Source: Alphaproteobacteria bacterium Ga0077535
GTDB taxonomy: Bacteria > Pseudomonadota > Alphaproteobacteria > Caulobacterales > Aquidulcibacteraceae
Length of the DNA: 64,000 bases
Reading direction: 5' to 3'
Assembly: GCA_001464425.1 (NCBI GenBank)
Contig: LNEK01000030.1
Coordinates: 62,001 to 126,000 of the forward strand
Part shown: positions 1 through 64,000 of the stretch, in pieces
Layout of the letters: each line of letters opens with the position of its first letter
Numbering within the stretch: position 1 is the first letter of the stretch
Translations under genes and position numbers: made by a program
Notes under the pieces: model-generated
Seen by the model: only the letters and a program-made list of their open reading frames with translations
Databases searched by the model: none
What the model was told of the DNA's origin: nothing

Positions 1-165
1 GACCAGAACCAGGTCGCCTGCGCCTTCGTCGGTCAAGATTTCGATGGCTTGATCGAAAGTCTCGGCTTCGCGGACATCTTCCACGCCGAGGGCATCGACA
101 AGTAATTGCTTTAAACCGCTGCGAAACAGCTCATGATCGTCTGCAATCAGCGCCCTAAGGGCCAT
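1..165 (-). CDS. Response regulator, receiver domain (partial, 5' end only)
   Basis: The 55 codons visible start at ATG 163-165 on the minus strand and run off the window edge in frame. The N-terminus MALRALIADDHELFRSGL is typical of a CheY-like receiver of the NarL/LuxR class: the acidic pair DD (residues 9-10) and H11 precede helix 1. The sequence stops at DLVLV, so the phospho-acceptor aspartate expected next lies just outside. The output domain is not visible; a DNA-binding HTH is the family's usual one, but this is inference. The gene is divergent from nothing nearby: the M23 peptidase gene downstream in coordinates is on the same strand, 116 bases away. Confidence 0.85.
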   Translation of the reverse strand, partial: MALRALIADDHELFRSGLKQLLVDALGVEDVREAETFDQAIEILTDEGAGDLVLV

Positions 166-281
166 AGCTTACTTCCGTTGCAATCCCGCGCGCGCGCGGT
201 ACGCATCTCCATCATGAGCATGCGACGATTTCAGCGGAGGCTCAACAGTAGAGTTGAGCTGGCGCACGCCGTGATTGCGTA

Positions 282-1649
282 CTAGGGCGCACCCCGAGCT
301 TGCGCGGCAGGTGATTCCGCGGCGAACGATACCGGGGTCTCGCGCGCCCGTACCTGGCGCATAGTGTCGATACGCGATCGCTCGATCATGAAGAGTTCCA
401 GCGCCCGGCCCTCCAGATTGCGGCCAGTTGCGACACGCAGCGTCATTGGGTTCATCTGCCGGCCGCGCAGCATCACCTCATAATGGAGGTGCGGGCCGGT
501 CGAGCGGCCCGTGGTGCCGACATAGCCAATAACCTGCCCCTGGCTCACCCGCGCGCCTGCACGAATGCCGCGAGCAAAGCGCGACATGTGCGCATAAGCC
601 GTCTCATAGCCATTGGCATGACGGATGCGGACGTAATTGCCGAACGCGCCGAATGGGCCAACCCGCATGACGGTGCCCTCACCTGCTGCGAGGATCGGTG
701 TCCCAGTCGGCGCGGCAAAGTCAGTGCCGCGGTGCATGCGCGAGTAACCGAGGATCGGGTGGCGGCGCATGCCAAAGCCGGATGAAAGGCGCGCGCCGTT
801 GATCGGCGTTTTCATCAGGAAGCGGCGAGCGCTTCTGCCATCAGCATCGTACCAGTCTTGGCGGGAGTCGCCGGGCGCCAAGAAGGAATAGAAGGCGCGC
901 GACCCGCGCCCGGACTCGAGCGAGACGAACAACATATTGCCGGTGCGGACCGTATTGCCCTCGTCGTCGTAATAACGCTCGAAGACGATCTCGAAATTGT
1001 CGCCTGGGCGAACGTCGCGCTGGAAGTCGACGTCATACGCGAACGCATCCGCGAGCGCAGCGACCTCACGGTCGGTCGCGCCAAGTTCGAGCGCGCTGGC
1101 GTAGAGGCTCGTCTCCACCGGTGCAGCAATGCGAGCGATCTCGAACGTCACCGGCATTAACACTTCGCGCGCGGCGAAATCTCCGGCCGTGGTGCGGTTC
1201 GCCGTCACCGATGCGCCAGGCTCAGAACGGAATGCGACGCCCGTTAAGCGCGCGTTACCGGAGCGGCGATCGAAAAAGAGACTGACGGGCTGGCCCGGTC
1301 GAAGCCGGCGCGGATTGTAAACATCCGCGATCGACGCGAGAGCGGCATTGGTCTCGGTGCTGCTCGCGCCGGCGCGGACCAGCAAACCCGCTAAAGTTTC
1401 GCCATTTCCGACGCGAAGTTCCCGCTCTTCATGCGCCAGGTAAACTTCCGTAAACGCCAGGTGCTCAGCCCGACGCGCGGCTTCTTCGCGCACCGCTGCA
1501 GTTTCCGCAGCAGCAGCCTCCGCGGCGCCCGAGAAAAGCCCAGCGTTCCAGGCAAGACCAAGGCCCACCACGGCGGCCCCGGCCATCAGGCCGAACGCCG
1601 TCAAACCTTTCCTGGCTTTCATGAGCCGTTGAGCGAATTCTGCTCTCAA
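282..1649 (-). CDS. M23 family metallopeptidase (envelope peptidoglycan hydrolase)
   Basis: 455 residues. A basic N-terminus and one hydrophobic segment (about residues 17-37) act as a signal anchor, so the enzyme faces the periplasm. The middle holds a LysM/OapA-like region (about 75-125) and a Csd3-like inhibitory domain. The C-terminal LytM/M23 domain spans about 285-400 with both zinc motifs intact: H306-x3-D310 (HRGTD) and H387-x-H389 (HLH), plus catalytic-region H354 (YAHM). With a complete metal site it should be an active endopeptidase rather than an EnvC/NlpD-type degenerate activator. The architecture matches MepM/ShyA/DipM-like cross-link cleaving enzymes. It appears monocistronic. 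Confidence 0.9.
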   Translation of the reverse strand: MRAEFAQRLMKARKGLTAFGLMAGAAVVGLGLAWNAGLFSGAAEAAAAETAAVREEAARRAEHLAFTEVYLAHEERELRVGNGETLAGLLVRAGASSTETNAALASIADVYNPRRLRPGQPVSLFFDRRSGNARLTGVAFRSEPGASVTANRTTAGDFAAREVLMPVTFEIARIAAPVETSLYASALELGATDREVAALADAFAYDVDFQRDVRPGDNFEIVFERYYDDEGNTVRTGNMLFVSLESGRGSRAFYSFLAPGDSRQDWYDADGRSARRFLMKTPINGARLSSGFGMRRHPILGYSRMHRGTDFAAPTGTPILAAGEGTVMRVGPFGAFGNYVRIRHANGYETAYAHMSRFARGIRAGARVSQGQVIGYVGTTGRSTGPHLHYEVMLRGRQMNPMTLRVATGRNLEGRALELFMIERSRIDTMRQVRARETPVSFAAESPAAQARGAP

Positions 1650-1812
1650 TCTCGTGCTCCGCTGCCTGTCAGGCGAAAAAAACTAGGCCCGACAAGCATT
1701 TTCAGCTGTTTGGTTATCTAGCCGGAAACTGAAGTGACGTCATTCCTTCGTCTCGGCGCTGCCCTCTGGCGGGTAGAACCGAACCAGCAAGGACCACGCC
1801 AAGCGATGGATT

Positions 1813-4800
1813 ATGGCACATAGGTCTAACCAGGCCGTTGCGAGTCAAGACCAGGCGCCCCTCACGCCTGACGAACCGCCGCCGCCCCGCCGATTTTTAA
1901 TCGGTTGGGTGACAGCGGTGGCCGCCCTTGGCGTGTCCACGTCCCTGGTCGGTCTCGGGCTATGGTTTACGCGCCTGCCGCTGGCGGACTTTATGATTGG
2001 CGCCGCTCTATCAGAGCGCGGGGTCGAAGCAGATTTTCAAGTCGACAGTCTAGATTTCGGCGGCGTCACCCTAACCAATGTTCGCTTTGGCGCGATCGAA
2101 GCGCCCGACGCTGCAATCCAACTCGTCGAAGCGAGTTGGCGCTGGAACGGGTTAATGCCGGAACTCGACGCCGTCCGGCTGACTGAACCGATGGTGCGCT
2201 TGCGTTTGACGCCGCGCGGCGAGGTCAGCGCCGGAACGCTCGATCGCTTGGGCGGCGGGCCGCGCGGCCGCCAGCGCCTCTCCATTCCAGAGATCAATTT
2301 CGAGATCGTCGACGGTAATCTTTTCGTGGAGGCGCCGTTCGGTGAGGTGCAGGGCGACATGCGCGCATCCGGCCGCATCGGAGAAGACTTCAGCGCCGTC
2401 GCGCGTATCGCTGAAACATCGCGCACCGCCGACAACTACACGCTTGAGCGCGGCCAAGGCGAACTCGTCATCACATCGCGTGAAAACGAAGACGTCACGG
2501 TGCGGTTCTCCGCGTCCATGGCTGGCGTGAAGTGGTCCGGCGCAGAGGCTGCCGACGGTCGCCTACTCGTCCTTGCGCGCACTCCAGTAAATCTGGAGCA
2601 CATTGATCTTCAAATTGCATGGCGCATTGGCGCCATAGACTCTCAAAGTGTCGACGGCAGCATTCTCGAAGGCGCCTTTGGCGTTGAGGCGCTGATGCGC
2701 GACGACGCCTTGGAACTAGCCGCTTGGGAGGCGCAAGGCCGCGTCAGTGCTGTTTCGCTTGCTGTTGCTGATCTTCGCATGCAGCGCCCACGCTTCACTG
2801 CCAACGCCGAAGGCTCTGGCCGTCAGGGTCGCGCCCGCTGGACACTTGGCGGCGATCGCTTCGAAGGCCTGACGCTTATCTCTCAACAACCCGCCGCTTC
2901 GGGCCGCCTAACACTTGGCGAAGATGGAGCGTTGAGCGGCGATGCGCTCGTTACCTTGGCGCGGTCCGCACTAAATGCCGATGCGCAAGCAGATATGCGG
3001 CGGGCTTTGCCCGAGTTGAACGGCACACCCATTGGTCCGACGTTCGCACAGGCGCGCGTCGCACTTGATCGCGCCGCAGACAGCTTCACGCTGACCGCCC
3101 CACTGTTGGTAGCCGCGACGAACGGAAATCTACGCATCACGCTTGATGCGCCGGCTGAAGCGCGGGCGGCCACGGGCGCTCGACTGCGGCTCGGGCCTCT
3201 TCGTCAAGACGCGCCCGCCATGGTGGTGCAATGGCCGGGTCCAACTGCGCAGGGCAGTGTCGCGCTCGAACTGTCCGGCGGCGGCGCGCCAAGCGTTTCG
3301 CTGCTGCTCGACACCGTCACGTCTTCGGAGGAAGCGCCGTTCGAAGCAGATGGGACGCTGACGCTAGCCGATTGGCGCGCGGGCAACGCCAGCATATCGG
3401 CTGCTGAGCTCGGCATCACCATTTCAGCGCAAGCGAATGGCGGCCGTATTGATTTGCGCGGCCCGGCCTTGATCAGCGGCCCCGTTGGCGATGGTGAAAT
3501 CCGCGATCTCACACCGACGCTTAATCTAGGCATTCACTGGGGCGAGGGTTGGCGCGTTACGCCCAACAGCGGATGCCTTCCAGTACGCATGGGCGGGCTC
3601 GATGTTGCGGGACTTTCCTTTGCAAACGGCGCATTTTCTCTGTGTCCGCTGGACGGTGCGTTGATGGCTGCGGATGCGCGAAACAATTTGTCCGGCGGCT
3701 TCTCCATCCAACAATTGGCGTTGAACGGCCAAATGGCGGGCCCTGATGGCCAGCCGGCGCGCGTCGCCGCTTCAAATGTGATTGGACGCTTTGGAGGGCG
3801 CACCGGCGACATCGCGCTTGCGCTCGTCGCGGATCGCCCAAGCATCGGCATCGACATGGCCGACGATCGCACACTCACCGTCGCGCTCCAGCGCATCACC
3901 GCCAATGCACGCATCGCCGACACTTGGCGCGTCGATGGCGCGTTCGAACAAGGCGCACTAAGCGATCCGACCTTGCCGGGTTCGGTCTCCACCATCGAAG
4001 GCGGTTGGACCGCAGCGCCCGAAGACGGCAAGCCGGTGATCCGCGTCACTGCGGCGGAAGCCGTCCTGACTGCAAACCGCCCCGCCACGGATAACGAGCG
4101 CCCGCTATTTAATCCGCTGCGACTCGTCGATGTCGATGCGGTGCTGCGTGAAGGCGTGGTCGACGCCAGCGGCGCCATTCTCCTAGACGGGGAAGAGCGG
4201 CGCCAACTCGCCAACTTCACTGCACGCCACGTTATCAACGAAGGCGCCGGCACGGCGCGCATACTCGCCGCCGACCTCACCTTCGGCCCAGACCTGCAAC
4301 CATATGACATTACCGAGCGAACGCGCGGCTTAGTCGACAACGTAACGGGCGGCGCAGACGTGACGGGCGATATTGTTTGGACACGCGAAGCCATTACCAG
4401 CACCGGGCGCGTCCTGTTGCGCAACGTGTCGCTCGCGACCTCGACGATCCCAATTGTAGAGACCGTCAACGGCGAAATCTATTTCGACGACTTGTTTGCG
4501 CTGACCACACCGCCCGGCCAACAAGTCCACGTCGGCGTGCTCAATCCTGGCGTCGAAGTCAGCAACGGGCGCGTGCGCTTCCAGTTGCTCACCGATCAGC
4601 GCGTATCGATCGAAAACGCTGAGTTCGATTTTGCGTCTGGCGTTCTTGAGATGCGACCGACGACAATCACGCTTGGCGCCGATGAAACACGCTTCGAGCT
4701 TCAGCTCCGCGACGTCGATGCATCGAGCTTACTTTCAACCCTGAATGTCCCGGATCTGCAGGCGACCGGCCGTCTTGAAGGCTCGTTTCCCCTCATTCTC

Positions 4801-5238
4801 ACGCGCCGCAGCGCGTTTGTCGAAGGCGGCGTCGTACGCGCGCAAGGCGAAGGCGGCACCATCTCCTACACCGGCCCGGCCGGCCAAGACGCCACCGGCG
4901 TCTCACGCATCGCCTTCGATGCGCTGCGCAGCTTCAGGTACGATACCCTGTCTCTCACGCTGGACGGCGATCTCAACGGCGATGTGATCTCTTCTATCGA
5001 GTTCAGCGGCCGCAACACCGGCCGGCCCGTCGATCTCGGCCCAATCGCCCCCGTCCCAGGGCTCGGCAGCGTCACCGTGCGCGGCGTTCCCTTCGAATTC
5101 AACGTTCGGGTTTCGGCGCCCTTCCGCCGCTTGGCGCAAACGGCGGCAACAATCACCGATCCCGGCTCCCTCATCGAACAGGGCCGGAACGGAGGTCCAG
5201 AGGAGACTGTTGACCAGGACGACCCAAGCTCAGAATAA
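1813..5238 (+). CDS. ydbH: YdbH-family AsmA-like intermembrane phospholipid transport protein
   Basis: 1141 residues. It has a cytoplasmic N-terminus, one inner-membrane segment (about 28-52, FLIGWVTAVAALGVSTSLVG), then a long periplasmic beta-rich repeat region without enzymatic motifs, as in AsmA/TamB/YdbH bridge proteins. The assignment rests mostly on context: the next two genes are a YnbE-like lipoprotein and a YdbL (DUF1318) protein, the same order as E. coli ydbH-ynbE-ydbL. In E. coli, YdbH is redundant with TamB and YhdP in moving phospholipids between the membranes, and YnbE joins its C-terminus at the outer membrane. E. coli YdbH is about 880 residues, so this copy is longer. Start ATG 1813 gives the membrane segment a sensible position. 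Confidence 0.85.
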   Translation: MAHRSNQAVASQDQAPLTPDEPPPPRRFLIGWVTAVAALGVSTSLVGLGLWFTRLPLADFMIGAALSERGVEADFQVDSLDFGGVTLTNVRFGAIEAPDAAIQLVEASWRWNGLMPELDAVRLTEPMVRLRLTPRGEVSAGTLDRLGGGPRGRQRLSIPEINFEIVDGNLFVEAPFGEVQGDMRASGRIGEDFSAVARIAETSRTADNYTLERGQGELVITSRENEDVTVRFSASMAGVKWSGAEAADGRLLVLARTPVNLEHIDLQIAWRIGAIDSQSVDGSILEGAFGVEALMRDDALELAAWEAQGRVSAVSLAVADLRMQRPRFTANAEGSGRQGRARWTLGGDRFEGLTLISQQPAASGRLTLGEDGALSGDALVTLARSALNADAQADMRRALPELNGTPIGPTFAQARVALDRAADSFTLTAPLLVAATNGNLRITLDAPAEARAATGARLRLGPLRQDAPAMVVQWPGPTAQGSVALELSGGGAPSVSLLLDTVTSSEEAPFEADGTLTLADWRAGNASISAAELGITISAQANGGRIDLRGPALISGPVGDGEIRDLTPTLNLGIHWGEGWRVTPNSGCLPVRMGGLDVAGLSFANGAFSLCPLDGALMAADARNNLSGGFSIQQLALNGQMAGPDGQPARVAASNVIGRFGGRTGDIALALVADRPSIGIDMADDRTLTVALQRITANARIADTWRVDGAFEQGALSDPTLPGSVSTIEGGWTAAPEDGKPVIRVTAAEAVLTANRPATDNERPLFNPLRLVDVDAVLREGVVDASGAILLDGEERRQLANFTARHVINEGAGTARILAADLTFGPDLQPYDITERTRGLVDNVTGGADVTGDIVWTREAITSTGRVLLRNVSLATSTIPIVETVNGEIYFDDLFALTTPPGQQVHVGVLNPGVEVSNGRVRFQLLTDQRVSIENAEFDFASGVLEMRPTTITLGADETRFELQLRDVDASSLLSTLNVPDLQATGRLEGSFPLILTRRSAFVEGGVVRAQGEGGTISYTGPAGQDATGVSRIAFDALRSFRYDTLSLTLDGDLNGDVISSIEFSGRNTGRPVDLGPIAPVPGLGSVTVRGVPFEFNVRVSAPFRRLAQTAATITDPGSLIEQGRNGGPEETVDQDDPSSE

Positions 5239-5297
5239 GTCTGGGCTTCAGAGGCCATTCAGCTCACCGCCGGTAAGACGGCAGCACGGAGTTTCAC

Positions 5298-5504
5298 ATG
5301 CGCACGCAGGCACTGCTGCTTTCGAGCCTAGGCGCGGCCGTCGCCATCGCGGGCTGCATTCCGGTGCAGATCCAGGCGCCGGATGAGCCAATCGAGATCA
5401 ATCTCAACGTCAATATTCGCCAGGAAGTGATCGTGCGCCTCGAACGCGACGCCCAAGAACTCCTGGAAAACAATACCGACCTGTTCGGAGGCTCGACCCC
5501 ATGA
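5298..5504 (+). CDS. ynbE: YnbE-like outer-membrane lipoprotein
   Basis: 68 residues. A short signal peptide ends in a lipobox (AIAGC, Cys20), followed by a small domain containing IEINLNVNIRQEVIVRLERD. Family knowledge: YnbE monomers stack on the C-terminal end of YdbH by beta-strand augmentation and link the bridge to the outer membrane. The alternating hydrophobic strand INLNVNI fits such augmentation (inference). It lies 59 bases after ydbH and overlaps ydbL by 4 bases, so it is almost certainly cotranscribed and coupled to ydbL. Confidence 0.85.
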   Translation: MRTQALLLSSLGAAVAIAGCIPVQIQAPDEPIEINLNVNIRQEVIVRLERDAQELLENNTDLFGGSTP

Positions 5505-5887
5505 TCCGCGTACTTGCAGCAACTCTGTTGACCGCCGCCACCCTCGCGTTCGCTGCGCCAGCCATGGCGCAGGACGCCGCCCTCAACCAAGCGCGCGGCG
5601 CGGGCCTCATCGGCGAGCAAGCCGATGGCTATCTTGGCTTTGTGCCGGGCGCGAACATCTCCGCTGACCTGCGCGGGCGGGTTGAGCAGAACAACATCCA
5701 GCGACGGCAGCTGTACACACGGCGCGCAACCGAGCGCGGCGCATCCGTCAACGAGATGGCGGCGGCAGTGGCCTGCGAAGTGTTCGAGCGCCGTATCGCG
5801 GTGGGCGAGCGCTATCGCGACGCCAACGGTCAATGGCGCCAGCGCACGGCGTCCGCGCCGGTGGTGATCCCCGCCTTCTGTAGCTAA
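5501..5887 (+). CDS. ydbL: YdbL family protein (DUF1318), periplasmic
   Basis: 128 residues with a cleavable signal peptide (about 1-23, ending AMAQ-D). The body has the DUF1318 pattern: QARGAGLIGEQADGYLGFV, then an Asn/Arg-rich helix with RRQLYTRRATERG, and a terminal segment with CEVFERR and AFCS. YdbL is proposed to be a periplasmic chaperone that limits YnbE assembly on YdbH. It starts at ATG 5501 inside the end of ynbE (4-base overlap). The complete three-gene set supports a working bridge system. Confidence 0.87.
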   Translation: MIRVLAATLLTAATLAFAAPAMAQDAALNQARGAGLIGEQADGYLGFVPGANISADLRGRVEQNNIQRRQLYTRRATERGASVNEMAAAVACEVFERRIAVGERYRDANGQWRQRTASAPVVIPAFCS

Positions 5888-5964
5888 CGGAGAGCGGCAA
5901 GCGGCGTTGACGCGCGACCTTCTGGCCGCTGGCGGCGCACGCCGCCCCGCCCCATCTTGCACGT

Positions 5965-6195
5965 ATGAAAGCCTTCCTGCTCACGCTCACGCTGGGCGGC
6001 CTGCTCGCAGTCGTCACGTTCGGCACGCTGACCGGCTGGGACGGCTCGGCGATGAGCATCCATGGCTGGATCGCGTTAACCTTAGGCACGGTGCTCTCGC
6101 TCGCTGTCGGCGGCGGCTTGATGGCGCTGGTGTTTTACTCAGCCCGCAAGGGCTATGACGACCGCATCGAGATCGATACCTCGCACGACGACTGA
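5965..6195 (+). CDS. Small two-TM membrane protein, unknown function
   Basis: 76 residues. Two hydrophobic segments (about 3-24 and 32-58) are separated by a short loop (TGWDGSAMS). The C-terminus is charged (RKGYDDRIEIDTSHDD) and probably cytoplasmic. I do not recognise the family. It sits 77 bases after ydbL and 43 bases before nadE on the same strand, so it could belong to either transcription unit. Confidence 0.7.
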   Translation: MKAFLLTLTLGGLLAVVTFGTLTGWDGSAMSIHGWIALTLGTVLSLAVGGGLMALVFYSARKGYDDRIEIDTSHDD

Positions 6196-6238
6196 GCCTT
6201 TATGGTCTCGCTGAGCATAATGTGCTAGGCTCCACGCG

Positions 6239-8251
6239 ATGGCCTCCCGCAGATCGTCCGCCAAGAGCTTTGACTCCCTTTACGCGCATGGCTTCGTGCG
6301 CGTGGCGGCGTGCGCGCCGGTGGTGCAGCCTGCCGATCCCGCTGCCAATGCGGACGCGATCCTGAAATTCTGGCGCGACGCGGATGCTGAAAAAGCGGCC
6401 CTGCTGCTAACGCCGGAGCTTTCGCTCAGCGGCTACGCTATCGATGATCTCCTGCTGCAAGATACGCTGTTGAACGCCGTCGAAGCGGCGATCGCGAAAC
6501 TTGTCGCGGCCAGCGAGGATCTCTTCCCAATCCTGGTCGTCGGCGCGCCGATCCGCTCGCGCACGTCTGTGTTCAACTGCGCCGTCGTGATCCATCGCGG
6601 CGCCATCCTCGGCGTCGTGCCGAAGAGCTTCCTGCCGAACTATCGCGAGTTCTACGAGAAGCGCTATTTCAGCGTCGCGAGCGATACCGAGGACGATCTC
6701 ATCCAGATCGCAGGCGAGTGGGTAGATTTCGGCGCCAAGGTCGTCTTCACCGCAACAGACCACGCCGACTTCGCCTTTCACGTCGAGATTTGCGAAGACT
6801 TCTGGGCCCCGCAACCGCCATCGACAGTCGGCGCGCTTGCCGGCGCCAACGTCCTGCTTAATCTCTCCGCGTCCAACATCGTCATCGGCAAAGCCGAGGA
6901 CCGCGCCGTGCTCTGCGACAGCCAATCGCGCCGCGCCATCGCAGCTTACGTGTTCGCCGCCGCTGGTTATGGCGAAAGCACCACCGACCTCGCTTGGGAC
7001 GGCCAAGTCATCGCTTACGAGATGGGCGAGAAACTGGCCGAAGGCGAACGCTTCGCACGCGAGCCCAAGCTAGTAACCGCCGACATTGACGTCGGCCGTG
7101 TCGCGCAAGAGCGTCGCCGCGTCGGCACCTTCCACGACGCAGCCGCCCGCGCCAAAGACGAACTCACCAAATGGCGCCACATCAGCTTTGACCTCGGCAC
7201 GCCAGAAGGCGTGCCGCTGAAGCGAAAGCTCGATCGCTTCCCGTTCGTTCCAGATGATCTCAGCAAGCGCGACCGCGATTGCTTCGAAGCCTACAACATC
7301 CAAGTCTCGGGCCTCGCCAAGCGCATCGAAGCAACGAGGACGAAGCGCGTCGTCATCGGCGTATCCGGCGGCATCGACTCAACGCACGCGCTGATCGTCA
7401 TCGCGCGTGCCTTCGACCTGCTCGGCCTGCCGCGCAAAAACATTATCGGCGTCACCATGCCGGGCTTCGCCACCAGCGACGCCACCAAGTCCAACGCCTG
7501 GGCGTTGATGAACGCGCTCGGCATTGATGCGCGCGAAGTTTCTATCGAACCGCTCGCCCAGCGCATGCTGGAAGATTTGAACCACCCCGCGGCGCGCGGT
7601 GAGCCGGTGTACGATGTCGCCTACGAAAACGTGCAGGCCGGCCTGCGCACCGATTACCTTTTCCGCTTGGCCAACACCGAGGGCGGCTTCGTCGTCGGCA
7701 CCGGCGACCTCTCCGAACTCGCACTCGGCTGGTGCACGTATGGCGTCGGCGATCACATGAGTCACTACAACGTCAATGGCGGCGCGCCGAAGACGTTGAT
7801 CCAACACCTCATCCGCTGGGTCGCCGATAAGCAAATCTTCGACGCTGGCGTTTCGCAAACATTGATCAGCGTGCTCGAAGGCGAGATCAGCCCCGAACTC
7901 ATCCCCGGCGATGCACCGCAAAGCACGCAAGCGGTCGTCGGACCCTACGAGCTGCAGGACTTCAACCTCTTCTGGTTCACGCGCTACGGCATGACGCCGA
8001 GCAAAATCCTCTATCTCGCTTGGAACGCGTGGCGCGAGAAATACGACTACGCCACGCTGAAGCATTGGCTTGAAGTGTTCCTCACCCGCTTCTTCGCCAA
8101 CCAGTACAAACGCAGCGCCGTGCCGAACGGCCCGAAGATCGTTTCCGGCGGCGCGCTTTCCCCGCGCGGCGATTGGCGCATGCCAAGCGACGCCAGCGCC
8201 GCCGCTTGGCTTGCGGACTTAAAGCAAAACACGCCTGACAAGCTGGACTAG
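6239..8251 (+). CDS. nadE: Glutamine-dependent NAD(+) synthetase
   Basis: 670 residues, the long two-domain form. It makes NAD from nicotinic acid adenine dinucleotide, ATP and glutamine in the last step of NAD synthesis. The N-terminal nitrilase-type glutaminase domain carries the Glu-Lys-Cys triad: E60 (LTPELS), K129 (VVPKSF) and C185 (VEICEDFW). The C-terminal synthetase domain carries the ATP-pyrophosphatase loop SGGIDS at 376-381. The size matches the approximately 680-residue Mycobacterium-type enzyme. ATG 6239 leaves a short basic leader before the first domain strand. Confidence 0.96.
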   Translation: MASRRSSAKSFDSLYAHGFVRVAACAPVVQPADPAANADAILKFWRDADAEKAALLLTPELSLSGYAIDDLLLQDTLLNAVEAAIAKLVAASEDLFPILVVGAPIRSRTSVFNCAVVIHRGAILGVVPKSFLPNYREFYEKRYFSVASDTEDDLIQIAGEWVDFGAKVVFTATDHADFAFHVEICEDFWAPQPPSTVGALAGANVLLNLSASNIVIGKAEDRAVLCDSQSRRAIAAYVFAAAGYGESTTDLAWDGQVIAYEMGEKLAEGERFAREPKLVTADIDVGRVAQERRRVGTFHDAAARAKDELTKWRHISFDLGTPEGVPLKRKLDRFPFVPDDLSKRDRDCFEAYNIQVSGLAKRIEATRTKRVVIGVSGGIDSTHALIVIARAFDLLGLPRKNIIGVTMPGFATSDATKSNAWALMNALGIDAREVSIEPLAQRMLEDLNHPAARGEPVYDVAYENVQAGLRTDYLFRLANTEGGFVVGTGDLSELALGWCTYGVGDHMSHYNVNGGAPKTLIQHLIRWVADKQIFDAGVSQTLISVLEGEISPELIPGDAPQSTQAVVGPYELQDFNLFWFTRYGMTPSKILYLAWNAWREKYDYATLKHWLEVFLTRFFANQYKRSAVPNGPKIVSGGALSPRGDWRMPSDASAAAWLADLKQNTPDKLD

Positions 8252-8280
8252 CGCGTGCCCGCATGCTTCAAGCGGGGCAC

Positions 8281-9087
8281 ATGCTAAAACTCGAAGATCT
8301 GATCTCGCTCGCGCTCGAAGCTGGGCGTGAAATTAATGCTGTGCGCGCGGCGGGGTTTGATGCGCAAACCAAACTCGATGGCTCCCTCGTCACCATCGCC
8401 GATCAGCGCGCCGAAGCAATCATAGAAGCGGGCTTACAGCGCCTTGCGCCGGGCGTACCGATGATCGGTGAGGAATCCTGCGCCGAAGGCCGCATCCCAG
8501 AATGCGGCGCGCGCTGGTTCTGCGTCGATCCACTCGACGGCACCAAAGGCTTCGCCGCCGGCGGCGATCAGTTCACGGTCAACATCGCGCTGATTGAAAA
8601 TGGTGCTCCCACGGTTGGTGTTGTGTACGCGCCAGCGACCGGTGAACTTTACGCAGCTGAGCCGGGCCGCGCGCTCGCCGGCCAGTGCGATCCCGCTACC
8701 GCCGTGCTCCGCGCGCCGCTGCATGCGATCCGCACTACCGAAAAGCCAGCACAATGGCGCATCATCGCATCGGAAAACTCCGGCCGCGACGCGCGTACTG
8801 CAGCGTTCGTGAGCACGCTCAATGGCGCCCCCGCGCACGCAAGCTCATCGATCAAGTTCTGCAAGGTCGCGGAAGGCGCAGCCGATCTTTATCCGCGCTT
8901 CGGTGAAGTGTGCGAGTGGGATGCCGCCGCGGGCCACGCCATTCTCACTGCAGCCGGCGGAAACATCATGCGCCTCGACGGCGCGCCGCTTACCTACGGT
9001 GATCGCGCCGGCAACTTCTTGGTGAAGGGCTTCATCGCCTATTCCAATGAAGCGGCGAAACAAGCGGCGCTCAGCGCGCTAGTTTAG
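8281..9087 (+). CDS. cysQ: 3'(2'),5'-bisphosphate nucleotidase CysQ (inositol monophosphatase family)
   Basis: 268 residues from ATG 8281; an upstream in-frame ATG at 8263 would add six residues, but 8281 has a GGGG-type site and the normal N-terminus (MLKLEDLISLALEAG). IMPase-fold metal motifs are present: GEES, DPLDGTKGF and, near the C-terminus, WDAAAGHAIL. CysQ hydrolyses PAP, the by-product left when sulfotransferases use PAPS. This fits the three sulfotransferase genes elsewhere in the window. The 3' end overlaps the convergent argE gene by 9 bases. Confidence 0.88.
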   Translation: MLKLEDLISLALEAGREINAVRAAGFDAQTKLDGSLVTIADQRAEAIIEAGLQRLAPGVPMIGEESCAEGRIPECGARWFCVDPLDGTKGFAAGGDQFTVNIALIENGAPTVGVVYAPATGELYAAEPGRALAGQCDPATAVLRAPLHAIRTTEKPAQWRIIASENSGRDARTAAFVSTLNGAPAHASSSIKFCKVAEGAADLYPRFGEVCEWDAAAGHAILTAAGGNIMRLDGAPLTYGDRAGNFLVKGFIAYSNEAAKQAALSALV

Positions 9088-10227
9088 GTGCGCGATCAGC
9101 CGGCGCATGAACGCAGCGCCTTCTTCGATCTGGCTTAGCTCGATCCACTCGTCCGGCTGATGCGCCTGCTCAATTGAGCCCGGCCCGCAAATCACCGCCG
9201 GCAATCCTGCACGCTGAAACAGCCCCGCCTCTGCGGCATAGGCCACCGCGCGCGTCTCATTATCGCCCGTCAGCGCACGGGCGAGCACTTCAGCTTCGCT
9301 GTTCTGCGAGATCGCCAGCCCCGGCGTCAGCGAGCGCCGCGTCACCTTCACACCGCCCTCGGGCGCGCGCGCTTTGATCTCCGCATCGAGCTTCGCCGCG
9401 GCCTCGCGAAAGCGTGCTTCGATCGCATCCCCCTGCGCTTGCTCGGGCGAGCGCAAGTCCCAGACGAACTCGCACCGCCGCGCCAGAATGTTCGCAGCGG
9501 TACCGCCCTCGACACGTCCAATCGTCAGCGTCGGCCCCGGCGGCGAGAAATGCGCATGGCTCATGCCGCGCCCTTCCTCCGCCATCTTAGCGACCAGCCC
9601 CATCAGCTTAAGCGCTTCCATCACGGCGGAGACGCCCGCATCCGGCAAACTTGAATGCGCCTCGCGCCCCGTTACTTCGACCAAGAACGAGCGAACTCCC
9701 TTATGCGCGGAAACAACCTTCATCAAAGTCGGCTCACCGACGATCACAGCCGCCGGCTTTTCAGGCAGCGCCGCAAGCTCTGCGATCATCGACGGCGCGC
9801 CGAGGCAGCCGATCTCTTCATCATAGGAGAACGCCAAGATCACTGGCCGCTTCATCGCCGCGGCTTGCATCTGATCCACGTGCGCGAGCGCCAGTGCGAT
9901 GAAGCTCTTCATGTCGGACGTGCCGCGCCCGTAGAGCTTGCCGCCGCGCTCGCTCAGCACCCACGGATCACTCGACCACGGTTGGCCATCGACCGGCACG
10001 ACATCAGTGTGCCCCGACAGCACCACGCCGCCAGCCACGTTCGGGCCAATCACCGCATAGAGGTTGGCCTTGCTTCCATCGGCATTTGCCACCCGCCGCG
10101 AAGCCACGCCGCGCGCACGTAGAAATTCCTCCACCCACTCAATGAGCGCGAGGTTCGAATTTCTGGACGTCGTATCGAAAGCGATCAGACGCGCGAGAAT
10201 ATCGAGCGTCTGATCGATCTTAGACAT
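9079..10227 (-). CDS. argE: Acetylornithine deacetylase (M20 family)
   Basis: 382 residues. This zinc-dependent M20 deacetylase converts N-acetylornithine to ornithine in arginine synthesis. Metal and catalytic motifs in order: SGHTDVVPVD (His, Asp), GRGTSDMK (bridging Asp), SYDEEIGCLG (catalytic and ligand Glu pair), VGEPT, and a C-terminal EQAHQPDEW (last His ligand). A dimerisation lid domain with KGVRSFLVEVTGREAHSS lies between. It is the last gene of a GST-FKBP-argE minus-strand operon, 5 bases after the FKBP gene. A related M20 deacylase activity cannot be excluded. Confidence 0.88.
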   Translation of the reverse strand: MSKIDQTLDILARLIAFDTTSRNSNLALIEWVEEFLRARGVASRRVANADGSKANLYAVIGPNVAGGVVLSGHTDVVPVDGQPWSSDPWVLSERGGKLYGRGTSDMKSFIALALAHVDQMQAAAMKRPVILAFSYDEEIGCLGAPSMIAELAALPEKPAAVIVGEPTLMKVVSAHKGVRSFLVEVTGREAHSSLPDAGVSAVMEALKLMGLVAKMAEEGRGMSHAHFSPPGPTLTIGRVEGGTAANILARRCEFVWDLRSPEQAQGDAIEARFREAAAKLDAEIKARAPEGGVKVTRRSLTPGLAISQNSEAEVLARALTGDNETRAVAYAAEAGLFQRAGLPAVICGPGSIEQAHQPDEWIELSQIEEGAAFMRRLIAHLN

Positions 10228-10232
10228 CCGCC

Positions 10233-10769
10233 TCAGCCCGGATCACCAACCGGCTCACCGCCCGGCTCTTGGAACGCCAGCAGCACAATGCGGAAACGAA
10301 GTGCTGCATTCGGCGGGATCGGGCCGCGGCCCGACGGGCCATAGCCCAGCGAACCCGGGAACGTCGCAATCACTTCATCGCCGGGACGCATGTGCGTGAT
10401 CGCTTCAGAGAAGCCGGGCACTACCGCCTGCAGCGGAAAATCCACCGGCTCACCGCGCGCGAAAGAAGAATCGAACACTTCGCCGCCGTCCACGAAGCTG
10501 CCTTCGTAGTGCACGAGCACAGTGGAGGCCATCGACGGCTGCGCCAATGTTTGATTTGCGCCGCGGCGTGTGAACTTCAATTCGAGGCCCGACGGCAAGG
10601 TTTGCGGCTGTTCGTCCACTTCGCTTCCAATCTCATTCAGTGCGTTGGTGATCGCATCGGCGCGCTCCGTATCGGCGCGTTCGATCTCGCGCTCCACGCC
10701 GCTTTTTTCATTGGTGTTGCAAGCGCCCAGCGAGAGCACGGCGACCGCAGCCAGGATCAATCTCTTCAT
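10233..10769 (-). CDS. FKBP-type peptidyl-prolyl isomerase, lipoprotein
   Basis: 178 residues. The signal peptide ends in a lipobox (LSLGAC, Cys17), a charged helical linker (about 22-55) follows, then an FKBP domain (about 75-170). FKBP features visible are VLVHYEGSFVDG, VFDSSFARGEPVDF, VVPGFSEA, FPGSLGYG and IPPNAALRFRIVLL. This is the short FkpA/Mip-like arrangement and should be a periplasmic folding catalyst tethered to a membrane. The start overlaps the GST stop by 4 bases (ATGA), implying translational coupling. Confidence 0.92.
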   Translation of the reverse strand: MKRLILAAVAVLSLGACNTNEKSGVEREIERADTERADAITNALNEIGSEVDEQPQTLPSGLELKFTRRGANQTLAQPSMASTVLVHYEGSFVDGGEVFDSSFARGEPVDFPLQAVVPGFSEAITHMRPGDEVIATFPGSLGYGPSGRGPIPPNAALRFRIVLLAFQEPGGEPVGDPG

Positions 10770-11437
10770 CGGTAAAGCGCTTCCGTTTGTTCAATGGTCC
10801 AAGGTTCAGCTTCCGCCGCGCGTTCCCACTCCTGGAACGCCGCGTCGGCAAAAATGGTGGCGCAGTACGCCTGCGCAAACTCGGGAGCCTCGACCGCATA
10901 TGTCCGCAGCCGTGTGGCGATTGGCGCGAACATGGCGTCGGCGATCGAGCGCTGACCGAACAGAAAGTCGCCCTCGTCGCCGAAGCGCGCGCGCAGGCCG
11001 CCCCAGAGTTCAAACAGGCGCGTCATATCCGTATGCGTATCCGCTGGCCATTGCGGCGCGCGTTCGAGCCTGCGCCGGATGTTGCACGACATATCGCGCC
11101 GGATCGCCGCAAAGCCCGCGTGCATCTCAGCCGATGCCGCGCGCGCTTCTGCTCGCACGATCGGATCAGCCGGCCACAGCGACGGCGTCTGCTCGGCCGC
11201 CCATTCGCAAATCGCGATGCTTTCGTGGATCACCGCATCGCCGACGTGCAGCGCCGGCACCCGCCCGCTTGGCGATACCGCGCGCACTTCCTTGATCTCG
11301 GAGCGGCCATAGCCTTCTCCGCCGAGCGGGATGATGTGTTCTTGAAAGCCGATGCCGCCCCATTTCAGCGCCAACCAAGGACGCATCGACCAGGACGAAT
11401 AATTCTTGTTGCCGATATGGAGGACGGGCGCGGCCAT
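10766..11437 (-). CDS. Glutathione S-transferase family protein
   Basis: 223 residues. The N-terminal thioredoxin-like half has the glutathione site: NYSSWSMRP (catalytic Ser/Tyr region), GRVPAL (cis-Pro) and HESIAICEW (ES motif). The C-terminal half is the all-helical GST domain. The NKNYSSWSMRPW start resembles a bacterial GST clade related to YfcF. It opens the minus-strand operon with the FKBP gene and argE. The substrate is unknown. Confidence 0.9.
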   Translation of the reverse strand: MAAPVLHIGNKNYSSWSMRPWLALKWGGIGFQEHIIPLGGEGYGRSEIKEVRAVSPSGRVPALHVGDAVIHESIAICEWAAEQTPSLWPADPIVRAEARAASAEMHAGFAAIRRDMSCNIRRRLERAPQWPADTHTDMTRLFELWGGLRARFGDEGDFLFGQRSIADAMFAPIATRLRTYAVEAPEFAQAYCATIFADAAFQEWERAAEAEPWTIEQTEALYR

Positions 11438-11542
11438 GGCGGGCTTGTTTCAGAGCCGAGCCGGGAGATCAAGTGACGGCGCCGGTAGCTTCCCCGGACC
11501 GGCTTCGCGGGCTAGGCTACCCGGAGCTTTTCTGGGGCCCCC

Positions 11543-12748
11543 ATGCGCATTCTGGCGGCGATCGCGACAGTGGCGGCCTGCGTAACGGTGAGCTTTGCCG
11601 CAGCGCCCCAGGCGCCGGCGCGCTTTGATCCACGCGCCTATTTCCACCAGGTAGAGCCGCCAAAACCCACCGCGGGCGTTACCCCGGTCGGCAATGATTC
11701 CTGCGCCTTCGCGCGCAACAACGATTGCGACGAGCCAGCGATCGGCTCCGGCCTGTGCCCCGCCAACTCCGACAATACCGACTGCCAGCGCCTCCGCCGC
11801 GATATCGAGGACGATTCCTGCCAGTGGGCGAATGACGGCGAATGCGACGAGCTGCGCCTCGGCACCGGCGCCTGCATCCAAGCCACGGACGCTACCGATT
11901 GCGCCGCCATGAGCTGGTTGCGCAATCTAACCGACACCTGCGCCACCTCGTTCAATGACATCTGCGAAGAGCCAGGTATTGGCAACGGCGCCTGCGCCGC
12001 ACGAACGGATCGCTCCGATTGCCACACGCGCGAGCGTCCAATGGGCATTATCGATCATTTCTACGGCCGCGATGATCGTGTCCGTGTCGATGCAGGCGAA
12101 GCTCCCTGGCGCTTCATGGGCCGCTTCGTCAGCGCCGCCGGCCAGCGCTGCACCGCGACGCTCATCGCCAGCAACGTCATCGCCACAGCCGCGCATTGCA
12201 TCGTTAGCGACAATGGCGTTCACGCCGCCGGCGTCTTCACACCATCAGGCAACGGCCAGAGCGCCCGCGCCACCGCCTATTTAATTAGCCCTGCTTTCAA
12301 CTTCTATCGCTTCGCCACGACCAGCGAGCTCGACGGCCACGATTGGGCGCTCCTGCGGCTCGATCGCCCGCTCGGCGATACGCTTGGCCACGCCGAAGTG
12401 CGTCGCTTCACGACACGAGAGCGCTCAGCGCCGCGCGGCGTGAACTTGCTCCAGGCCGGCTATTCCTGGGACACGGGCGGCGACTTGCTCTCGGCCCACA
12501 TCGATTGCCATCCAATTCAGATCTACGATGACGCCACCTTCGCACATGCCTGCGACACCACTTTGGGCGATTCAGGCTCGGCTTTCCTGATCCGAGACGG
12601 CCGGCGCTTTCAACTTGTCGGGGTCGACTCGAAATACCGCCCATCGCCAGGCGCGACGCCGAAATCGATCGGCGTCAGCGCCGCCGCATTTGACCGCTCC
12701 GTCGCGGATTTCGCCGCCGGCCGGACCGGGCTCCCCGCCACGCGCTAG
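11543..12748 (+). CDS. Secreted trypsin-like serine protease with three Cys-rich repeats
   Basis: 401 residues with an N-terminal signal peptide (about 1-21). Three repeats follow at residues 54-81, 93-120 and 133-160, each with exactly the spacing C-x7-C-x9-C-x8-C and an Asp/Asn-rich filling (DDSC...DGECDE...GTGAC...ATDC). The C-terminal S1 protease domain has an intact triad: H218 (TAAHC), D267 (HDWALLRL) and S344 (GDSGSAF). The repeats look like small disulfide-bonded, possibly Ca-binding modules; their role is unknown. The gene is divergent from the GST operon and followed 21 bases later by an acyltransferase gene. Confidence 0.88.
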   Translation: MRILAAIATVAACVTVSFAAAPQAPARFDPRAYFHQVEPPKPTAGVTPVGNDSCAFARNNDCDEPAIGSGLCPANSDNTDCQRLRRDIEDDSCQWANDGECDELRLGTGACIQATDATDCAAMSWLRNLTDTCATSFNDICEEPGIGNGACAARTDRSDCHTRERPMGIIDHFYGRDDRVRVDAGEAPWRFMGRFVSAAGQRCTATLIASNVIATAAHCIVSDNGVHAAGVFTPSGNGQSARATAYLISPAFNFYRFATTSELDGHDWALLRLDRPLGDTLGHAEVRRFTTRERSAPRGVNLLQAGYSWDTGGDLLSAHIDCHPIQIYDDATFAHACDTTLGDSGSAFLIRDGRRFQLVGVDSKYRPSPGATPKSIGVSAAAFDRSVADFAAGRTGLPATR

Positions 12749-12769
12749 GCCCAGTCCTTGCTTCGCCAG

Positions 12770-13852
12770 ATGAGCGAGTTGAGCAAGGCGGATTTCGTGC
12801 GTTTCGAAACGATACATCCCAAGGAATTGGGCCAAGCTGACATTGAAAAATGGCGCAGCCATCAGCGCGCCGGAACGTTCAGCCCCTATCTCACGCCGGA
12901 CTGGGCCCAACTCATCGGCGCCGCACGCGCCGACGCACGCGTTGTCATCGTTAATGACGGTGAAGGCTATTTCGGCGCGCAGCGGCTCTCACGCTTCAGC
13001 GCCATGGGCCTCGGCGCACCGATCAGCGACTATCAAGGCCTCGTGGGCCGCGAACGCCTCGAGATCGCGCCAGCACGACTTTGCCGCGCCCTCAATGTCG
13101 GCCGCATCGACCTTACGCACGTTCCCACCGGTGCAACGCCGTTCAAAGCAGCGGGCGCGGAAGGCTCATGGATCGCTGAAACGCAAAGCAGCAGCGAACT
13201 CTATGAGGCAGCGCTGCGCACGCGGCGCGCAGAATTCGTACGCCAGACCGACAAAAAAGCCCGCAAGCTTGAGCGCGAGCGCGGTCAGGTCGAGTTCCGT
13301 GCGCAAAGCTCTGAGCGCGCTGACTTTCAGACGCTGGTCAGCTGGAAGAACACGCAGCTCCAGCGCACCGGCCAGCCCGAAATCTGGGCGGCGCCATGGG
13401 TGCGTCAAACGCTTGATCGCTGCTTCGCTGCCCGCGAACCTAGCTTCGGCGGCGCCTTGTTCACGCTGAGCGTGGACGGCGCCATGGCCGCCGGCGCGTT
13501 TTGCTTGCGCAGCGGCAGCGTCCTTCACTTCTGGATCGTCGCGCACGACAGCGCCTTTGACGCCTATTCTCCCGGCGTCCAGTTGGCGCGGCGCATCATT
13601 GGCTGGGCCGCCGACCATGGAGTCACCGAGGTCGACTTTGGCCCGGGCGACTACCAATACAAACGCCAACTCTCGACCACGCAGCGCATGCTGGAATGGG
13701 GCGTTGTCGCTGGCGCATCCTTTTCTGGTGCCGTGCGCCGGGGCGCACATGGATTGCGTTCCCAGATCGAGAAGGCGCCGCAACCCAAGCTCGCCGCCCT
13801 ACCCGGCAAAGCGATGCGTCGGCTCGACCTGATGCGCGCGCTTGGCGCCTGA
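12770..13852 (+). CDS. GNAT/FemAB-like (CelD/BcsL-type) acyltransferase
   Basis: 360 residues from ATG 12770; an in-frame TTG 12 bases upstream is less likely. The central and C-terminal part matches the GNAT_6 (CelD/BcsL) fold: a basic helix FVRQTDKKARKLER, then FGGALFTLSVDGAMAAGAFCLRSGSVLHFWIVAHDS kept in the order typical of the family, and EVDFGPGDYQYKRQL near the end. CelD-like proteins are often linked to exopolysaccharide or lipid acylation. No such cluster is adjacent here, so the substrate is unknown. Confidence 0.75.
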   Translation: MSELSKADFVRFETIHPKELGQADIEKWRSHQRAGTFSPYLTPDWAQLIGAARADARVVIVNDGEGYFGAQRLSRFSAMGLGAPISDYQGLVGRERLEIAPARLCRALNVGRIDLTHVPTGATPFKAAGAEGSWIAETQSSSELYEAALRTRRAEFVRQTDKKARKLERERGQVEFRAQSSERADFQTLVSWKNTQLQRTGQPEIWAAPWVRQTLDRCFAAREPSFGGALFTLSVDGAMAAGAFCLRSGSVLHFWIVAHDSAFDAYSPGVQLARRIIGWAADHGVTEVDFGPGDYQYKRQLSTTQRMLEWGVVAGASFSGAVRRGAHGLRSQIEKAPQPKLAALPGKAMRRLDLMRALGA

Positions 13853-13895
13853 TCATTGAACCAGCGCGCGACGCCCGATAGGGTCCGCCACGTCA

Positions 13896-15119
13896 ATGTC
13901 AGATCGCCGCCCATCCCAGCCCGTCACGATTGAGGACGTCCGCGCCGCAGCGCTCCGCTTGGAGGGCCGCATCGACCGAACGCCGATGCACCATTCGCGC
14001 ACGCTCTCGAAAGCGACGGGTATCGACGTCTGGGTGAAATACGAAAACCAGCAGCTGACCGGCGCCTTCAAAGAGCGCGGCGCTCTGAACCGCCTGCTCC
14101 AACTCAACGAAAGCGAACGCACGCGCGGCGTGATCGCAGCATCGGCCGGCAATCACGCGCAAGCATTGGCGCATCATGCTCAGGTGCTGGGCGTGCCGGC
14201 CACTATCGTCATGCCGCGCGCGACACCGCATGTGAAAGTCGAACAGACCCGGTCACGCGGCGCCACGATTGTGCTGGAGGGTGACACGTTTGACGATGCG
14301 TACGCACACGCCATCAAGCTGCGCGACGAGCAGAACCTCGTATTCGTACATCCGTTCGACGATGCAGCGGTGATCGCAGGCCAAGGCACTGCAGCACTTG
14401 AGATGCTCGAATCTGCGCCTGACCTCGATATTCTCGTGATCCCGATCGGTGGCGGCGGCTTGATCTCCGGCATGGCGATCGCCGCAAAGGCGGTAAAGCC
14501 CGAGATACGCATCATCGGCGTTGAATCGTCCATGTATCCCTCGTTCGAGAGCCGCACGCGCAACGAAAAATGCACTACTGGCGGCCAGACAATCGCCGAA
14601 GGCATCGCCGTGAAAGCAGTTGGCGAATTGCCGTTCGCGCTGGCGGCATCCTTGATCGACGAAATCATCCTGATCGACGAGCCGGGCTTCGAACAAGCGA
14701 TCGCGCTTTATGTCACCGCTGAAAAAACCGTCGCGGAGGGCGCTGGCGCGGCCACCCTGGCCGCGCTCCTGGTCGCGCCGGAGAAGTTCGCCGGCAAGAA
14801 GGTCGGCATCGTTCTTTCTGGCGGCAATATCGACACGCGCGTCCTGGCTTCAGTGCTTGAGCGCTCGCTCGTTCGCGAGGGCCGCATCGCCATTCTGCGC
14901 TTCATCGGAGACGACCGCCCCGGCATCCTCGCCACCGTCACGCGGATCATCGGCGACAAGGGCGGAAATATCCTCGAGGTCGAGCATCACCGCATGACGC
15001 TTCAGGCGCCCATCAAGGGCGTCGAGTTCGACATCAAGATCGAAACCCGCGACGCCCAGCACACCGCCGAGATCATCGCCGCGCTTCAAGATGCTGGGTA
15101 CGAGGCGCGCTGCCTCTAG
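13896..15119 (+). CDS. ilvA: Threonine ammonia-lyase with C-terminal ACT domain
   Basis: 407 residues. The PLP enzyme converts threonine to 2-oxobutanoate and ammonia, feeding isoleucine synthesis or degradation. PLP lysine K59 lies in TGAFKERGAL, the asparagine loop in SAGNHAQ, and the phosphate-binding glycine loop in IPIGGGGLISG. The last 75 residues form an ACT domain (RPGILATVTRIIGDKGGN) for allosteric control. The single ACT domain and length match the TdcB/short IlvA class used by alphaproteobacteria. Its stop is 3 bases from that of the convergent ABC gene. Confidence 0.92.
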   Translation: MSDRRPSQPVTIEDVRAAALRLEGRIDRTPMHHSRTLSKATGIDVWVKYENQQLTGAFKERGALNRLLQLNESERTRGVIAASAGNHAQALAHHAQVLGVPATIVMPRATPHVKVEQTRSRGATIVLEGDTFDDAYAHAIKLRDEQNLVFVHPFDDAAVIAGQGTAALEMLESAPDLDILVIPIGGGGLISGMAIAAKAVKPEIRIIGVESSMYPSFESRTRNEKCTTGGQTIAEGIAVKAVGELPFALAASLIDEIILIDEPGFEQAIALYVTAEKTVAEGAGAATLAALLVAPEKFAGKKVGIVLSGGNIDTRVLASVLERSLVREGRIAILRFIGDDRPGILATVTRIIGDKGGNILEVEHHRMTLQAPIKGVEFDIKIETRDAQHTAEIIAALQDAGYEARCL

Positions 15120-15122
15120 GCG

Positions 15123-16943
<1,821 letters not shown>

Positions 16944-17034
16944 GGGCGCGGAGACTAGCCGCGACGATTCAGATGTCCAATCCCGGTAGCGGTCTGGTTC
17001 CGCCTATGGGACAAAAGCCGCGACGGAGCGACCC

Positions 17035-18159
17035 ATGGCCCAGATGAATTACCTCACCCAGTGCACCTTCGATTTCGGCGCCCTGGCGCAATTGCCCAAA
17101 GTGCTGAAGGCGCATAGCGTCACGAAGCCCTTCGTGGTCACCGACCCTGGCCTCAAGGCCAACGGCCTCCTCGACACCCTGCTCGCCGCCCTGGCCGAGC
17201 CGCCGGCTGGCGTATTCACCGATACGCCCGCTAACCCGACCGAGAGCGCCTCCGAACAGGCCGCCGCTGCGTATCGCGCCTCGGGCGCTGACGGGATCAT
17301 CGCCTTTGGCGGCGGTTCCTCGATGGACCTGGCCAAGGCCATGGGCCTCATGGTCACGCACGAGGGCCCGTTCGAGCGCCTCGGCGGCTCGCAGCGCGGC
17401 ATGCGCCACATCACCAAAATCCCGCCGCTGATCGCGGTGCCGACCACCGCCGGCACCGGCAGCGAAGTTTCGCCGGGCGCCGTTGTCATTCTCAATAACG
17501 GCCGCAAAGAAACGTTCGTCTCGGCTTTCCTCGTCCCGGTCGCCGCCGTTTGCGATCCTGAGCTCACGATGGGTCTGCCTCCTTTTCTCACTGCCGCCAC
17601 AGGCATGGACGCGATGACCCACTGCATCGAAGCGGTGCTGACCCCGGTCGTGCACCCGCCGGCCGAAGCGATCGGCCTCGATGGCGCCGAGCGCATCAAC
17701 ACCTGGATCGAACGCGCCGTGAAAGACGGCTCGGACCGTGATGCGCGCTGGCACATGATGATGGGCTCTTTCCAAGGCGCGCTTGCGTTCGCCAAAGGCC
17801 TCGGCGCCGTGCACGGGCTTTCGCACGCGCTTGGCCGCATCCATGAATTGAAGCTGCATCACGGCACGCTCAACGCTGTGATCCTCCCGCACTCGCTGGC
17901 GATGATCGGTGATGCGCAACCTGAGAAATTCGCCCGCCTGCGCCGCGCGCTCGGCCTCGGCCCCAATGGCGATCTGGCGCAGGCAATCCGCGATCTCAAC
18001 GCCCGCATCGGCCTGCCCGCCTCGCTGAGCGCCATGGGCGTCACCGAAGCGCATTGGCCGTCGACGCGCGATTATGCCGTGAGCGACCTCGCCACCTTAA
18101 GCAACGCCATCCCGTTCGACGGCGAAAAATACGACGAACTGTTCAAGCGCGCGCTCTAA
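17035..18159 (+). CDS. Iron-containing alcohol dehydrogenase
   Basis: 374 residues, group III alcohol dehydrogenase. The NAD-binding loop is FGGGSSMDLAKAMG, followed by PTTAGTGSEVSPGAV. Metal ligands fit the family: Asp in CDPEL, His in MDAMTHCIEA, His in GLSHALG and the later His in LHHGTLNAV. The first ATG has a GGAG site 8 bases upstream (near 17022). It is a single-gene unit ending in the terminator at 18171-18202. The substrate is unknown; family members act on butanol, 1,3-propanediol, 4-hydroxybutyrate and similar alcohols. Confidence 0.93.
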   Translation: MAQMNYLTQCTFDFGALAQLPKVLKAHSVTKPFVVTDPGLKANGLLDTLLAALAEPPAGVFTDTPANPTESASEQAAAAYRASGADGIIAFGGGSSMDLAKAMGLMVTHEGPFERLGGSQRGMRHITKIPPLIAVPTTAGTGSEVSPGAVVILNNGRKETFVSAFLVPVAAVCDPELTMGLPPFLTAATGMDAMTHCIEAVLTPVVHPPAEAIGLDGAERINTWIERAVKDGSDRDARWHMMMGSFQGALAFAKGLGAVHGLSHALGRIHELKLHHGTLNAVILPHSLAMIGDAQPEKFARLRRALGLGPNGDLAQAIRDLNARIGLPASLSAMGVTEAHWPSTRDYAVSDLATLSNAIPFDGEKYDELFKRAL

Positions 18160-18170
18160 CGTCGAAAGAC

Positions 18171-18202
18171 AAAAAGCCCTGGTGCAAACCGGGGCTTTTT
18201 TG
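18171..18202 (+). terminator. Intrinsic terminator after alcohol dehydrogenase
   Basis: A 13-base-pair stem (AAAAAGCCCTGGT with its complement, one T-G pair) closes on a GCAA tetraloop and ends in six T residues, 12 bases after the alcohol dehydrogenase stop. Confidence 0.88.
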
Positions 18203-18319
18203 CAGGACGAAACCGACAAGCACGCCAATCTCGCCGCTTACGTCGAACGCTGCACCGCGCGCGCCGCGTGCCAACGTGCGCTTGCGGCACAATTGGGAGA
18301 TTTCAAAGCGGCGGCCTAA
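18194..18319 (+). pseudogene. 3' remnant of a glutathione S-transferase gene
   Basis: From about 18194 a reading frame without a start codon gives a peptide with HANLAAYVERCTARAACQ followed by RALAAQLGDF and three Ala, then TAA at 18317-18319. This resembles the common GST C-terminus (AYV.R..ARPAFQRALAAQ.ADF). No GST body precedes it: the alcohol dehydrogenase gene ends at 18159 in another frame and its terminator overlaps the remnant's left end. I read it as a relic left by a deletion. The match is from memory of GST termini and needs a database search. Confidence 0.55.
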
Positions 18320-18329
18320 GGCTTCCGTG

Positions 18330-18363
18330 AAAAGCCGGCGTCAGAGTGCGACGCCGGCCTTTT
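18330..18363 (-). terminator. Intrinsic terminator overlapping the sulfotransferase stop
   Basis: On the minus strand a GCCGGCGTC/GACGCCGGC stem (9 bp, extended by A/T pairs with one bulge) is followed by TTTT. It overlaps the last codons of the gene at 18341-19684 and ends transcription toward the alcohol dehydrogenase gene. Confidence 0.7.
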
Positions 18364-19684
18364 CCAACACGCGCCGCGCCGGATCGAGCAGCGCGCCATA
18401 TTTTTCCCAGCGCCCCACCGCCGTATTGTACATCGGCGCCCGCACCTGCGCCGCACTGGGGGTGCCGACGCCAGCGGCGTTGCGGTGAAACGCCAGCACA
18501 CCGTCATTCCAGACGAGACCACAGAATGCGGTAAGCTTGCGGCTCATCTCTTCCTGCGCCGCCACCAATTCCTCGTACTGAACGACCATGAAGCGCTCAG
18601 CCGGCAGCACGCTCTGCCAATGCCGCACCACGCGATCAAACTGAACGTACTTATGCGCCGCTGTCTCCAGATCGTAGACGTAATCGTAGTAGCGATCGTC
18701 CAGCGGGAAGAGCTGCTTGTAATTCGAGAGCACGCTATCGAGCGGATGCCGGCGCACGACGATGACGCGCGCATTCGGCAGCGCGCGCAGGATAGACGCG
18801 GCGAGCAGATAATTGCTTGGCGCCTTATCGATAAAGCGCGTCGTCGACCCCGAGAGCGGGCGCGTGCTTTCGATATAGAGCTTACCCAAGCGCGCGTAAT
18901 CTACAGCGTCAGCGCGCGCAAACGTATCGGGGTCAAGCGTCGGCCGCGTCGCGGAGCCAGAGAGCTTCTTGTTCAGCAACGCAAAATTGCCGATCTCCCC
19001 AAGCGACTTCACATCCGCATGGCTGGATAGAATGCGATCCACCAAGGTTGTGCCCGAACGCGGCAGGCCCGACACAAAGATCGGCTCTTCGTTTGAAAAG
19101 CCGCCACCCGGCGCATACGCGACTTTCATCGCCCCTTGCGCGAGCTCTTCTTCCAAGGCGCGATTATAAGGGCTCACCGCTTTGCGCTTTTGCTTGCCGC
19201 GCGTCAGCCACGCGATCGACGCTTTAACGTCGCCGAGATCTTCGTACGTCTTCGCCAACGCATGCCCGAGATGCGCCGTGCGCCAGCCATCTTCATCCGG
19301 CCCAGCGAATTGCGCTTCCATCAGCGCGATCTGATTGCGCTCCGGCGTCTGCTTCTGCAGCCGCACCAAAGCCTCGCGCGCCTTAAAATAGTCCGGCGCG
19401 GCGCCAACCGCCTGCTCATAAGCTTTGATCGCCTGCTCAAACTTGCCGGAATATTCCTGCGCCAAGCCAAGCTCGAAGAGGATCGCCGCCTGACCGGGCT
19501 GCAGCACATTGGTGCGCGCAAACGCTTGCGCCGCGGCCGCGTAGTCACCGAGCAATCTGTACGCCACGCCAGCGCCGAACAGCGCGCGCGGATCGTTCGG
19601 GCTTTCCGCTTTGGCGCGATCCGCCAGCGCGCGCATAGCGCCAAAGCGCTGAACGATTTGCGCGAGCTCGTTTTCGTTGATCAT
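18341..19684 (-). CDS. TPR-repeat sulfotransferase
   Basis: 447 residues. The N-terminal third is helical TPR-like repeats (about 20-125; motif ALFGAGVAYRLLGDYAAAAQ). The C-terminal domain is a PAPS-dependent sulfotransferase: the 5'-phosphosulfate loop PIFVSGLPRSGTTLVDRIL near residue 200 and the 3'-phosphate motif VVRRHPLDSVLSNYKQLF near 305. No signal peptide, so it is cytosolic. The acceptor is unknown; related TPR-sulfotransferases are common in Caulobacterales and sphingomonads. It is preceded 10 bases upstream by a small zinc-ribbon-like gene on the same strand. Confidence 0.9.
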   Translation of the reverse strand: MINENELAQIVQRFGAMRALADRAKAESPNDPRALFGAGVAYRLLGDYAAAAQAFARTNVLQPGQAAILFELGLAQEYSGKFEQAIKAYEQAVGAAPDYFKAREALVRLQKQTPERNQIALMEAQFAGPDEDGWRTAHLGHALAKTYEDLGDVKASIAWLTRGKQKRKAVSPYNRALEEELAQGAMKVAYAPGGGFSNEEPIFVSGLPRSGTTLVDRILSSHADVKSLGEIGNFALLNKKLSGSATRPTLDPDTFARADAVDYARLGKLYIESTRPLSGSTTRFIDKAPSNYLLAASILRALPNARVIVVRRHPLDSVLSNYKQLFPLDDRYYDYVYDLETAAHKYVQFDRVVRHWQSVLPAERFMVVQYEELVAAQEEMSRKLTAFCGLVWNDGVLAFHRNAAGVGTPSAAQVRAPMYNTAVGRWEKYGALLDPARRVLEKAGVAL

Positions 19685-19694
19685 CGAAGCTGTT

Positions 19695-19913
19695 TCAGAA
19701 GCCGGTCTTCTTCCGCTTTTCGATCGAGGAGATGTGCATGTCCGCTGCCTCGTACGTGGCCACGGCCTGGCAGCTGCGGCACGCCAGTGTTTGCGGCGCC
19801 TTGATCTCTACCGGCTTGCCTTCGAACACCGGCTCATCGACCACGCGGAAGTGCTTGCTGCAGGATTTGCACTGCACGAACAGATACGACTTTCCGGGGA
19901 CAGGTCTGGTCAT
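19695..19913 (-). CDS. Small zinc-ribbon-like protein
   Basis: 72 residues. Two CxxC pairs (CKSC near residue 15 and CRSC near 45) separated by about 27 residues suggest a zinc ribbon. The C-terminus is basic (KRKKTGF). There is no signal peptide or membrane segment. It precedes the TPR-sulfotransferase gene by 10 bases and is probably cotranscribed with it. I do not recognise a named family. Confidence 0.75.
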   Translation of the reverse strand: MTRPVPGKSYLFVQCKSCSKHFRVVDEPVFEGKPVEIKAPQTLACRSCQAVATYEAADMHISSIEKRKKTGF

Positions 19914-20003
19914 GATGGGCTCCGTTTGAGCCGACTTTAGCCGAGCCTAGCCGCCAGCGCATCCGCTGCGTGCCGTTGGCGAGCCCCGTTCGCGCCACAA
20001 ACG

Positions 20004-20032
20004 AAAAAGGGCCGCCCCAAAGGAGCGGCCCT
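20004..20032 (-). terminator. Intrinsic terminator of the str operon
   Basis: Read on the minus strand, AGGGCCGC pairs with GCGGCCCT around a 9-base loop and is followed by TTTTT. It lies 23 bases after the fusA stop, so the str operon ends at fusA with no tuf gene after it. Confidence 0.85.
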
Positions 20033-20055
20033 GATCTTAAAGCGCTAGCCGTGGC

Positions 20056-22137
20056 TTAGGCGCGGAGCTTGGTCAGCACTTCCGTCGCCACGGCGCGCGG
20101 CACTTCTTCGTAATGGCTGAATTCCATCACGTACGAAGCGCGGCCCTGCGAGAACGAGCGAAGCGTGTTGACGTAGCCGAACATGTTCGCCAGCGGGACC
20201 ATCGCATTGATGATCGTCGCGTTGCCGCGCATGTCTTGGCCCTGGATCATGCCGCGACGTGAGTTCAAATCGCCGATCACCGAGCCGACATATTCTTCCG
20301 GGCTCGTGACTTCGACCTTCATCACCGGCTCGAGCAGACGCGGATCGCCCTTTTCCTTCAGTTCGCGGAACGCAGCTTGCGCCGCGATCTGAAACGTCAG
20401 GACGTTGGAGTCGACGTCGTGATACTTGCCGTCGATCAGGCGGGCGGTGACATCGATGACCGGGAAGCCGGCGAGCAGGCCGTTTTCCTTGGCCATGTTG
20501 AGGCCCTTCTCAACGCCCGGCACATATTCGCGCGGGACGTTGCCACCGACGATCTTGTTTTCGAACTTGAAGCCCGAACCCGGTTCGCCAGGCTCGAACT
20601 CGATCTTCACTTCGGCGAACTGGCCCGAACCGCCGGTCTGCTTCTTGTGCGTGTAGAGAATGGTCGCGGCGCGGCCAAGCTTCTCACGATACGCAACTTG
20701 CGGCGCGCCGACGTTAGCTTCGACTTTGTAGGTACGGCGCAGGATATCGATTTTGATGTCCAAGTGCAGTTCGCCCATCCCTTTGAGGATGGTTTGGCCG
20801 CTTTCCTGGTCAGTCGAAACGCGGAACGACGGATCTTCGTTCGCGAGCTTCGCCAGCGCGACGCCGAGCTTTTCCTGATCGGCTTTCGACTTCGGCTCGA
20901 CGGCCACTTCGATAACCGGCTCCGGGAATTCCATGCGCTCGAGGATCACCGGCTTGTTCGGATCGCAGAGCGTGTCGCCGGTGCGGACTTCCTTGAGGCC
21001 AGCAAGCGCGACGATATCGCCAGCGAAAGCTTCCTTGATGTCTTCGCGGTTGTTGGCGTGCATCAGCAGCATGCGGCCGGCGCGCTCTTTCTTGTCGCGG
21101 GTCGAGTTCAGCAGCGCATCGCCAGCGTTCAGCACGCCGGAATAGATGCGGCAGAACGTAATCGTGCCCACGAACGGGTCGTCCATGATCTTGAACGCCA
21201 ACAGCGCCAGCGGCTCAGAGTCGCTCGACGGACGCGTCAGTTCTTTTTCCGGGTCGTCCATGTCGACGCCCTTGATCGCCGGGCGGTCGAGCGGGTTCGG
21301 CAGATAATCGACAACCGCATCGAGCAGCGGCTGCACGCCCTTGTTCTTGAACGCCGAGCCCAAAAGCATCGGATACCAAGCCGCCTTCAGCACCGCGAGG
21401 CGGATCAGGCGCTTCAGCGTCGGCGTGTCCGGCTCGTTACCATCGAGGTAAGCGGCCATAACGTCGTCGTCCATTTCGACGGCGGCTTCGACCAGAGCGG
21501 CGCGATACTCGACCGCCTTCTCTTTCAGATCGTCCGGAATTTCGACGATGTCGAACTTCGCGCCGAGGGTTTCATCCTTCCAGATGATCGCATTCATCTC
21601 GACGAGATCGACGAGGCCCTTGAAGCCCGACTCGATGCCGATCGGCAGCTGCAGCGGCACCGGGCGCGCGCCGAGGCGCTTCTTGATGTCGTCGACGCAC
21701 ATGTAAAAGTCGGCGCCGGTCTTATCCATCTTGTTGGCGAAGATGATGCGCGGAACCTTGTACTTGTCGCCTTGGCGCCAAACGGTTTCGGTCTGCGGCT
21801 CAACGCCTTGGTTGCCGTCGAGCACGACGACAGCGCCGTCGAGCACGCGCAGCGAGCGCTCAACTTCAATGGTGAAGTCGACGTGGCCGGGCGTGTCGAT
21901 GATGTTGAGGCGCTTGTCCTGCCAGAACGTCGTCGTCGCAGCCGACGTGATGGTGATGCCGCGCTCTTGCTCTTGTTCCATCCAGTCCATCGTGGCCGCG
22001 CCATCGTGGACTTCGCCGATCTTGTGCGACTTGCCGCTGTAGAACAGAATCCGCTCGGTCGTCGTGGTCTTGCCCGCATCGATGTGGGCCATGATGCCGA
22101 AGTTGCGGTAGTCTTCGATTTTGTACTGACGAGGCAT
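20056..22137 (-). CDS. fusA: Translation elongation factor G
   Basis: 693 residues, full length. This GTPase drives ribosomal translocation and, with RRF, ribosome recycling. The G motifs are [13 protein letters not shown] (G1), RGITITSA (G2), DTPGHVDF (G3) and NKMDKTGAD (G4). Domains II-V follow with the domain IV loop GKYHDVDSN. It lies 89 bases after rpsG, as third and last gene of the str operon, and is followed by a strong terminator. Confidence 0.98.
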
Positions 22138-22226
22138 GACAATTCTGTCCGTGTGTTTGGACCACCCGGCGCCTGGACGATGCCGGGTCTAAGACCGGCG
22201 TCGAAAGCGCCGGCGATCCGTTTGGA

Positions 22227-22697
22227 TTACCAGCGGTAGTGTGAGAACGCGCGGTTGGCTTCGGCCATCCGGTGCGTGTCTTCGCGCTTCTTCACCGCGT
22301 TGCCGCGGTTGTTGGCGGCGTCTTGGATTTCACCAGCCAGACGCTCTTGCATCGTGTTTTCGTTGCGCGCGCGGGCGGCGCCCACGAGCCAACGGATCGC
22401 CAGCGCCTGGCGGCGCTCCGGGCGAACTTCAACCGGCACCTGGTAGGTGGCGCCGCCGACGCGGCGTGAGCGCACTTCGATGGCCGGCGCGACGTTCTGC
22501 AACGCATCATGGAACGCTTCGATCGACGGGCGCTTCAGCTTCTGCTCGACGGTCTCGAGCGCGCCATAGACGATCTGCTCGGCAGCGGACTTCTTACCTT
22601 CGTACATGACGTAGTTCATGAACTTCGTCAGAACGAGATCACCATAAACGGGATCGGGCAGAACTTGACGCGGCTCGGCGCGGTGACGGCGGGACAT
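22227..22697 (-). CDS. rpsG: 30S ribosomal protein S7
   Basis: 156 residues, standard length. The N-terminus [16 protein letters not shown] and later [29 protein letters not shown] and RWLVGAAR are diagnostic S7 segments that bind the 3' major domain of 16S rRNA. It starts 12 bases after the rpsL stop. In E. coli S7 is the feedback repressor of this operon; whether that holds here is not shown by the sequence. Confidence 0.98.
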
Positions 22698-22709
22698 CTC
22701 TTCTCTTCC

Positions 22710-23081
22710 TTACTTCGGTCGTTTCGCGCCATAGAGCGAGCGGCGCTTGCGGCGATCCTTGACGCCTTGCGTATCGAGCACACCGCGCAGGATGTGATAG
22801 CGAACGCCCGGCAAATCCTTCACGCGGCCGCCGCGAATGAGCACAACCGAGTGCTCCTGCAGATTGTGGCCTTCGCCCGGGATGTAGCACACGGCTTCGA
22901 TGCCGGTGGTGAGGCGCACCTTGGCGACCTTCCGAAGCGCCGAGTTCGGCTTCTTCGGCGTCGTCGTATAGACGCGGGTGCAAACGCCCCGGCGTTGCGG
23001 CGACGCCTTCAGCGCCGGCGACTTATTGCGGTTCGCTAGCGGCTTCCGCGGCTTGCGGATCAGCTGGTTGATCGTCGGCAT
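22710..23081 (-). CDS. rpsL: 30S ribosomal protein S12
   Basis: 123 residues from ATG 23079-23081; the open frame extends further upstream but [13 protein letters not shown] is the universal S12 start and has GAGG just before it. S12 sits in the decoding centre. The streptomycin-relevant segments [12 protein letters not shown] and [10 protein letters not shown] are wild-type, with both key lysines intact in what I can read, so no streptomycin-resistance substitution is evident. First gene of the str operon. Confidence 0.98.
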
Positions 23082-23116
23082 TCGCCTCTTCCGTTCCGTT
23101 CGTTCAAACTCAAACA

Positions 23117-23160
23117 GCGCGCCAAGCGGTCCTTGCGGGATCCGCGTTTGGCGCGCCAAA
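23117..23160 (-). promoter_or_regulatory. Structured 5' leader of rpsL with nested repeats
   Basis: The leader holds a perfect 14-base palindrome TTTGGCGCGCCAAA (23147-23160) and a second copy of GCGCGCCAA (23117-23125). In the minus-strand RNA the second TTGGCGCGC can pair either within the palindrome or with the downstream copy (9 bp stem, 22-base loop that itself contains GCGG-ATC-CCGC). Two exclusive folds are therefore possible 35-80 bases before the S12 start. A regulatory role is inferred. Confidence 0.45.
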
Positions 23161-23222
23161 TTCATGGCCAATCGGCGGGGCGGCGCTTTGAGCTGGCCGC
23201 AGCCGTTCCGAATGAGGGCGGA

Positions 23223-23251
23223 CAAATACGAGCGCGAGCCCCCAAGGTCAA
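23223..23251 (-). promoter_or_regulatory. Housekeeping (sigma-70 type) promoter of the str operon
   Basis: On the minus strand TTGACC (23246-23251) and TATTTG (23223-23228) are separated by exactly 17 bases. This is close to the consensus and gives a leader of roughly 135 bases before rpsL. No better promoter is seen in the 217-base gap. Confidence 0.7.
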
Positions 23252-23298
23252 GCCAGGGCGATGCGGCAAGGAGGCCTGTTTTCGCCCCTCCGCGTGAT

Positions 23299-24204
23299 CT
23301 AACCCGTCGGATTCCGGGGATCGAGCGGCAACCCCTCGGCCTGGCGGCGCTTGAGGAGCCGCAACCACCCGTGCAGGGCCTCGCAATCCAGCCCGTGCAT
23401 CATCAGCCGAAAGCCCGCCTGCATGGTCGAAAGCGGGACCAAGGGGTGGCCGTTTTTGATGAAAGAGAGGTGGTAGTCGGTTCCCAGGATCTTGCCGATA
23501 TAGATCGCCACCGGCTCATCCAGCTGCAGCGAGTTCGAGGCCCGAATGAAATCCGACCGGGGCAGCATCAGCGCATAAAGAGGCGTGTAGACCTCAACCG
23601 CCGTCTGCACGTCGACGAAATTGAGCCAGCCCTTCTTGGTCGGCGGAATATCGAACGGGCCGTCGGTGATCATCGAGAAATCCGGCCGCTCGATCGGCAT
23701 CAGGTCTCGCCCCTGATCGCGCAGGCTCTTGTTCAACTGGATGATGAAATTGAACACGTTGAGATCGTGCTGGAGGAAAACGTTGTCCTCCAAATCCTTC
23801 AACGTCCGCGGCCTGAGCGGCACCGTCTCGACGCTCACCGGCCCAGCATTGGCTTTGATAAACGCCAGCAGTTCAGTGCCGACATGGAAGTGGCGGCGAA
23901 TGAGCAAATTCGCATCGGGTGAGCCGAACGTGCGCAGGCCCCAATGAATGGTCTTATGCAATAGACCGTTCAAATTGGGATGATGCGGAGAAATCCCGCG
24001 CACCAATTTCACCAGCAGAAAGAACGTAAACACGAACGGCCGGATGATGTTGAACATCCAGCGCCGCGACCACGAAGCCGAGCCGCGCAACAGCGCGCCC
24101 TTCGCATCCGGGTCGATCGGCAAACTCTGATCCAGCGCCAGCGCCAGCCACGGATCGGGATCGCGCGGATCGTAATTGCTGGTGCTGAGATCGGCGAGCG
24201 TCAC
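23299..24204 (-). CDS. DUF6999-like protein, third gene of KAS III/oxidase cassette
   Basis: 301 residues, GTG start overlapping the previous stop (GTGA). No enzyme motif is recognisable. A hydrophobic segment lies near residues 52-68 ([18 protein letters not shown]). The rest is well-ordered globular sequence with His-rich stretches ([25 protein letters not shown]) that could bind a metal or lipid. From memory it matches the uncharacterised family DUF6999. The strict coupling to a KAS III and a haem-oxygenase-fold oxidase suggests a shared fatty-acyl product; that is inference. Confidence 0.7.
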
Positions 24205-24863
24205 TGCAGGATTTCCTCGATCTGCAACGCATAGAGCCGCGCCGTCACCTCAGCCGTGCGCACGATACGTTTCGCCGCCGCCTCATCCGGCAACACCATC
24301 GCCAACATCGATTTGAACTCTTCAATGTGCTCCACATCGTTTTCGCCGTGATAGAGCAGAAACCGCACCGCCTCGTCCGGCAGCGCCAGCGTCTCCTTTA
24401 CGCGCCGCCCCCATTCCTGCGCTTTGATCGAGCCCAAGCCTTCTATGATCCACATCGCGCCCAAAAGCCCAAACGGATTAGCTTGCGACGCCTGGTGATA
24501 CATCCACGCCGAAAGCGCTTCCGAGCCAATATTTTTCTCACCGCTTTGGATCACCGAAAGCTCGCCGCCGCTCGCCACGTAATCAGCTTCGAGCAAACGA
24601 AAATCGCGATGCTCCGTCACCGCGTGCCGCATCAGCAACGAACGCAATTCCAAATGCTGATCATCAATGTTCGACGCCGCGCGCGACATCCACAGCGCGC
24701 CCTCTTTCACCTGCTGACGCAGCTGCACCAGAAACGCGTGATAGTCCGCCAGCTCAAACCGCCCGCGCGTCAGCTTGCGGATCAGCGGCGTCTGCTCCAG
24801 CCGCCCCTCAAACTCGGTGAACACGATCGTGAGTTTGCGCAGCGTGTCAGCGACGTCGCTCAT
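24201..24863 (-). CDS. Haem-oxygenase-fold iron-containing oxidase (HDO-like)
   Basis: 220 residues from ATG 24863 (4-base overlap with the KAS III stop); an upstream in-frame extension would lie inside the KAS III gene. The all-helical sequence fits the TenA/PqqC/CADD superfamily. Candidate di-iron ligands are E141 (WIIEGLG) and H172-x3-D176-x2-H179 (HGENDVEH), the same spacing as H174/D178/H181 of Chlamydia CADD as I recall it. E54 and the E84-H85 pair are further candidates, though the E/H pair of CADD is not matched exactly. Relatives such as UndA (fatty acid to terminal alkene) and SznF are O2-dependent di-iron enzymes. The substrate here may be the KAS III product. Confidence 0.75.
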   Translation of the reverse strand: MSDVADTLRKLTIVFTEFEGRLEQTPLIRKLTRGRFELADYHAFLVQLRQQVKEGALWMSRAASNIDDQHLELRSLLMRHAVTEHRDFRLLEADYVASGGELSVIQSGEKNIGSEALSAWMYHQASQANPFGLLGAMWIIEGLGSIKAQEWGRRVKETLALPDEAVRFLLYHGENDVEHIEEFKSMLAMVLPDEAAAKRIVRTAEVTARLYALQIEEILQ

Positions 24864-25990
24864 ACCGCCTCCAGCATCATGAAACCCACCAGCGCGCGCC
24901 CGCTCTCGGGCACCACGCACAAAATCTTCTGCCCCGGTTTCACCTGCCCGCTGCGCATCAGCCGATCCAGCATCAGCCAGATCGACGCCGAGCCAACGTT
25001 GCCGACTTCACGCAGCACCGAGAACCACTTCTCTTGCGGGATCATGCCGGCCGTATCCTCAAGCAGCGACACGATCTCCGCGCGCAGCGACTTTGCCGAG
25101 TAATGCACCAGGCAGTGATCAACATCCGCCGGCACGATGCGGCCCTGATCCACCTTCTCCAGATAGACGCCAACCCACGCCCGGATCACGCGCTTCAGCA
25201 ACTCAAAATCCTGCAGCAACGCGATCGCGCCGGCTTCATGCGCCGCGCGCGGGCCAGCTTTCGCCCAGAACGCCAACGGATCGGTGCGATCCTCCACGGT
25301 CGCGCCCGCCCACATGCACGGATCGTAGCGATCGGCGAGCGAGATGATGTCAATGAAGTTGATCTTCAGCGCGCCGGGCCGCGGCTTGGCTTCGATCACC
25401 ACACCGCCGGCGCCATCGGAGAGCGTAAAGCGCAGGAAGTCCGCCTCGGCGCGGATGCGGCCCTTGGCGTCCACGAGCGCCGTGCCCTCATAAAAGCTCG
25501 GCCGAAACCAGCGCGACGAGAACTCGCCCGCACAGGCCGCCGTCACATCGTGTTCGCCGGCGCGCACATTGAGCCACGCCGCCTTCGCCGCCATCAGCGA
25601 CGAGCCGCACACCGACTGGAAGCTCGCAATCTCCATCGGCCCGCCGCCGAGTTCCGCATGCACCTGCGCTGCGTGCCCCGGCGCGAGCAAATCGCCCTGC
25701 GTCGTCGCCGCCGCCAGCATGCCGAGATCGCGCGGCGCTAGCCCCGCCCGCTCCAAAGCGGCGCCCACCGCCAGCGCGCACATTTGCGCGTTCGAGTGTG
25801 AGACGCTCCCATCCGGCGCCATCGCATAGTGCCGGCTCTCGACGCCATTCCAGCGCAGCGCCTTCTTACCGAAAAGGCTGTCGCGCCCAGCGACGCGGCC
25901 GAGATGCTCTTCCATCTGGTCGTTGCTGACCGGCGCGCCCGGCAAGAACGCCCCCGTGCCCGTGATGTAGCCGTCTCGAAGCTCGCTCAT
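24860..25990 (-). CDS. 3-oxoacyl-ACP synthase III-like condensing enzyme
   Basis: 376 residues from ATG 25990 (an in-frame TTG lies 9 bases upstream). It is a thiolase-fold KAS III with intact Cys-His-Asn triad: C128 (FQSVCGSS), H296 (CLVHYSAKS) and N331 (VGNVGSAS). It is longer than housekeeping FabH (about 317 residues), and the His and Asn motifs differ from the usual FabH forms, so it is probably a specialised condensing or acyl-transfer enzyme. First gene of a three-gene cassette with the oxidase and the DUF6999-like gene, each joined by 4-base overlaps. Confidence 0.85.
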   Translation of the reverse strand: MSELRDGYITGTGAFLPGAPVSNDQMEEHLGRVAGRDSLFGKKALRWNGVESRHYAMAPDGSVSHSNAQMCALAVGAALERAGLAPRDLGMLAAATTQGDLLAPGHAAQVHAELGGGPMEIASFQSVCGSSLMAAKAAWLNVRAGEHDVTAACAGEFSSRWFRPSFYEGTALVDAKGRIRAEADFLRFTLSDGAGGVVIEAKPRPGALKINFIDIISLADRYDPCMWAGATVEDRTDPLAFWAKAGPRAAHEAGAIALLQDFELLKRVIRAWVGVYLEKVDQGRIVPADVDHCLVHYSAKSLRAEIVSLLEDTAGMIPQEKWFSVLREVGNVGSASIWLMLDRLMRSGQVKPGQKILCVVPESGRALVGFMMLEAV

Positions 25991-26072
25991 GCGGCGCAAC
26001 CCTACATCAGGCCGTGGCGCAAACTAGGCCGCCGCGTGGCGGACGGGGCCAACAAGCGCCATCCGCCACCCC

Positions 26073-26107
26073 AAAAAGAAAGCGGCGGGACCGTGAGGAC
26101 CCGCCGC
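26073..26107 (-). terminator. Intrinsic terminator of the TonB receptor gene
   Basis: Minus-strand hairpin GCGGCGGG/CCCGCCGC (8 bp, 10-base loop) followed by TTTCTTTTT, 35 bases after the receptor's stop codon. Confidence 0.8.
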
Positions 26108-26141
26108 CATAGTCTTTAGTCTTTGCGTTTCCGCGTAACGA

Positions 26142-29100
26142 CTAGAACCGATAACGGCCCGAGATCGCCAGCGTACGGCCCAGAACACGGTAGTTTTGCA
26201 CGTCCGTGTTGGCTTGACCGAAGAGGCCGTCCGCAGTTTGCGGCGGATAATCGTCGAGCAGGTTGTCGACGTTGGCCGTGAGCGTGAAGTTGTCCGTCAT
26301 CGCCCAACGCGCCGAAACGTCGATGTAGCTGCTTTCCGGGTTAAACGTATTCGCCCAGTTGAAGCTGTACGTCTCAGGCGAGTACGACCAGCGCGCGAAC
26401 AGCGTCCAGTCACCAACGCTATAGGTGGCCGAGAGCACCGACTTGAAGTCCGGCAGAGCGCCACCGATGCCGGCGGACGAACCACCCGCGAACTCGTTAC
26501 CGTTGATCTGGTAGGAGTCGAGGATCGAGTACAGTTCGTTGATGGTCAGTTGGCCCGGGCCGAGCGGCAGCGACCATTCAAGCTGAATGTCGACGCCTTC
26601 CGACGAGAGCGAACCTTGGTTGCCCAAGCTGGTGTTGACGAAGTCGATCTGACCCGTGCCGGTGTTACGAACGACGTTGGCGCAAGAGGCCAAGTTGCCG
26701 TTGACGTAGCAGTCGTTGATGAAGAACTGCGCACCAAACGCCGCGATCACGTCCGTGATCTCGATGTTGTAGTAATCGACCGAAGCGCGCAGATCGCCAA
26801 CCGGGAACCAATCCGGCGTGAACACCACACCATAGGTCAACGATTCGGCGGTTTCCGGCGCCAGGTTCGGGTTACCGAACGCGAAGGCTTGCACCTGCGA
26901 GTTGTTGGCTACGAAGCCCGGGTAGTTGCCCAACGGCACGCCTTGGCCAACGCAGAACGCTTGCGTGACGCCAGTGACGTCCGGCGCACCGTTCGAGTTC
27001 GCGTCGCGGCAAGGATCGGTAAAGGACGGGAAGCCTTGGTCACCCGATTGGAACAGTTCGATGACGCTCGGCGCACGAGTCGCTTCGTTCTGCATGACGC
27101 GGAAACGGAGCCACTCGACCGGCGCCCACTCGCCGCCGATCTTGTACGCGTCGATGTTGCCAACGGACGAGTAGTTCGAACGACGATAGCCGGCCTCGAT
27201 GCCGAGGTAGTGAGCGAACGGCGCTTCGCTGACGAGCGGGACCGCAACTTCCGTGTACAATTCGTACACGTCAACCGAGCCTTCGGCGTCTTGAATGGCG
27301 TTGAAGCCGTAGATGTTGCCGGTGCGCTGTTGGTCGTCAACGAACTTACCAGCGTACGAGTCACGATATTCGAAACCGAACACCGCGGCGATCGGACCAG
27401 CCGGAAGCTCGAACAGGTCGCCACGAACATAGCCGGTGACCCGGTTTTCTTCGATGGTGTTGTTCTCGAACGTGGTGACGCGCAGGAATGACGCTTGTGC
27501 GTCGCTGAGCGAGTTCTCACCGAAGATGTCCAGCGTTTGGCAGTTCGGCAACGCAGCCGTGCCAAGGTTGGTGCTGACGTCATCGATCGTGCCCAGGATC
27601 GTATCCGGGCCAGCCGACAGAGCTTGGCAACCCGACAGACCTTGGTTGAAGGCCGTGCGGTTCACTGAGTTGATGGCGCGGTTGTTGAAGTTCACCTGGC
27701 CGTACGAAGCAGCGAGGTTCCAATCCCAGTTCTCGCCCAACGAGCCTTCGAGGCTGGCGAGGAAGAACATGGCATTGTTCTCGTAATACCCGTTACGGGT
27801 GCCGACCTCGCTCGTGCGGCGGTTAGCCGTGAACGGAGCGTACGGCGTCGGACGCGACATCAGCGCAGCCCAGAGATCCGGGTGATCTGCTTGGATCATG
27901 TTGCGCATGTTGTCGGTCAGACGAACCGTCAGGCCAGTTGCCGGCGTCGGCGCGAGCTGAACTTCAGTGCGGCTGTTGGTGTAGTTGATCAAGATGTTCA
28001 GGCGAACATCGTTCTCGAAGTCGTAGTGACCCGTGGTCGTCAGCGCGAGGCGTTCAGCCGGAATGATCAGGAAGTTGTCCGGCGCGAAATTATAGCGCGC
28101 AGAGCCCTGAAGCCCCTGGTTCCGCAGCGGGATCGCGCAGAGACCACCGCCGTTAGACGGCATCAAATTGCCGTTCACGTCGAACGTCAAGCTGCCGCCG
28201 TTGACAGCAGCCCCACCGACGCCGTCGCAATTGGTATCGGTGAAACCGGCGCTGAAGTTGGAGTTGCCAACGAGCGGCTGGTTGACCGAAAGGTTCGTGA
28301 ACGGGTTACCGGCGTTGTTAACAACCGTCCCGTAAGGGTTGGTGCCGGAACCACCCGAGTTGGCAAGAATACCTGAGTGCGTGGCGCGAGCAGCAGCGCT
28401 ATCGCAGATCGAGTAGGTGTAGCCGCCGCCCGCAACCGGGTCATAGCAGATCGCGCCAGAAGTGCGCGAATAGTCATACTCGCTTTGCAGGACGCTTGCG
28501 CGGTCGTAGTACGAAGCATAGGCCGTCAGGTTGCCGCGGCCGTTGGCGAAGTTGCCGCCGACGAGGCCGTTGATTTCGAATTCGGCGGCGTTGCCGGTTT
28601 CGAGTTCCTGGCCGAACGTCATCGTGACTTCGGCGCCTTCATAGTCGTCCTTCAGCACGAAGTTGACGACGCCCGCCATAGCGTCCGAACCGTACACGGC
28701 GGATGCACCGCCGGTGACGACTTCGATACGCGAAATCAGCGAGGCCGGGATCGTGTTCAAATCGACAACGCCCGTGGTGGACGAGGCCGGAACGCGTTCG
28801 CCGTTGATCAGAACCAGCGTGCGTTGCGGGCCGAGGCCGCGAAGGTCGACGGTGGCGAAATCTTCGCCGCCCGCGTTGTTCGACGTACGGGTGTTGCCCG
28901 GAACGATCTGCGGGAGTTCGTTCAGGAGCGAGTCCGTGGTCAGCGTCGCCGTCAGTTCGAGCTGCTCAGAACCGACCGTCGTGACCGGGCTGATGGCTTC
29001 GAAATCTTGGCGCGCGAGACGCGTGCCGGTAACAACAATCGCGTCTTCGCTATCATCTTCAGCATCCTGCGCGTACGCTGGCGTGCCGGTCAGCGCGGCG

Positions 29101-29174
29101 GCCGCAGCTGCGAGCACCGAGGCGCCCGTCAGCAGAGACTTACGCTGTCCATTCTGCGTCTTTTTATTCGACAT
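26142..29174 (-). CDS. TonB-dependent outer-membrane receptor
   Basis: 1010 residues. Signal peptide about 1-35 (ending AYA-Q), TonB-box-like region EDAIVVTGTR (about 43-52), plug domain about 55-175 with LRGLGPQRTLVLINGERV and GGASAVYGSDAMAGVVNFVLK, then a large beta-barrel ending in the typical aromatic residue (ISGRYRF). This is the long Caulobacterales/sphingomonad-type receptor. No transporter, regulator or hydrolase gene is adjacent, so the ligand cannot be guessed. AGGGGG eight bases before ATG is a strong ribosome-binding site. Confidence 0.95.
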   Translation of the reverse strand: MSNKKTQNGQRKSLLTGASVLAAAAAALTGTPAYAQDAEDDSEDAIVVTGTRLARQDFEAISPVTTVGSEQLELTATLTTDSLLNELPQIVPGNTRTSNNAGGEDFATVDLRGLGPQRTLVLINGERVPASSTTGVVDLNTIPASLISRIEVVTGGASAVYGSDAMAGVVNFVLKDDYEGAEVTMTFGQELETGNAAEFEINGLVGGNFANGRGNLTAYASYYDRASVLQSEYDYSRTSGAICYDPVAGGGYTYSICDSAAARATHSGILANSGGSGTNPYGTVVNNAGNPFTNLSVNQPLVGNSNFSAGFTDTNCDGVGGAAVNGGSLTFDVNGNLMPSNGGGLCAIPLRNQGLQGSARYNFAPDNFLIIPAERLALTTTGHYDFENDVRLNILINYTNSRTEVQLAPTPATGLTVRLTDNMRNMIQADHPDLWAALMSRPTPYAPFTANRRTSEVGTRNGYYENNAMFFLASLEGSLGENWDWNLAASYGQVNFNNRAINSVNRTAFNQGLSGCQALSAGPDTILGTIDDVSTNLGTAALPNCQTLDIFGENSLSDAQASFLRVTTFENNTIEENRVTGYVRGDLFELPAGPIAAVFGFEYRDSYAGKFVDDQQRTGNIYGFNAIQDAEGSVDVYELYTEVAVPLVSEAPFAHYLGIEAGYRRSNYSSVGNIDAYKIGGEWAPVEWLRFRVMQNEATRAPSVIELFQSGDQGFPSFTDPCRDANSNGAPDVTGVTQAFCVGQGVPLGNYPGFVANNSQVQAFAFGNPNLAPETAESLTYGVVFTPDWFPVGDLRASVDYYNIEITDVIAAFGAQFFINDCYVNGNLASCANVVRNTGTGQIDFVNTSLGNQGSLSSEGVDIQLEWSLPLGPGQLTINELYSILDSYQINGNEFAGGSSAGIGGALPDFKSVLSATYSVGDWTLFARWSYSPETYSFNWANTFNPESSYIDVSARWAMTDNFTLTANVDNLLDDYPPQTADGLFGQANTDVQNYRVLGRTLAISGRYRF

Positions 29175-29668
29175 AAGTTGAACCCCCTAAGAGCGCCGGG
29201 ACATCGCCGGGTTTGGCGGCCGCCCCACATTCTCTTCCGAGCGACCATCGCCCGAATTCGCCTTGCGAAAGTTGTCTTGCGTCCCCCCAGGGACGGCTGA
29301 GCCGAAGCTCAGCGTCGACTCCCGCCATGCTGCGGCAACGCTAACGACACATTTTAACCAAGGTCAATTTCGGATCGCTGGTTTGCGTCAAAACAAATGG
29401 GGAACAGATGTTGGGCGGAAACAGGTGTGTCATTTACGCGGCACTGCGACCTCACCTCCAGGTTGGTCACTTCGTGGTCACAGCCTGGCCAACCCTTTCA
29501 TTTCGCGATAGAAACCACCCTTGTGGGACGCTCCCGTCGCGTAAAACGCCGGCACAACCACATAATTTCCGGCGCCTCATCGCGGGGCGCCGTCGCCCGC
29601 TCAAGCGGCGCCGCCTCTGAGCCTGCGCCGCTGGCGCCAGCCTGTCGCACCCCCTATTTCTGTCCCCT
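29175..29668. other. 494-base divergent intergenic region, receptor/uvrB
   Basis: The gap separates the divergent TonB receptor and uvrB starts and holds no convincing ORF. On the minus strand TTGACC (29362-29367) with weakly matching TTAGCG 17 bases on is a possible receptor promoter, giving a leader of about 160 bases. I see no SOS (LexA) box of the GTTC-N7-GTTC type upstream of uvrB. The stretch 29560-29640 is very GC-rich without a clear palindrome. Confidence 0.4.
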
Positions 29669-31972
<2,304 letters not shown>

Positions 31973-32129
31973 TACTTGTTCTTGATGGAAGCTTGCTCGA
32001 CTATCATCTTCGCCCGTTCGGCGGCTATGACGAAATCACCCAAGCGCTCGCCGCCACCAACACCAGCTGAGACGCCCTCACACCACTGAAAGCGAAACGC
32101 TGCCACGGCGGCGCGCTTTGTGCTGCGCG
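31973..32129. other. Short gap with an unexplained open stretch
   Basis: Between uvrB and the convergent sulfotransferase gene, a plus-strand frame runs from about 31942 to TGA near 32070 and encodes [20 protein letters not shown] and about a dozen more residues. It has no start codon outside uvrB. It reads like protein-coding composition and could be a gene relic, but I cannot name a family. Confidence 0.3.
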
Positions 32130-34115
32130 CTAGCGCGGCGGCGCGTTCGGATAAAAATCCACCACATCGCCGAGCGCTTCGCGCAACGGGCCGAGATACG
32201 GCTCATAGGGCTTCCAGCTATCGAGCCCTTTTGCGCTGATCGGCTGGCGCACCTGTTCCGAACTCGCCGTCTTCACTGCGCGCTGCGTCTCATGCGGCGA
32301 AAGGCAAGCGTCTTCGAAAGGCAGTCCGCAATATTCAAGCAAAGCGCGGATGTGCGGCTCAGGATCATTGACCAGCTCTTCGTGGATCACCCGATGCACC
32401 CGCCCCGGTAAAACCTCATCGTAATGCTGCATCAGCCGCACATAATTTCGAAAATAGGCGCCGAGCTCGCTCATCTCATAGGTGTAATGCTGCCCCATCG
32501 CAAAATGCTGTTTGAAACATGACCAGCCGCACGCCATCGGGTGGCGCCGGGCGTCGATGATTTTCGCATTCGGCAAGATCAAATGGATGAGCCCGATGTG
32601 CCGAAAATCGTTCGGCATCTTGTTAATGAACAAAGGCCGCCCAAGTTTTCGCTGAACCCGCGTGGTTCTAAGATACGTTTCGCCAAGCGCTTTGCGTTGA
32701 TCGGCGCTGAGCCCCGGCAATTTATCGACATACGGATCGGCATCGCGAGCGCCGCCCAATTCGGAAACGATGGCGTTGACGTCGCCCAATTCCATCGTGC
32801 CCTCGACCATCGAGTGCGACGCCAGAATTTGCTCCAGCAATGTCGATCCGGCCCGCGGCAAGCCAACGATAAAAATCGGATCTTGCGCCTCGCATCCACC
32901 GGAACGCTCCGCGAAAAATTCCTTGGTCAGCGTTTTTTCCGTCGCCTCGACCAGCGAGCTTAGCCAAGCCGGATCATATTCGATGCTGCTCCGATAAAGC
33001 GCCGCCCCTTCGCTATAGCGCCCCAAAGCCGCCTCGACCCGTTTTGAATCTTCGTGCGCTTTGCCCAGCGCATAGAGCAAATTCACCCGATCATTCGTCG
33101 AAAGATCGGCGCGCTCCAATTGCGCTTCCATTTGCTTTAGATCGTCGTCGCTGAATTTGAACGTCTTCAAATTCGCCAAACTAAACCAAGCCACCCCAAG
33201 CTTCGGATCCAGCACCACGCTCCGGCGATACGCCTCAACCCCGTCTTCGAAGCGTCCCTCAGTTTTCAGCACGTGCCCGTAGCTCATCCAAGTCCCGGCA
33301 TGGCGCGGCGAGTCTTTCAGCAGCTTCTCATAAACTTGGAGCGCTTTCTCATTCTCGCCAAGCGCCACCAAAATCGCCGCTTTCAGCCGGCGCGAACCTT
33401 CGTTGCGCGGATCAAGACGCAGCAATTTTTCCGCTTCCGCATCGGCCTCCTCAAGCCGCCCCAGCCCCATCAGCAATTGCCCCAAGGCATGGCGCGCATA
33501 CCCAAACCCGGGCGCCAAATCCAAAGCGCGGCGTAAACTTAGCTCCGCGTCCTTGCTGTTTCCCACGCGCGCCTGCGCCTCCGAAAGCAAACGGATCGCG
33601 ACAATATCGTCCGGCCAACGCTGAAGATGCCCGCGCAAAAGAGCTTCAGCTTTCGCCGCATCATTTCCCTGCAGCGCCGCCTCCGCGGCTCGCAGATTCG
33701 GCTCCGGCGGAAATGCGCCGTATTGCGCATAAGCATCCTGAGCGCCCTTAGCGTCACCGGCGCTTTTCAACTGATCGCCGAGTTCGCGCCAAATCGTCGG
33801 ATGCCGCGGATTGAGTTCAGCCGCGCGCTTAAGCGCCAGCGACGCCGGCAAAGCTTGGCCCTGCTCACCGAGGATAATGCCAAGCTGCCGTTGTGCGCCA
33901 AACCATTGTGGACGTGCCTCAACTTGCTGGCGCGCGAATTTCAGCGCCTCAACGAGATCGCCCTTCTTGCGAAGCGCCTCGCTCAACACCAATTGCGCAT
34001 CATCATTGCGCGGATCGGCCCGCAGAGCCGCACGCAAAAGCGTCTCCGCCTTGGCCGCATCCGCGCTCAGCAGCTTCAGCGCTTCGGCGACCAGCGCATG
34101 GGCGGCGGCGCTCAT
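32130..34115 (-). CDS. TPR-repeat sulfotransferase (long form)
   Basis: 661 residues. About 11 TPR-like repeats fill residues 1-370 (LRADPRNDDAQLVLSEALRK type), followed by a sulfotransferase domain with PIFIVGLPRAGSTLLEQIL (PAPS 5' loop, about 420) and DARRHPMACGWSCFKQHF (3'-phosphate motif, about 525). The starting ATG overlaps the stop of the oxygenase-sulfotransferase gene by 4 bases, so the two are translationally coupled and probably modify the same or related substrates. No signal peptide; cytosolic. The acceptor is unknown. Confidence 0.9.
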   Translation of the reverse strand: MSAAAHALVAEALKLLSADAAKAETLLRAALRADPRNDDAQLVLSEALRKKGDLVEALKFARQQVEARPQWFGAQRQLGIILGEQGQALPASLALKRAAELNPRHPTIWRELGDQLKSAGDAKGAQDAYAQYGAFPPEPNLRAAEAALQGNDAAKAEALLRGHLQRWPDDIVAIRLLSEAQARVGNSKDAELSLRRALDLAPGFGYARHALGQLLMGLGRLEEADAEAEKLLRLDPRNEGSRRLKAAILVALGENEKALQVYEKLLKDSPRHAGTWMSYGHVLKTEGRFEDGVEAYRRSVVLDPKLGVAWFSLANLKTFKFSDDDLKQMEAQLERADLSTNDRVNLLYALGKAHEDSKRVEAALGRYSEGAALYRSSIEYDPAWLSSLVEATEKTLTKEFFAERSGGCEAQDPIFIVGLPRAGSTLLEQILASHSMVEGTMELGDVNAIVSELGGARDADPYVDKLPGLSADQRKALGETYLRTTRVQRKLGRPLFINKMPNDFRHIGLIHLILPNAKIIDARRHPMACGWSCFKQHFAMGQHYTYEMSELGAYFRNYVRLMQHYDEVLPGRVHRVIHEELVNDPEPHIRALLEYCGLPFEDACLSPHETQRAVKTASSEQVRQPISAKGLDSWKPYEPYLGPLREALGDVVDFYPNAPPR

Positions 34116-35986
34116 CTCTTAGCGATTTCTTCGGCGCGCGACAGCCACGGCTCCAGCTTCGGCATCACCGCCATGATCTCCGCCTCACGCCCGCGCCACT
34201 TCCCGTCTTCGGGAGGAGAAACGGTGTGCCTCGCCAACGGCAAACCATCGGCCCCAAGCTTGCGATCAAATTCCAAGTCCATCGCCGCGCACAGACGTTG
34301 CACCTCAGCATCTGGATCGGCGATCAGCGCGTCGTATCGCGCCACGGTCCAGCGCTCTTTTGGAATTTCGCCGAGGTCCTTGAGCAGAATTTCTGTCGTG
34401 GCGCTCCATTGCGCCGCCACGATTTCGTTCAGGGGCAACGATCCCAGCTCTTTCCATCCAGGCGTCAGCAACAACGACCAAGCGCGTTTTCCGGTCCAGC
34501 CAGGCAGATTCGGGTAGGTGCGGAAGCGGCCGGACTCCCAAGCCTCCATCATCGAGGCCAGCACTTCGCGCGGATCGCGATAGAGATAAATGAATCGCGC
34601 CTCTGGAAATGCAGCGCGCAGAAGCGGAATGCGCAGCGCGTTCTTCGGCGTTTTCTCCAGCATGCGGATACGGCCCTCGCCCGGCGGGCGATTGTCGCGG
34701 TCGCGCAGCATTTCGAGGAAGCGCCCCCGCAAAGTCGTAACCGGACCAGGCAGCGCGTGCTCACGACCGAGCCGGTTTGATGCAAACTTTTGCGCGGCCA
34801 GATTATAGGCCGGCACGCCTTCAACGATGTTGTGGCTTTCGCCGCCAACTGTGTAGAGGTTCGGCGCCTGAAGCAGCGTTTCAAACAACAGCGACGAACC
34901 CGAGCGCGGCGGGTTCACGATAAAGATCGGCCGATCGAACTTCGGATCAGGCTCGCTCGGCAAAGTCAGCGCGACACGGCCGGGACCAGTTGGCGCCGGG
35001 CCATCCGGATCTTCACGCAGTTCGCCGATTGCAAAATTGCGCGGCGTATCGGCGAGCGCGCTCGAAAGCACGAGATACGAAAGCGGACTCATGAACGAGG
35101 CGCGGTTGCGAAGACGGATCGTGTGGGCCTGCGCGGCTTTGAGCTCTTCGGTGAAGATGTTCAGCGCCTTGCGATAGCGCGGCCAGCCGTCGCGAGATTC
35201 GCCGTAGATCGCCCAGAGGGCGCGCCATTTATGCAGGAAGTGCACCACTGCCTGGCGCACCGGCATGATCGCTTGCTGGCCGGGCTCGGCCTCGTTGAGC
35301 AAGAAGGTGATGTGATCGCTGACTTCCCACGGCGACATGACCGTCGGCGTGTTCAGGGTCTCGAAATCCAGCGCATCGATGCTGGTGTTCGCCGGCTCGA
35401 TCTTAGTCGCGGACCAATTCGGCGGCTCCGGAAAGCTGAAGGCGCGGCCGCGCGCCGCCAGATCCCAAAAGCCCTCGCCGCCGACCGTATCGGCAACCAG
35501 GTGGATACGGTTGCGCTCATCGGCGTTCTCGACGCGATGGAGACTCCAGGTATCGAAGATCCAGCACTCGCCAGCCTTCATGTGAATGTTCTGATCGCCG
35601 CAATAAAATTGCACCGTCGGCTGCGTGATGATCGGCACGTGGACGCGCATGCGATCTCGCCAATAATAATTCACGTCGACGTGCGGGTTGACGTCAGCGT
35701 GAGGCCCAAGACGCATGAGGCGGGTACGGCCCCAAGCAGCGCCGAGACTGGCCAGCACATCGATCATGTACGGCGAACGCTTCAAATACTCCGTTGGCCG
35801 CATTGGGCCTTCGAAGCTTTCATCAGCCGGCGAGCCGTTCGCGGCGATCAAAGGCAGGAAGTCGTTGCCCTGAAATCCCTCGGGGTGCGGGCGCCACGCA
35901 TCGTCGCCCAGCGCCTCGATCTCTTGGCGCAGTCGCTCAACATCGTACGCTACCGGCAATTGAATGAAGCGCGCGTTCAGTTTCAT
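34112..35986 (-). CDS. Asp/Asn beta-hydroxylase-like 2OG oxygenase fused to a sulfotransferase
   Basis: 624 residues from ATG 35986 (MKLNARFIQLP); the longer open frame upstream has intergenic composition and contains a terminator. The N-terminal domain (about 1-180) fits the aspartyl/asparaginyl hydroxylase family: Fe ligands H102-x-D104 (NPHVDVNYYW), R/H in MRVHVPI, distal H150 (WSLHRVEN) and the 2OG-binding R160 (RNRIHLVAD). The C-terminal domain (about 350-610) is a sulfotransferase with PIFIVNPPRSGSSLLFETLL and FIYLYRDPREVLASMMEAW. A hydroxylase that could create the hydroxyl for the fused sulfotransferase is an attractive reading, but unproven. Confidence 0.88.
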   Translation of the reverse strand: MKLNARFIQLPVAYDVERLRQEIEALGDDAWRPHPEGFQGNDFLPLIAANGSPADESFEGPMRPTEYLKRSPYMIDVLASLGAAWGRTRLMRLGPHADVNPHVDVNYYWRDRMRVHVPIITQPTVQFYCGDQNIHMKAGECWIFDTWSLHRVENADERNRIHLVADTVGGEGFWDLAARGRAFSFPEPPNWSATKIEPANTSIDALDFETLNTPTVMSPWEVSDHITFLLNEAEPGQQAIMPVRQAVVHFLHKWRALWAIYGESRDGWPRYRKALNIFTEELKAAQAHTIRLRNRASFMSPLSYLVLSSALADTPRNFAIGELREDPDGPAPTGPGRVALTLPSEPDPKFDRPIFIVNPPRSGSSLLFETLLQAPNLYTVGGESHNIVEGVPAYNLAAQKFASNRLGREHALPGPVTTLRGRFLEMLRDRDNRPPGEGRIRMLEKTPKNALRIPLLRAAFPEARFIYLYRDPREVLASMMEAWESGRFRTYPNLPGWTGKRAWSLLLTPGWKELGSLPLNEIVAAQWSATTEILLKDLGEIPKERWTVARYDALIADPDAEVQRLCAAMDLEFDRKLGADGLPLARHTVSPPEDGKWRGREAEIMAVMPKLEPWLSRAEEIAKR

Positions 35987-36098
35987 GGAGATCCTCAGCC
36001 CCGGATTACCCTGCGGCGCTTCGCTCTCGCAAGGCGAAATGCCTGTGAGGGGCTGGCTTGCCCTGCGGTGTTTCCCCAGCGAAGCGCGCAGCGGCCCA

Positions 36099-36135
36099 AC
36101 AAAACGCGCGACGGAGCAAAACTCCGCCGCGCGTT
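36099..36135 (-). terminator. Intrinsic terminator after the OmpW gene
   Basis: Minus-strand hairpin: AACGCGCG and CGGAG arms pair with CTCCG and CGCGCGTT with one mismatch and a 5-base loop, followed by TTGTTGGG. It lies 63 bases after the ompW stop and upstream of the oxygenase-sulfotransferase gene. Confidence 0.75.
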
Positions 36136-36197
36136 GTCCAAACCGCCAGCGCCACGCTCCACGGGTAACGGAGAGGCCTGACGCAACGCCGTACGGC

Positions 36198-36803
36198 TTA
36201 GAAGCGGTACGCCACCGAGGTCGATACGACCCACGGATTGATATCGACTTCATCCGTCGCGTTGATGGCGCCCGAGATCGTCACATCGGTGTTGATCCAG
36301 ATGCGGCGCACATCGAAGTTCACGCCCCAATGGTCGTCGAGGCGATAATCGAAGCCCGCCTGCAGCGCCGGGCCGACCGAGGCATCATATTCTACCGAAA
36401 GGCCGGCCGGCGGTTCGCTGTCGATGAAGGCGGTGTAGTTCACGCCAGCGCCGACATAGGGTTCGAACTGACCGAAATTGGTCCAGCGATATTTGAGCGT
36501 CACCGTCGGCGGAAAGTGAGTGACCTCGCCGAGATCGATGGCCCCCGAAGCCGCCGTCACTTCGTGCGTGGCGACACAGCAGAGCAATTCCGCCGAAACG
36601 TGATCGTTGAAGAAGTACTCGACTTGGAGCGACGGCACCCATTCGTCCGAAATATCGACGTCAATCGGATCGCCGCTTTCATCGGGCATCACGCCCGAGA
36701 CACCGACCTTGATCTGGAAGTTGTCCAGCACCCCTGCTTGCGCCGGCGCGGCGAGCGCCAGAGCTGTGATTGCCGCGAACGCGGCCGCACCCATTTTGAT
36801 CAT
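36198..36803 (-). CDS. ompW: OmpW family outer-membrane protein
   Basis: 201 residues: signal peptide about 1-23 (ending AQA-G) and an eight-stranded barrel of the OmpW family. Family segments are FQIKVGVSGVMP, YFFNDHVSAELL, PPTVTLKYRW (the PPT..L.Y motif), FEPYVGAGVNYT and a terminal AYRF. OmpW proteins form a narrow hydrophobic channel; substrates are small hydrophobic molecules. AAGGGG precedes the ATG by about 8 bases. A perfect palindrome lies 36 bases upstream of the start. Confidence 0.92.
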   Translation of the reverse strand: MIKMGAAAFAAITALALAAPAQAGVLDNFQIKVGVSGVMPDESGDPIDVDISDEWVPSLQVEYFFNDHVSAELLCCVATHEVTAASGAIDLGEVTHFPPTVTLKYRWTNFGQFEPYVGAGVNYTAFIDSEPPAGLSVEYDASVGPALQAGFDYRLDDHWGVNFDVRRIWINTDVTISGAINATDEVDINPWVVSTSVAYRF

Positions 36804-36838
36804 TGCAAATCCCCTTGCGATCTGAGCAAGGAGAAGAA

Positions 36839-36852
36839 TGACGCCGGCGTCA
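36839..36852. promoter_or_regulatory. 14-bp perfect palindrome upstream of ompW (candidate operator)
   Basis: TGACGCCGGCGTCA is a perfect inverted repeat 36 bases before the ompW ATG, next to an AT-rich stretch (TATTAAAAG on the minus strand) that may contain the promoter. It suits binding of a dimeric regulator; the regulator is unknown. Confidence 0.4.
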
Positions 36853-36875
36853 CTTTTAATATTTGCGTTGGATCA

Positions 36876-36917
36876 AAAGACAGCAACGCCCGCGATGGAC
36901 AAACCGTCGCGGGCGTT
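36876..36917 (-). terminator. Intrinsic terminator of the YciI-ECF-SRPBCC operon
   Basis: An 11-bp perfect stem (36885-36895 with 36907-36917; AACGCCCGCGA arm) is followed on the minus strand by GTCTTTTG. It lies 22 bases after the SRPBCC stop. Confidence 0.75.
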
Positions 36918-36939
36918 CGGCTTACCGGGCGTGAAGTGA

Positions 36940-37404
36940 CTAGAGCGTCTTCGCCAGCGTTTCCAGCTGACGCGCGGTTTGGCCCCAGCCTTCATGGAAA
37001 CCCATCTGCTCGTGTTGGGTCTTGGTTTCTTCGGTCCAGTGGCGGGCGACGGCGCGGTACTTTGTTTTGCCGTTGCCGAGATCTTCGAAGGTGATTTCCG
37101 CGACCATAAACGGGCCGGCTGGCTCGTACGTGTCGGGCGTAATTGCATCGGTAGTGACGATCTTTTTGTTCGGCACGATCTCAAGGTAGATGCCGGCGTT
37201 CGGGTATTCCTGACCCTCGGGCGACGCCATCACAAAGCTGCTGCGGCCGCCGGGGCGAAAATCGTTGTCGACGCTTTTGATGGTCCACGGCTTCGGCGCG
37301 AACCATTGCTGCAAGAGCTTCGGATCGGAATAGCAGCGGAAGAGCTTTGCTGCCGGCGCATCCATTGTGAGTTCGAGAACCAGTTCGTGCTTTTGTTCGG
37401 ACAT
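36940..37404 (-). CDS. SRPBCC (AHSA1-like) domain protein
   Basis: 154 residues from ATG 37404, which has GGAGA 8 bases upstream. It is an Aha1/START-like fold: LELTMDAPAAKLFRCYSDP, WFAPKPWTIKSVDND, GGRSSFVM, LGNGKTKYRA and a terminal GWGQTARQLETLA helix. Such proteins bind a small hydrophobic ligand in a cavity. It is the third gene after YciI and the ECF42 sigma gene, 63 bases downstream of the latter; this set is typical for regulons controlled by such sigma factors. Confidence 0.85.
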   Translation of the reverse strand: MSEQKHELVLELTMDAPAAKLFRCYSDPKLLQQWFAPKPWTIKSVDNDFRPGGRSSFVMASPEGQEYPNAGIYLEIVPNKKIVTTDAITPDTYEPAGPFMVAEITFEDLGNGKTKYRAVARHWTEETKTQHEQMGFHEGWGQTARQLETLAKTL

Positions 37405-37467
37405 GTGAGCTTCTCCGTGTGTCTGCACATAGGACGAACCGGCTGGCCCAGTCCCGACACTCGATGA

Positions 37468-38718
37468 TTACTTTTGAGCGGCGCCGGCAGCGATTTTATC
37501 GAGATAGTCGCGAATGGTCGCCGCCTCCGCCGGCGTATTCGCGAGCGCGATGGCGCGGTTGAAGGCTTCGCGCGCCTCGGCGTTTCGACCGAGCTGCATG
37601 AGGTAAGAACCGCGCGCGCCGTGAAAATAGAAATAGCCATCGAGCCGTTCGGTCAAAGGCGCGATGAGATCGAGTGCGGCTTGCGGACCGCTCAGTTTTG
37701 CAAGCGCAACGCTTCGGTTCAACGTCACTACCGGCGACGGGGCGCGCTGTTCGAGCGAAGCATAGAGCGCGTCAATGCCGGCCCAATCAGTTTCGTCGGG
37801 CGTTTCGGCGCGGGCGTGGAGGCCGGCGATGGCGGCTTGAATTTGATAGGCCCCGGGCTTGCGGGCACGGATGGCTTTATCGATGAGAGCCAGACCCTCT
37901 TGGATCAGCGGGCGCTTCCAGAGTTTGCGGTTCTGGTCTTCGAGCAGAATGGCGGCGCCTTCTGCATCGAAGCGGGCAGCTATGCGCGAATGCTGCAAGA
38001 GCATGAGCGCCAGCAATCCCATAATTTCGGGCTCGGCCGGATACATGCGCAACAACAGGCGCGCGAGGCGGATGGCTTCATCACAGAGCGCGGCGCGATC
38101 GCTGGCGGGATCGGCGGCGGAATAGCCTTCGTTGAACACCAGATAAATCATCGCCGCGACGGAGGCCAAACGCTCCGCGCGCTCGACAGCATCTGGCGCT
38201 TCGAACGGCACACCGGCGCCTGCCACTTTGGCTTTAGCGCGCGTGATGCGTTGCTCCATGGCGCTTTCGCCGACAAGGAAGGCGCGCGCGATCTGCGGAA
38301 CGGTGAGTCCAGAGACGATGCGAAGCGCGAGTGCGACTTGTTGCGTGGCCGGCAGATCGGGGTGGCAGCAGATAAAGAGCAAGCGCAGCACGTCGTCGCG
38401 ATAATCGGCCTCATCGAGGCGCTGCACGACTTCGGCTTCGACATCGCTGAGATCAGAGATCTGGTCTTCATCCGGCAGTGCGGTTTGCTTGGCGCGGCGG
38501 CGGGTGACGTCGATCGCGGCGTTGCGTCCGACCATGATCAGCCACGCGGCAGCGTCGCGCGGCGGGCCGTTCTGCGGCCAGTTCTTCAAAGCGCGTAGGC
38601 AAGCGTCCTGATAGGCTTCTTCGGCCAAATCCAGATCGCGGAAGTAGCGCAGCAACGCCGCCACCGCCTGGGGCCGCGCGGAGACAAGCGCCGCATCGAT
38701 CCAGGCGAGATCCGTCAC
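37468..38718 (-). CDS. ECF sigma factor, ECF42 type with C-terminal TPR-like domain
   Basis: 416 residues, GTG start immediately after the YciI stop. Region 2 (about 25-85) has AEEAYQDACLRALKNWP and AWLIMVGRNAAIDVTRRRA; region 4 (about 110-165) has LFICCHPDLPATQQVALALR and VGESAMEQRITRAKAK. The 230-residue C-terminal extension (DUF6596/TPR-like, MIYLVFNEGYSA onward) is the mark of ECF42. No anti-sigma gene is present; in studied ECF42 systems the C-terminal domain controls activity and DGPF/YciI genes are the main targets, matching the neighbour here. Confidence 0.92.
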   Translation of the reverse strand: MTDLAWIDAALVSARPQAVAALLRYFRDLDLAEEAYQDACLRALKNWPQNGPPRDAAAWLIMVGRNAAIDVTRRRAKQTALPDEDQISDLSDVEAEVVQRLDEADYRDDVLRLLFICCHPDLPATQQVALALRIVSGLTVPQIARAFLVGESAMEQRITRAKAKVAGAGVPFEAPDAVERAERLASVAAMIYLVFNEGYSAADPASDRAALCDEAIRLARLLLRMYPAEPEIMGLLALMLLQHSRIAARFDAEGAAILLEDQNRKLWKRPLIQEGLALIDKAIRARKPGAYQIQAAIAGLHARAETPDETDWAGIDALYASLEQRAPSPVVTLNRSVALAKLSGPQAALDLIAPLTERLDGYFYFHGARGSYLMQLGRNAEAREAFNRAIALANTPAEAATIRDYLDKIAAGAAQK

Positions 38719-39090
38719 TTAACGCTGCTCAACCGGTGAGCCGGGATTGTAGAGCATGATCGGGCGCAGCTCGTAGGCGCCGCCGGGGTTAGCGGCGGTG
38801 AGTTCGCGGGCGAACGAAAGCCCCTCCTCCAGGTCATCGACTTCGATGATGTAGAAACCAAGCAGCTGCTCTTTGGTCTCGGCGTATGGCCCGTCGAGAA
38901 CTTCGTTGTCCTTTTTCCGAAGCGTAGTGGCGGCGGAGGTCGGCAGCAGGCGCAGCGAGGGCTTCAGCTTGCCGGCCCTCTCCCACTTTTCGTGCACGAC
39001 ATTGAGCCGGCCCATGACGGCGTCGTCCTCCTCCTTGGTCCATGAGAAGACGGCGGCTTCGTCATTGTAGCAAAGGATGGCGTAGAGCAT
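38719..39090 (-). CDS. YciI/DGPF domain protein (ECF42 partner)
   Basis: 123 residues from ATG 39090 (MLYAILCYNDEA, matching the normal YciI/DGPF start); an in-frame ATG at 39105 would add five residues. The signature motif is VLDGPYAETKEQLLGFYIIE (the DGPF-type DGPYAETKE). The function of the family is unclear; the genes are the standard partner of ECF42 sigma factors. The TAA stop directly abuts the sigma GTG start, so they are one operon. It is divergent from the pseudouridine synthase gene. Confidence 0.9.
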   Translation of the reverse strand: MLYAILCYNDEAAVFSWTKEEDDAVMGRLNVVHEKWERAGKLKPSLRLLPTSAATTLRKKDNEVLDGPYAETKEQLLGFYIIEVDDLEEGLSFARELTAANPGGAYELRPIMLYNPGSPVEQR

Positions 39091-39155
39091 CGGATAGGGC
39101 CTCATATCGTAAGGACGAACGCTTACCGGCAGGGCCGACATGGCGCCCGCAAAAT

Positions 39156-39935
39156 ATGTCAGCTAAGGCAGCGCCGGTGACCTGGACGAAAACATATACC
39201 GGCGCGGAACCGCAGCGCGTCAACAAATGGCTGGCGAACGAGGGTGTCTGCTCGCGGCGCGAGGCTGAAGAGCTGATCGCTCACGGGCTGGTTTTCATCG
39301 ACGGCGCGCGGGTGGATGACCCTGGGCGGAAGATCGAGCCGGGCCAGAGCATCAGTGTCAGCCAGGGCGAGCAGCGGCCGCCGATCAGCGTGGTCATCAA
39401 CAAGCCGGTGGGGTTTGTTTCGGCGCAGCCAGAATATGACCAGGTACCGGCGGCGCGGCTGCTCACGCGCACTAACTTAATCGGGCCGCCACGCAATTTG
39501 CCGAACAAGCGCACGCGGCTCGCGCCGTTGGGGCGACTCGATCAGGATTCGCGCGGGCTGCTGCTGCTCAGCGAAGATGGCGTGCTGGCGAAAGCGCTGA
39601 TCGGGGAAACTTCTCAGCTCGATAAGGATTATCTGGTTCGCGTCACCGGACGAATCACGGACAAAAAACTCGCCCTTCTCCGACACGGCCTTTCGCTCGA
39701 CGGCCGCCAATTGAAGCCGGCGAAAATCGTTCCCGTCGAGCCGCAGCAATTGCGCTTCGTGCTCAACGAGGGCCGCAATCGTCAGATCAGGCGGATGTGC
39801 GAACTGGTTGATCTAGAAGTGGTGGACCTCTTCCGCACCCGCATTGGGCCGCTGGAACTTGGCGATCTGCCGGAAGGTAAGTGGCGGGCGATAAGCCCGG
39901 AAGAACGCGAGGCGCTAATCCGCGCCAGCAAGTGA
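39156..39935 (+). CDS. RsuA/RluF-family rRNA pseudouridine synthase
   Basis: 259 residues from ATG 39156; codons upstream in the frame overlap the divergent YciI gene. The N-terminal S4 RNA-binding domain is RVNKWLANEGVCSRREAEELI (about 20-40) and the catalytic domain has PLGRLDQDSRGLLLLS with the invariant catalytic Asp, then EGRNRQIRRMCE. The separated domain order and length fit RluF/RluB-type 23S rRNA synthases; the exact target uridine cannot be read from sequence alone. Confidence 0.9.
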   Translation: MSAKAAPVTWTKTYTGAEPQRVNKWLANEGVCSRREAEELIAHGLVFIDGARVDDPGRKIEPGQSISVSQGEQRPPISVVINKPVGFVSAQPEYDQVPAARLLTRTNLIGPPRNLPNKRTRLAPLGRLDQDSRGLLLLSEDGVLAKALIGETSQLDKDYLVRVTGRITDKKLALLRHGLSLDGRQLKPAKIVPVEPQQLRFVLNEGRNRQIRRMCELVDLEVVDLFRTRIGPLELGDLPEGKWRAISPEEREALIRASK

Positions 39936-39942
39936 GAAACGC

Positions 39943-40356
39943 ATGAGCGCAGAACTAGCGGCACACGATCTCATAACGCGAGCGCTCACTGCCTCCCCTA
40001 CGCCGGTGTTTGTCGACGACGCCGATTTGGAACAGGCCAAGGCAGGCGCCGACCTGTTGGTCGCTGCGAAGCTTGCAAAGTTTGCAGATGACGGCCGCAC
40101 GGAAGTCTCGCTCACCAATGCGGGGCGCTATTGGGCGCTGCATGGCGGTTATCTGGGTTTTCTGCGGGAAGAGCCAATCGGCGGCGGAGGCGGACGTCAG
40201 CGCAATCCTGAATTGGAGGAAACACGGCTGACGCTGATGCGGCTGCGGCTCAACACGTTCTGGTGGAGCTTCGGCGTCTCTATCGCTGGCTTCGTTATTT
40301 CAATCATCTCGCTGATTGTCGCGCTGAGCCTCGGCGGCCGCCTCATAGGGATTTGA
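39943..40356 (+). CDS. Hypothetical protein with C-terminal membrane anchor
   Basis: 137 residues. The N-terminal half resembles a small winged-helix-like fold (DLLVAAKLAKFADDGRTEVSLTNAGRYWALHGG), a Gly-rich linker follows (GGGGG near 80), and the last 30 residues form one transmembrane helix (SIAGFVISIISLIVALSLGG). A tail-anchored protein is likely. It is 7 bases after the pseudouridine synthase stop and probably cotranscribed. I do not recognise the family. Confidence 0.72.
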   Translation: MSAELAAHDLITRALTASPTPVFVDDADLEQAKAGADLLVAAKLAKFADDGRTEVSLTNAGRYWALHGGYLGFLREEPIGGGGGRQRNPELEETRLTLMRLRLNTFWWSFGVSIAGFVISIISLIVALSLGGRLIGI

Positions 40357-40416
40357 TTGCGCTCAAGGCGCGCGCCCTGGCCGCCCCTAGCATGCCGGCC
40401 ATGGGAGGCTTCGCGC

Positions 40417-40506
40417 ATGCATTGGTTCGTCTGGTTCGTTGTCGGCTCGATGTCGACCTTTTTGGCCGTCCTGGCGCTCGCCGCGCTGGCTACGCGGGGC
40501 CGCTAA
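40417..40506 (+). CDS. 29-residue small membrane protein
   Basis: ATG 40417 to TAA 40504-40506. The peptide is a single hydrophobic helix (MHWFVWFVVGSMSTFLAVLA, then LAALAT) ending in the basic RGR, a classic N-out/C-in small membrane protein. GGGAGG at 40403-40408 sits 8 bases before the ATG. The 3' end overlaps the end of the convergent DUF4105 gene by 17 bases. Function unknown. Confidence 0.6.
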   Translation: MHWFVWFVVGSMSTFLAVLALAALATRGR

Positions 40507-41386
40507 GCTCAGCGCGCCATCGTTGACGCAGCTCCTGCAAGAGCGCCGCATCGAACGCTTCTGGCGGCGCATGATTGAGCGCTTGCACGAAATCCGTAAC
40601 GTCCGAGAGCGCATGGGCGCGTTCGAAGTTGGGGCCAGGGATGAGGCCGCGGCTAAACAGATATTCGTCTGAGCGGCCGGTGAGAATGTAGGCAGGCGCC
40701 CAGTTAAACCCGGCGGCTTTGGCGAGTTCGTTGGTGCAGTTGGAAAAGGCCGTGTTGTAATAGCGCGCGCGGGTTTCTAGCGATTCCGTGCGCTCAAGCA
40801 GGCGGCGCAACAGGAAACGTTTCTGTTCATCGCTGATCGCGACCGGATACACGAATGTTTCGTGATCAAGCATCACGGCGCGGCGGATAAGCAAATCGCG
40901 CGCGGTGCCCCACACATACGCAAGCTCGAACGCATTGAAGAGCCCGCGCAGCGCGGAATATTGTTCGTCCTGCTCGCGGCGTGCTTCGATTGTGAGGCCG
41001 AGTAAGCGATCGCCTTCAAACTCGAACAGCAGCAAAGTGTGCGCCGCGAGTTGGGACCCCGGTTGCGGCTCCAGCATGAACCAGACTTCGCGGAGCTCAT
41101 CGATATTGTAGTCGCCCTCGATGTAGCGCTCTTCGGCGACGCCATCGCGCGTGTAGCGCCAGTCCGAAATCGGTGCGACGCTGAACGCCTGCTCTTGCAT
41201 CTCCACGTATGCGGTGCGGCCTAAATAGGGATACCAGTCGCGGTCGAGCTGCGCGGCGCTTGTCATCTTGGCGGCGGAGCCGAGCACAAGGATCGCAACC
41301 ATGCTGGCGATCGCCGGGCGCAAGGGATTGGCGCCGAACCAGGCTAAAAATCGCTTCAACGCCGCTCTCCCTAACGAACTCCCCAT
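40490..41386 (-). CDS. DUF4105 (Lnb-like) membrane-anchored protein
   Basis: 298 residues from ATG 41386; the longer open frame upstream overlaps the peroxiredoxin gene antisense and is not credible. One N-terminal membrane segment (about 25-45) and a periplasmic domain. The region with HTLLLFEF, then YYNTAFSNCTNELAKAAG, fits DUF4105, whose members include the lipoprotein transacylase Lnb with a catalytic Cys-His pair; the Cys in SNCTNEL is the expected nucleophile. Activity on lipoproteins in this organism is a hypothesis. Confidence 0.8.
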   Translation of the reverse strand: MGSSLGRAALKRFLAWFGANPLRPAIASMVAILVLGSAAKMTSAAQLDRDWYPYLGRTAYVEMQEQAFSVAPISDWRYTRDGVAEERYIEGDYNIDELREVWFMLEPQPGSQLAAHTLLLFEFEGDRLLGLTIEARREQDEQYSALRGLFNAFELAYVWGTARDLLIRRAVMLDHETFVYPVAISDEQKRFLLRRLLERTESLETRARYYNTAFSNCTNELAKAAGFNWAPAYILTGRSDEYLFSRGLIPGPNFERAHALSDVTDFVQALNHAPPEAFDAALLQELRQRWRAELSGPA

Positions 41387-41485
41387 TATGGGCCGATTCC
41401 GCCCCGCGCATCGCCTTGTCAGCGCCGCAGAGCATCCCATCTTGCCTGCATGCCCTTTAGCGGGCGAAAAATCAGGAGACTCCCC

Positions 41486-42145
41486 ATGGCGCTGCGCATT
41501 GGCGACAAAGCCCCGGACTTCGAAGCCGACACCACTAAAGGCCGTCTGAAGTTTCACGAATGGCTGGGCGATAGCTACGGGATCCTGTTTTCGCACCCGA
41601 AGGATTTCACGCCGGTCTGCACCACTGAGTTGGGCTACCTCGCCAAGCTCGAGCCTGAGTTCGCCAAGCGCAATGTGAAGGTGATCGGGCTTTCGGTCGA
41701 TCCGGTCGAGAACCACGAACGCTGGCGCGCCGACATCAAGGAAGTCACCGGCGGCGACGTGCAATATCCGATGATCGGCGACCACGATCTCAATGTCGCA
41801 AAACTCTACGATATGCTGCCGGCGGAGACGACGGGCACCTCCGAAGGCCGCACCGCCGCGACCAACGCAACCGTGCGCGCGGTTTACATCATCGGCCCCG
41901 ACAAGATCATCAAGGCGACGCTGACCTATCCGATGTCATCGGGCCGCAACTTCGATGAAGTGCTGCGTCTGGTGGATTCGATCCAGCTGACGGCAAAGCA
42001 CAAAGTGGCGACGCCGGTGAACTGGAAGCAAGGTGAGGACGTGATCATCGTGCCTGCCGTTTCCGATGAAGATGCGAAGACTGCGTTCCCCAATGGCTGG
42101 ACCACGGTGAAGCCATACCTGCGAGTCGTTCGCCAGCCCGGCTAA
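41486..42145 (+). CDS. 1-Cys peroxiredoxin (Prx6 type)
   Basis: 219 residues from ATG 41486 with AGGAG 8 bases upstream; an in-frame ATG at 41450 lies before that site. The peroxidatic motif is HPKDFTPVCTTELG. Only the peroxidatic Cys is present and the long C-terminal domain (NWKQGEDVIIVPAVSDEDA) defines the Prx6 group, which reduces H2O2 and organic or lipid hydroperoxides in the cytosol. It stands alone and ends in a strong hairpin. Confidence 0.95.
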   Translation: MALRIGDKAPDFEADTTKGRLKFHEWLGDSYGILFSHPKDFTPVCTTELGYLAKLEPEFAKRNVKVIGLSVDPVENHERWRADIKEVTGGDVQYPMIGDHDLNVAKLYDMLPAETTGTSEGRTAATNATVRAVYIIGPDKIIKATLTYPMSSGRNFDEVLRLVDSIQLTAKHKVATPVNWKQGEDVIIVPAVSDEDAKTAFPNGWTTVKPYLRVVRQPG

Positions 42146-42150
42146 ACGAG

Positions 42151-42179
42151 AACCGCTCCCGCGACAGGCGGGAGCGGTT
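42151..42179 (+). terminator. Terminator-like hairpin after peroxiredoxin
   Basis: A perfect 12-bp stem (AACCGCTCCCGC arm) with a 5-base loop, 5 bases after the peroxiredoxin stop. It lacks a T-tract, so it may stabilise the 3' end or work with Rho rather than act alone. Confidence 0.55.
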
Positions 42180-42227
42180 GCACGCCGGGGCGGAAAGGTG
42201 GAGTCTCCCCTAAAAAGAGGGAGCGCC

Positions 42228-43262
42228 ATGATTTTCGAGCAAATCGCCACCGGCGGTTGCCAATCGTACCTGATCGGCTGCGGCGATACCTGCGCGGCAG
42301 CGATCATCGATCCCGAAGTCCGCCAGATCGACCGCTACAAAGCGCTTGCGGCCCAGCATGGCGTCCGCATCCGCTACGTGATCGACACCCACACTCACGC
42401 CGATCATTTCAGCGCGACGAAACAACTCAGCAAACAACTCGGCATTCCGGCAGTCGCGCATCGGCTTTCGCCGGCGCCCTACCCTGATCTGCGCGTCGAC
42501 GAGGGCGATGTGATCAAGGTCGGCAATATTCGGCTGACAGTGCTGCACACGCCGGGGCACACGCGCGACGCGATGTGCTTGGTAGCGAGTGATCGCGTGT
42601 TCACCGGCGATACGTTGCTGATCGGCGCGACGGGACGTACGGATTTGCCGAGCGGCGACCCGGATGAGCTTTACGACAGCTTGTTCAACAAATTGCTGAA
42701 GCTCGATCCAGGTCTCAAAGTTTATCCGGCGCATAACTACAAAGGCCATACTTGCTCGACGATTGAAGAAGAGCTCGCCTCCAATCCGCGTTTGCAAAAG
42801 CGAGATCGCGGCGAGTTCGTCGAGATGATGCGGACGCTTTCGCTGTCGATGCCCGAGCATTTGACCGAAGCGCTACGGGTCAACATGAGCGGCGGCGTCA
42901 GCGTCGGACAGATGCTTGCGGAAGCAGCGGCGGAAGTGCCGTTCATGTCGATGGATGAGGTGAAGGCGCGCGTAGCGGCCGGCGCCAATGATTTCGTCGT
43001 CCTCGACGTGCGCGAGAAAGATGCGTTCGAGGCGGGGCATATCCCCACTGCGCGTCACTTGCCGCGCGGTGTTCTAGAACTGCGCGTGAATGAAGCACTG
43101 CCGGATCCGACGGTGCGGATCGTGACCTATTGTGAGGTCGGCAAGATTTCGACTTTGGCGGCGGCGACTTTGCGCAAGCTCGGCTTCACGCGCGCCGTTG
43201 CGCTCGATGGCGGGATGAAGGCTTGGCGCGAAAAGGGCTTTCCGATGGAGATGACGAGCTAA
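42228..43262 (+). CDS. Persulfide dioxygenase-rhodanese fusion (MBL fold)
   Basis: 344 residues from ATG 42228, which has AGAGGGAG upstream. The N-terminal ETHE1-like metallo-beta-lactamase domain has THTHADHFSA, HTPGHTRD, FTGDTLLIGATGRTDL and YPAHNYKG, giving the His/Asp mononuclear iron site of persulfide dioxygenases. The C-terminal rhodanese domain (about 250-344) has the active Cys in VTYCEVGKIST. Together they oxidise glutathione persulfide to sulfite and move sulfane sulfur in sulfide detoxification. The stop overlaps a convergent gene by 4 bases. Confidence 0.88.
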   Translation: MIFEQIATGGCQSYLIGCGDTCAAAIIDPEVRQIDRYKALAAQHGVRIRYVIDTHTHADHFSATKQLSKQLGIPAVAHRLSPAPYPDLRVDEGDVIKVGNIRLTVLHTPGHTRDAMCLVASDRVFTGDTLLIGATGRTDLPSGDPDELYDSLFNKLLKLDPGLKVYPAHNYKGHTCSTIEEELASNPRLQKRDRGEFVEMMRTLSLSMPEHLTEALRVNMSGGVSVGQMLAEAAAEVPFMSMDEVKARVAAGANDFVVLDVREKDAFEAGHIPTARHLPRGVLELRVNEALPDPTVRIVTYCEVGKISTLAAATLRKLGFTRAVALDGGMKAWREKGFPMEMTS

Positions 43263-43531
43263 GCCAACACGTCCTGCGCTGCCGGGTGGCGGCGGAAATA
43301 CGCTACCGCGTAGGAGCAGCTGGCGCGCAGGCGCATGCCATGCTCACGCGCTTCGGCGACAACAGCGTCCATGAGCTTTTGCGCGTAACCACGGCCGCGC
43401 GCCTCTTCCGGCGTCTCGACATGCATGATGACGCGGACGCCAGCGATGTCGCGATAATCGGCGAACGAGAGGCCCTCAGGCGCCTCGAACTCGTAGCGAT
43501 GCCGGGCTGTGTTGTCGTGAAAGCCATCCAT
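43259..43531 (-). CDS. Small GNAT N-acetyltransferase (NATD1/YjdJ type)
   Basis: 90 residues from ATG 43531, two bases after the VOC gene's stop; an earlier in-frame start at 43558 would overlap that gene. It is the short GNAT family (PF14542-like): RHRYEFEAPEGLSFADYRD, then the acetyl-CoA site PEEARGRGYAQKLMDAV and C-terminal SYAVAYFRRHP. Substrate unknown. Confidence 0.83.
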   Translation of the reverse strand: MDGFHDNTARHRYEFEAPEGLSFADYRDIAGVRVIMHVETPEEARGRGYAQKLMDAVVAEAREHGMRLRASCSYAVAYFRRHPAAQDVLA

Positions 43532-43533
43532 GA

Positions 43534-43917
43534 TCAGGACATGGGCTTCGGCTGCCACAATTCAATCTTGCGGCCTTCATTGTCCATGATGTGGGCGAAC
43601 TTGCCGTTGGCTTCCTCTGGGAACAGCTTGACCGGCTCGACGCCCGCGGCTTTGGCGCGCGCCAGGATCGCGTCGAGATCATCGACCATCAGGTTAAACA
43701 TGAATTCCTTATCAGACGGCTCGAAATAATCCGTGTCGTGTTTGAACGGGCTGAACACGGTTGCCGCGCCAGGATGAGCGGCGGCGTCCTGAGGCAAAAA
43801 CAGCGCGCCGCCCCAATCCGTGAACTCAAGACCGAGCACACGGCCATACCACTCGCGCATCGCATCTCCGTCGCGCGATTTAAAGAACACGCCGCCAACG
43901 CCGAGGACCTTTGCCAT
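43534..43917 (-). CDS. VOC (glyoxalase/bleomycin resistance) family protein
   Basis: 127 residues from ATG 43917. It is one full VOC module of paired beta-alpha-beta-beta-beta repeats: VGGVFFKSRDGDAMREWYGRVLGLEF and MVDDLDAILARAKAAGVEPV, ending DNEGRKIELWQP with the usual C-terminal Glu ligand. It may be a glyoxalase or dioxygenase-like enzyme; the substrate is unknown. It is transcribed with the small GNAT gene and is divergent from rlmJ, 27 bases away. Confidence 0.85.
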   Translation of the reverse strand: MAKVLGVGGVFFKSRDGDAMREWYGRVLGLEFTDWGGALFLPQDAAAHPGAATVFSPFKHDTDYFEPSDKEFMFNLMVDDLDAILARAKAAGVEPVKLFPEEANGKFAHIMDNEGRKIELWQPKPMS

Positions 43918-43944
43918 GACCGCTTCTCCCGCTAAGCCCGTGGC

Positions 43945-44772
43945 GTGAACTATCGCCACGCCTTCCATGCCGGCAACCATGCCGACGTCCTGAAGCACGC
44001 CGTGCTGTTGTTCTGCCTGGATTCGCTGAAGCGCAAGGAGACGCCATTCGCGGTTCTGGATACCCATGCCGGGCGCGGGCTTTACGATCTGGCCGGCGAT
44101 GAGGCGCAGCGCAGCCCGGAATGGCAGGATGGCGTCAGCCGGCTGTGGAGTTGGCCAGAGCCGCCGCCGCTGGTGGCGCGCTATCTCGATGCGGTGCGCA
44201 GCTTCAATCAGGATGGGGCGTTGCGCACCTATCCGGGGTCACCGGCTTTGGTGACAACACAGCTGCGCGCAGATGACGTGCTGATGGCGTGCGAGCTGCA
44301 TCCGGAGGAGCATGCGGCGTTGCGCCGGTCGCTGCCGCGGCAAGCCAACGTGCAGGTGCATGCGCGCGATGGTTGGGAGGCGCTGAGCGCGCTTCTGCCG
44401 CCGCCACAACGGCGCGGACTAGTGTTGATCGATCCGCCATATGAAGCGCCGGATGAACTCAACATTTCCGCCCGCGCAATCGGCGGCGCGCTGAAGCGGT
44501 TTGGACACGGCACATATCTTTGGTGGCGGCCGTTGAAGGATGAGCGCCTGCTCACAGCCGCGGACGACGAAGTGCGCGCGCAAGGCGCGAAAGAGATTTT
44601 GCGCGCAGACTTGTGGACAGCATCGCCGACGCGCGAGGGCCGGCTGGTCGGTTCGAGTGTGGCGCTGATCAACCCGCCGTTTGGATTGAATGCTGCGTTG
44701 CAAGAAGCGTTGCCGTTTTTGGCGGAAGCGCTGACCAAAGGCCAAAGCGGCTGGCGGCTTTCACAAAATTAA
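43945..44772 (+). CDS. rlmJ: 23S rRNA (adenine2030-N6)-methyltransferase RlmJ
   Basis: 275 residues, GTG start. The diagnostic N-terminus MNYRHAFHAGNHADVLKH is followed by the SAM site LDTHAGRGLYDL and the catalytic VLIDPPYE (DPPY motif). This matches RlmJ throughout. The enzyme methylates A2030 of 23S rRNA. The stop codon is immediately followed by a hairpin. Confidence 0.94.
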   Translation: MNYRHAFHAGNHADVLKHAVLLFCLDSLKRKETPFAVLDTHAGRGLYDLAGDEAQRSPEWQDGVSRLWSWPEPPPLVARYLDAVRSFNQDGALRTYPGSPALVTTQLRADDVLMACELHPEEHAALRRSLPRQANVQVHARDGWEALSALLPPPQRRGLVLIDPPYEAPDELNISARAIGGALKRFGHGTYLWWRPLKDERLLTAADDEVRAQGAKEILRADLWTASPTREGRLVGSSVALINPPFGLNAALQEALPFLAEALTKGQSGWRLSQN

Positions 44773-44797
44773 AGGGCGCGGATTGCTCCGCGCCCTT
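44772..44797 (+). terminator. Terminator-like hairpin after rlmJ
   Basis: A perfect 11-bp stem (AAGGGCGCGGA arm) with a TTGC loop begins on the last base of the rlmJ stop. The T-tract is poor (TTCCCCCTT). It could also serve the minus-strand small gene ending at 44824. Confidence 0.6.
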
Positions 44798-44823
44798 CCC
44801 CCTTGCCACGAGCGTCGCACCGC

Positions 44824-44916
44824 TTAAGCGACGATCATCGCGGCTTGGCTCAAGGTCGCCCATGCCATCGGAAAGAACACGGTGGCGGCGGCGATCAGGC
44901 AATATAACTTGGTCAT
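44824..44916 (-). CDS. 30-residue hydrophobic small protein
   Basis: ATG 44914-44916 to TAA 44824-44826. The peptide MTKLYCLIAAATVFFPMAWA followed by TLSQAAMIVA is a single hydrophobic helix, either membrane-inserted or a very short exported peptide. GGGAG sits about 8 bases upstream of the ATG. It lies alone in the gap between rlmJ and the secreted protein gene. Function unknown. Confidence 0.55.
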   Translation of the reverse strand: MTKLYCLIAAATVFFPMAWATLSQAAMIVA

Positions 44917-45032
44917 TTCGTGCTCCCTGGCTGGAGTTGGTGTCAATCGCGTTGCTGCGATGAGAGAAAGCTACTCACTGCAAAGTGAGTTCGCCGTGAC
45001 AGGTGTCACGCAGCCAGCAGAGTCCGAAAATT

Positions 45033-45476
45033 CTAGCGCACGCCAGCGCCAACGACGGGTTGTGCTGTGACGCGCCCGGCCGGCGCACTGAGGCATTCGC
45101 CGCGCGTGATGGTCACGCGAGACGGAAATGTCGGCCGCTGAAATTGCACTGTGGTCAAGCCCCAGCGGCGCCAGGTGCGGCCTTCGGCATCGACGATACT
45201 GGCGGCGCATGCATCGCCTGCATCATCGGCTTCAACCCAATAGCCCTGATATCGAGTGCGACCTTCGTACTGGCCGCCGAGACCCACCACGAAAATTTGC
45301 CCGGGGCTTAAGCCTTGCTCCGCGCGGTAAGTCAGCACTGCCGTTGCGCCGACGTCGCGGTCATACACGAGTTGATTGCCGCTCGGCAGCGACCACACTT
45401 CATCAGCGGATGCAGTCGTGGGAAGCAACGCTGCGGCAACGCAAGCGGCGGCAATGCTGAGTGCGCGAATGTTCAT
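45033..45476 (-). CDS. Hypothetical secreted protein
   Basis: 147 residues. Signal peptide about 1-24 (ending ASA-D). The mature part is a beta-rich periplasmic domain with three tyrosine/tryptophan-rich strands (YRAEQGLSPGQIFVVGLGGQ, YQGYWVEADD, WRRWGLTTVQF) and two cysteines (DACAASI, GECLS) that could form a disulfide. I do not recognise the family. It is divergent from the VUT gene. Confidence 0.7.
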   Translation of the reverse strand: MNIRALSIAAACVAAALLPTTASADEVWSLPSGNQLVYDRDVGATAVLTYRAEQGLSPGQIFVVGLGGQYEGRTRYQGYWVEADDAGDACAASIVDAEGRTWRRWGLTTVQFQRPTFPSRVTITRGECLSAPAGRVTAQPVVGAGVR

Positions 45477-45576
45477 GAAGCTCCTCCCGCCGTGATCGGC
45501 ATGCGCACCTTATCCGCAAGCGACACTGCTTGTCACACGGCGCAAATACGACGACGATTGTGTGACGGGGCGGGCC

Positions 45577-46200
45577 ATGACGTTCGAAGAGATTTTCGCA
45601 TTTCTGCAGCAGTGGCAGATCGCTTTGCCGATCGTGCTGGCGGTGATGGCCGGCTTCTTCTTCGCCGGATATCGCTGGGCGGCGGTTTATGTCGGGCTGA
45701 TGCCGCTGATCAATTGGTCGTTCGGCGCGGTGCCGACGGCTGCGATCCCAGAGGCGTTCGGCGGCGGCGCGTTTCAGCCGCTCGCGATCGTCACGGGTCT
45801 TGTGCTGGTGGTGCGCGACTTTGCCCAGCGCGAGATGAAGCACTGGGTCTGGGGCGCGATGATCACCGGGCTCATCCTCTCAATGCTGACCTCGTGGATC
45901 GTTGTCGTGTTCGCGAGCGCGGCGGCATTCCTGATCAGCGAGACGGTGGACTGGGCGGTCTACACATTCTCCAAGCGCCCGCTTTCGCAGCGCATCCTGC
46001 TGTCGAGCACGGTGTCGGCGCCGCTGGACCAGATGGTTTTCATTTGGCTGGCCTCGCAGATACCCAGCCAGGAGGGCATTTTCGCCTGGGGCACGATTTT
46101 GACTGGCATCGCGTCGAAGCTTTTAGGCGCTCTGGTTGTGTCACGGGTGATCGCGGCGCAGGAAAAACGGGCGCTGCAAAACGACATGAATCCCGCGTAA
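45577..46200 (+). CDS. VUT family transporter (YhhQ/queuosine-precursor type)
   Basis: 207 residues from ATG 45577; an upstream GTG at 45562 is possible. Six or so hydrophobic helices fill the protein, with the family's membrane motif around LISETVDWAVYTF and the SAPLDQMVFIWLA helix. VUT_1 proteins such as E. coli YhhQ import queuosine precursors (preQ0/preQ1). No queuosine gene is nearby, so the substrate is inferred from family only. Confidence 0.82.
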   Translation: MTFEEIFAFLQQWQIALPIVLAVMAGFFFAGYRWAAVYVGLMPLINWSFGAVPTAAIPEAFGGGAFQPLAIVTGLVLVVRDFAQREMKHWVWGAMITGLILSMLTSWIVVVFASAAAFLISETVDWAVYTFSKRPLSQRILLSSTVSAPLDQMVFIWLASQIPSQEGIFAWGTILTGIASKLLGALVVSRVIAAQEKRALQNDMNPA

Positions 46201-46413
46201 ACCCTACGTTTGCCGCTTGCGCAGGGGAACCCTGTCGATCATAAGTCGTTTCGTGTAGCGCTGGCCGTGTTGGCCAGTGAAGGTGCGAAGTTCCGCAGAG
46301 TGCGGCAAAGTTTTTCAACCCCAACAAAGCAGAAATTCGCGGTGACGTGCGTGCGCTCTTGCGTGCGCGCGGCCGATGGCGTGCGCCTCGGCCTTTAATC
46401 AGGACAAGTGGAA

Positions 46414-47208
46414 ATGAGTTTCGACGACGATTTCGGCGGCGGTGACGACGACACCAACGACAAGAAGAAAGAAAAGCGCGGCGGCCGGGGCCGCGAACGG
46501 GACAATGCGACGCCGGAATTCGGCGGTGGCGATAGCGGCGGCGGCAGCGGCGGCGGCTTTGGCGGCGGCGGTTATAGCGGCGGCGGCGGTGGTTACGGCG
46601 GTGGCGGCGGCGGATATCGCGGCGGCGGCGGTGGCGGTGGTGACCGCGGCGGCGGCGGCGGTGGCGGCTACGGCGGCGGCGGATATCGCGGCGGCGGTGG
46701 CGGCTTCGGCGGCGGCGGTGGTGATCGCGGCGGCGGCGGCGGCGGATATCGCGGCGGCGGCGGTGGCGGCGGCTACGGTGGCGGCGGTGGTGATCGCGGC
46801 GGCGGTGGCGGCGGCGGATATCGCGGCGGCGGTGGCGGCGGCGGCTATGGCGGCGGCGGCGGCGGTGGTGGCGGTGGCTATCGCGGCGGTGGCGGCGGCA
46901 GCGGCGGCGGCGGCGGTTTCCGCAGCGGCCCGCGTGAAGGCGGCGGTGGTTTCGGCGGTGGCGGCGATCGTCCCCCGCGCCAACCCTTGGGTGATCCGCA
47001 AGATGGCGTCGTGAAGTTCTTCAACGGCGCGCGCGGCTTCGGCTTCATCACGCCAGACGGCGGCGGCGCCGATGTGTTCGTGCACGTGAGTGCGGTCGAA
47101 CGCGCCGGCCTGACGCAGCTGGTCGAAGGCCAAAAGGTCAACTTCCAAACCCTGCCCGACACCAAGGGCAAAGGTCCGAAAGCCGTGAACCTGAAGGTCA
47201 ACGACTAA
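46414..47208 (+). CDS. Cold-shock-domain protein with long Gly/RGG-rich N-terminal region
   Basis: 264 residues from ATG 46414 with AGGAC 8 bases upstream (a GTG at 46408 is too close to that site). The N-terminus is acidic then basic ([26 protein letters not shown]). Residues about 36-185 are an almost pure Gly region punctuated by YRGG (five times), DRGG (three times) and GYGG/GFGG units, an RGG/GYR-type disordered RNA-binding domain. Residues about 197-264 are a single cold-shock domain with RNP1 ([12 protein letters not shown]) and RNP2 (VFVHVSAV). Normal bacterial CSPs are about 70 residues. A terminator follows. An RNA-chaperone or condensate-forming role is inferred. Confidence 0.9.
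46527..46980 (+). repeat. GGC/GGT triplet-rich imperfect tandem repeats (coding)
   Basis: Runs of GGC and GGT codons are interrupted by recurring GGATATCGCGGCGG (Gly-Tyr-Arg-Gly) and GGTGATCGCGGCGG units at intervals of about 30-70 bases. Unit lengths differ by whole codons, as expected from slippage or unequal crossover kept in frame. The composition leaves the minus strand fully open over this stretch. Confidence 0.85.
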
Positions 47209-47232
47209 ACGTCCGCGATAAGCGAACAAGCG

Positions 47233-47270
47233 AAGGCCCGCGGGGAGCAATCCTCGCGGGCCTTTTTGTT
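47233..47270 (+). terminator. Intrinsic terminator after the cold-shock gene
   Basis: A 13-bp stem (AGGCCCGCGGGGA arm, one G-T pair) with a GCAA tetraloop and TTTTTGTT tail, 24 bases after the stop codon. Confidence 0.88.
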
Positions 47271-47287
47271 TGGCTGTGCCGGAGCGG

Positions 47288-48343
47288 CTATTCGATCGGG
47301 TAGTAGATTTCCGTGCGCTCGACCGGGTCGGTGCCATCGGCGCCTTCGGGCTGCGCAACCGCCGTGACGACTTCCCAGGCTTCCGCGCCGGGGCGCAGCG
47401 CGATGCGGTGCGCCTGGCGGTAAGCCTCAAGCCGCTGATACATCGCCGGCACTTGCGAGCGCCGGCCCACGAAAGTTGCGCGAAGTGCAGCGCCGCCGGG
47501 AGTTTGACCGACACGGGCGCCGACAAGCACTGGCGCGGGACCACTGTAAGGGTAGCCGACACTGAAGCGATAACGCCCGCCAACGCCATTGTCCTGCGGG
47601 AAAATGCGCACAAGCGTGGCGAGGTCGGCTTGGCCGCCGGCCGCAGTGATCGCCACCATTAGGGCGGCAATGCCCTGCTGCTCGGCGCGGGCGCGGTCAT
47701 CGAATGTCGGCGCGGCGTTCGACAGGGTGACATCAACGAACATCACGTCCTGCGGAGCGACTGGCAGCGCGACAATGTCGTAGCCTTCGAAATCGTACGG
47801 CGGCAGCTGCTCGGCGCGATCCTTAAGACGCGCGAGGCCGCTATCGAGATCTTTCTCGATGGTGGACCGCATGATCAGGTTCATGTAGCGGCACGGAACG
47901 TTGATCCAGCCCTCGGCGCACACCGCTGAGACTGACCAAGCGACGGCCGTTTGGCCTTCGAGAGGCGCCAGTTCGACGTGAGAGTTCAGCGTCGCGCGCT
48001 CGCCGATCTCGATGATGCTCTCGACCGACTCATTCTCCATCGAGCGCACGATCGACATGCGGCCGGAACCGACTTCGCGCAGATTGGAGGACCAGCGCAT
48101 GGTCTGGCCGGCGCCCGGTTCGGGCGAAATGGCGTACTCGGCATCCGGATCACGCGCGTTATAGGGAGACCACTCGCGCGCAATGTTGAGGTCATTGATC
48201 ATGGCGAACACGGAGGCGCGCGGGCGCTCAACTTGCGTCGTGCGGGTCACGTCGAGTGCGTTCGGGAGCAGGAAACGGCCGACGCCATAGAGCGCACCCG
48301 TCACGAGCGCGATCACCAGCACCAGACCTAAAAACCACCTCAT
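47288..48343 (-). CDS. SRPBCC plus GyrI-like effector-binding domain protein
   Basis: 351 residues. An N-terminal membrane helix (about 4-26) anchors the protein. An SRPBCC domain follows (about 35-180: VERPRASVFAMINDLNIAREWSPYNA split over the usual two motifs), then a GyrI-like/AraC effector-binding domain (about 200-350: VALPVAPQDV, GRYRFSVGYP, GGAALRATFVG, ERTEIYYPIE). Both folds bind small molecules, so a ligand-sensing or carrier role at the membrane is plausible. Convergent with the cold-shock gene. Confidence 0.8.
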   Translation of the reverse strand: MRWFLGLVLVIALVTGALYGVGRFLLPNALDVTRTTQVERPRASVFAMINDLNIAREWSPYNARDPDAEYAISPEPGAGQTMRWSSNLREVGSGRMSIVRSMENESVESIIEIGERATLNSHVELAPLEGQTAVAWSVSAVCAEGWINVPCRYMNLIMRSTIEKDLDSGLARLKDRAEQLPPYDFEGYDIVALPVAPQDVMFVDVTLSNAAPTFDDRARAEQQGIAALMVAITAAGGQADLATLVRIFPQDNGVGGRYRFSVGYPYSGPAPVLVGARVGQTPGGAALRATFVGRRSQVPAMYQRLEAYRQAHRIALRPGAEAWEVVTAVAQPEGADGTDPVERTEIYYPIE

Positions 48344-48576
48344 ACGCCGTCCCCCGAAGGAAAGGCCTTATCATCGACGCGCAAGGCGCGCCATGAACGA
48401 CCATGTGCGCTTGCATCGCGCACGCCGGCCTCGCGCCGCGCGCGAACCTTTACGATAAAATTCAACGCCACCACCCGGCCCCGGACGACAGCCTCCCCAG
48501 CTAGACTGGGTTAACATGAAGGAAGCGGCCGCGTCAGCACGCGGATGCAGCAATACCGTCAACCAGGCGACGGAAC

Positions 48577-48918
48577 TCAGGTGCGCGTGCGGTCCCAGAC
48601 ATCGAATTCGTAAGCGATGCAGCGTTCCATCATCTCGCGCCAGACCGGCTCGGCGATCGACCAGGAGAGGCCGTGCTTCTCTGCTTCGGCCTTCACATTA
48701 TCAAGCACTTGCTGGATGCGCGCTTCGTCACGGACGATATTGCGGTTCGGCTTGATGCGGGCGGCGGCGTCCATGTAGCCCTGGCGGCGGGTGATGAGCG
48801 CGACCAGCATCCGGTCGATCTCGTCCACGCCGGCGCGGACGTCTTTCATGGTTTCGCAGGCCAGCGGGTCTGGCGCTTCGAAGCGGGCTTTGAAAGCCGT
48901 GGGAGACGCATCATCCAT
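48577..48918 (-). CDS. Chorismate mutase, AroQ class
   Basis: 113 residues. It is the short all-helical AroQ fold: [19 protein letters not shown], the catalytic YMDAAARIK and RIQQVLDNV, then [19 protein letters not shown]. It converts chorismate to prephenate for Phe and Tyr synthesis. The length and PchB-like helix 1 leave isochorismate-pyruvate lyase as a less likely alternative. Residues 1-23 are a weakly conserved leader; a start at Met24 is possible. The 232-base gap on its downstream side holds no credible gene. Confidence 0.87.
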
Positions 48919-48972
48919 GAACTGAACCTGGGCTTGGGCGCGTGGCGGGTCGATAAGGCATGCGGTCGCGGT

Positions 48973-49437
48973 TCATTCAACCCTTCCCGCCGGGCGGCCG
49001 CCGGAGACGACGCGGGCGGCGATCCAACAGGGTTCGGCGCTGCATGCGTAGAGCCAGAGCCGAACATGGTGCCGACCGGATTGCGCCGGTGTCAGTTGAA
49101 CATAGGGGGTGTCATCGCGGGCGGCGTCGCGTTCGATAAAGCGGCCATCAGCGCCGTAAATCTCCATGTCGAGGTCGCTACAATCGTTATCGCATGCGCC
49201 GTAGACGCGATAATTCACGCCGGCTTCGAGATAGACCGACCACAGAAACGGCCGATCGAGTTCGAGCGCTTCGGTGAGATCCGGCACGGTCCGATCAGGC
49301 GCATAACCGAGCGCGGCATGGCGCTGCAGGCCGTGTTCAAGATAGCCCAAAGTCTGGCGGCGGTGATCGTCCTGCGCGGCAGCGCTGCCCGTGATCGCGG
49401 CTACCGCGAGCGCGACGCCGAGCAGAAATCCGCGCAT
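48973..49437 (-). CDS. Hypothetical secreted protein with pre-peptidase-like beta domain
   Basis: 154 residues from ATG 49437 with GGGAGAG upstream; the larger open frame before it is antisense to uvrC. Signal peptide about 1-21 (SAAA-QD). The mature part has [16 protein letters not shown], then [36 protein letters not shown] and [16 protein letters not shown]: the Asp-rich strands resemble bacterial pre-peptidase C-terminal (PPC) domains. Four Cys could form two disulfides. Divergent from uvrC. Confidence 0.7.
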
Positions 49438-49536
49438 CCAGCTCTCCCTTTCTGGGCACGGAAGAGGGCTAGAGCCAGGCGCCCCTGGGATCAAGCCGCG
49501 CGCGGCCCCATTTGCTACGCTACACTGACGATCCCC

Positions 49537-51618
49537 ATGAGCGGCGCCGACAAACCCACCCTGCCCCCGCTGACCGAGCTGCCGGGCGAAGACGCACAGC
49601 GCCCTGAAATGAAGGGCGTGGAGGCGATCCGCGATGCGTGGACGCGGCTGCCGACGAAGCCAGGCGTCTACCGCATGCTCGGCGGCGATGGCGAGGTGCT
49701 CTACGTCGGCAAAGCCAAGAATCTGAAAAACCGCGTCGGGCAATACGCTCAAGGGCGCGCGCACACGAACGCTGTGTACCGGATGATCCATCAGACGGTG
49801 TCGCTCGAGGTGATCGTCACGGCGACGGAAACCGAAGCGCTGCTGCTCGAGACCAACATGATCAAGCGGCTGCGGCCGCGCTACAATGTGCTGATGCGGG
49901 ATGACAAGAGCTTCCCGTACATCGCCATTCGCATGGATCACGACGCGCCGGCGCTGCAGAAACACCGCGGCGCAAAGAGCTTTAAAGGCAAGTTCTACGG
50001 ACCGTTTGCAAGCGCCGGCGCGGTGAACCGCACGCTCAACACGCTGCAGAAAGCGTTTCTACTGCGCTCGTGTTCGGACTCGACGTACTCGGGACGGACG
50101 CGGCCGTGCATGCTTTATCAGATCAAGCGCTGTTCGGCGCCGTGCGTCGATCTGGTGAGCGGTGAAGAATACAAAGGGCTAGTCAAAGATTCCGTCGATT
50201 TCCTGGAAGGCCGTTCAGCGGCATTGCAGGATCGGCTCGCGGTGGAAATGCGCGAAGCTTCCGACCAGCTAGAGTTCGAACACGCGGCGCGGCTGCGCAA
50301 CCGCATTCGCGCTTTGGCTTCGGTGCGCGCGTCGCAAGGGATCAATCCAAGCACGTTCGATGAAGCCGATGTGTTCGCGCTTCATTGCGAAGGCGGGCAA
50401 AGCTGCATCCAGGTGTTCTTCTTCCGCGCCGGTCAGAACTGGGGCAACCGCGCCTACTTCCCACGTCACGGCGCGGAGGAAACGCCAGAAGACATTCTCG
50501 CGGCCTTCATCGCGCAATTTTATGATGATCGCGAACCGCCGAAACTGGTGCTGACCAATGTCCAGCCGACGGACAGCGAATTGCTTGAAGAGGCGCTGTG
50601 CCTGCGGGCTGAGTGCAAGATCGAAATCCGCAAACCCGAGCGCGGCGAGAAGCGCGAGATTGTTGATGCCGCTTTGCTTAATGCGCGTGAAGCGTTGGGC
50701 CGGCGCATGGCGGAGACGGGCAGCGTCGCCAAACTGCTTGATGGCGTCGCAGAAGTCTTTGGCCTTTCACAGCGGCCGGAGCGGATCGAGGTTTACGACA
50801 ACAGCCACATTCAAGGCACGAACGCGCTTGGCGCGATGATTGTCGCGGGGCCGGACGGGTTCGTGAAAAACCAGTACCGCAAGTTCAACATGAAGTCGGA
50901 AGAGTTTGGCGGCGACGACTTCGCGATGATGAAAGCGATGATCCGGCGCAGATTCGCGCGGATGTTGGCGGAGCGTGATTCCCCCTCCTCCCTCGCGGAG
51001 GAGGGGTTAGGGGTGGAGGGGCGCTCCGACGAGCCGCTGCCTGAGAGTTTGAACGCCCCTCACCCCCCGGCTCCACAAGGGAGAGGGGGAGAGATTGCCG
51101 ACGGCGGCGTCGATTTCTCCAAGGAACGCGATGACGGCGAGCGCGAAACCAAGTTTGGCGCGTGGCCGGATCTGGTTTTGATCGATGGCGGCGACGGACA
51201 ACTCAACGCGGCGCTTGAAGCGTTGGAGGAGCTTGGTTTGAAGAACCGCATCGTTATCGCGGGCATCGCCAAGGGCGTAGATCGCGACGCGGGGCGCGAG
51301 CGCTTCTTCATCCCGAACAAGCCGGCGTTCCGGCTCGACGAGAAAAGCCCTGTCCTCTACTACCTGCAACGGCTCCGCGACGAAGCGCACCGCTTCGCCA
51401 TCGGCGCACATCGCGGCAAACGCAAAGCCGGCATCGCCAAGAACCCGCTCGACGAAATCGGCGGCATCGGCCCTGCCCGCAAGCGCGCGTTGCTCGACCG
51501 TTTCGGCTCAGCGCGCGGCGTTTCACGCGCGGCGTTGGCGGAACTGGAAGCAGTCGAGGGCGTGAACACAGAATTGGCGAAACGCATCTATGACTTCTTC
51601 AACGACAACAAACGCTGA
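49537..51618 (+). CDS. uvrC: Excinuclease ABC subunit C
   Basis: 693 residues from ATG 49537. This is the dual-incision nuclease of nucleotide excision repair. Domains in order: GIY-YIG nuclease (about 38-120; [21 protein letters not shown]), UVR motif binding UvrB (about 235-270), RNase H-like nuclease with [10 protein letters not shown] and [11 protein letters not shown] plus DEAHRFAI, and C-terminal helix-hairpin-helix pairs ([15 protein letters not shown]). E. coli UvrC is about 610 residues. The excess is partly an insert of about 38 residues at 482-519 made by a palindromic DNA repeat, placed between two catalytic Asp segments. The frame is kept, so the protein is probably active. Confidence 0.96.
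50981..51094 (+). repeat. Palindromic repeat element inserted in frame in uvrC
   Basis: The segment starts with a 10-bp perfect hairpin (50982-50991 with 50997-51006; CCCCTCCTCC arm). GGGGTG-G-AGGGGCG (51010-51023) then pairs with CGCCCCTCACCCC (51054-51066), and CTCC...GGAG forms a third arm. Such C-run/G-run palindromes with TTAGGGG are typical of REP-like intergenic elements in alphaproteobacteria. Codon usage changes to Ser/Pro/Glu/Gly-rich peptide within it. I saw no second copy in this window. Confidence 0.75.
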
Positions 51619-52228
51619 GGCGTCCGGCAGCTTGCTGAAGAAGCTGCCGACAGTGCTGACGGTGTTTCGCATCGTCATGGGGCCGGTGGTTGCGGCGCTG
51701 GTGCTGTGGGGCGCGAGCGTGACGCACAGCGATCCGACGCTGGCGGGGCTCATCTACGCGCTGGGCTTCCTGCTGTTCGTGCTCGCGGCGGCCACCGATT
51801 GGCTCGATGGCTGGATCGCGCGCAAGTACGATGCGGTGACACCGCTCGGCGCCGCACTCGATCATTCGGCGGATAAGGTGCTGATCACCTGCATACTGGT
51901 GGCGCTCGCGTATGCGGCGCTGCCGATGCAGTTGGTTGTGGCGGCGGTGCTGATCTTGGGGCGGGACGTTGCCGTTGCCGGTTTGCGCGAAGGCATCGCG
52001 GCGCAAGGCAAAACGCTGCCAGTGAGCCAGCTCGGCAAATGGAAAGCAGCGGCTGAGATGGCGGGCGTCGCCGCGTTTCTGGCGTTCCAGACGGCGGCGA
52101 TGCTGCAGCAATCGGCGGCGTTGGTTATTGGCTTATTCTGGGGCGCGCGCCTGCTCTTGTGGGCGGCGGCGGCATTGGCCTTAATCAGCGGCGCACAATA
52201 TGTGGCGGCGCTCCTGCGGCGCCCTTAG
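51590..52228 (+). CDS. pgsA: CDP-diacylglycerol-glycerol-3-phosphate 3-phosphatidyltransferase
   Basis: 212 residues. It is a membrane enzyme with the CDP-alcohol phosphatidyltransferase signature D-x2-DG-x2-AR-x8-G-x3-D-x3-D fully present in [14 protein letters not shown] and [11 protein letters not shown]. It makes phosphatidylglycerol phosphate, the precursor of phosphatidylglycerol and cardiolipin. About five or six transmembrane helices are visible. ATG 51590 lies inside uvrC (29-base overlap), the common alphaproteobacterial uvrC-pgsA arrangement. Confidence 0.93.
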
Positions 52229-52305
52229 TCGAGGCGGCCGAACTCGACCAAGTTCAGCAGGAAAATGGCGACGATGAAGACGCCGATGGCGATGAGCGCG
52301 GCCAT
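52225..52305 (-). CDS. 26-residue small membrane protein
   Basis: ATG 52303-52305 to TAA 52225-52227. The peptide MAALIAIGVFIVAIFLLNLV followed by EFGRLD is one transmembrane helix with a charged tail. GAGG lies 6 bases before the ATG. It overlaps the pgsA stop by 4 bases on the opposite strand. Function unknown. Confidence 0.55.
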   Translation of the reverse strand: MAALIAIGVFIVAIFLLNLVEFGRLD

Positions 52306-52390
52306 GTGTTGCCTCAAGTGAATTGAAAACGTTGGTGGGCTGTAACTGATCCGCTGGCCGCGGGCCAGTGCGGGGTTGACGCAGAAAGAT

Positions 52391-52410
52391 ATTCAACCTA
52401 TTAGTTGAAT
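52391..52410. promoter_or_regulatory. Inverted-repeat operator abutting the arsR start
   Basis: ATTCAAC-N6-GTTGAAT is a perfect 7-bp inverted repeat whose last base directly precedes the arsR ATG (52411). ArsR-family dimers bind such short palindromes, so this is probably an autoregulatory operator; it would also cover the ribosome-binding region. Confidence 0.6.
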
Positions 52411-52734
52411 ATGCAAACAGCAGCCCTCGACGCGACCATGCTGGCCCTCTCGGACCCAACCCGCCGGGCGATTCTGAACCGGCTCACCAGCGGCGAAGCG
52501 CGCGTGACCGAGATCGCGGCCCCGTTCGCGATGTCGCTCAACGCAGTCTCCAAGCACATCCAAATGCTGGAGCGCGCCGAATTGGTGCGCCGTCGCAAGT
52601 CCGGCCGCGAGCATTTCCTGTCGCTCAATCCCAAGCCCCTCGACGAAGCGGCAGAGTGGATCGAGCAACAACGCACATTCTGGAACAGCAGCCTCGACGC
52701 TCTCGAACGCGCCTTGGCTGAGCACAAAGACTGA
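52411..52734 (+). CDS. ArsR-family transcriptional regulator
   Basis: 107 residues from ATG 52411 (an in-frame TTG two codons earlier is less likely). Winged HTH: LALSDPTRRAILNRLTSGEARV, then helix-turn-helix EIAAPFAMSLNAVSKHIQML and wing LVRRRKSGREHFLSLN. No CxC metal motif, so it is not an arsenic-type sensor but the SdpR/YczG-like group usually found before SRPBCC genes. It heads a four-gene operon with three SRPBCC genes and has an operator-like palindrome at its start. Confidence 0.92.
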   Translation: MQTAALDATMLALSDPTRRAILNRLTSGEARVTEIAAPFAMSLNAVSKHIQMLERAELVRRRKSGREHFLSLNPKPLDEAAEWIEQQRTFWNSSLDALERALAEHKD

Positions 52735-52745
52735 AGGAGCAGATC

Positions 52746-53270
52746 ATGGAGCTTGGCCGCTTTACCGCGCCGGACACATTTGTTCTCGAACGCCGCCTGA
52801 AGGCGCCGATTGAGCGCGTGTGGAGCTATTTTGTTGAAGGCGAGAAGCGCGCGCGCTGGTTCACCGGCGGCGATACGCTGAGCGCGAACGGACAAGCGTT
52901 CAGCATCCTCTTCGCGCATCACAACATTACCAATGAAAAGCCGCCCGAGCGCTGGAAGCAGATGGAAACGGGCGAGTTTCCGATGTCGGGCCGCGTACTC
53001 GCGTTCGATCCGCCGCGTCTGCTTGCGATCACGTGGGGCGATGGAGACGAGCACGTTTCCGAAGTGCGTTTCGAATTTAACGCCGTCGGCGACGAAACGG
53101 TGCTCACGCTCACCCACGCGAAGGTCGATACACTCGCCAATGTCAGAGATTTCGCGGGCGGTTGGACAGCGCATGTTGAAACGCTCAGTGCGCTTCTCGA
53201 TGGACAATCAACAAACACATTCTGGGCCAGCGTCGTCGCCGCCCACGAAGCTTACGAAAACACGCATTAA
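52746..53270 (+). CDS. SRPBCC (AHSA1-like) protein, first of three
   Basis: 174 residues, ATG 52746 with GGAG upstream, 11 bases after arsR. Domain motifs: VLERRLKAPIERVWSYFVEGEKR, WFTGGDTL, then LLAITWGDGDEHVSEVRFEF and GWTAHVETLSALLDG at the end. It is a ligand-binding cavity fold without known catalysis. It is a paralogue of the next gene (WFTGGDTL against WFCAGDTL). Confidence 0.87.
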   Translation: MELGRFTAPDTFVLERRLKAPIERVWSYFVEGEKRARWFTGGDTLSANGQAFSILFAHHNITNEKPPERWKQMETGEFPMSGRVLAFDPPRLLAITWGDGDEHVSEVRFEFNAVGDETVLTLTHAKVDTLANVRDFAGGWTAHVETLSALLDGQSTNTFWASVVAAHEAYENTH

Positions 53271-53283
53271 AGGGGACACGGCG

Positions 53284-53820
53284 ATGATCCAGAATACCGA
53301 ACTGATTTCAGGCGATAGCGTGCGCATCGAGCGCGTTCTGGCGGCGCCGCGGGAGCGGATTTGGGAGCATCTCGTCGATCCGGTCAAACGCTCACGCTGG
53401 TTCTGCGCCGGCGACACGCTGCAGGATGTTGGCCAGAGTTTCGTGCTTGGCTTCAACCACACGCGCATCACGCCGGAGGAACGTCCTGGCTCGCCTCCGC
53501 GCGATCCGAATGAGCCCGACTTTGTCTCGCACGGCGAAGTGTTGGAGTTCGAGCCGCCGCGGCTGCTGAAATTCATGTGGGAGCAAAAGCCAGGAAAGCC
53601 ATCGGAAGTGATGTTTGAGCTGACTCCAAATGGCGACGGCACGCTGATCGTGATCACGCACACCAAGCTGCCGGGCCGCGAGGACGTCGTGAACATTGGC
53701 GGCGGCTGGAACGCGCACCTCGACATTCTAGCTGACGAACTCGCCGCGCGTCCGCACGGGCCATTCTGGACAAATCTCGCCGCTTACGCGGAGGTGATGG
53801 AAGCGCGTGTGCCGAAGTGA
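53284..53820 (+). CDS. SRPBCC (AHSA1-like) protein, second of three
   Basis: 178 residues from ATG 53284; the open frame extends far upstream through the preceding gene, but only 53284 has a normal N-terminus (MIQNTELISGDSVRIERVLA). Motifs: RVLAAPRERIWEHLVDP, SRWFCAGDTL, LLKFMWEQKPGKPSEVMFEL and GGGWNAHLDILADEL. The stop overlaps the next start by 4 bases. Confidence 0.87.
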   Translation: MIQNTELISGDSVRIERVLAAPRERIWEHLVDPVKRSRWFCAGDTLQDVGQSFVLGFNHTRITPEERPGSPPRDPNEPDFVSHGEVLEFEPPRLLKFMWEQKPGKPSEVMFELTPNGDGTLIVITHTKLPGREDVVNIGGGWNAHLDILADELAARPHGPFWTNLAAYAEVMEARVPK

Positions 53821-54251
53821 GCGCGCCGAGTATCCGCGTCGAGCGCCGCCTTGCCGCTTCGGCGGAGCGCGTGTTCGATGCATGGCTCGAGCCGGTTTGG
53901 ATCGGTCGGTTCATGTTCGGACCGCATCTGCGCGATGAGCAGGTGGTGAGTTTAGAGAACGAGCCGCGCGTGGGTGGCGTGTTTCATTATCGCGTCACGC
54001 GTGGCGGCACTGAGATCGATCACACTGGCACATACCGGGTGATCGATCGCCCGCGCCGGCTCGTGTTCACCTGGGGCGTTGATCAAGAGCAAGGCGATCG
54101 GAGCGTGGTGACAATCGCAATCGCGCCGGACGGCGATGGCTGCGTGCTGACGCTCACGCACGCAATGCATCCTGATTGGGCCGAGTATGCGGAGCGGACG
54201 CAAGCTGGATGGACGAAGATCGTCGGCGATTTGGCGGTGGCGCTGGCCTAG
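53817..54251 (+). CDS. SRPBCC (AHSA1-like) protein, third of three
   Basis: 144 residues, GTG start overlapping the previous stop (GTGA). Motifs: RVERRLAASAERVFDAWLEP, GGVFHYRVTRGG, RPRRLVFTWG and GWTKIVGDLAVAL. Its sequence is more distant from the two previous paralogues. Its stop overlaps the convergent small membrane gene by 4 bases. Confidence 0.86.
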   Translation: MSAPSIRVERRLAASAERVFDAWLEPVWIGRFMFGPHLRDEQVVSLENEPRVGGVFHYRVTRGGTEIDHTGTYRVIDRPRRLVFTWGVDQEQGDRSVVTIAIAPDGDGCVLTLTHAMHPDWAEYAERTQAGWTKIVGDLAVALA

Positions 54252-54466
54252 ACTAACCCAATAAAACCCAATGCCACCGCGGCACACGCGGCCGCCGCCG
54301 CTATCTTCAATGCGACTAAGACTGTGTAAGTCACAGGTTGGTGAGAGAGTACGATTCGCGGACCGCCGAAAGCCGTCGATACACCAGAGCGCAATTCTGG
54401 CCAGACAAACCAAAACCCGCCCAGCGCGACCACGGCCGCCATTCCTCGCGCAAGGAACTCAATCAC
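54248..54466 (-). CDS. Small two-TM membrane protein, unknown function
   Basis: 72 residues. Two hydrophobic helices (about 4-24 and 48-70) flank a polar loop (RSGVSTAFGGPRIVLSHQPV). The ATG overlaps the VOC gene's stop by 4 bases, indicating translational coupling. I do not recognise the family. Confidence 0.7.
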   Translation of the reverse strand: MIEFLARGMAAVVALGGFWFVWPELRSGVSTAFGGPRIVLSHQPVTYTVLVALKIAAAAACAAVALGFIGLV

Positions 54467-54837
54467 GCAGGCTGCACCAAGCTCAGCATGTTCAAATCCG
54501 GATCGTGAAACCAGGCGACCTTTGTGCCATCTGGCGCGCTCCAGATGCCTTTTGCGTCCTGCGGCAGAAATCCGAAGCGCGCGAACACGATGCCCTTGGC
54601 GGCGAGGCCATCGACCGATTTTTCCATATCGCTCACGTCAAACGCGAGGATGGCATAAGGCGCGGGCACGACCGCTGGCGTTTTAGAGACGCGTATCTTG
54701 AGGTTCTTTGTCGCGAACACGGCGGCGAACTGGTCCTCGTGCAGAAACTTCAGCCCCAGCGTCTCGCCGTAAAACGCTTTCGCGATCTCGGGCTTGGCAG
54801 TGCCGACTAGAACCGTTGCGGTGGATGATGCGAGCAT
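54463..54837 (-). CDS. VOC (glyoxalase-like) family protein
   Basis: 124 residues. Single VOC unit: TVLVGTAKPEIAKAFYGETLG, LKFLHEDQFAAVFATKN, then AILAFDVSDMEKSVDGLAAKG and AWFHDPDLNMLSLVQ. The metal-site pattern looks incomplete, so a binding role rather than catalysis is possible. Coupled to the small membrane gene downstream. Confidence 0.83.
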   Translation of the reverse strand: MLASSTATVLVGTAKPEIAKAFYGETLGLKFLHEDQFAAVFATKNLKIRVSKTPAVVPAPYAILAFDVSDMEKSVDGLAAKGIVFARFGFLPQDAKGIWSAPDGTKVAWFHDPDLNMLSLVQPA

Positions 54838-54890
54838 GTGCGAACCTCCCTTGGCCTCACCCTAATCACCGAACGCCAAAGCCCAAAACA

Positions 54891-54921
54891 AAACCGCCGG
54901 CCTTTGGGGGGCCGGCGGTTT
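54891..54921 (-). terminator. Intrinsic terminator of the tol-pal-tilS-ftsH region
   Basis: A perfect 12-bp stem (AAACCGCCGGCC arm) with a 7-base loop, followed on the minus strand by TTTTGTTTTGGG, 8 bases after the ftsH stop. The right-hand T-rich flank means it may also work on the plus strand. Confidence 0.85.
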
Positions 54922-54928
54922 GTTGTTC

Positions 54929-56863
<1,935 letters not shown>

Positions 56864-57001
56864 CAACCGACCTTCTGGCCACGCGCGCCGCACTTAGGCG
56901 CGAAAACATTTCATTCAGCAAGATAGGGACCGTAGCCCAGGCTGAACACCCCTTACTGCCATGAAGCGCGTCAAGGCGGGGTGAACGCCAAGCCACAAAG
57001 T

Positions 57002-58189
57002 TCAATGGGTTTTCGTGTCGTTAATGCGGCCCAAAAGGTGCTCTACACGGGACTGAAGCAGCCAATACGCGTCAGACGCCGCAACGGATTGCCGTTCAGC
57101 GCCGCGCGCGAGCACTGGCCCGCCGCCTTCGACGATGACAGCCCACCCAGGTTCCCTCATCGCGAGCGCGAGGCGCGCGTCCCAAACTGTCTCCTCCCCG
57201 ACTGGCAGCGGCAGTGCCGGCGGCGGCTTTGCGCCGTCCGCCCGGCCCGCTAACGCGCCCGGATCACGGGTGATGCGAAAACCTCCCGGCGCCGGCCGCA
57301 CCAGCGCGCCAGCGCGGGTAAACGGATGGGTGACGTCCTGCTTGAGAGCGACTTCTGCCACGCGTTGCTGAGCGCCTGCGGCGGCTAGCAGCACACTCAG
57401 TGCGCGCGCACGGATAGCCGGGCTGGCATCCCAGGCTTCGGAGTCGACGATCATGGCGTCGCCGTCGTAGCTGACGCGGCGTTGAATGAGATCGAACACT
57501 GCGTCATCGAGCGCTTGGGCGCGCGGGGCAAGACGTTCGGCCAAAGCAGCCAATCGCATTGGATCGAATAGCGCGGTGGCGAGCGCCTTGCGCGCACGGG
57601 CACGCGCAAAATCTGGATTTGCGTTCGCTGGATCTTCGATCCAATCAGCGCCGCGCAAGCGAAGCACCTCCCGCAACGCTTCACGCCTGGCACACAAGAG
57701 CGGGCGGGCGAGCCAGACGCCGCGCCCTTCGGGCCAAAGCGGCAAAGGTGTGAACGCCCGCATGCCGGCCAAGCCGCGCCATGAACTGCCGCGCGCGGCG
57801 CGAATTAGAACCGTCTCGGCTTGGTCGTCGCGCGTGTGGCCTGTGACGAGAACGGAAGAGCGAAGACGCCGGGCTACATTTCCGACGGCACGATAACGCT
57901 GTTCTCGCGCGGAAGCCTGCCCAGCTTTCACGCCCATCGGCCAACTCAATGTTGCGATTTCAGCGTGAACGCCCAGCGCCTCGGCAATCGACTGAGCACG
58001 AGCAGCATCCAAATGCGAGCCATCGCGTAGCGCATGATCGACGACGACGGCACGGAGACGCGCTGCACCCAATTGGTCGGCCAGCAGATGCAACAGCGCG
58101 ACCGAATCGCCGCCGCCTGAGAGTGCAACGAGGATCGGCCCCTCGCCCGCGATCGCGTCGATGCGCTCGATCGTCAACCGATCGAGCAT
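57002..58189 (-). CDS. tilS: tRNA(Ile)-lysidine synthetase
   Basis: 395 residues. The N-type ATP-pyrophosphatase loop SGGGDSVALL is at residues 24-33, followed by VVDHALRDGSHLDA and VTGHTRDDQAETVL typical of TilS, and a C-terminal substrate domain. It converts C34 of tRNA-Ile2 (CAU) to lysidine, which is essential for AUA decoding. It starts 12 bases after cpoB, as in Caulobacter-type tol operons. Confidence 0.94.
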   Translation of the reverse strand: MLDRLTIERIDAIAGEGPILVALSGGGDSVALLHLLADQLGAARLRAVVVDHALRDGSHLDAARAQSIAEALGVHAEIATLSWPMGVKAGQASAREQRYRAVGNVARRLRSSVLVTGHTRDDQAETVLIRAARGSSWRGLAGMRAFTPLPLWPEGRGVWLARPLLCARREALREVLRLRGADWIEDPANANPDFARARARKALATALFDPMRLAALAERLAPRAQALDDAVFDLIQRRVSYDGDAMIVDSEAWDASPAIRARALSVLLAAAGAQQRVAEVALKQDVTHPFTRAGALVRPAPGGFRITRDPGALAGRADGAKPPPALPLPVGEETVWDARLALAMREPGWAVIVEGGGPVLARGAERQSVAASDAYWLLQSRVEHLLGRINDTKTH

Positions 58190-58201
58190 GGCTTTACGGC
58201 T

Positions 58202-59020
58202 TTAAGCGGCGCAGTTGGCGGCGCGGGCTTCGCGGGCGGCGAGATCGCGCACATTGCGCGGCGCGTTGGGATATTGGCGCGCCAGCGATGAGAAAGCGCT
58301 GCAGCCGCGGCGGGTGTCGCCCATGTTGACGAGCGCCATGCCGAGACGCACTTGCGCTTCCGCGGCGCGCGGCGCGTTGCGGTTAGCCTGCAAGTACTGG
58401 ACGAAATTCGCAGCGGCATCGGTATGGTTATTGCGCGCCGCGAGCGTGAAGGCGAACCAGAAACGCGCATCGGCGGCGGTCTCCGCGTTCGGGAATTCCT
58501 CCAGGAAAGACGAAAGCGCCGCTTCCGCTTCGGCGAGTTGGCCGTTGTTCAGGAGTTGGCGCGCGCGGGTGTATTCGGCGCCGGCGTCGCGCGGGGCAGA
58601 CGGCACTGGCGTGGCGGCTGGCATCGTGCCCAGGGTTCCGGTGGCGTTGCGCTGTGCGCCATTGAGCGTCGTAGGCGCGGGATTGGCGCCCTCCGTCGCG
58701 GGTAGGACGGTAGCGTCCGACGGCGGCGGCGTAGTGAGTTGCTGGTTCACGCCGGCGAGTTCGCCAACCATGCCGCGCAACCGTGTGATTTCGCGCTGCG
58801 CCTGATTGAGCTCGTACTGAACGCGCTCGTTCTCGGCGGTTTGCTCACGCAATTGCCGCTCAAGCTCCTCGATACGGTCCTGCCGCGCCTCAGCGCCGAC
58901 AGGCACGTTTGGAGGCGGCAGCGAGGTTTGTGCCGAAGCCGTGGCTGCAAAAAAAAGCCCGGCCGCGGCGAAACACGCCGCGAGCCGGGTCCGTACTGGA
59001 TGGTCCGAACGATGAAGCAT
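58202..59020 (-). CDS. cpoB: Cell division coordinator CpoB (YbgF)
   Basis: 272 residues. Signal peptide about 1-30 (ATASA-Q), a coiled coil about 45-85 (RIEELERQLREQTAENERV), a Pro/Thr/Ala-rich linker about 95-145 and a C-terminal TPR domain about 150-265 (YTRARQLLNNGQLAEAEAAL). In E. coli it links Tol-Pal constriction with peptidoglycan synthesis by PBP1B/LpoB. Position right after pal confirms the call. Confidence 0.93.
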   Translation of the reverse strand: MLHRSDHPVRTRLAACFAAAGLFFAATASAQTSLPPPNVPVGAEARQDRIEELERQLREQTAENERVQYELNQAQREITRLRGMVGELAGVNQQLTTPPPSDATVLPATEGANPAPTTLNGAQRNATGTLGTMPAATPVPSAPRDAGAEYTRARQLLNNGQLAEAEAALSSFLEEFPNAETAADARFWFAFTLAARNNHTDAAANFVQYLQANRNAPRAAEAQVRLGMALVNMGDTRRGCSAFSSLARQYPNAPRNVRDLAAREARAANCAA

Positions 59021-59060
59021 GGCCGAAACCTTATCCCACGTCCGGGCTAAATTTGGGCGC

Positions 59061-59561
59061 TTACGAGACAGCGCCGCTAACGATCTGCGTGTGTGCGTTC
59101 CGGTTCACACTCCAGGCCTCTTCGTTCGAACGCGCATCGAGCGGACGCTCTTTGCCGTAGGACACGGTTTCGAGGCGGTTCGCGGCGACGCCGAGCGAGA
59201 CCAGATAATCCTTCGCAGCGGCGGCGCGGCGCGCGCCGAGAGCGAGGTTGTATTCGCGGGTGCCGCGTTCGTCGGCATTGCCGGCGACGAGAACGCGGAC
59301 GTTCTGGTAACGCTGCAGCCAGGCCGCCTGGCGCTCGAGCACCGAGCGAGCTTCCGGCGTCAGATCGAAGCGATCATAACCAAAGAAGACGCGGTCACCG
59401 ACGGAGACGCGGAAGTCTTCAGCGGAGCCGGCAACCGGGCCACGCGGCTGTTCAACCGGCGGGGTCGTGTTGTTGGTCGGCGGGGTGGTTTCGGCAGGCG
59501 GGCGGCTGGCGCACGCGGCGAGTGCGGCAACGGCCGCGAGTGCAACTACAAACTTACGCAT
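59061..59561 (-). CDS. pal: Peptidoglycan-associated lipoprotein Pal
   Basis: 166 residues. Signal peptide with lipobox (ALAAC, Cys17), a Pro/Thr-rich linker, and an OmpA-like domain (about 60-165) with the diaminopimelate-binding region NVRVLVAGNADERGTREYNL. It anchors the outer membrane to peptidoglycan and binds TolB. It lies 106 bases after tolB, a gap large enough for its own promoter, though none is clear. Confidence 0.96.
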   Translation of the reverse strand: MRKFVVALAAVAALAACASRPPAETTPPTNNTTPPVEQPRGPVAGSAEDFRVSVGDRVFFGYDRFDLTPEARSVLERQAAWLQRYQNVRVLVAGNADERGTREYNLALGARRAAAAKDYLVSLGVAANRLETVSYGKERPLDARSNEEAWSVNRNAHTQIVSGAVS

Positions 59562-59667
59562 AAGGATAATTCTCCCCTAATCAGCGGCGCATTCGGCGAA
59601 CACCGTACCCCCGGCTCAAGAATGCAAACCTTACCGACATGGTTCCTACCAAACAATCGTGTTCCGA

Positions 59668-60993
59668 TCACGGCAAAAGCGGTGACCAGGCGGGGTCAGA
59701 AGCGTCAGTTTGCGTGGGAATCTGACGTAAATTCCGTCCAGTAAGGTCAACAGACCATAAACGCGCGCCGGTTCCGCGACCTTCGCGGAAGAACATAATC
59801 ACTCGCCCATTAGGCGACCAAGTCGGCGCTTCGTCGAGATACGACTCGGTTAGAATGCGTTCACCAGAACCATCAGGACGCATCACGCCGATCGCGAAGC
59901 GGCCGCCACCTTCACGTGTAAAGGCGATGAGATCGCCGCGCGGCGACCACACCGGCGTCGAATAGCGTCCTTGGCCAAAGCTGACACGGCGCTGGCCCGA
60001 GCCATCAGAGTTCATCACGTAAAGCTGCGGAGAGCCGCCACGATCCGACGTGAAGACGATCTGGCTGCCATCAGGCGAATAGCTTGGGGACGTGTCGATC
60101 GCAGCGCTGTTGGTGAGCCGCTGCCGCGAGCGGCTACGCAAATCCATCGTGAAGATCTCGGAATTGCCGTTCATGTCGAGCGTAAAGACGATGCCCTGCC
60201 CGTTCGGCGAGAAGCGCGGCGAGAACGTCATGCCCGGGAAATCCCCCAGCACTTCGCGGCGATTAGTTTCGAGATTGTAGAGGAACACGCGCGGCGCGCC
60301 GGTCTCGAAGCTCATGTAAGTGATCATTTGCGTCGAGGGCGAGAAGCGCGGCGTCAGCACCATCGCGTCTGATCCAGTCAAGAAGAACGGGTTGGCGCCG
60401 TCCTGATCCATGATCATCAGTCGCTTCACGCGGTTCGTACGCGGGCCGCTTTCCGAGACGAAAACGATGCGCGTGTCGAAATAGCCGCGCTCGCCGGTGA
60501 GCTGTTCGTAGATGCGGTCGGAAATCTTGTGCGCGATGCGACGCCAATTGTCCGGCGTGGTCGTGTAGCTGAACCCGGTGAGCTGCTGTTCGGCAAACAC
60601 GTCGTACAGGCGGAAATCAATGCGGATACGGCCATCGGAGAGCGGCGTGACTTGGCCCACCACGAGGCCTTGTGCGTCGATGATCTTCCAGTCGGCGAAG
60701 CGCGGCGGCACTTCCAGCGCCTGGATGCGCTCGATGAAGGCGCTAGATGCGATCGGGCGGAACAGCGCAGAGCGTTCGAGGTTAGCGCGAATGACGCCGG
60801 CGACGTCGCGCCCGACCTGCTGCGCGGGCGTGTTCGGCCCAAGGAAATCCACCACCGCAATCGGCATCGGGTTGAGGTGGCCCTCGGTGACGCTGACGCG
60901 CACCTGAGCGTGCGCCGGAGCGGCGAGAGCGGTCGCAATGATGACGGCGCAGGCCGTAAGAAAGTTCCGGATCATGGCTTCTGCTCTCTTCAT
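59668..60993 (-). CDS. tolB: Tol-Pal system protein TolB
   Basis: 441 residues from ATG 60993, which overlaps the tolA stop (ATGA); ATG 60975 is an alternative that shortens the signal peptide. Signal peptide ends APAHA-Q. The N-terminal domain (about 35-165) is followed by a six-bladed beta-propeller with repeated blades ([52 protein letters not shown]). It moves Pal between free and peptidoglycan-bound states in the periplasm. Confidence 0.95.
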
Positions 60994-61721
60994 TGTTCCA
61001 GCTCGAACGTGACTTCCTGGTCCCGCCAAAGATCATAGGCTTCGCCGACGATCGGGTCTTCCGGCAAACGGTCGATCGGATCGCAGGTGCGCACTGCGCG
61101 CAACGCACGGTTTACTGCCTCGGTCATCAACGGATCGAATGTGTAATTGGTGGGGCGAATGACGCGCGGCTGGCCGCTGAGACTGCCATCGCGGTTAAGC
61201 CGTATCGAAACGGTGACACTCAGGCGCTCCGGGTCTGGCAGGTCAGCAACCGAACGCCAGCACCGATTCAGCGCGGCGCTTGAGATCGAGGCGATGCGCG
61301 ATTCCAGCGAGGCGGTTTCGGCGGTTCCGCGGCCCGCGCCGCGCTGGTTCCGATCCGCCGTATCGCCGCGCTCACGGCGCTGGCCAGGATCGCGCGAGCG
61401 ATCGATGAAGTCGCTGGCGTCAGAGAGATCGAAATTATCGTTCTGCGGGCGCGGCGGCGGCCGCCTCGGCGGGGCCGTTGGCGATGGCGTTGGCGCTGTT
61501 TGCTCCGCGCTGATCGTGTCTTCCTCGGCGGCAGAGACCTCTTCGTCCGGCACATCCATGGCGAGCGCACGGACGTTGGTTTCCGCCGAGATGTCGACGA
61601 TCTCGATTGGCACGATGGCGGCGCCTTGCGTTTCCAAACCGCCGCGCGCTTCCCACGCCAGCATTGTCATCAACACCGCGCCGACGTGACCAATAATGGA
61701 GACGACCAAGCCGGCCCGCAT
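60990..61721 (-). CDS. tolA: Tol-Pal system protein TolA (short form)
   Basis: 243 residues. N-terminal membrane helix about 4-24 with the SxxxH-type face ([14 protein letters not shown]) that contacts TolQR. A Pro-rich segment (about 78-95, [12 protein letters not shown]) and a polar linker replace the long helical domain of E. coli TolA. The C-terminal TonB/TolA fold spans about 140-235 with two cysteines (NRCWRS and RTCDPI) that probably form the domain's disulfide. It couples proton-motive force to TolB/Pal. Confidence 0.9.
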
Positions 61722-61725
61722 GGGA

Positions 61726-62190
61726 TCATCGTCTCCCTGCCGCAGGGCGGTCTTCGTCGGTGTCAGTGACGAGCTGCAGTTTGCGGAAGCCTGCCGAACT
61801 CACGCTCGCCAAGACTTCGGCCATTGTGTCCCACGAGGTACGCGCGTCGCCGCGAATGTAGATTGCGCGATCGTAGCCTTCGTTGGAAATGGCGCGCAGC
61901 CGCGGCACGAGCTCTGCGAGCGTAACTTGCGTTTCCTGCAGATAAATCACGCCATCACTCTGAATGGTGATTGAGAGCGGATCGGTTTCGGCGGCCGACT
62001 GCTTCGCTTCGGTGCGCGGCAGCTCAATCGGGATCGAGACGGTCAGCAGCGGCGCGGTGACCATGAACACGATCAGCAGAACGAGCATCACGTCCACGAA
62101 CGGCGTGACGTTGATTTCGGACAGACGGCCGCGCCGCGCCGAACGGCGCCCGCGCCTGCCGCCCCCGCTTTTGGGGCCGAGGCCGGCCAT
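61726..62190 (-). CDS. tolR: Tol-Pal system protein TolR
   Basis: 154 residues. A basic N-terminus precedes one membrane helix (about 30-50) in INVTPFVDVMLVLLIVFMV, carrying the critical Asp of the TolR/ExbD proton channel. The periplasmic domain (about 65-145) includes YIRGDARTSWDTMAEVL. The start shares one base with the tolQ stop (TAATG) and it is 4 bases from tolA. Confidence 0.95.
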   Translation of the reverse strand: MAGLGPKSGGGRRGRRSARRGRLSEINVTPFVDVMLVLLIVFMVTAPLLTVSIPIELPRTEAKQSAAETDPLSITIQSDGVIYLQETQVTLAELVPRLRAISNEGYDRAIYIRGDARTSWDTMAEVLASVSSAGFRKLQLVTDTDEDRPAAGRR

Positions 62191-62879
62191 TAGCCGCGCT
62201 CGCTGAGCCGGCGCGACATGCGCGCGGCGACTTCGTCGCTGAAGGTTTCCAAGCGGTCTGCGAAGCGATCGAGATCGCCGGCAAACTTGTTATAGAAGAT
62301 GACTGCAGGGATGGCGGCAACGAGGCCAAGCGCGGTTGCAAAGAGCGCTTCGGCAATACCGGGCGCGACGACCGCGAGATTGGTTTGCTGTTGCGCGGCA
62401 ATGTTGGTGAAGGCGTTCATGATGCCCCACACGGTGCCGAAGAGCCCGATGAACGGGGCCGAGGCGCCGACGGTGGCGAGAAAGCCAATGTTGCGCGATG
62501 CGCGGCTCATCTCGCGCGAGATCTGCGCTTGCATCAGGCGATCGACGCGATCGAGCAGTTGCTGGCCGGCATCACCTGCCAGACCTGCCCGGCGCGCTTC
62601 GCGAAACTCACGCGCGGCGGCGGCGTAAACACGGGCCAGCGCATCGCGAGGCTTATCGCCGCCGCGATCGTCCACATCGTCCATCGAACGGCCGGACCAG
62701 AACTCGCGCTCGAACTTGCGCGCCTGCGCATCGAGATCGCCAAACTGCAACCATTTATCGACCGCGATGGCCCACGACCAAATCGAGGCCACGGCCAAAA
62801 TCAGCATGACGCCCTTCACGACGGGGTCCGCTTCCAGAAAGAGTGTCCAGACCGTGATCTGTTCTGCGCCGGCTTCCAT
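62190..62879 (-). CDS. tolQ: Tol-Pal system protein TolQ
   Basis: 229 residues from ATG 62879 with GGGAG upstream; a GTG at 62897 is possible. Three membrane helices (about 25-45, 130-155, 165-190) with the conserved ASAPFIGLFGTVWGIMNAF and AEALFATALGLVAAIPAV stretches of the MotA/TolQ/ExbB family. It forms the proton channel with TolR that drives TolA. Confidence 0.96.
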   Translation of the reverse strand: MEAGAEQITVWTLFLEADPVVKGVMLILAVASIWSWAIAVDKWLQFGDLDAQARKFEREFWSGRSMDDVDDRGGDKPRDALARVYAAAAREFREARRAGLAGDAGQQLLDRVDRLMQAQISREMSRASRNIGFLATVGASAPFIGLFGTVWGIMNAFTNIAAQQQTNLAVVAPGIAEALFATALGLVAAIPAVIFYNKFAGDLDRFADRLETFSDEVAARMSRRLSERG

Positions 62880-62964
62880 GCTCGCTCCCGCATCCACGGC
62901 TACTATGATTCAGCCGCGCCCCACCCCGGCTTAGAGCCGTAATAGTTTGTCAAAAGCTGGACGC

Positions 62965-63411
62965 CTATGGCTCTAGAAATGGTTTAAGCCGCTCTAAAAG
63001 CATGGCGGGCGGCTTTCGGGGCCGGCCCGTGAGGCTAATGCAACAGACTTGAACCTCTGCCGTCACCAGGGTTTCACCTGCTTTTTCCAGCCTCTGCGTG
63101 ATGAAAATGCGGGGACCCCGCGTCGTTTCGAAGACGGTTCTGACGCTCAGCGCATCGTCGATCCGGGCCGGCCTTAAAAATTCTAGGGTGATCCGGTTCA
63201 CGGCAAAGCCCAGCGGCTCGGGGCCGTTCAAGAGATCGCTGTGGTGAACGCCGGCCACACGGAGGAAGTCGCTGCGGCCGCGCTCGAAATAGCGCAGGTA
63301 ATTGGCGTGATAGACGAGGCCGGTGAAGTCGGTGTCCTCGTAATAGATCCGCACCGGCAGGATGTGGGTGCGGCCCTCGAAGCGCCCGGCGCTCGGCTCG
63401 TCGTTATTCAT
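62965..63411 (-). CDS. ybgC: YbgC-type acyl-CoA thioesterase
   Basis: 148 residues from ATG 63411 (MNNDEPSAG); the longer open frame overlaps the neighbouring gene. Hotdog fold with the family motif YYEDTDFTGLVYHANYLRYF containing the catalytic Asp (DTD) and FERGRSDFL. First gene of the tol-pal operon (85 bases before tolQ). E. coli YbgC hydrolyses acyl-CoA and binds ACP; its tie to Tol function is unclear. Confidence 0.95.
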   Translation of the reverse strand: MNNDEPSAGRFEGRTHILPVRIYYEDTDFTGLVYHANYLRYFERGRSDFLRVAGVHHSDLLNGPEPLGFAVNRITLEFLRPARIDDALSVRTVFETTRGPRIFITQRLEKAGETLVTAEVQVCCISLTGRPRKPPAMLLERLKPFLEP

Positions 63412-64000
63412 GCCCCTGCGATACACGAACCGGACGGCGCGCGGCAATCATTGCGCCAAGGCGTCGGACCAGAGTCACCGCGTCGCCGGCCCGTGCAGTG
63501 GAAAAGCTATTCAGTTTGTGTAGCGGTCGGGCAAGCGCGTGAACGGCCCAGAGGTTGGCCGCCATGGTCACGGTCAACAACGTGATGAAAAAGATCGGCC
63601 CTTCCCCGTCGATGCGCGGCATCACCCATCGCTCAATTTGCGGGTTCAGCAGGTGCAAAAACAGCGAATTGACGATGAGCAGATTGAGCGAGTTGCGCCC
63701 CCAGGTCTCAAGCTTCCCCCCCGCGATCGCGCCATAACGCGCTAACAACACAGAGAGCGCGAGCGCAAAGCCGATGCCAAAAATGGCCGTCGTAAAGAAC
63801 ATCGGCAAATTTCCGAACTGGCCGATCACCATCGAAACGCCAAAGCGGTCACCCAACCACGCCTGACCGCACTGCGCCGTAGTGTTCCAACGGCAACCGT
63901 CATTGAGGTGAAATGTGCCGGCCGCGCCAGCAGCACAAATGAGAAGCAGCGCATAAGCCGCGGCCGGCTTGCGCTCGATTGCGTGAACAACATCACGGGA
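63404..64000 (-). CDS. Membrane acyltransferase-like protein (3' part only)
   Basis: The frame is open from the window edge (64000) to TAA 63404-63406, giving the last 198 residues. Four or five hydrophobic helices are visible (YALLLICAAGAAG, MFFTTAIFGIGFALALSVLL, NSLNLLIVNSLFLHLLN, PIFFITLLTVTMAANLWAVH). The motif GGKLETWGRNSLNLLIVNSL resembles the C-terminal region of acyltransferase-3/OpgC-type O-acyltransferases (GRNSL..YLLH). The N-terminus, with any catalytic residue, is outside the window. Overlaps ybgC by 8 bases. Confidence 0.6.
   Translation of the reverse strand, partial: SRDVVHAIERKPAAAYALLLICAAGAAGTFHLNDGCRWNTTAQCGQAWLGDRFGVSMVIGQFGNLPMFFTTAIFGIGFALALSVLLARYGAIAGGKLETWGRNSLNLLIVNSLFLHLLNPQIERWVMPRIDGEGPIFFITLLTVTMAANLWAVHALARPLHKLNSFSTARAGDAVTLVRRLGAMIAARRPVRVSQGHE

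Follow-up and report, generated by a model that had tools for sequence, protein, structure and literature searches.

Constant linkage unites three minus-strand genes, which encode a ketosynthase of the StlD/DarB type, a heme-oxygenase-like di-metal oxidase (HDO) and a protein of the DUF6999 family, both in the window (the whole stretch of 64,000 nucleotides that was analysed) and across other genomes. The first two genes are fused in some of these genomes, the catalytic residues are conserved, and the flanks fetched around the trio hold no DarA-like gene. One hypothesis, which we favor tentatively and rate as possible and short of probable, is that the trio represents a dedicated module in which the ketosynthase would join two acyl chains and the HDO would oxidize the product with O2, with the DUF6999 protein as their partner. 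The preliminary description of this DNA had reported a trio of minus-strand genes joined by ATGA and GTGA overlaps; its coordinates and overlaps are correct, and the linkage is stronger than that first reading could know. The features have the following positions in the window.

24860..25990, minus strand: gene 1, StlD/DarB-type beta-ketosynthase (KAS III superfamily), 376 amino acids, ATG start at 25990, stop at 24860
24201..24863, minus strand: gene 2, heme-oxygenase-like di-metal oxidase (HDO), PF14518, 220 amino acids, ATG start at 24863
23299..24204, minus strand: gene 3, DUF6999 (PF22523), 301 amino acids, GTG start at 24204
24860..24863, minus strand: ATGA overlap of the gene 1 stop and the gene 2 start
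24201..24204, minus strand: GTGA overlap of the gene 2 stop and the gene 3 start
25607..25609, minus strand: codon of the catalytic Cys128 of protein 1, from the alignment with StlD and conservation
25103..25105, minus strand: codon of the catalytic His296 of protein 1; the aligned His is Ala in StlD entry 5gk2
24998..25000, minus strand: codon of the catalytic Asn331 of protein 1, from the alignment with StlD and conservation
24603..24626, minus strand: HDO helix-1 metal-type segment H80-x3-E84-x2-D87, with Asp at the canonical His position and an extra invariant His80
24441..24443, minus strand: codon of HDO Glu141 (helix-2 ligand), from the alignment
24327..24350, minus strand: HDO helix-3 ligands H172-x3-D176-x2-H179, from the alignment

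According to the open reading frames of the window, the three genes are contiguous with zero gap between neighbors. They are preceded upstream by a TonB-receptor-like gene (26142-29174, minus strand, identified by reading its translation), and followed downstream on the same strand by genes that we take to encode the ribosomal proteins S12 and S7 and elongation factor G. A search of the interval 22600-26300 gave no sigma-70-like promoter and three terminator-like sites, as compared to 3.3 in shuffled sequences; both of these results carry little weight. Near the ribosomal-protein genes, the window also contains a gene for a protein with TPR repeats and a sulfotransferase domain, as read from its translation (18341-19684, minus strand).

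A scan seeded with protein 3 and restricted to one genome per species returned 52 loci, which by their titles are mostly from Caulobacterales and unclassified Alphaproteobacteria, plus one Bordetella-labelled record and Archangium violaceum. The preliminary description had made its claim depend on the three genes staying together in relatives, and indeed all three are ordered alike in 52 of the 52 loci (in five, a contig end truncates the ketosynthase), which excludes chance. Since the scan was seeded with DUF6999, it tests the linkage in one direction only. At one seeded locus (L007, genome G645) the ketosynthase match ends early, at residue 338 of 376 and at 331 of 369 model positions, and the C-terminus may be altered.

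DUF6999 was identified in 9 of the 398 genomes in a sample of the phylum, and the HDO profile scored at least 313 bits in the same 9, the next best score being 98.8 bits (77 further genomes). Likewise, 25 of the 299 genomes in a sample of the order contain DUF6999, and the same 25 have an HDO of at least 298 bits, while 20 others have a distant HDO only, with 90 bits at most. The two samples combined yield 33 distinct DUF6999 genomes (G000 is common to both lists), and DUF6999 and the high-scoring HDO (at least 298 bits, next at most 99) mark the identical 33. In all of them the two genes are adjacent on the same strand with the HDO first, and 20-651 bases separate the two matches. The ketosynthase profile was run on 80 chosen genomes, in which it scored at least 473 bits in 33 of the 33 genomes with DUF6999 and in none of the 47 without it, these negatives being 47 out of several hundred. 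The ketosynthase is located less than 250 bp from the HDO in all but one of the 33, the exception being G433, where an open frame that reads as ATPase-like (L135, 1566-2819) lies between the two. The functional linkage suggested previously, for which co-occurrence was the proposed check, is thus borne out by the adjacency, the joint presence and the fusions.

The distribution of DUF6999 is patchy in three distant families (2/100, 4/97 and 9/118 genomes, with one of the last 9 being a fragment of 37 positions), and the distances of the three protein families of the trio correlate with each other (r of 0.96, 0.88 and 0.86). Prior to the counts of conservation and distance, we dropped the Bordetella-labelled locus L041, taken to be a mis-binned Brevundimonas contig, and the duplicates L109-L111. 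In Caulobacter vibrioides, DUF6999 was found in the control genome and the whole trio at locus L013. Pseudoalteromonas sp. THAF3 carries an unfused trio, annotated as a beta-ketoacyl-ACP synthase III, an iron-containing redox enzyme family protein and a hypothetical protein, and preceded by a relative of the small protein M188 described below.

The ketosynthase and the HDO form a single open frame in 10 of the 22 loci tested for this, and are separate in 12, three of which are duplicates of earlier loci. The fused proteins (L063-L068, L099-L101 and Archangium L052, the only fusion among the 52 seeded loci) are 626-655 amino acids long, with the exception of 936 in L099. In the latter, an apparent open frame (8512-11322, minus strand) runs through a desaturase, the ketosynthase and the HDO, which represents either a triple fusion or an effect of the assembly. 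The nine fusions outside Archangium form one group, which the ketosynthase, HDO and concatenated trees each support with 100 and the DUF6999 tree does not recover. None of the four trees places the Archangium fusion with the nine-member group, so that two or more events of fusion or fission have likely taken place.

The neighborhoods of the distant relatives speak to the nature of the product. A fatty-acid hydroxylase (PF04116 or a tblastn relative) is encoded upstream in six of the nine loci in the fused group and a fatty-acid desaturase (PF00487 or a relative) in seven, whereas L100 and L101 have neither and encode a PF10118 protein instead. This predicted metal-dependent hydrolase (L100, 11575-12447; L101, 5292-6164) is situated upstream of the fused protein, at the place of the hydroxylase and desaturase in the relatives. 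In Archangium, a hydroxylase gene follows immediately after DUF6999, and in the fetched flanks of the other 51 seeded loci the hydroxylase, desaturase and M188 queries gave zero matches. M188, a conserved small protein of membrane type, adjoins the trio in 8 of the 8 loci of one group (L070, L102-L107 and L116) and had no Pfam match where tested. A search for M188 in the own genome gave no match, and shows little since it had no positive control. Since the operons of distant relatives add genes for membrane fatty-acid hydroxylases and desaturases, the acyl-derived product put forward in the preliminary description fits.

Gene 1 had been described as a condensing enzyme of the KAS III kind with an intact Cys128-His296-Asn331 triad. 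The condensing enzyme and the triad were retained: the three residues are present in protein 1, align with those of StlD and, after the removal of five short rows, are the same in all 66 ketosynthase rows. The protein is not a generic KAS III enzyme, however, and the model scores identify it as a relative of StlD/DarB. It matches the NCBIfam model NF005293 (StlD/DarB) over nearly its full length with 318.9 bits (E 4.6e-95), which is below the curated cut-off of 450 bits, and the condensation may therefore differ from that of StlD/DarB. The DarB model gives 271.6 bits as compared to only 56 bits for fabH, and the best PDB chains are those of StlD (5gk0, E 1e-62). A housekeeping FabH was considered for gene 1 and rejected; the own genome has two FabH matches over the cut-off elsewhere.

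All tree supports refer to unrooted splits. A split with a support of 100 separates the two FabH proteins of the own genome from every StlD/DarB-type row, and three DarA-linked ketosynthases and two from Bacteroidota form one group with a support of 97. The trio ketosynthases and Streptomyces are separated from the remaining DarB-type enzymes with a support of only 55, and the trio ketosynthases alone were not recovered as a clade in this tree with the two FabH outgroup proteins. As judged from these splits, the trio ketosynthases belong within the StlD/DarB-type family, at a tentative position.

We also considered the possibility, closest to the preliminary proposal, that the ketosynthase makes a linear and possibly branched beta-ketoacyl product, which the HDO would cleave or desaturate into an alkene, a ketone or an oxidized lipid. 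UndA, itself an HDO, converts fatty acids to 1-alkenes (PMC13108848), and the hydroxylase and desaturase neighbors in relatives agree with such chemistry. However, the ketosynthase scores far higher with the StlD/DarB models than with fabH and sides with the DarB-type enzymes across the 100-support split from the FabH pair of its own genome. This kinship would indicate a two-chain, ring-forming condensation over an UndA-like formation of alkenes, and we consider a linear product to be somewhat unlikely. Thus, the acyl origin of the product is kept from the preliminary description, but its UndA-like alkene type is not favored.

The contrast with the DarAB pathway emerges from related, lower-scoring ketosynthases outside the trio, which were found in G582 and G070, as second copies in G441 and G379, and in Streptomyces, Prevotella and Bacteroides, where they are plasmid-borne. 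A ketosynthase match was present in nine plasmid records, of which four were examined, among them the Pseudoalteromonas trio. As a new observation, a gene for a DarA-like flavoprotein adjoins the ketosynthase in five of seven non-trio loci (L117, L136, L138, L139 and L140), whereas no such gene is present in the fetched flanks of any of 74 trio loci (3.2-17 kb long, nine of them under 9 kb), in both cases by tblastn with DarA-like pieces. The hallmark of the DarAB pathway, a DarA-like protein beside the ketosynthase, is hence missing from the fetched trio flanks. G441 and G379 hold both kinds of ketosynthase at separate loci. The Prevotella and Bacteroides loci (L118 and L119) have neither a DarA-like nor an HDO match, so StlD/DarB-family ketosynthases can occur without either of them nearby. 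The neighboring gene is presumably DarA-like, a label that we base on its flavodoxin-like N-terminus. A second basis for the label is the list of dar genes in PMC3949708. In L136 (G582), which is from the own genus of the window, both genes of the darB/darA-like cluster are split between frames as read.

The identification of protein 2 as an HDO was upheld by a match to PF14518 ("Iron-containing redox enzyme") of 41.7 bits, with a cut-off of 28.9, and by a conserved set of metal-type ligands in the alignment. In the PDB, the protein matches 3dde (8e-7), with weak matches to CADD and to a 4-aminobenzoate synthase; UndA was absent among these matches in the sequence search. The residues E141 and H172-x3-D176-x2-H179, which had been singled out previously, are present, and they are invariant in 71 of 71 HDO rows together with H80, E84, D87 and E115. 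All rows thus retain the helix-2 Glu and the helix-3 motif H-x3-D/E-x2-H, and alignment, which had been suggested as a check on the metal site, shows the predicted ligand residues to be conserved throughout.

Helix 1 is different. Its Glu (E84) is kept, but the His of the E-x2-H motif in the compared clade corresponds to an invariant Asp87 in the aligned trio proteins, with an invariant His80 upstream, and we report this as a new arrangement. Position 80 is His in the trio HDO and Tyr in a second HDO clade (L112-L115), and 3dde carries both helix-1 histidines in the profile alignment. The invariant His80 might serve as the helix-1 ligand in place of the missing His, and His80 and/or Asp87 may bind metal. 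A movement of ligands has precedent, since published sources describe HDO ligand sets that are mostly 3H/3C, in an estimated quarter 3H/4C, and in one variant mononuclear (PMC13108848), and an AetD that already departs in the order of its ligands (PMC10654658). In the second clade, Pfam identifies a fusion of the HDO to an AMP-binding (acyl-activating) enzyme in L112; the HDO reads as a single open frame with an apparent AMP-binding enzyme in L113, and adjoins genes that read as AMP-binding-like and SDR-like in L114 and L115.

The third protein, previously described as a DUF6999-like protein of 301 residues, is DUF6999 itself, with a full-length match to PF22523 of 382.5 bits against a gathering cut-off of 27. 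No solved relative was found in the PDB, and no other convincing relative in Pfam, PHROG or the PDB. The idea that DUF6999 is a degenerate HDO was rejected because the profile comparison gave a probability of 0.2 on a scale of 100. The family has 14 polar residues that are invariant in 71 rows, and a single, moderately hydrophobic stretch around residues 50-68 (mean hydropathy 1.83), which would be compatible with an enzyme at the membrane; this one segment is what the membrane association suggested in the preliminary description relies on.

The invariant polar residues would also agree with a second alternative, in which the ketosynthase is an acyltransferase or a non-decarboxylating partner, the HDO oxidizes a head derived from an amino acid or an amine, and DUF6999 joins this head to the acyl chain. 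Yet there is no recurring gene for the handling of amino acids next to the trio in the loci whose gene order was examined, part of whose neighbors were searched with Pfam, and we find this scheme decidedly improbable. That the HDO is protective or regulatory, as PMC13232832 reports for DtpC, linked to KatE in Acinetobacter, while the ketosynthase supplies the remodelling of membrane lipids during stress, is highly improbable, since DtpC shares an operon with katE, words in ketoacyl- or DUF- are absent from the main text of that source, and the constant linkage and the fusion of the HDO to the ketosynthase indicate a shared substrate.

We therefore return to the dedicated two-chain module. In the first step, as the family of the enzyme suggests, the ketosynthase would join two acyl chains in activated form, of which one would most likely be a beta-ketoacyl thioester and the other an enoyl thioester, into a two-tailed ring or beta-keto product, such as a 4-carboxy-2,5-dialkylcyclohexane-1,3-dione. 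The HDO, adjoining or fused to the ketosynthase, would then oxidize this product via O2 and its di-metal site. The simplest case would be an oxidative decarboxylation that removes the carboxyl group and a neighboring hydrogen, which formally equals what UndA does to fatty acids and would stand in for resorcinol formation by the flavoprotein DarA (for the DarB and UndA reactions, see PMC5515871 and PMC13108848). With such a decarboxylation of the ketosynthase product, DarA would not be needed; the takeover of the DarA step by the HDO is proposed here as a chemical analogy, not as a result. DUF6999, the constant and perhaps membrane-bound partner, may bind, present or further convert the lipid-like product, and in other lineages the fatty-acid hydroxylase and desaturase may act on the chains. 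The boldest form of the hypothesis, which we judge unlikely as it stands, is a non-flavin route to lipids of the dialkylresorcinol or cyclohexanedione type, in which an O2-dependent HDO with a relocated set of helix-1 ligands, His80/Glu84/Asp87, would have replaced the aromatase DarA and become physically joined to the ketosynthase, with DUF6999, in a new function, as the constant partner.

The trio provides DUF6999 and an uncharacterized HDO clade with a testable pathway context, and does so in the model organism Caulobacter vibrioides. If the HDO does replace DarA, an aromatization or decarboxylation step would be solved in an unexpected way, by a di-metal enzyme. The natural fused proteins represent a ready construct for enzymology, and the Asp87/His80 arrangement would add another ligand variant to the HDO superfamily, the reactivity of which is poorly predictable from sequence. 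Word searches of the open-licence literature gave no occurrence of the term DUF6999, and no ketosynthase-HDO pair among the matches listed. Thus, the parts are of known kinds, the third being a family of unassigned function, and their combination, with the fusion, the altered ligands and the constant DUF, was not found by words in that literature.

The DarAB pathway for dialkylresorcinols and cyclohexanediones, together with StlD, shares with the trio the ketosynthase family, by model and PDB matches, and the catalytic triad. It differs in that the trio has an HDO and DUF6999 instead of a DarA-like gene in the 74 fetched flanks, and in that the trio ketosynthase falls under the curated cut-off of the family. 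The second HDO clade is among the next nearest HDOs in the searched genomes, but it keeps the E-x2-H motif, and its four loci have no ketosynthase or DUF6999 match. With the HDO superfamily at large (UndA, CADD, SznF and AetD), the trio HDO has in common PF14518, the helix-2 Glu and the helix-3 motif H-x3-D-x2-H, and its nearest solved chains are 3dde and, weakly, CADD; the differences are Asp87 at the position where the second clade has His, the invariant His80, and the coupling or fusion to a ketosynthase. DUF6999 (PF22523), finally, is a known family without an assigned function, which is here tied to the ketosynthase-HDO pair.
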